A DNA stretch of 15,705 bases from Campylobacteraceae bacterium (GTDB lineage: Bacteria > Campylobacterota > Campylobacteria > Campylobacterales > Sulfurovaceae). The notes below the pieces were generated by a model. The model was not told where the DNA came from and did no database searches. It worked only from the letters and a program-made list of their open reading frames with translations. Shown piece after piece: positions 1-15,705 of the stretch (position 1 is the first letter of the stretch; every line of letters begins with the position of its first letter). Both the position numbers and the translations under genes were made by a program. The stretch covers positions 1-15,705 of the forward strand of contig JALWLW010000074.1 of the NCBI GenBank assembly GCA_027081065.1, read 5' to 3'.

Positions 1-1481
1 ATGGTCGCTCCATCTTTGTTGGTAGAGACTAAAAAAGCTATGTCATTTAAGGCAATGTTCTTAGAGAGTAAAAGTTCTAACTGTGTTAAGGCTTCATCTA
101 CCAATTCCTCAGTTTCAACCACGCAAACATAACCTTCTATTTCTTTGCCATTTTTATCTTTGAGTCCATTACACTTTTGGGGAACATAACCTTGCATATG
201 AGGTTCAAACCAAAAGTTTACTTGTTCTACTACAGCCTTAGAACTTCTATAATTTGTATCCATCTGAGCAATGTCTATGTCGTAACTTGCAGCCACAGCG
301 TCAAACAACTCTTCAACCCCACCTCTAAAACGATAAAGCGACTGTTTGGTGTCGCCTACATAAAAAAAACTTCTAAACTCAGCTGTTCCATGCCCTGCTG
401 TCACCTCATCAATGAGAGGTTTAAGCAGTAAGAACTGCAAGGTTGAAGTGTCTTGAAATTCATCTAACAAGATGTGTCTAAAACGGCTGTCTATCTTAAA
501 GTACAAAAACTCTTTGTTAATGCTCTCATGTAAAAGCCGATGGGTAAAGTAAGTAAGATCATCAAAACTCAAAACCCCCAACTGTCTAGCCGTGCTTATG
601 TTCGCATTTTTATAGTAATCATAAACTTGAAAAAGGTTATGCAACACCACTTGCTCTTTCACCCTAGCCCATGAAGCCAACAACTTTTTAAGCTCTAAAA
701 ATTTCTCTTCAATGGCTGGGTTTTTTTCTACATACTTCTTATAGTTTCGATGCTCAAGCAAAGAAGCCTTTTCAAACACCGACTTTTTAAACAATGCTTT
801 TACGTCCATAGGCTCAAAGTTTTTCACAGCTGTTTTAGAAGCACCCGATTCAACTACCAATCTATGTAGTTCGTCACGCAAGACATCTATGTTATTTTCA
901 AGCTCAACACTCGAACTTAGTTCATACTGTACATCAGGTAGAAGTGGGTCTATTTTGTAGAAGTTTTGCATCAGCTCAAACATCTTCAAAAAGCGTTTGT
1001 CTTCAATGTTCATGGCAAGTTTCACCAACTCATGCAAAAGTGAATTGGCTTGAAGCTCTTCTAAAAAGTTCTCTTCTTTGGTGTTGTCGTCTATCTCTTT
1101 GGTGACAAAGTCTGGTTCTATGTCAATGTAAAGCGAAGCAGAACGTAAAATAGAGGTAAAAAAACTGTCTAAAGTCACAATGAAATTTGAAGTAGACAAA
1201 AAGTTTTCAAGCACAGCTGGTTGCTTTTCTAAAAGTTCAAGCTCAGATAACCCTGTCTGTTTAGCAATCTCAGCTAACTCTACTTTCTTCTCTTCTAAAT
1301 TAATAAGTAAAGAAATAACCCTCTGCTTCATCTCAGCAGCTGCTTTGTTGGTAAAAGTTGCAGCTAAAATGGTACTGGGTTCTTCCCCCATAAAAAGTAA
1401 AGAGAGGTAACGAACAGAAAGGGCAAATGTTTTACCTGACCCTGCTGATGCTGAATAGGCTAGTTGGTGCTTGAAGCTCAT
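1..1481 (-). CDS. AddA/RecB-like UvrD-family helicase-nuclease, N-terminal 493 residues (3' end outside window)
   Basis: ATP-dependent superfamily 1 DNA helicase of the double-strand-break repair type. The reading frame is open from ATG at 1481 to the left edge. Seen in the translation: Walker A ASAGSGKT at residues 11-18, motif Ia ATFTNKAAAEM at about 41-51, Walker B DEFQD at 340-344, motif III GDTKQSLYRFRGG at 376-388 and motif IV NYRSS at 410-414. The AGSGKT and TFTNKAA forms are typical of AddA/RecB/UvrD. The C-terminal helicase motifs and any RecB-type nuclease domain would lie beyond base 1, so nuclease activity cannot be confirmed. A GGGAG Shine-Dalgarno sits 7 bases before the start. 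The gene follows the metallopeptidase gene by 19 bases, so they are probably cotranscribed. In Campylobacterota the AddAB enzyme takes the role of RecBCD; assignment to AddA rather than another UvrD paralogue is an inference from motif style and the short N-terminus. Confidence 0.85.
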   Translation of the reverse strand, partial: MSFKHQLAYSASAGSGKTFALSVRYLSLLFMGEEPSTILAATFTNKAAAEMKQRVISLLINLEEKKVELAEIAKQTGLSELELLEKQPAVLENFLSTSNFIVTLDSFFTSILRSASLYIDIEPDFVTKEIDDNTKEENFLEELQANSLLHELVKLAMNIEDKRFLKMFELMQNFYKIDPLLPDVQYELSSSVELENNIDVLRDELHRLVVESGASKTAVKNFEPMDVKALFKKSVFEKASLLEHRNYKKYVEKNPAIEEKFLELKKLLASWARVKEQVVLHNLFQVYDYYKNANISTARQLGVLSFDDLTYFTHRLLHESINKEFLYFKIDSRFRHILLDEFQDTSTLQFLLLKPLIDEVTAGHGTAEFRSFFYVGDTKQSLYRFRGGVEELFDAVAASYDIDIAQMDTNYRSSKAVVEQVNFWFEPHMQGYVPQKCNGLKDKNGKEIEGYVCVVETEELVDEALTQLELLLSKNIALNDIAFLVSTNKDGAT

Positions 1482-1500
1482 TAATTATCTCCCTGTTTCA

Positions 1501-2202
1501 TTATATAACTTTCTCAAACTCTCTAATTTTATCTTCTCTAGCTTTATAGTCGCTAAGATACTGCTGTACTAAACCCCAAAAATCACTCGAATGATTCTTA
1601 TGCTTAATATGTGACAATTCATGTACTACCACATACTCAATGCAATCGGAAGATAGCTTCATTAGGTAGTAGTTAAATGAGATTCTATCTCGTCCACTAC
1701 AAGAACCCCAACGTGTCTTGGCTTTTCGGTAGCCTACATGAGTGGGCATTAGATTCATTTTCTGTGACCACAACTGTACCAATGGGCTAATGGTCTCTAT
1801 GGCTTTTTCTTTGTAGAACATATTGACAAGCCATGTTAACTCTTCTTGTGTTATGCCTTTTTTAGCTTTTATTAAAAACTTATCATTAATAAATTCGATG
1901 CTTAGCTTCTTTGGAGCTTCTAATTCCTCTACTATCTCAACAGAATAACTTTTCCCTAAATAATAAAGACGCGACCCAGTCACCAGTGCTTCATCTACTT
2001 TTTTAGCTTTTAAATTTTCTAAATGTTTGCTAATCCAAGCCGATTTTTTAGTTACAAATGCGTTAATCTCTCTCATGCTTTTGCTTTTGTTGGTCTTTAC
2101 AACTACCCCCTCAGAAGTTACTTGAATGTAGGTTTTTTTCATTCTAGCTTTTCTTATGAGTTTAAACTCTATTTGTTCTGTTTTGTAAATAATATTAGGC
2201 AT
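1501..2202 (-). CDS. YgjP-like (M48-type, DUF45) zinc metallopeptidase
   Basis: Probable cytosolic zinc metallopeptidase of the YgjP/DUF45 family, 233 residues, close to the family length. Zinc site seen directly: HELSH at 194-198 and a third candidate ligand H204 in the NHSSDFW stretch. The family hallmark KTRWGSCS is at 162-169. There is no signal peptide or membrane segment. The N-terminal half (about 1-110) is the usual lysine-rich domain preceding the catalytic core. ATG at 2202 is taken as start; the upstream Shine-Dalgarno is weak. The AddA-like helicase gene follows after 19 bases on the same strand. Physiological substrates of YgjP-like proteins are poorly known, so a link to DNA repair rests on position alone. 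Confidence 0.9.
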   Translation of the reverse strand: MPNIIYKTEQIEFKLIRKARMKKTYIQVTSEGVVVKTNKSKSMREINAFVTKKSAWISKHLENLKAKKVDEALVTGSRLYYLGKSYSVEIVEELEAPKKLSIEFINDKFLIKAKKGITQEELTWLVNMFYKEKAIETISPLVQLWSQKMNLMPTHVGYRKAKTRWGSCSGRDRISFNYYLMKLSSDCIEYVVVHELSHIKHKNHSSDFWGLVQQYLSDYKAREDKIREFEKVI

Positions 2203-2233
2203 CTATTTTTATCATCTGTTTCATAAAATACTT

Positions 2234-2276
2234 TAGTATAACATACTACGGAACTAAATCCTATAATTTTTTATAG
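2234..2276. promoter_or_regulatory. Two short palindromes in the divergent metallopeptidase/ung gap
   Basis: TAGTAT (2234-2239) and ATACTA (2243-2248) form a perfect 6-bp inverted repeat with a 3-base centre. CTATAA (2261-2266) and TTATAG (2271-2276) form a second one with a TTTT centre. The first overlaps a possible minus-strand -10 (TATACT, 2240 to 2235), about 33 bases before the metallopeptidase ATG. A plus-strand TATAAT lies at 2262-2267. AT-rich DNA throws up short palindromes by chance, so operator function is only possible. Confidence 0.3.
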
Positions 2277-2282
2277 TATAAT
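2277..2282 (+). promoter_or_regulatory. Candidate -10 box for ung
   Basis: TATAAT lies 31 bases upstream of the GTG start of ung. No convincing -35 hexamer is visible at 16-18 bases; a missing -35 consensus is common in Campylobacterota. A second TATAAT at 2262-2267 is an alternative. Confidence 0.35.
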
Positions 2283-2312
2283 AGTTATCTTATTTTTTAA
2301 AAAGTTGAAAAT

Positions 2313-2990
2313 GTGTATCAAAATATTAAAGAAAACTCTTGGAAAAAAATTCTAAAAGATGAGTTTAATCAAGACTACATGCAAGAACTAACAAGCTTCT
2401 TAGATCAAGAAAAGAAGCAAGGAAGAGATATTTTACCTAATGAGACACAATGGTTTAATGCTTTAAACGCTACACCACTTCAAGAAGTAAAAGTACTCAT
2501 CTTAGGTCAAGACCCTTACCCTACTTTGGGACATGCTCATGGTCTTTGTTTCTCAGCTCTTGACCCCATCGCTCCTCTACCAAAGTCCTTACAAAACATC
2601 TACAAAGAATTAAAATCCGACCTAAACATTGACAATACACATACAGCCAACTTGCAGCCTTGGACAGAGCAAGGAGTTTTACTTTTAAATACTATTTTAA
2701 CTGTAGAAAAAGGCAAAGCCAATGCTCACAAAAATAAAGGATGGGAGAGATTTACAGACAAAATAATACAAGTTGTTAATGATAAATGTGAACATATAGT
2801 ATTCATTTTATGGGGTGCATATGCTCAAAAAAAAAGTAAATTTATAGATGGGTCAAAACATCTCATTATTAAAGATCCTCATCCCTCACCTCTTTCAGCT
2901 TATCGTGGTTTTTGGGGTTCAAAACCTTTTTCTAGGGTCAATACCTATTTAAAAAAGCATCATCAAGATGTTATTAATTGGCAGCTTTAA
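2313..2990 (+). CDS. ung: Uracil-DNA glycosylase, family 1
   Basis: Cytosolic enzyme that removes uracil from DNA by cleaving the N-glycosidic bond, the first step of base-excision repair. 225 residues, normal for the family. Seen: catalytic-loop motif GQDPY at 65-69 with general base D67; LLLNT at 124-128 with uracil-recognising N126; the leucine-loop motif HPSPLSA at 190-196 with H190. Start is GTG at 2313; an ATG two bases earlier is in another frame and no upstream in-frame start exists. The Shine-Dalgarno is weak. Oddity: the residue after GQDPY is proline (GQDPYPTLGHAHGL), where E. coli and Helicobacter have histidine, and the C-terminus reads GSKPFSRVN. Both recall actinobacterial Ung proteins such as that of Mycobacterium tuberculosis. 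The gene is monocistronic, divergent from the metallopeptidase and convergent with the hydrogenase-like unit. Confidence 0.95.
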   Translation: MYQNIKENSWKKILKDEFNQDYMQELTSFLDQEKKQGRDILPNETQWFNALNATPLQEVKVLILGQDPYPTLGHAHGLCFSALDPIAPLPKSLQNIYKELKSDLNIDNTHTANLQPWTEQGVLLLNTILTVEKGKANAHKNKGWERFTDKIIQVVNDKCEHIVFILWGAYAQKKSKFIDGSKHLIIKDPHPSPLSAYRGFWGSKPFSRVNTYLKKHHQDVINWQL

Positions 2991-3079
2991 AATCATTGAT
3001 AATTTAGTATTTTTTAAAAAGTAACCAAAGTCAACAAACCTTTCAAGGTGAAAATGTTAATTTTACTCTTAACAAAGAG

Positions 3080-3586
3080 CTAAACCATCTTTAAATACAT
3101 ATATAGCCCCTCTACCAAATCCTGAGGTTCTGGTGGACAACCAGCAATATGAAAAGAAGGTGTAAAAAAGCTCTTCTCTTCTTTTTCCATTAATGCAAAA
3201 TTGTTTTTAAATGATGTACAAAACAAAGTACAATCTCCTATTGTGACAATATGTTTAGGCTCTTTTAATGCATCAACTACTTGTTCCAATTCCAAGGAGA
3301 TATTTTGCGTCATGAGACCTGTGAGACATACAATGTCTGCTTCAGAAGCATTATAAACAACTTCTATGCCTACAGAGGCTAAATTATGTAAAGGAGAGAA
3401 GAGTAATTGCAACTCTAACTCACAACCATTACATGAGCCTGTATCAAAAATATATAATTTTAATACAGAAGAAAATTTTTCTTTAATGATTCTCTTTAAT
3501 CCTTTTTCTATATCCAACATAAATGAAGCTTTAGCTCTTTTTTTACTATTACTAATGGTAAATTTTTCTTTAAACAGTCCAAGCAT
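3080..3586 (-). CDS. NuoB-like / group 4 hydrogenase small-subunit-like iron-sulfur protein
   Basis: Small subunit of the complex I / energy-converting hydrogenase superfamily (NuoB, HycG, HyfI type), 168 residues. The N2-type [4Fe-4S] ligands are all present: C52 and C55 (TGSCNGCE), C119 (IGDC) and C150 (GCPPEP). About 40 extra, basic residues precede the conserved domain. In known complexes this subunit passes electrons between the large subunit and other iron-sulfur carriers at the membrane interface. The start ATG at 3586 has AAGG 7 bases upstream, overlapping the stop of the large-subunit gene; the intergenic gap is 9 bases. It is the last gene of the unit and is convergent with ung. Because its partner lacks NiFe ligands, hydrogenase function is not expected. 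An isolated NuoB paralogue is the alternative label, but pairing with a HycE-like protein favours the hydrogenase-related lineage. Confidence 0.88.
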   Translation of the reverse strand: MLGLFKEKFTISNSKKRAKASFMLDIEKGLKRIIKEKFSSVLKLYIFDTGSCNGCELELQLLFSPLHNLASVGIEVVYNASEADIVCLTGLMTQNISLELEQVVDALKEPKHIVTIGDCTLFCTSFKNNFALMEKEEKSFFTPSFHIAGCPPEPQDLVEGLYMYLKMV

Positions 3587-3595
3587 CTTATAACC

Positions 3596-4951
3596 TTATA
3601 AATCTATAGCTGATATATTAAGAGGTATACTCTTAATAACTAAATCCAGTTTTGAAACATTAGTATCTTTTAAAAATAGAGGTAATGCTTGTGCATTTAA
3701 AAAACTTGGGTCACGTAAAAAAAATCGCTCTATTTTAGAATCTTTAAGTGCTATGTACATCATAACTTCACCAGCTGAACTCTCAACATATGAGTAGTAT
3801 TCACCATCAACCATTGTACCTAAGAAAAAAGGTAAGAGATTCTGGTTTGCTAAGCTTCTCATAATTCGTAACGAACTTAATATCTCCGTTATTCGGACAT
3901 TAAATCGACCAAAAGTATCTCCTACTTCTTCAAGATTTATATGAAAATCATGGTTTAAATAGAACTCATCTTCTTCTCTTCTATCTAACCTAATACCTGC
4001 AGAACGTGCCATTAATCCTACTAAACCATAGTCAATTACTTGATTTCTTGATATTTCTCCCAAAAGAAGTGTATCCCATAAGATTTTATCTTTTGTCTCA
4101 ATCCATTTTTGAAATTCAAGTAACTTTTTTTCTAAAAAAAATAAAAATTCATATACTTCATCTATATTAATAGACTCAATATCTATTTTTATAGACGAGA
4201 AACCAAAACGATGACCTGTTAATTTTTTCATAATATTTCTTGCATCTTCTACAAACACTATAAAAAAATTTGCCCCATCTTTAAACCCAACCAATTGACA
4301 TAACATAGATAAATCCGTCAAATGATTAATAATTCTTTCTAGTTCAAGTAAAAACAGATGTCTTTTTTGAAGCATAATTGGTAAAGTTTTTTTAGAAGCT
4401 TGTAGCTTAATATCTAAAAAAGCTATCTGATAAGCAATTGTCTGAGAAGCTGAAATACGTTCAATAATAGGTGCTGCCTCTTCAAGGCTTAATCCTTCCA
4501 ACATTTTTTCAATACCTCTATATTTATAAAAGGTTTTTGCTTCAAAATTTAAAATAGTATTTTCTTTATCAAAAACTTGAAACTGACATGACTCTAAATG
4601 AAAAGGGTGTGTAGGTCCAATACTTACCCTCTGAGTATCTTTATCTTCAAGTTCTTCTACTTTTTTGTATTCTAAAGTTTTCGTTGTAAATGCTTTTCTC
4701 ATAGGGTAACAAGTATCAGAAAAGTGTTTATGATAAACTAAAGGACGTTTATCATTACTATAAAGTATTTCAATACCAAAATCATCAGTAATTTTACGTT
4801 CAAACCAAGTTGCAGCTGGATATTCTCCTGCAATTGAAATTAGAGCAGGTGTTTTTTTATTAAGTCGTTCTTTAACAGTACGTTCGTCATAAACTGTAAT
4901 AACCTCAAAAAATGCTTCTTTTTCTTGAGCAAAACGTGCAATTAATCTCAT
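3596..4951 (-). CDS. HycE/NuoCD-like large subunit lacking NiFe-ligand cysteines
   Basis: 451 residues with two fused domains. Residues 1-90 resemble NuoC/30-kDa (EYPAATWFERKITDDFGIE at 43-61). Residues 108-451 resemble NuoD/49-kDa and the group 4 hydrogenase catalytic subunit (IGPTHPFHLES at 111-121, FYKYRGIEKMLEG at 141-153). True group 4 hydrogenases bind NiFe with two CxxC motifs: the first, ER-C-G-I-C, reads ERISASQ here (164-170), and the C-terminal DPCxxC reads DPSFLNA (414-420). All four metal-binding cysteines are therefore absent, as in NuoD. It probably docks with the small subunit encoded 9 bases downstream. Only 6 bases separate it from the upstream gene, and no good Shine-Dalgarno is seen, which suggests translational coupling. 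It best fits energy-converting-hydrogenase-related (Ehr-like) proteins or a divergent complex I paralogue. The substrate is unknown. Confidence 0.85.
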   Translation of the reverse strand: MRLIARFAQEKEAFFEVITVYDERTVKERLNKKTPALISIAGEYPAATWFERKITDDFGIEILYSNDKRPLVYHKHFSDTCYPMRKAFTTKTLEYKKVEELEDKDTQRVSIGPTHPFHLESCQFQVFDKENTILNFEAKTFYKYRGIEKMLEGLSLEEAAPIIERISASQTIAYQIAFLDIKLQASKKTLPIMLQKRHLFLLELERIINHLTDLSMLCQLVGFKDGANFFIVFVEDARNIMKKLTGHRFGFSSIKIDIESINIDEVYEFLFFLEKKLLEFQKWIETKDKILWDTLLLGEISRNQVIDYGLVGLMARSAGIRLDRREEDEFYLNHDFHINLEEVGDTFGRFNVRITEILSSLRIMRSLANQNLLPFFLGTMVDGEYYSYVESSAGEVMMYIALKDSKIERFFLRDPSFLNAQALPLFLKDTNVSKLDLVIKSIPLNISAIDL

Positions 4952-4957
4952 ATATAC

Positions 4958-5599
4958 TTAAGCTTTTTTATTCAAAATATCTTCATAAAAATGATAGCAA
5001 CTTACAAAAATAGTATCATCTTCCATTTTAATACGCTTATCATCATTCATAAATGCTTTACGAAGACGTTTCATGACTTTAATTTTTCGTTTTTCTTTAG
5101 AAATTTTACAACGTTCAAAAAATTCGTCTAAAGTTATCCAACAATCTTCATCTTCAATACGCTCTGTTAAAGAGAGTGCTTCAATAGGAGCTGATTGACT
5201 CTCTAATTCCTTTTGCTTATCTATAACCATATAATCAACTTGTTTTACATAAAGGTTACGCATTTCACTAAATACTTGCTTTAAAAGTTCAATTTCCCCT
5301 CTAAGTGTTGTATTTATTTCGGTATTGGTATGCTTAAGATCAGAAATGCTCTCTTGTAATACTGAAATAGTTTGATCTTTAGAGGTCAAGAGCTCTTTTA
5401 CATCAACAAGATGAGGAGCAACTTTCTCTTCTGAAATTTTATTAGTCTCTTCTTTATTTTCAACTTCATCTACCACAATATAAATCTTTCCATCAACCGT
5501 TTTAGAGAGCAATGTCCCTTTTTTAATTTTTGCATAAACAGCTTGACGTGATATTCCCTGTGATGAAGCATATTCAATAGGTTTTATTAATTTACTCAT
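4958..5599 (-). CDS. Helix-turn-helix plus coiled-coil protein, probable DNA-binding regulator
   Basis: 213 residues, soluble, no signal peptide. Residues 1-42 look like an excisionase/MerR-like DNA-binding domain: the run QGISRQAVYAKIKKG (14-28) followed by a beta-wing KTVDGKIYIV (33-42). Residues about 66-132 are heptad-rich and probably coiled coil. Residues 150-213 form a second basic domain (CWITLDEFFERCKISKEK at 153-170), perhaps another winged helix. The plan resembles small uncharacterised Campylobacterota proteins (possibly the DUF3972 type, not verified). ATG at 5599 has AAGG 9 bases upstream. It is first in the unit and lies 6 bases before the NuoCD-like gene, so it is likely coexpressed and may control or scaffold that module. 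That role is inference from position. Confidence 0.7.
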   Translation of the reverse strand: MSKLIKPIEYASSQGISRQAVYAKIKKGTLLSKTVDGKIYIVVDEVENKEETNKISEEKVAPHLVDVKELLTSKDQTISVLQESISDLKHTNTEINTTLRGEIELLKQVFSEMRNLYVKQVDYMVIDKQKELESQSAPIEALSLTERIEDEDCWITLDEFFERCKISKEKRKIKVMKRLRKAFMNDDKRIKMEDDTIFVSCYHFYEDILNKKA

Positions 5600-5631
5600 C
5601 TATTACTACCTTTTCCCATTACTTAATAATA

Positions 5632-5659
5632 ATGATAGCATAATAATAGAAAAGAACAA
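5632..5659 (-). promoter_or_regulatory. Candidate promoter of the HTH/hydrogenase-like unit
   Basis: On the minus strand TTGTTC (5659 to 5654) and TATCAT (5637 to 5632) are separated by 16 bases. Transcription would start near 5625, about 26 bases before the ATG at 5599. The match to the sigma-70 consensus is 4/6 and 5/6. The -35 overlaps one arm of an inverted repeat. Confidence 0.35.
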
Positions 5660-5681
5660 AATTAAAATTCAATAGTTCTTT
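5651..5681. repeat. Inverted repeat between the peptidoglycan-binding gene and the HTH gene
   Basis: AAAGAAC (5651-5657) and GTTCTTT (5675-5681) are perfect 7-bp arms around a 17-base AT-rich loop. On the minus strand it directly follows the stop of the peptidoglycan-binding gene and is followed by a short T-rich run, so it could be a weak terminator. As one arm overlaps the candidate -35 of the next gene, an operator is equally possible. Confidence 0.3.
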
Positions 5682-5687
5682 ATGATA

Positions 5688-5933
5688 TTAAATGATACTA
5701 CTAACTTCATCCATCTCTTTCATTGTTTTGTAGCCAATAATCCCATCTACAACTAAAGTTTTTTGAGATGATTGAAAAGCTTTAACTATTTTTTCCATCT
5801 CATACGAAAAAATACCATCTTCTTTTAATTCATAACCAATTGTATTTAAAATTTTTTGAGCGATATAGACCATGGTTCCCGTCTCTCCTCTTGACAAAGC
5901 TTGAAAACTTCTACTTATATCAACACTATTCAT
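5688..5933 (-). CDS. Stand-alone peptidoglycan-binding (PG_binding_1-like) domain protein
   Basis: 81 residues made up almost wholly of one peptidoglycan-binding fold: IAQKILNTIGY (24-34), then the tandem DGIFSYEMEKIVKAFQ (39-54) and VDGIIGYKTMKEM (62-74), the usual DGxxG-T-AxxxFQ and VDGIxGxxT pattern. In known proteins this domain anchors a hydrolase or transpeptidase to the cell wall. Here there is no catalytic domain, no signal peptide and no membrane segment. A very good GAGGAG Shine-Dalgarno lies 7 bases before ATG 5933, which supports a real gene. It is flanked by noncoding DNA of 88 and 286 bases and is probably monocistronic. It could be a fragment of a former endolysin or a cytoplasmic protein that reuses the fold. 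Confidence 0.75.
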   Translation of the reverse strand: MNSVDISRSFQALSRGETGTMVYIAQKILNTIGYELKEDGIFSYEMEKIVKAFQSSQKTLVVDGIIGYKTMKEMDEVSSII

Positions 5934-6219
5934 TATTAACTCCTCTATTTCCTAAAATCTTATTATTTATCATTTTATTTTTTATTAAACTTCTAAGAGT
6001 AGTTTTTTTATAAATTTTTTTGAAAGTTTAATATTATTACTACTTATATAAAGGAGTATAAAATAAAATAATAATTGTTAGGGAATATTATAAACCCCCT
6101 AAAAAAGTCCATTTTCTTAAGGGTTTAGGTGAATAATAGTTGATTTAATTTATATGTTAAAGAATAAGAAAAGGTTATCTTTTTTACTATACTGAGTAAA
6201 TAAGTAACCAATTTTTTAC
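5934..6219. other. AT-rich noncoding gap of 286 bases
   Basis: No coding frame is supported. On the minus strand a TATAAT lies at 6092 to 6087, without a clear -35; if it drives the peptidoglycan-binding gene the leader would be about 150 bases. TAAACCC (6091-6097) and GGGTTTA (6121-6127) form 7-bp arms around a 23-base loop, the only GC-richer spot in the gap. A structured leader or small RNA is possible but not demonstrated. Confidence 0.35.
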
Positions 6220-6224
6220 TTATT
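6199..6224 (-). terminator. Hairpin at the end of the exporter operon
   Basis: AATAAGTAA (6199-6207) and TTACTTATT (6216-6224) are perfect 9-bp arms with an 8-base loop, overlapping the stop codon of the small secreted-protein gene. It is AT-rich and not followed by a strong U-run on the minus strand, so it may protect the 3' end or stop transcription weakly rather than act as a classical intrinsic terminator. Confidence 0.35.
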
Positions 6225-6753
6225 GAATCTCTTCTTCTGCAGCTGCTACAGAAACTGTTACTCCTTTATCAGTTGTAGTAACTACCTTGTTGTCTACTTT
6301 AGTAGAAATTGTTCCAACATTAACAGGGACAGCCACAACTCTTGACCCTTCTCCTTCTACTGAGAGAGTAAAGTTAAGATAGTGAATACCATCTTCTGCT
6401 GATGAAACTTGAAGTGCTATAGGAAAACTTTTTTCTCCTTTTGACAAATCAAATTCTAAATTTTTTTCTTCATTCAATAAACTATCATCTAAAGCTTTAA
6501 TATTTACCTTTAAAGTACCTTTACTAAGCCCCGTTGTTAAAACCACATTAACATTACTTGTCTCACCTACCTCTACATGTTGAGATTTATATGATAAATC
6601 TATTGCCAATCCTGGTTTAGCTACTTGATCTACCGTTGTTCCCTCAAGTACACTGTATACTGTTTTATTATCATCTTTTACTTTTGATGTCATTGCTATT
6701 GATGAGACGCTTAAAAGCATACTTGATGCTACTATAATTCTTAATGTTTTCAT
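6220..6753 (-). CDS. Small secreted beta-sandwich-like protein of unknown family
   Basis: 177 residues, not recognised. Residues 1-20 are a signal peptide: MKTLR, hydrophobic core, SIA ending. The mature part is rich in alternating hydrophobic/polar runs (VNVVLTTGLSKGTLKVNIKA, about 68-87; FPIALQVSS, about 110-118; IHYLNFTLSVEGEG, about 123-136) which suggest an all-beta, immunoglobulin-like fold. There are no cysteines and no catalytic motif. The C-terminal tail is acidic. A good AAGGA Shine-Dalgarno overlaps the stop of the preceding metallopeptidase gene, and the gap is 12 bases, so the two are translated together. It may be a partner, substrate or inhibitor of the protease; that is inference from position. 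Confidence 0.75.
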   Translation of the reverse strand: MKTLRIIVASSMLLSVSSIAMTSKVKDDNKTVYSVLEGTTVDQVAKPGLAIDLSYKSQHVEVGETSNVNVVLTTGLSKGTLKVNIKALDDSLLNEEKNLEFDLSKGEKSFPIALQVSSAEDGIHYLNFTLSVEGEGSRVVAVPVNVGTISTKVDNKVVTTTDKGVTVSVAAAEEEIQ

Positions 6754-6765
6754 TTTAAATATTCC

Positions 6766-8433
6766 TTAGTTTAATGTAATGTTAAATATATTTCCCGAAT
6801 TTTGGTTATAGACAATAACAGCCATTCGGTAAGTTCCAGCACTTAAATTCACACTCAATGAATCCGTTACCCCTTCAGCAAGAGCTGAGGCAATTTCTTG
6901 ACTTGAGCCACTTTCATAAAGTAGCATATCAGGGTCAGGTGTTCCACTACCTCCAACTTGACTAATGTTAAACTGATACCTACCACTGGCTGGTATTGTA
7001 ATCTTTATAAAATTATAAGTACCTAATTTACTAGAACTTGTACTTGCACTTGCTGAGTAATTTGTTACAATATTTACTGAGCTTCCTACACGTAAATCAG
7101 CATACAATGGATTTGCATTCTCTAATACCCTATTAATTCTACCTGTTCCATAAATATCCGTAATAGGTGCAATACTTTCATTACTTGTCAATGCATCTAT
7201 GGCTGTATCATTACCAGGAACTTCTGCTTTTAGACCTGTAATAAAACTAAAAATACTGGTAAATGCTGGAGTATCTTTTTGATGATTTATAAATACTTTA
7301 TGAATAGGTGTAAAGCCTAAAGAAAGCGTATCCCCTGCATCATCTTGACTATCATATATATCATAAAGTATATGGTAAATAGATGCCTCATTATACCAAC
7401 CAGCATTGGTTGTTGAGCCACCATTTTCTAAGTTTGCATAAACCCCTGTAGATGATTGTCTTGAAGAGGATGAATCTTGATATAAAGGGCTATCAATAAT
7501 CATACAACCAATGGCTGTTCCAAACCCCTCTCCAAAAGCAAGACGAATATCTAGCATATCCCCTCTACTATGTCCACCACCTAAACTATCTGAACGTGAA
7601 AACTGATTTTCATAATAGTGTCCCCACTCATGGGCAACAACAGCTGTATCATACTCATCGGTATCAGAATCTTCAGCACCTAAAATATAAATAGACTCCC
7701 CATCATAATGTGAAGTAATAATTTGCCCTAAATTTTTATTTCCACTCGCAGCAATATTATATTTTGACCAAAAAATATCTAAAGGAGGGAAAACAACATC
7801 ACTTTGTGCTGTTTTAACTTTTTGCACTGCTTGATAGACTACATCTAAAATAGCAAAAGGTGCAGCTACACGTTTTGAACTATAAGAGCTACCTCCCCAC
7901 CCTGAACTGGCATTTAAATTACGTGTTTGTCTACTCCCTGTTCCCAAAGAAGACAGTGAACCTTCCATACTATAGAGTGCATTTGAATTTGTATTGTCTC
8001 GAACCTCAAAATCCCAACTAGATGCACCAGCTGCTCTAGCCTTATATAACTTACTATATACACGAACCTTTACCCGTGCTCCAGTAACAGATAATGAATA
8101 AAAACCATTAGCATCTGTCACAGTTGAACCAATGGTTCTTCCTGAACTATCAATAACTTCAACTAAAGCACCTCTAACTTTTTTTTGTATGATATTGTTA
8201 TAGTTTAAGCCCCCTGAACCACTTGAGCTAAAAGGTACAAAATCATAGGTAACTATGCCCGATAAAGTTACCTCTGATTCTGTACCATTATTTGTGGGCG
8301 TAGATGTTGTTGCTGGAGGTATTGTTCCAGAACTAAGAGAGGGACTTGAAGAAGAAGTTGTATTTTCTCCTCCACAAGCTGTTAAAATGAGCATCGCCAC
8401 TAATATTAAATAAAACCTTTTCTTCTGTTGCAT
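6766..8433 (-). CDS. Lipoprotein zinc metallopeptidase with carboxypeptidase-regulatory-like and PPC domains
   Basis: 555 residues. A lipoprotein signal ends in the lipobox LTAC with C20 as lipidated residue, followed by a Ser/Thr-rich linker to about 52. Residues 55-128 form a carboxypeptidase regulatory-like beta domain (GALVEVIDSSGRTIGSTVTD, 88-107; NGFYSLSV, 109-116). The catalytic centre is HEWGH at 268-272, with GEGFGTAIG at 301-309 giving a probable third zinc ligand E302, the gluzincin pattern. Residues about 470-555 match a pre-peptidase C-terminal (PPC) domain ending in SLSVNLSAGTYRMAVIVYN (525-543). It is expected at the cell envelope, anchored in the outer membrane or facing out. 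The start ATG 8433 has AAGGA upstream. It follows the exporter gene by 56 bases and precedes the secreted protein by 12. Substrates unknown. Confidence 0.87.
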   Translation of the reverse strand: MQQKKRFYLILVAMLILTACGGENTTSSSSPSLSSGTIPPATTSTPTNNGTESEVTLSGIVTYDFVPFSSSGSGGLNYNNIIQKKVRGALVEVIDSSGRTIGSTVTDANGFYSLSVTGARVKVRVYSKLYKARAAGASSWDFEVRDNTNSNALYSMEGSLSSLGTGSRQTRNLNASSGWGGSSYSSKRVAAPFAILDVVYQAVQKVKTAQSDVVFPPLDIFWSKYNIAASGNKNLGQIITSHYDGESIYILGAEDSDTDEYDTAVVAHEWGHYYENQFSRSDSLGGGHSRGDMLDIRLAFGEGFGTAIGCMIIDSPLYQDSSSSRQSSTGVYANLENGGSTTNAGWYNEASIYHILYDIYDSQDDAGDTLSLGFTPIHKVFINHQKDTPAFTSIFSFITGLKAEVPGNDTAIDALTSNESIAPITDIYGTGRINRVLENANPLYADLRVGSSVNIVTNYSASASTSSSKLGTYNFIKITIPASGRYQFNISQVGGSGTPDPDMLLYESGSSQEIASALAEGVTDSLSVNLSAGTYRMAVIVYNQNSGNIFNITLN

Positions 8434-8446
8434 AAAACAATCCTTA

Positions 8447-8462
8447 TATTTTAATTAAAATA
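8447..8462. repeat. Perfect 16-base palindrome before the metallopeptidase gene
   Basis: TATTTTAATTAAAATA reads identically on both strands. It lies between the exporter stop and the metallopeptidase Shine-Dalgarno, 14 bases before the ATG. It could be a protein-binding site or an mRNA element that uncouples the two genes; pure A/T content makes chance plausible. Confidence 0.3.
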
Positions 8463-8489
8463 ATTTATTACTACTATATCATAAAGATA

Positions 8490-10889
8490 CTATTTAATCC
8501 ACCCCTTCTTAACAGCCAAGACCATTAAAGCAGGAGCTAAAAGTAAATCAGAAAGTAGTGCAAAAATAATAATTGAACCTGTTAAAATACCAAAATTTTG
8601 TACTGAACTCATATACGCAGCCATATAAGAGAAGAAACCTAATGAAAGAACAATGGTTGTAATAACCATGGCTTTCCCTGTAGTAAAAAATGTTTGTTCC
8701 ATAGCTGTTAAAGTATCTTTACTTTCAAGATAGTATCGCTTAAAATTGTGCATAAAATGTATAGTGTCATCTACAGCTAATCCAATGGCAATTGAACCAA
8801 TTAATAAAGTAAAAATATCTAAAGGCATGTTACCAAAATACATAATAAGAAGTCCTAAAATAATAGGAACAAGATTGGGAATCATGCTGATAAGTCCTAA
8901 GCGTACTGAAGCTAAAATTAGCATCATCATAAAAGTAATTAGCACCCCTGCAATTGCGTAACTCACTAAAGAAGAGTAAACAGCATGAGAAAAAGTATTA
9001 GAAAGTAAAGGAATCATACCTGTTACTTCTACTTTATCTCCCACAAAAGCTTCTTTTGCTTCTTTTGTTACATAATCAAGAATAGGTGTTGTTCTAATAG
9101 CATCAATCCATGGAACTTTAATACTAATCTTTGTTTTAGAAAATTGTGAATCTACCACATCCTCTAAGTCATCTGAGCCTGAATTTTCAAATAAAAGTAG
9201 CTCTTGTGAAACCAATTCTTTATTTGTTGGTATACTATAAAACTCCTCTTTATTTTCATGTAATGCACGATTGGTCTCCTTCACAATAGTGGATAAAGAG
9301 ACAATTTTTCCTACATAAATATGGTCATCTTTGTACTTTTCAATTTTATTTTCAAAGGCTTCTAACTTTGCTAAACGTACAGGGTCAACCCATCCATTCT
9401 CTACACCGGTATCAATAACCACTTCAATGGTTACAGAACCATTCAGTTTATCATCAATCACTTCTGTCGCTACTCGGTTAACATTATCAGCTTGAAACCA
9501 TTTTAATGGATAATGTGACAACTTAACTTCTGTAGCAGCTATCAAAGAAATAACAACAATAACCAAACTTGTAAAGAGTACTAATTTTGTATGCTTCACA
9601 GGAATAATTGCCATTTTTTTCATAAGTAAATCTATTTTCCCTGCTTTACTTTTCTCTTTTACTTTAAGTTTTGTTAAACTTAAAAGTGCTGGTAACAATG
9701 TTAATGTAAGTAATAATGAAACCATGACCCCCAAAGAAGCAAAAAGTCCTAAATCTGAAATAGGGGCAACTTCTGAACCAAAAAATGCACCAACCCCAAT
9801 AGCCGTTGTTAAAGACGTCATTGCAATGGCTAATCCAGAATGCTTCATGGTATAAGAGAGTGCCTCTTTTTTATCACCCATACTGTTAAATCGGTCAAAA
9901 AAGACTGACAAAATATGTACTGTCGCCCCTACAGAGACTGTAAGCAATAAAGAAGGTAATACTTGTGTTGGTAACTTAAATGCTGTACCCGTCCAAGCCA
10001 TCATCCCTACGGTAGTTAATAGAGAAAAAAGAATAACCAATAGAGGATAAAAAACAGCCGAAATACGTCTAAAAACAATAAATAAAAAAACCAAAATAAT
10101 TAAAAAAGTAATACGCATAAATTTTTGCATATCGGCTTTCATTTGTGCTTTTAAAGCATTATTTACAGCTGGTGATCCTGCTGTATATATTTCAAGCCCT
10201 TTTGCTTTATATTTGTCAGTAATCTCACGTAATACTGTTAAGAGTTCATGATTTTCTTCATCACTTAAAAATTCTCTATTATTAACGGTATTTTGTGTCG
10301 CTTCATCATCAAAACCATCAGAAAACTCATCTTCTACTGAAACTTCTTGCTCTCCTGCATGAGAGTATGCATCAGTTTCAATAATAATCGTTGTCATCTT
10401 CCCATCTTCACTAAGTAATAAGTTTTTATAAAATACTGAAGAGGTTGCGCGTTGTTTAATGGCTAAAAGTTCATCTGGAGTAGTAGGGAAAGGATCTAGC
10501 AAATCATTAGTAATAAGCTTATCACCGTCACCTCTTGTATTTCTCACATTATATAAAGAGGTAACCTCATCCAAATAAGGAAGCTTATCTTCAATCTCTT
10601 TGTGCAAGTTTTTCAATTCTGACAAAAAATCTAAAGAGAAAATATTGTCGCTTTTTATTGCAAGAATAATCCGTTCATCACGCCCAAACTGCTCTCTAAA
10701 AGCGTTATAAGTCAACAATACAGGGTCATCCTCATGCATAAACCCTTCAGTTGAAGTATCCATCTTTATTTGAGGTACATGGTAAATTGGGGAAGCTAAT
10801 AAAAGCACTAACAGTAAAAGAACTTTTAAAGGATTATCATGAATAAATGAGCCAAAGCGACCCATTAAATTTTCTAGTTTTTGATGCAT
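8490..10889 (-). CDS. RND-superfamily exporter of the MMPL type
   Basis: 799-residue inner-membrane transporter with the duplicated RND plan. TM1 is at about 20-38, a large periplasmic loop at 40-255, a five-helix block at about 257-405, TM7 at about 434-452, a second periplasmic loop at 453-640 and a final block at 641-793. The second half carries the conserved GLAVDDTIHF in its TM4 equivalent (703-712, D707 and D708), the likely proton-relay carboxylates. The matching spot in the first half reads SVGATVHIL (319-327) and has no acid. MMPL-type exporters move lipids, hopanoids or hydrophobic molecules; the cargo here is unknown. There is no membrane-fusion protein or outer-membrane channel beside it. 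GGAG lies 8 bases before ATG 10889. First gene of the operon with the lipoprotein protease and secreted protein. An acidic stretch at 181-197 in loop 1 is unusual. Confidence 0.88.
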   Translation of the reverse strand: MHQKLENLMGRFGSFIHDNPLKVLLLLVLLLASPIYHVPQIKMDTSTEGFMHEDDPVLLTYNAFREQFGRDERIILAIKSDNIFSLDFLSELKNLHKEIEDKLPYLDEVTSLYNVRNTRGDGDKLITNDLLDPFPTTPDELLAIKQRATSSVFYKNLLLSEDGKMTTIIIETDAYSHAGEQEVSVEDEFSDGFDDEATQNTVNNREFLSDEENHELLTVLREITDKYKAKGLEIYTAGSPAVNNALKAQMKADMQKFMRITFLIILVFLFIVFRRISAVFYPLLVILFSLLTTVGMMAWTGTAFKLPTQVLPSLLLTVSVGATVHILSVFFDRFNSMGDKKEALSYTMKHSGLAIAMTSLTTAIGVGAFFGSEVAPISDLGLFASLGVMVSLLLTLTLLPALLSLTKLKVKEKSKAGKIDLLMKKMAIIPVKHTKLVLFTSLVIVVISLIAATEVKLSHYPLKWFQADNVNRVATEVIDDKLNGSVTIEVVIDTGVENGWVDPVRLAKLEAFENKIEKYKDDHIYVGKIVSLSTIVKETNRALHENKEEFYSIPTNKELVSQELLLFENSGSDDLEDVVDSQFSKTKISIKVPWIDAIRTTPILDYVTKEAKEAFVGDKVEVTGMIPLLSNTFSHAVYSSLVSYAIAGVLITFMMMLILASVRLGLISMIPNLVPIILGLLIMYFGNMPLDIFTLLIGSIAIGLAVDDTIHFMHNFKRYYLESKDTLTAMEQTFFTTGKAMVITTIVLSLGFFSYMAAYMSSVQNFGILTGSIIIFALLSDLLLAPALMVLAVKKGWIK

Positions 10890-10909
10890 TAGTAAGACTC
10901 CATTTTATT

Positions 10910-10951
10910 ACACTTGGCTAAGATTATAGCAATCCAGCATTAACCAAGTGT
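10910..10951. promoter_or_regulatory. 12-bp inverted repeat with a nested -10 box, leader of the exporter operon
   Basis: ACACTTGGCTAA (10910-10921) and TTAACCAAGTGT (10940-10951) pair over 12 positions with one mismatch, around an 18-base centre. Inside the centre the minus strand holds TGC-TATAAT (10931 to 10923), an extended -10 box. The repeat ends 21 bases before the exporter ATG, just downstream of the consensus promoter. Arm length and spacing fit an operator that blocks a nested second promoter and roadblocks the first, or an mRNA hairpin in the leader. Confidence 0.55.
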
Positions 10952-10965
10952 TAATTATATGAAAT

Positions 10966-10995
10966 ATTATAGACTAAGCAGTACATAAATGTCAA
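10966..10995 (-). promoter_or_regulatory. Consensus sigma-70 promoter of the exporter operon
   Basis: On the minus strand TTGACA (10995 to 10990) and TATAAT (10971 to 10966) are separated by 18 bases. Both hexamers match the consensus perfectly. Transcription would begin near 10959, giving a leader of about 70 bases that contains the 12-bp inverted repeat. A full -35 match is uncommon in AT-rich Campylobacterota-like genomes. Confidence 0.65.
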
Positions 10996-11008
10996 GACTA
11001 TTCAAACA

Positions 11009-11202
11009 TTAAAAAATATATGAAATACCAACGGTTAATAAATCTGCACCACCATCTGAAATCACCTAACACAATTCAAAAATGGTAACTAGAAATTTTC
11101 AATTTCTAATTAGTTCTATGCATCATTATTCGCATCTATAGCAGAATAACTTTTGAGTATTATTTAACTAACTTACAATTACAACTTTTGCCTCAGTCTC
11201 AT
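11009..11202 (-). pseudogene. Possible relic of an outer-membrane beta-barrel gene
   Basis: Minus strand, directly after endonuclease IV. A textbook Shine-Dalgarno AAAGGAGA (11214 to 11207) precedes ATG at 11202, yet the frame stops after seven codons (TAA at 11181 to 11179). The same frame later reads SYSAIDANNDA before a stop. In another frame, bases 11065 to 11009 encode GGADLLTVGISYIF and a stop: alternating residues with a terminal phenylalanine, the signature of the last strand of outer-membrane barrels. The pieces fit a gene that lost most of its length by deletion and frameshift. The evidence is short and could be chance. Confidence 0.35.
11087..11115. repeat. Bulged hairpin in the exporter/nfo gap
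   Basis: AACTA plus GAAATT (11087-11097) pairs with AATTTC (11101-11106) and TAGTT (11111-11115), leaving a TAAT bulge and a 3-base loop. It sits inside the suspected relic gene. No U-run follows on either strand, so it is not a typical terminator. The rest of the 10890-11223 gap holds the promoter, operator-like repeat and relic described separately. Confidence 0.35.
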
Positions 11203-11223
11203 ACAATCTCCTTTACAAATTGA

Positions 11224-12114
11224 TTATGAGTCAACCATCTCATACATCGCTTCTATCTCTCTGTCCCAAATGGTTTCATCTATAGTTTCTAAAACCAAAG
11301 GAATGTCATTCATCCGTTCATCATTCATAATAAATCTAAAAGCATCCCAACCAATCTCACCTTCTCCTAAAGAGTGATGACGGTCAACACGGCTTCCAAG
11401 CTTTGGTTTAGAGTCATTAATATGCATGGCTGATAAATACTCAAAGCCCACCAAACGTTCAAACTCATCCATGGTTTTATCATAAGCTTCTCGTGTTCTT
11501 AAATCATACCCTCCTGTAAAAGTATGACAAGTATCCAAACAGACTCCTACTCTACTTTTATCATCTACCTTGTTAATAATATGAGCCAAATGCTCAAACT
11601 TGTAACCTAAATTCGTTCCTTGCCCTGCTGTATTTTCAATGACTAGCTTAACATTCATTCCTTTGGTTGCTTCAATGGCAATATTTAATGATTCAGCAAT
11701 TACATCCAAACAATTTAATTCAGCTTCCATAATTTTATCAGCATACTCAGGGTCTCGTTTGCCAACTTTTACCAAGTGACTTCCAGGGTGAAAATTAAGT
11801 AACTCTAACCCCAATTGTTCACAACGCTTAAGCTCATCAATAAAAGCTTCACGTGATTTCTCTAACTTTTCTATTTCAGGGTGACCTAAATTAATCAAAT
11901 AACTATCATGAGGAAGCACATGTTTAGGAGAAATACCAGATGCCTTTAAATTTGTTTTAAAACTCTCTATCATCTTCTCTTCTAAGGGTTTAGCTACCCA
12001 TTGTCTTTGATTTTTAGTAAAAAAAGCAAATGCTTTTGCCCCAATTTTCATAGCATTCAAAGGAGCATTATCTACCCCACCACTTGCGCTTACATGTGCA
12101 CCTACAAACTTCAT
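11224..12114 (-). CDS. nfo: Endonuclease IV (AP endonuclease)
   Basis: Cleaves the DNA backbone 5' of abasic sites, the step after Ung in base-excision repair, using a trinuclear zinc centre in a TIM barrel. 296 residues, usual length. The metal ligands are visible: H69 (LPHDSYL), H109 (NFHPGSH), E160 (VIENTAGQG), D194 and H197 (CLDTCHTF), H231 (AMHINDSK), D244 and H246 ([14 protein letters not shown]) and E276 (LETID). The N-terminal GAHVSASGG is canonical. ATG at 12114 overlaps the stop of the preceding lipoprotein gene as ATGA, with GAGAG 7 bases upstream, so translation is coupled. No defects seen. Confidence 0.96.
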
Positions 12115-12596
12115 CGCTGTTCTCTCACTTTTATTAAAATTTTATTTATTTTATCACGAAAAACACGTTTACCACTTACAACAGAATAAGAAATATCATA
12201 AAGACCTTCTTTAGTAATTTTTTGTTCAAAACCACCTTCTACTCTTTTTAAATTCTTTTTGTCAAAAATAGCTTCTGAATTAAAAATATTTTCAAGTAAA
12301 GTTGGAGGATAAGCAGAAGATAGAACCTCTTCATTAAACTGCTCTTTATCCATACACTTGAAAAACGATAAACATATATTTTGACTATTTATCTCTAAAT
12401 TAACTAGAGGTTGTCCAGAAGCATATACTTCAACTTTTACCCCTAAACTATTACTATAAATAAAACCCATATCTGCAAACTTTATTTGCTTAGTTTTCAT
12501 AACAATAAATGCACTCTCTTGTTTTTTAGCATCCTTACTTGTACAGCTATTTAAGAGCAATACCATTCCTAAAAAAATTAAAATATTTTTCAACAT
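12111..12596 (-). CDS. Small lipoprotein of unknown function upstream of nfo
   Basis: 161 residues from the chosen start; not recognised. The lipoprotein signal is [18 protein letters not shown] with lipobox LNSC and C18 as lipidated residue. An in-frame ATG 14 codons earlier (12638) is less likely because it would put polar and charged residues before the signal and lacks a good Shine-Dalgarno, whereas 12596 has AAGG 7 bases upstream and a promoter just before it. The mature part has two cysteines close together (NICLSFFKC) and a basic C-terminus (ILIKVREQR). It overlaps nfo by ATGA, an odd pairing of an envelope protein and a cytosolic repair enzyme. Confidence 0.8.
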
Positions 12597-12618
12597 TTTG
12601 ATACCTTTTTTAATATGT

Positions 12619-12627
12619 ATTATAGCA
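12619..12627 (-). promoter_or_regulatory. Extended -10 promoter of the lipoprotein-nfo operon
   Basis: The minus strand reads TGC-TATAAT from 12627 to 12619, an extended -10 element. The start of transcription would be near 12612, 16 bases before the lipoprotein ATG. No strong -35 is seen, as expected for an extended -10 promoter. Confidence 0.5.
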
Positions 12628-12671
12628 AAATTAATCAACTATTAACTCAGATTATTTTAAGAATAATTTGA

Positions 12672-12677
12672 TATAAT
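12672..12677 (+). promoter_or_regulatory. -10 box of the tRNA-Glu pair
   Basis: TATAAT lies 20 bases before the first tRNA, the spacing expected for a short tRNA leader. No clear -35 hexamer is visible. Confidence 0.5.
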
Positions 12678-12697
12678 TCCGTCCACAAGCAATTAAT

Positions 12698-12772
12698 GGC
12701 CCCTTCGTCTAATGGTTAGGATCCATGGTTTTCATCCATGTTATAGGAGTTCGAATCTCCTAGGGGTCACCA
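12698..12772 (+). tRNA. tRNA-Glu (anticodon TTC), copy 1
   Basis: 75 bases with complete cloverleaf: acceptor GGCCCCT (12698-12704) pairs with AGGGGTC (12762-12768); anticodon stem CATGG/CCATG encloses the loop TTTTCAT with anticodon TTC at 12731-12733; T arm contains GTTCGAATC. The 3' CCA is encoded (12770-12772). The body resembles E. coli tRNA-Glu. It is identical over its whole length to the second copy. Confidence 0.96.
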
Positions 12773-12803
12773 TTGATTAGTTTGTAACTTTTTTAAATTT
12801 AGT

Positions 12804-12878
12804 GGCCCCTTCGTCTAATGGTTAGGATCCATGGTTTTCATCCATGTTATAGGAGTTCGAATCTCCTAGGGGTCACCA
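12804..12878 (+). tRNA. tRNA-Glu (anticodon TTC), copy 2
   Basis: Exact duplicate of the first tRNA-Glu, starting 106 bases further on, with anticodon TTC at 12837-12839 and encoded CCA at 12876-12878. The 31-base spacer differs from the flanks and contains no promoter-like TATAAT, so both are probably cut from one precursor. The encoded CCA ends 5 bases before the stop codon of a convergent membrane-protein gene. Confidence 0.96.
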
Positions 12879-12883
12879 CTAAA

Positions 12884-13156
12884 TTATTCTTTTAACCCTT
12901 TCCACTCTTTTTCACATTTTTCATAACTTTTTTGACGTTGATAAATATCTAAGGTTTTAACGATGCTATAAACTAGTCCAATAAAAAAAATAATCATTGC
13001 CCAAACTTCCCACTCCCTTATATCAAAGTTTAGTTGAATTAATGTCAAAGCTAACCAGAGCACTACTATTTCAGCTAAAAAATAGATAATAGGTACAATT
13101 AAACGTTTTTGTCTACGTTCAATAACTTTGTCACTATAGCCTGTTATCCTACTCAA
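12884..13156 (-). CDS. Small two-helix membrane protein
   Basis: 90 residues, not recognised. Two hydrophobic segments, about 20-43 (IVPIIYFLAEIVVLWLALTL) and 51-69 (VWAMIIFFIGLVYSIVKTL), are joined by a short loop, with basic residues before the first (ERRQKR) and a charged tail after the second, suggesting both ends face the cytoplasm. The start is TTG at 13156: it has a strong AAGGAG about 6 bases upstream and overlaps the stop of the large lipoprotein gene by 4 bases (TTGA), so translation is coupled. Its 3' end lies 5 bases from the convergent tRNA-Glu gene, leaving no space for a normal terminator. It probably works with the lipoprotein. Confidence 0.75.
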   Translation of the reverse strand: MSRITGYSDKVIERRQKRLIVPIIYFLAEIVVLWLALTLIQLNFDIREWEVWAMIIFFIGLVYSIVKTLDIYQRQKSYEKCEKEWKGLKE

Positions 13157-14826
13157 AATAGTCTCCTTATATTTTCATTACAACTTCGTGCCTTTAATTT
13201 TATAATTACCTCTTTTATACGCTGTCTGCTCATAAAACGATTATTTTTATCAATAAACATTTTAGATATCTTTAAATATTTTTCCGAATTCAACTTATAA
13301 AAAATAACATCTATCTCATTTTGCTTATTTACTGAAAGTGCCATATAGTTATATTTTTCTCCATCAACATAATTAGGGTGAATCAAATACTCTTGTACAC
13401 TTGTACCATGAATCGAACTTGCTAAGTCAACATAACATCCATACTCAGAAACATTGCTTTCTCGATTGTAACGTTCCATTAAATTTTCTAAAGTTAAACT
13501 CTCTCCTAAGCTACTTACAATGGTTGCATTAGACATGAACATTTGCTTCATATAATTCCAATTAGCCACAGGACTTAGAAAATTCTCAAGACCTTGCATT
13601 GCGATTTGATGACGTCGTAACTCCTCTTTAATACGCTCTGCCTCTTCATTCTCCTCTTTTATTAAATCATTTGAATCTTTAACTAACTTTTGAGCTTTTT
13701 TCATTAAATCATGGTACTCACATTGGCTAACCCTTAACTCTTCACTTAGATGCTCTAAAGGGTTTTGACTGTTGGTTAAAAAATCTAAATACTGTTGTAC
13801 AATCTTGACATCTTTATGGCGAATACTTTGTATAAAGTTTTTATAAAAATCACTTTGACGTAAAGCAAGAGTTAAAATGAGTGCCCTATCAAAACGTGTA
13901 AAACGATTAACCAAATGGGTATCTAAAGAGATCAATGCTTCCATTATGTGTTCATTTGCCACTTGTTTAAAATTATCAACAATTACTTGAATTGGTATTC
14001 CTCTTTTTTTCAATACATACTGCATTAAGTCTTCAACTTGAGGATCAGAACTATTATAAATGAATCTAAAATTTGGAATACTATTATGGGTAGGAACAGT
14101 CGTTAAAGTAACTCGATATTTTGGTTTCAGTAAAATATATCCTAACTCTCGTTTACCACTCTCTTTTGTAGGAACATACAATTTAACTTTTAATGCCGTT
14201 GTTTGAGTATTAAAGTCTTTGCTTTTCGTACCATCTAAATCTCCGTGCTTAAAAGATTCATCCATTAAATTCAAGTAATTTTGAGCGATAGGATCTTTAA
14301 TAATATTATTAGCTTTCAATAAAAAATTAGCAGTCCTTGGTACAACCAAGGAAACGAAATCAATTAAAATTCCTAGTTCTTGTACAGGAACAGCTGTCGA
14401 AGCTTCATTTTTTTGAAGTAACTTCACTGATAATTTATCTGATGAATTTACAACAAAAGGTTCAGAATTAATAAAATTTGTACTTTTACGAATACAAAAA
14501 ATATTAGAGGCATCATCATTAAGAAGAAACCAAATAGGATACTTACCTACACGACTTTGCTTCGTTCTTTCATTTTCAACTTTAAGATAAGTTTCTGTAG
14601 AAAACTTATCATCAGCTAAATAAGTCCGTTGATCATTACAATATTTACTTAAAGGGTACATTTTATTATCATAATACTCTTGCGTAAAAGACATATAGTA
14701 CTCCTGTTGTTTTAACAAAGGTGTTTTATTTTTTTTTAAAGTGACCTCTCCTATATTAATTTGGTGCTCATGTGCACAACCTGCAAAACAAACAAATAGT
14801 ATTGCACTTAATATATTTTTTTTCAT
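13153..14826 (-). CDS. Large lipoprotein of unknown function with coiled coil
   Basis: 557 residues from the chosen start; family not recognised. The signal MKKNILSAILFVCFAGC has lipobox FAGC with C17 lipidated. An ATG five codons upstream (14841) lacks a Shine-Dalgarno, while 14826 has GGGAG at a suitable distance. The body is soluble, with beta-rich parts in the first half (for example RELGYILLKPKYRVTLTTV, about 226-244), a helical region from about 260, and a heptad-like stretch at about 360-415 with many K/E residues (KKAQKLVKDSNDLIKEENEE). No enzyme motif is visible. It overlaps the two-helix membrane protein and so likely forms an envelope complex with it. Confidence 0.8.
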   Translation of the reverse strand: MKKNILSAILFVCFAGCAHEHQINIGEVTLKKNKTPLLKQQEYYMSFTQEYYDNKMYPLSKYCNDQRTYLADDKFSTETYLKVENERTKQSRVGKYPIWFLLNDDASNIFCIRKSTNFINSEPFVVNSSDKLSVKLLQKNEASTAVPVQELGILIDFVSLVVPRTANFLLKANNIIKDPIAQNYLNLMDESFKHGDLDGTKSKDFNTQTTALKVKLYVPTKESGKRELGYILLKPKYRVTLTTVPTHNSIPNFRFIYNSSDPQVEDLMQYVLKKRGIPIQVIVDNFKQVANEHIMEALISLDTHLVNRFTRFDRALILTLALRQSDFYKNFIQSIRHKDVKIVQQYLDFLTNSQNPLEHLSEELRVSQCEYHDLMKKAQKLVKDSNDLIKEENEEAERIKEELRRHQIAMQGLENFLSPVANWNYMKQMFMSNATIVSSLGESLTLENLMERYNRESNVSEYGCYVDLASSIHGTSVQEYLIHPNYVDGEKYNYMALSVNKQNEIDVIFYKLNSEKYLKISKMFIDKNNRFMSRQRIKEVIIKLKARSCNENIRRLF

Positions 14827-14901
14827 CCCTACCACTCCCATGATAATTTTGTATATTCTATTGTAACATAATTTGAAAATAATAAAAAGTAATAAACAAG
14901 T

Positions 14902-14907
14902 ATTATA
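14902..14907 (-). promoter_or_regulatory. Candidate -10 box of the large lipoprotein gene
   Basis: Minus-strand TATAAT lies about 75 bases before the start codon. No matching -35 is seen at 16-18 bases. It is the best but not the only candidate in this AT-rich gap. Confidence 0.3.
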
Positions 14908-14939
14908 TTAAGCAAGAAAAGCCAATAAGCATAATTAAA

Positions 14940-14958
14940 ACTAATGATAATTATTATC
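14940..14958. promoter_or_regulatory. Fur-box-like 19-mer in the lipoprotein/FCSD divergent gap
   Basis: The sequence ACTAATGATAATTATTATC matches the classical Fur box GATAATGATAATCATTATC at 16 of 19 positions. It lies 137 bases before the FCSD start and 113 bases before the divergent lipoprotein start, so it could control either. AT-rich background raises the chance of false matches, and Campylobacterota Fur sites can diverge from the E. coli consensus. Confidence 0.4.
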
Positions 14959-15015
14959 TTAAATAAAAAAAAACTTAATCAAGATAATAAATGTTACACT
15001 TCAAAAAAATTTATG

Positions 15016-15039
15016 AAGATAAAACGATTATTTTATCTT
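15016..15039. promoter_or_regulatory. Perfect palindrome upstream of the FCSD gene
   Basis: AAGATAAAA (15016-15024) and TTTTATCTT (15031-15039) are perfect 9-bp arms with a 6-base centre, ending 56 bases before the FCSD ATG. A TTGAAC (15043-15048) directly follows it and could be a -35. The arrangement fits an operator; alternatively it is a leader hairpin. Confidence 0.4.
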
Positions 15040-15095
15040 TTGTTGAACTTTTCTGCGTTATCATCAACATACAAAAACATTTTAAAGGATACTTC

Positions 15096-15705
15096 ATGAG
15101 TATGGAAAGAAGAGATTTATTTAAACTTGCAGGTGTTGCAGCTGCAGTAGCAGTAGTACCAGCAGCAGTAACAACAGAAGCTAAAGCAGCATCAAAAACA
15201 TCTGGTAAATCAGTTGTTATCATTGGTGGTGGTTGGGGTGGACTAACCATGGCTAAAGAGCTTAAAAAACAAGACAAGTCAATTGACGTAACAGTTATCG
15301 AGAAAAAAGATATTTTTATGTCTTGTCCTGTTTCTAACCTTTACCTTGGTGGTTTAGAGAGCATGAGTTTAGCTCAACTTACACATGATTATTATGAACC
15401 TGCACAAACACATGGTTACAACTTTCACCAAGGTGAAGTAACAGCAATTGATAGAAAAGCGAAAAAAGTTACTACTACAACGGGTGATATTTCTTATGAC
15501 ATTCTTGTACTTTCTCCCGGTATTGCCTATGATTACGAAAAGCAATTCCCAACATGGGATGCAGCTAAAATTAATGCCGTAGCACATGCATGTCCAGCAG
15601 CATTAATGCCAGGGAGTGAACACCTTGCACTTAAAAGGCAATTAGACAATATGGATGATGGTAATGTGATTATTGTTCCTCCAGCATCAGGTAAGTTTAG
15701 ATGTC
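15096..15705 (+). CDS. Flavocytochrome c sulfide dehydrogenase flavoprotein, N-terminal 203 residues (3' end outside window)
   Basis: Periplasmic FAD enzyme that oxidises sulfide to polysulfide/sulfur and passes electrons to a c-type cytochrome; family FccB/SoxF. A Tat signal is clear: ERRDLFKLAG (4-13), hydrophobic run, AKA-type cleavage near 31. The FAD Rossmann motif GGGWGG is at 44-49. C77 in MSCPVSN aligns with the cysteine that carries covalent FAD in Allochromatium FCSD, and C203, the last complete codon, in the motif QLDNMDDG...FRC aligns with the first redox-disulfide cysteine. Start ATG 15096 has AAAGGA 6 bases upstream. The second active-site cysteine and any cytochrome gene lie outside. 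An FCSD-like paralogue with another sulfur substrate cannot be excluded. Confidence 0.9.
   Translation, partial: MSMERRDLFKLAGVAAAVAVVPAAVTTEAKAASKTSGKSVVIIGGGWGGLTMAKELKKQDKSIDVTVIEKKDIFMSCPVSNLYLGGLESMSLAQLTHDYYEPAQTHGYNFHQGEVTAIDRKAKKVTTTTGDISYDILVLSPGIAYDYEKQFPTWDAAKINAVAHACPAALMPGSEHLALKRQLDNMDDGNVIIVPPASGKFRC

Follow-up and report, generated by a model that had tools for sequence, protein, structure and literature searches.

A candidate membrane-free Ehr-type core without a NiFe site in Sulfurovum-like bacteria

The DNA analyzed here (the window, 15,705 nucleotides of contig JALWLW010000074.1) comes from a Sulfurovum-like bacterium and carries a pair of adjacent genes, LARGE1 and SMALL1, whose products are probably the core of an Ehr-type (energy-converting-hydrogenase-related) complex that lost its four membrane subunits and now works as a soluble two-protein [4Fe-4S] electron-transfer unit. 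The broader reading, that a complex I superfamily machine was reduced in a Sulfurovum-like lineage to NuoB/NuoCD, a core with neither membrane parts nor a metal active site, and took on a new cytosolic electron-transfer job, is put forward more tentatively. The genes and sites concerned are as follows.

3080..3586, minus strand: SMALL1, a 168-aa NuoB/HycG-type subunit with four cluster cysteines (PF01058)
3341..3352, minus strand: SMALL1 codons 79-82 (NASE), the replaced NDUFS7-loop motif (comparison with Ehr, NuoB, and HycG)
3596..4951, minus strand: LARGE1, a 451-aa NuoC-NuoD-type fusion without NiFe ligands (PF00329 and PF00346)
3608..3628, minus strand: LARGE1 codons 442-448 (IPLNISA), position of the second ligand pair and the canopy Asp (alignment to HycE)
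4442..4453, minus strand: LARGE1 S167-Q170 codons, position of the first NiFe-ligand pair (HycE C241, C244; alignment to HycE)
4592..4594, minus strand: LARGE1 E120 codon, the beta1-beta2-loop glutamate (HycE E193), kept in 76 of 78 proteins (alignment)
4958..5599, minus strand: HTH/coiled-coil protein, 6 nt upstream of LARGE1 (DUF3972 match)

The original prediction, made from the letters of the window, had placed three tandem minus-strand ORFs here and read the largest as a NuoC-NuoD-type fusion; the ORF listing and the PF00329 and PF00346 matches of LARGE1 agree with both points. Checking of the neighbors also bore out its statement that no antiporter, ferredoxin-like, or maturation gene lies next to the module, which is flanked by an ung-type ORF on one side (identity by eye) and a PG_binding_1 match on the other.

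A protein search with LARGE1 returned 521 matches, of which the best 120 were examined. Among the matches listed, a first, pair-type subfamily is 51-70% identical to LARGE1, with named members that are Sulfurovum MAGs or an unclassified bacterium, and a second, Ehr-type subfamily is 42-46% identical and includes Sulfurimonas and Nitratifractor. The LARGE1 set of 78 proteins (P0001-P0078, window included, three of 420 aa) was drawn from these best 120 of 521, with the shorter P0079-P0081, P0085, and P0112 excluded, while 42 small-subunit matches gave a SMALL1 set of 34 (P0121-P0154, window included) and eight other hits (P0155-P0162). Genome contigs searched with an alignment of both subfamilies yielded 77 loci (best 80 of 83 matches); the single LARGE1 sequence as query gave no matches in this search. 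In a tree of 60 large subunits, the pair-type subfamily forms one clade (100/100) that joins the Campylobacterota Ehr-type subfamily at 100/99, apart from HycE and NuoD, which makes the Campylobacterota Ehr-type operons its closest relatives and supports the earlier label "Ehr-like". The pair-type clade is nested within Campylobacterota Ehr at 80/95, a placement that is not separated from a sister relationship (AU p 0.454); the tool warned of long branches meeting between the two halves of this tree, which holds no Geobacter or Nitrospira Ehr rows. Five of its loci labeled hydrogenase (L193, L195, L196, L198, and L199) have no NiFe motif and cluster with L088, so that the NuoD and G4hyd labels mix.

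These five and L088 represent a second large-subunit lineage without the NiFe motif, of NuoCD-like length (541-603 aa), which occurs in several family members apart from their usual NuoD and includes the best NuoD-type match in G003. Three order members (G370, G379, and G511) have two LARGE1 matches each (43-45% and 29-30% identity), that is, two Ehr-like large subunits, and Campylobacterota-type Ehr operons appear in Piscirickettsiaceae- and Thiotrichaceae-named MAGs (L057 and L035), either mis-binned or transferred.

Membrane genes of the hyfB/C/E/F type stand in line with the large subunit at 58 of the 66 Ehr-type loci, 47 of them with all four; the other eight are not assessable, comprising seven whose large gene starts <900 bases from a contig end and L049, where no large ORF was called though the locus has all four hyf genes. 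A hyf-type operon is likewise found at all three Lentisphaerota loci, one cut by a contig end. Beside the pair, membrane genes were found at none of the seven pair-type loci in all (the window and six draft MAGs; L001-L005 and L065 besides the window), where the large-small pair stands alone. The original prediction had named homologues next to a full membrane set as the sign of an ordinary complex I paralogue or known Ehr complex, and that sign is absent from all seven. Because Ehr operons occur in both the Campylobacterota subfamily and Lentisphaerota, loss of the membrane genes would be the simpler history; given that nested and sister placements are not separated and that long branches meet, we infer this loss by parsimony. 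Decay of an Ehr operon in place was considered and rejected: in both G167 and G168, the junction between HTH and the neighboring gene f17 is closed without the pair and the Ehr large subunit is found on a different contig, although these contigs are short and the test is not strict.

We also searched the six draft pair genomes, five of them informative, for membrane parts elsewhere. No NuoH-type protein (PF00146) was found outside nuo: a single one lies on the nuo contig in five genomes, and G005 has none. Since G005 is without nuo (NuoH and NuoD), that genome is incomplete and absences there mean little. Three antiporter-type proteins (PF00361) lie on the nuo contig in five pair genomes, and G002 and G003 each have one extra match adjoining a 956-957-aa protein, which we take to mark DabB/DabA-type inorganic-carbon loci. 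PF01058 matched NuoB and SMALL1 in five pair genomes, to which G003 adds two matches and G004 one; in G005 its only match is SMALL1. The NuoH-like/antiporter-like arm of Ehr complexes was thus found neither beside the pair nor, as judged by NuoH-type proteins outside nuo in these drafts, elsewhere. The suggestion that the complex borrows membrane parts encoded elsewhere is weakened by this result and by the missing interface loop motif of SMALL1 described below. A separate NuoD-type protein occurs in five of the six pair genomes (the additional one of G003 is of the fused NuoCD type) and LARGE1 falls outside NuoD in the tree; we therefore rejected the other ordinary explanation raised at the outset, a canonical NuoD/NuoB paralogue belonging to an incomplete nuo operon.

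The four cluster cysteines predicted for SMALL1 are present (C52, C55, C119, and C150) and are kept in 34, 34, 33, and 33 of the 34 SMALL1-type proteins, as expected of a proximal [4Fe-4S] subunit. The cited passages of PMC9474812 give the name "NDUFS7 loop" to HycG residues 69-80 and count it among the four loops that lie between the soluble arm and the membrane arm; counted by eye, this stretch of HycG closes with SPRHAD. All 55 Ehr small subunits, all three from Lentisphaerota, the eight further hits, and HycG have SPRH, and the five NuoB proteins of five pair genomes have SPRQ. At the same positions, SPR occurs in none of the 34 SMALL1-type proteins, the commonest string being DASE. As far as sequence comparison can tell, this loss would be the strongest sign, though an indirect one, that the pair has left its NuoH-type subunit. 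It also bears on a possible docking of the pair to the membrane arm of the resident complex I, as an alternative Q-module fed by ferredoxin. Such an arm is encoded on the nuo contig in five of the six pair genomes (the NuoH-type and three antiporter-type proteins), and the beta1-beta2 glutamate of LARGE1 is nearly always kept; however, the loop motif missing from SMALL1 is retained in the five NuoB proteins of the same genomes, whose nuo contigs each encode a NuoD-type protein as well, and the His at the interface (HycE H188) is present in only 53 of the 78 LARGE1-type proteins. We consider docking of this kind unlikely.

To describe the pocket of LARGE1, we aligned the 78 LARGE1-type proteins (window included) with 55 Ehr large subunits, HycE, and others. 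HycE C241, C244, C531, and C534 correspond to S167, Q170, N445, and A448 in the window, in place of the four Cys ligands of a group 4 [NiFe] hydrogenase, and Cys is absent from these columns in all 78 LARGE1-type, 55 Ehr, and three Lentisphaerota proteins; erasure of the NiFe site is therefore not a quirk of the window copy. This agrees with the definition of Ehr in the cited passages of PMC10284858 and PMC3569383, a group-4/complex-I-type large subunit without CxxC NiFe motifs. The original prediction that every NiFe ligand is replaced holds as regards the cysteines, but the motif it named for the second site, DPSFLNA (414-420), lies ~30 residues before the true one: DPCYSC of E. coli HycE (529-534) aligns on PLNISA (443-448), at the very C-terminus of LARGE1. 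The structural alignment of the LARGE1 model with HycE of formate hydrogenlyase extends to model residue 449 and chain residue 535, with the last ten residues of the model at low confidence. Using the roles given for canopy, beta1-beta2-loop, and inner residues in the cited passages of PMC9474812, we find that the canopy Asp (HycE D529) is replaced by P443, with Pro in 76 of the 78 LARGE1-type proteins vs. Asp in 55/55 Ehr; since this column holds Asn in three Lentisphaerota Ehr and four NuoD rows, its loss is less striking than the "strictly conserved" of that paper suggests. The canopy Arg (HycE R478) is Ala, Ser, or Gly in 68/78 LARGE1-type proteins and Ile or Leu in 54/55 Ehr, and the equivalents of the inner residues H284, E437, and R395 are retained in 74, 78, and 78 of 78, respectively.

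Compared with the Campylobacterota hyfB-C-E-F-large-small operons, the pair has a large subunit ~36-46% identical over full-length loci and shares the NuoC-NuoD fusion, the absence of NiFe cysteines, the four-Cys small subunit, and the adjacent large-small order; unlike them, it has no adjacent membrane subunits, has lost SPRH, carries Pro for the canopy Asp, and was found in 6/175 family genomes. It differs from formate hydrogenlyase HycE/HycG in lacking the NiFe ligands, the canopy Arg and Asp, and the interface loop motif, and no HycB/C/D/F or Hyp genes lie alongside. In fold and Pfam domains the pair resembles the NuoB/NuoC/NuoD Q-module of complex I, the predicted LARGE1 and SMALL1 structures showing a Q-module-type fold among the best 50 entries of the fold comparisons; unlike complex I, LARGE1 stands apart from NuoD and outside a nuo operon, and SMALL1 has a CxxC rather than a tandem-Cys cluster motif and no SPRQ/SPRH at the membrane interface. 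MBS, the sulfane sulfur reductase, is a complex I superfamily member that works without an intact NiFe site. The homologues of the pair include chains of MBS, the named relatives among the matches listed are mostly Sulfurovum MAGs, and a pocket beside the cluster would remain according to the predicted fold, all of which is compatible with a part in polysulfide or sulfur reduction. MBS, however, is a membrane-bound archaeal complex with weak sequence similarity to the pair (6u8y_L, E 2.1e-5), and none of the genes beside the pair was recognised as a sulfur gene, which leaves this role improbable.

The HTH gene lies 6-42 nt upstream of LARGE1 (range by start codon chosen) in the same orientation at five of the seven loci, as would suit a redox or metabolite sensor in which the pair signals to a co-transcribed HTH protein that regulates genes. 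Against such a sensor, the HTH gene occurs in 125 of 175 genomes in the GTDB family, among which just the four G001-G004 carry the pair, and it is absent beside the pair at L005 and L065, G005 and G006 not being among the 125; we regard a sensor as distinctly unlikely. On the same counts, the HTH protein is not the module's own, as had been claimed, its proposed role as a replacement for the missing subunits is not supported, and we rejected it as a dedicated partner of the pair. L185 and L186 show the order 2-oxoacid:ferredoxin oxidoreductase-type genes-HTH-f17-f5-S20-prfA without the pair, L187 shows it starting with the last oxidoreductase gene, and L004 has the pair inserted into it (neighbor identities in these four loci were read by eye from translations). 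Because this HTH neighborhood exists without the pair, the pair is an optional two-gene cassette in the slot, and HTH is a general lineage gene that probably lends it a shared transcript only. Ferredoxin-oxidoreductase-type genes (L004 5807-9090; L005 6547-9785) end ~200 nt before HTH in L004 and before LARGE1 in L005. Their proximity is suggestive of an electron donor and may be accidental; since the same oxidoreductase genes and HTH occur without the pair, this neighborhood is independent of it.

The pair is present in six of the 175 family genomes and an Ehr-type large subunit in 39 (counted on the large subunit, not on operon context), with both in none, an overlap whose chance probability of 0.21 gives no evidence of mutual exclusion. 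Of the 39, 37 match at E <1e-60 with 37-45% identity, some partially, and the other two are edge fragments in G149 and G173. A sample of 398 genomes of the order, drawn from a larger group, has the pair in G002 and G004 only. Between the window and L001-L003, 46-57% of comparable fourfold sites differ in LARGE1 vs. 14-16% of second codon positions, and 60-73% vs. 21-25% in SMALL1, a comparison near saturation and without a test statistic. More distant loci show the same contrast, apart from SMALL1 vs. L004, where it is weak (9/24, or 38%, vs. 24%). From these patterns, both genes look selectively maintained. A functionless relic decaying after loss of the membrane arm would fit the patchy presence of the pair but is very improbable: at least 78 proteins, counting the window copy, reach ≥51% identity, the small subunit keeps its cluster Cys, 88 LARGE1 positions are conserved at ≥97% across the 78 proteins, and second codon positions are constrained.

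If the pair is a soluble core derived from Ehr, SMALL1 would hold one predicted [4Fe-4S] cluster at the proximal/N2 place, as its four conserved Cys indicate, and LARGE1 would surround the cluster as a scaffold whose pocket, emptied of metal, retains the loop Glu and the inner H-E-R but lacks the canopy Asp and Arg. In the mechanism judged most likely, a soluble low-potential carrier such as ferredoxin or flavodoxin would exchange single electrons with the cluster, and these could move on to a protein that docks there or to a small molecule bound where the active site used to be, presumably without ion pumping. A soluble electron-transfer or sensory device had been one of two alternatives initially offered for the module; it fits better than borrowed membrane parts, although it is unproven. 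Ehr complexes were reportedly described earlier by Coppi and by Marreiros. They are said to occur in many microorganisms in the cited passage of PMC3569383, and their function is stated as unknown in that of PMC10284858, so that a function for the pair cannot be carried over from them; beyond the Ehr papers cited, the one open-access library searched held nothing relevant on Ehr in Sulfurovum or Campylobacterota, membrane-less forms, or EhrL. If true, a stripped core would run counter to the usual evolutionary direction, in which a soluble hydrogenase becomes a membrane pump, and a natural version with just the two core subunits suggests that cells gain from retaining the core by itself. With ~620 residues, the pair is a small target for what an Ehr core does without its membrane arm, and it bears on the joining and parting of redox cores and ion pumps in the complex I superfamily.

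Two further observations concern the rest of the window. The PG_binding_1 match beside HTH belongs to a three-gene block (window 5688-8433) encoding an 81-aa PG_binding_1 protein, a 177-aa exported-looking protein, and a lipoprotein-like protein of 555 aa in which an HEWGH metallopeptidase-like motif was identified by eye; the block is kept upstream of HTH in L001-L003, and its slot in L004 and related genomes is occupied by the 2-oxoacid:ferredoxin oxidoreductase-type genes. A PEX11 Pfam match at window 12884-13156 is weak and sub-threshold (E 5.5e-4) and is probably spurious.
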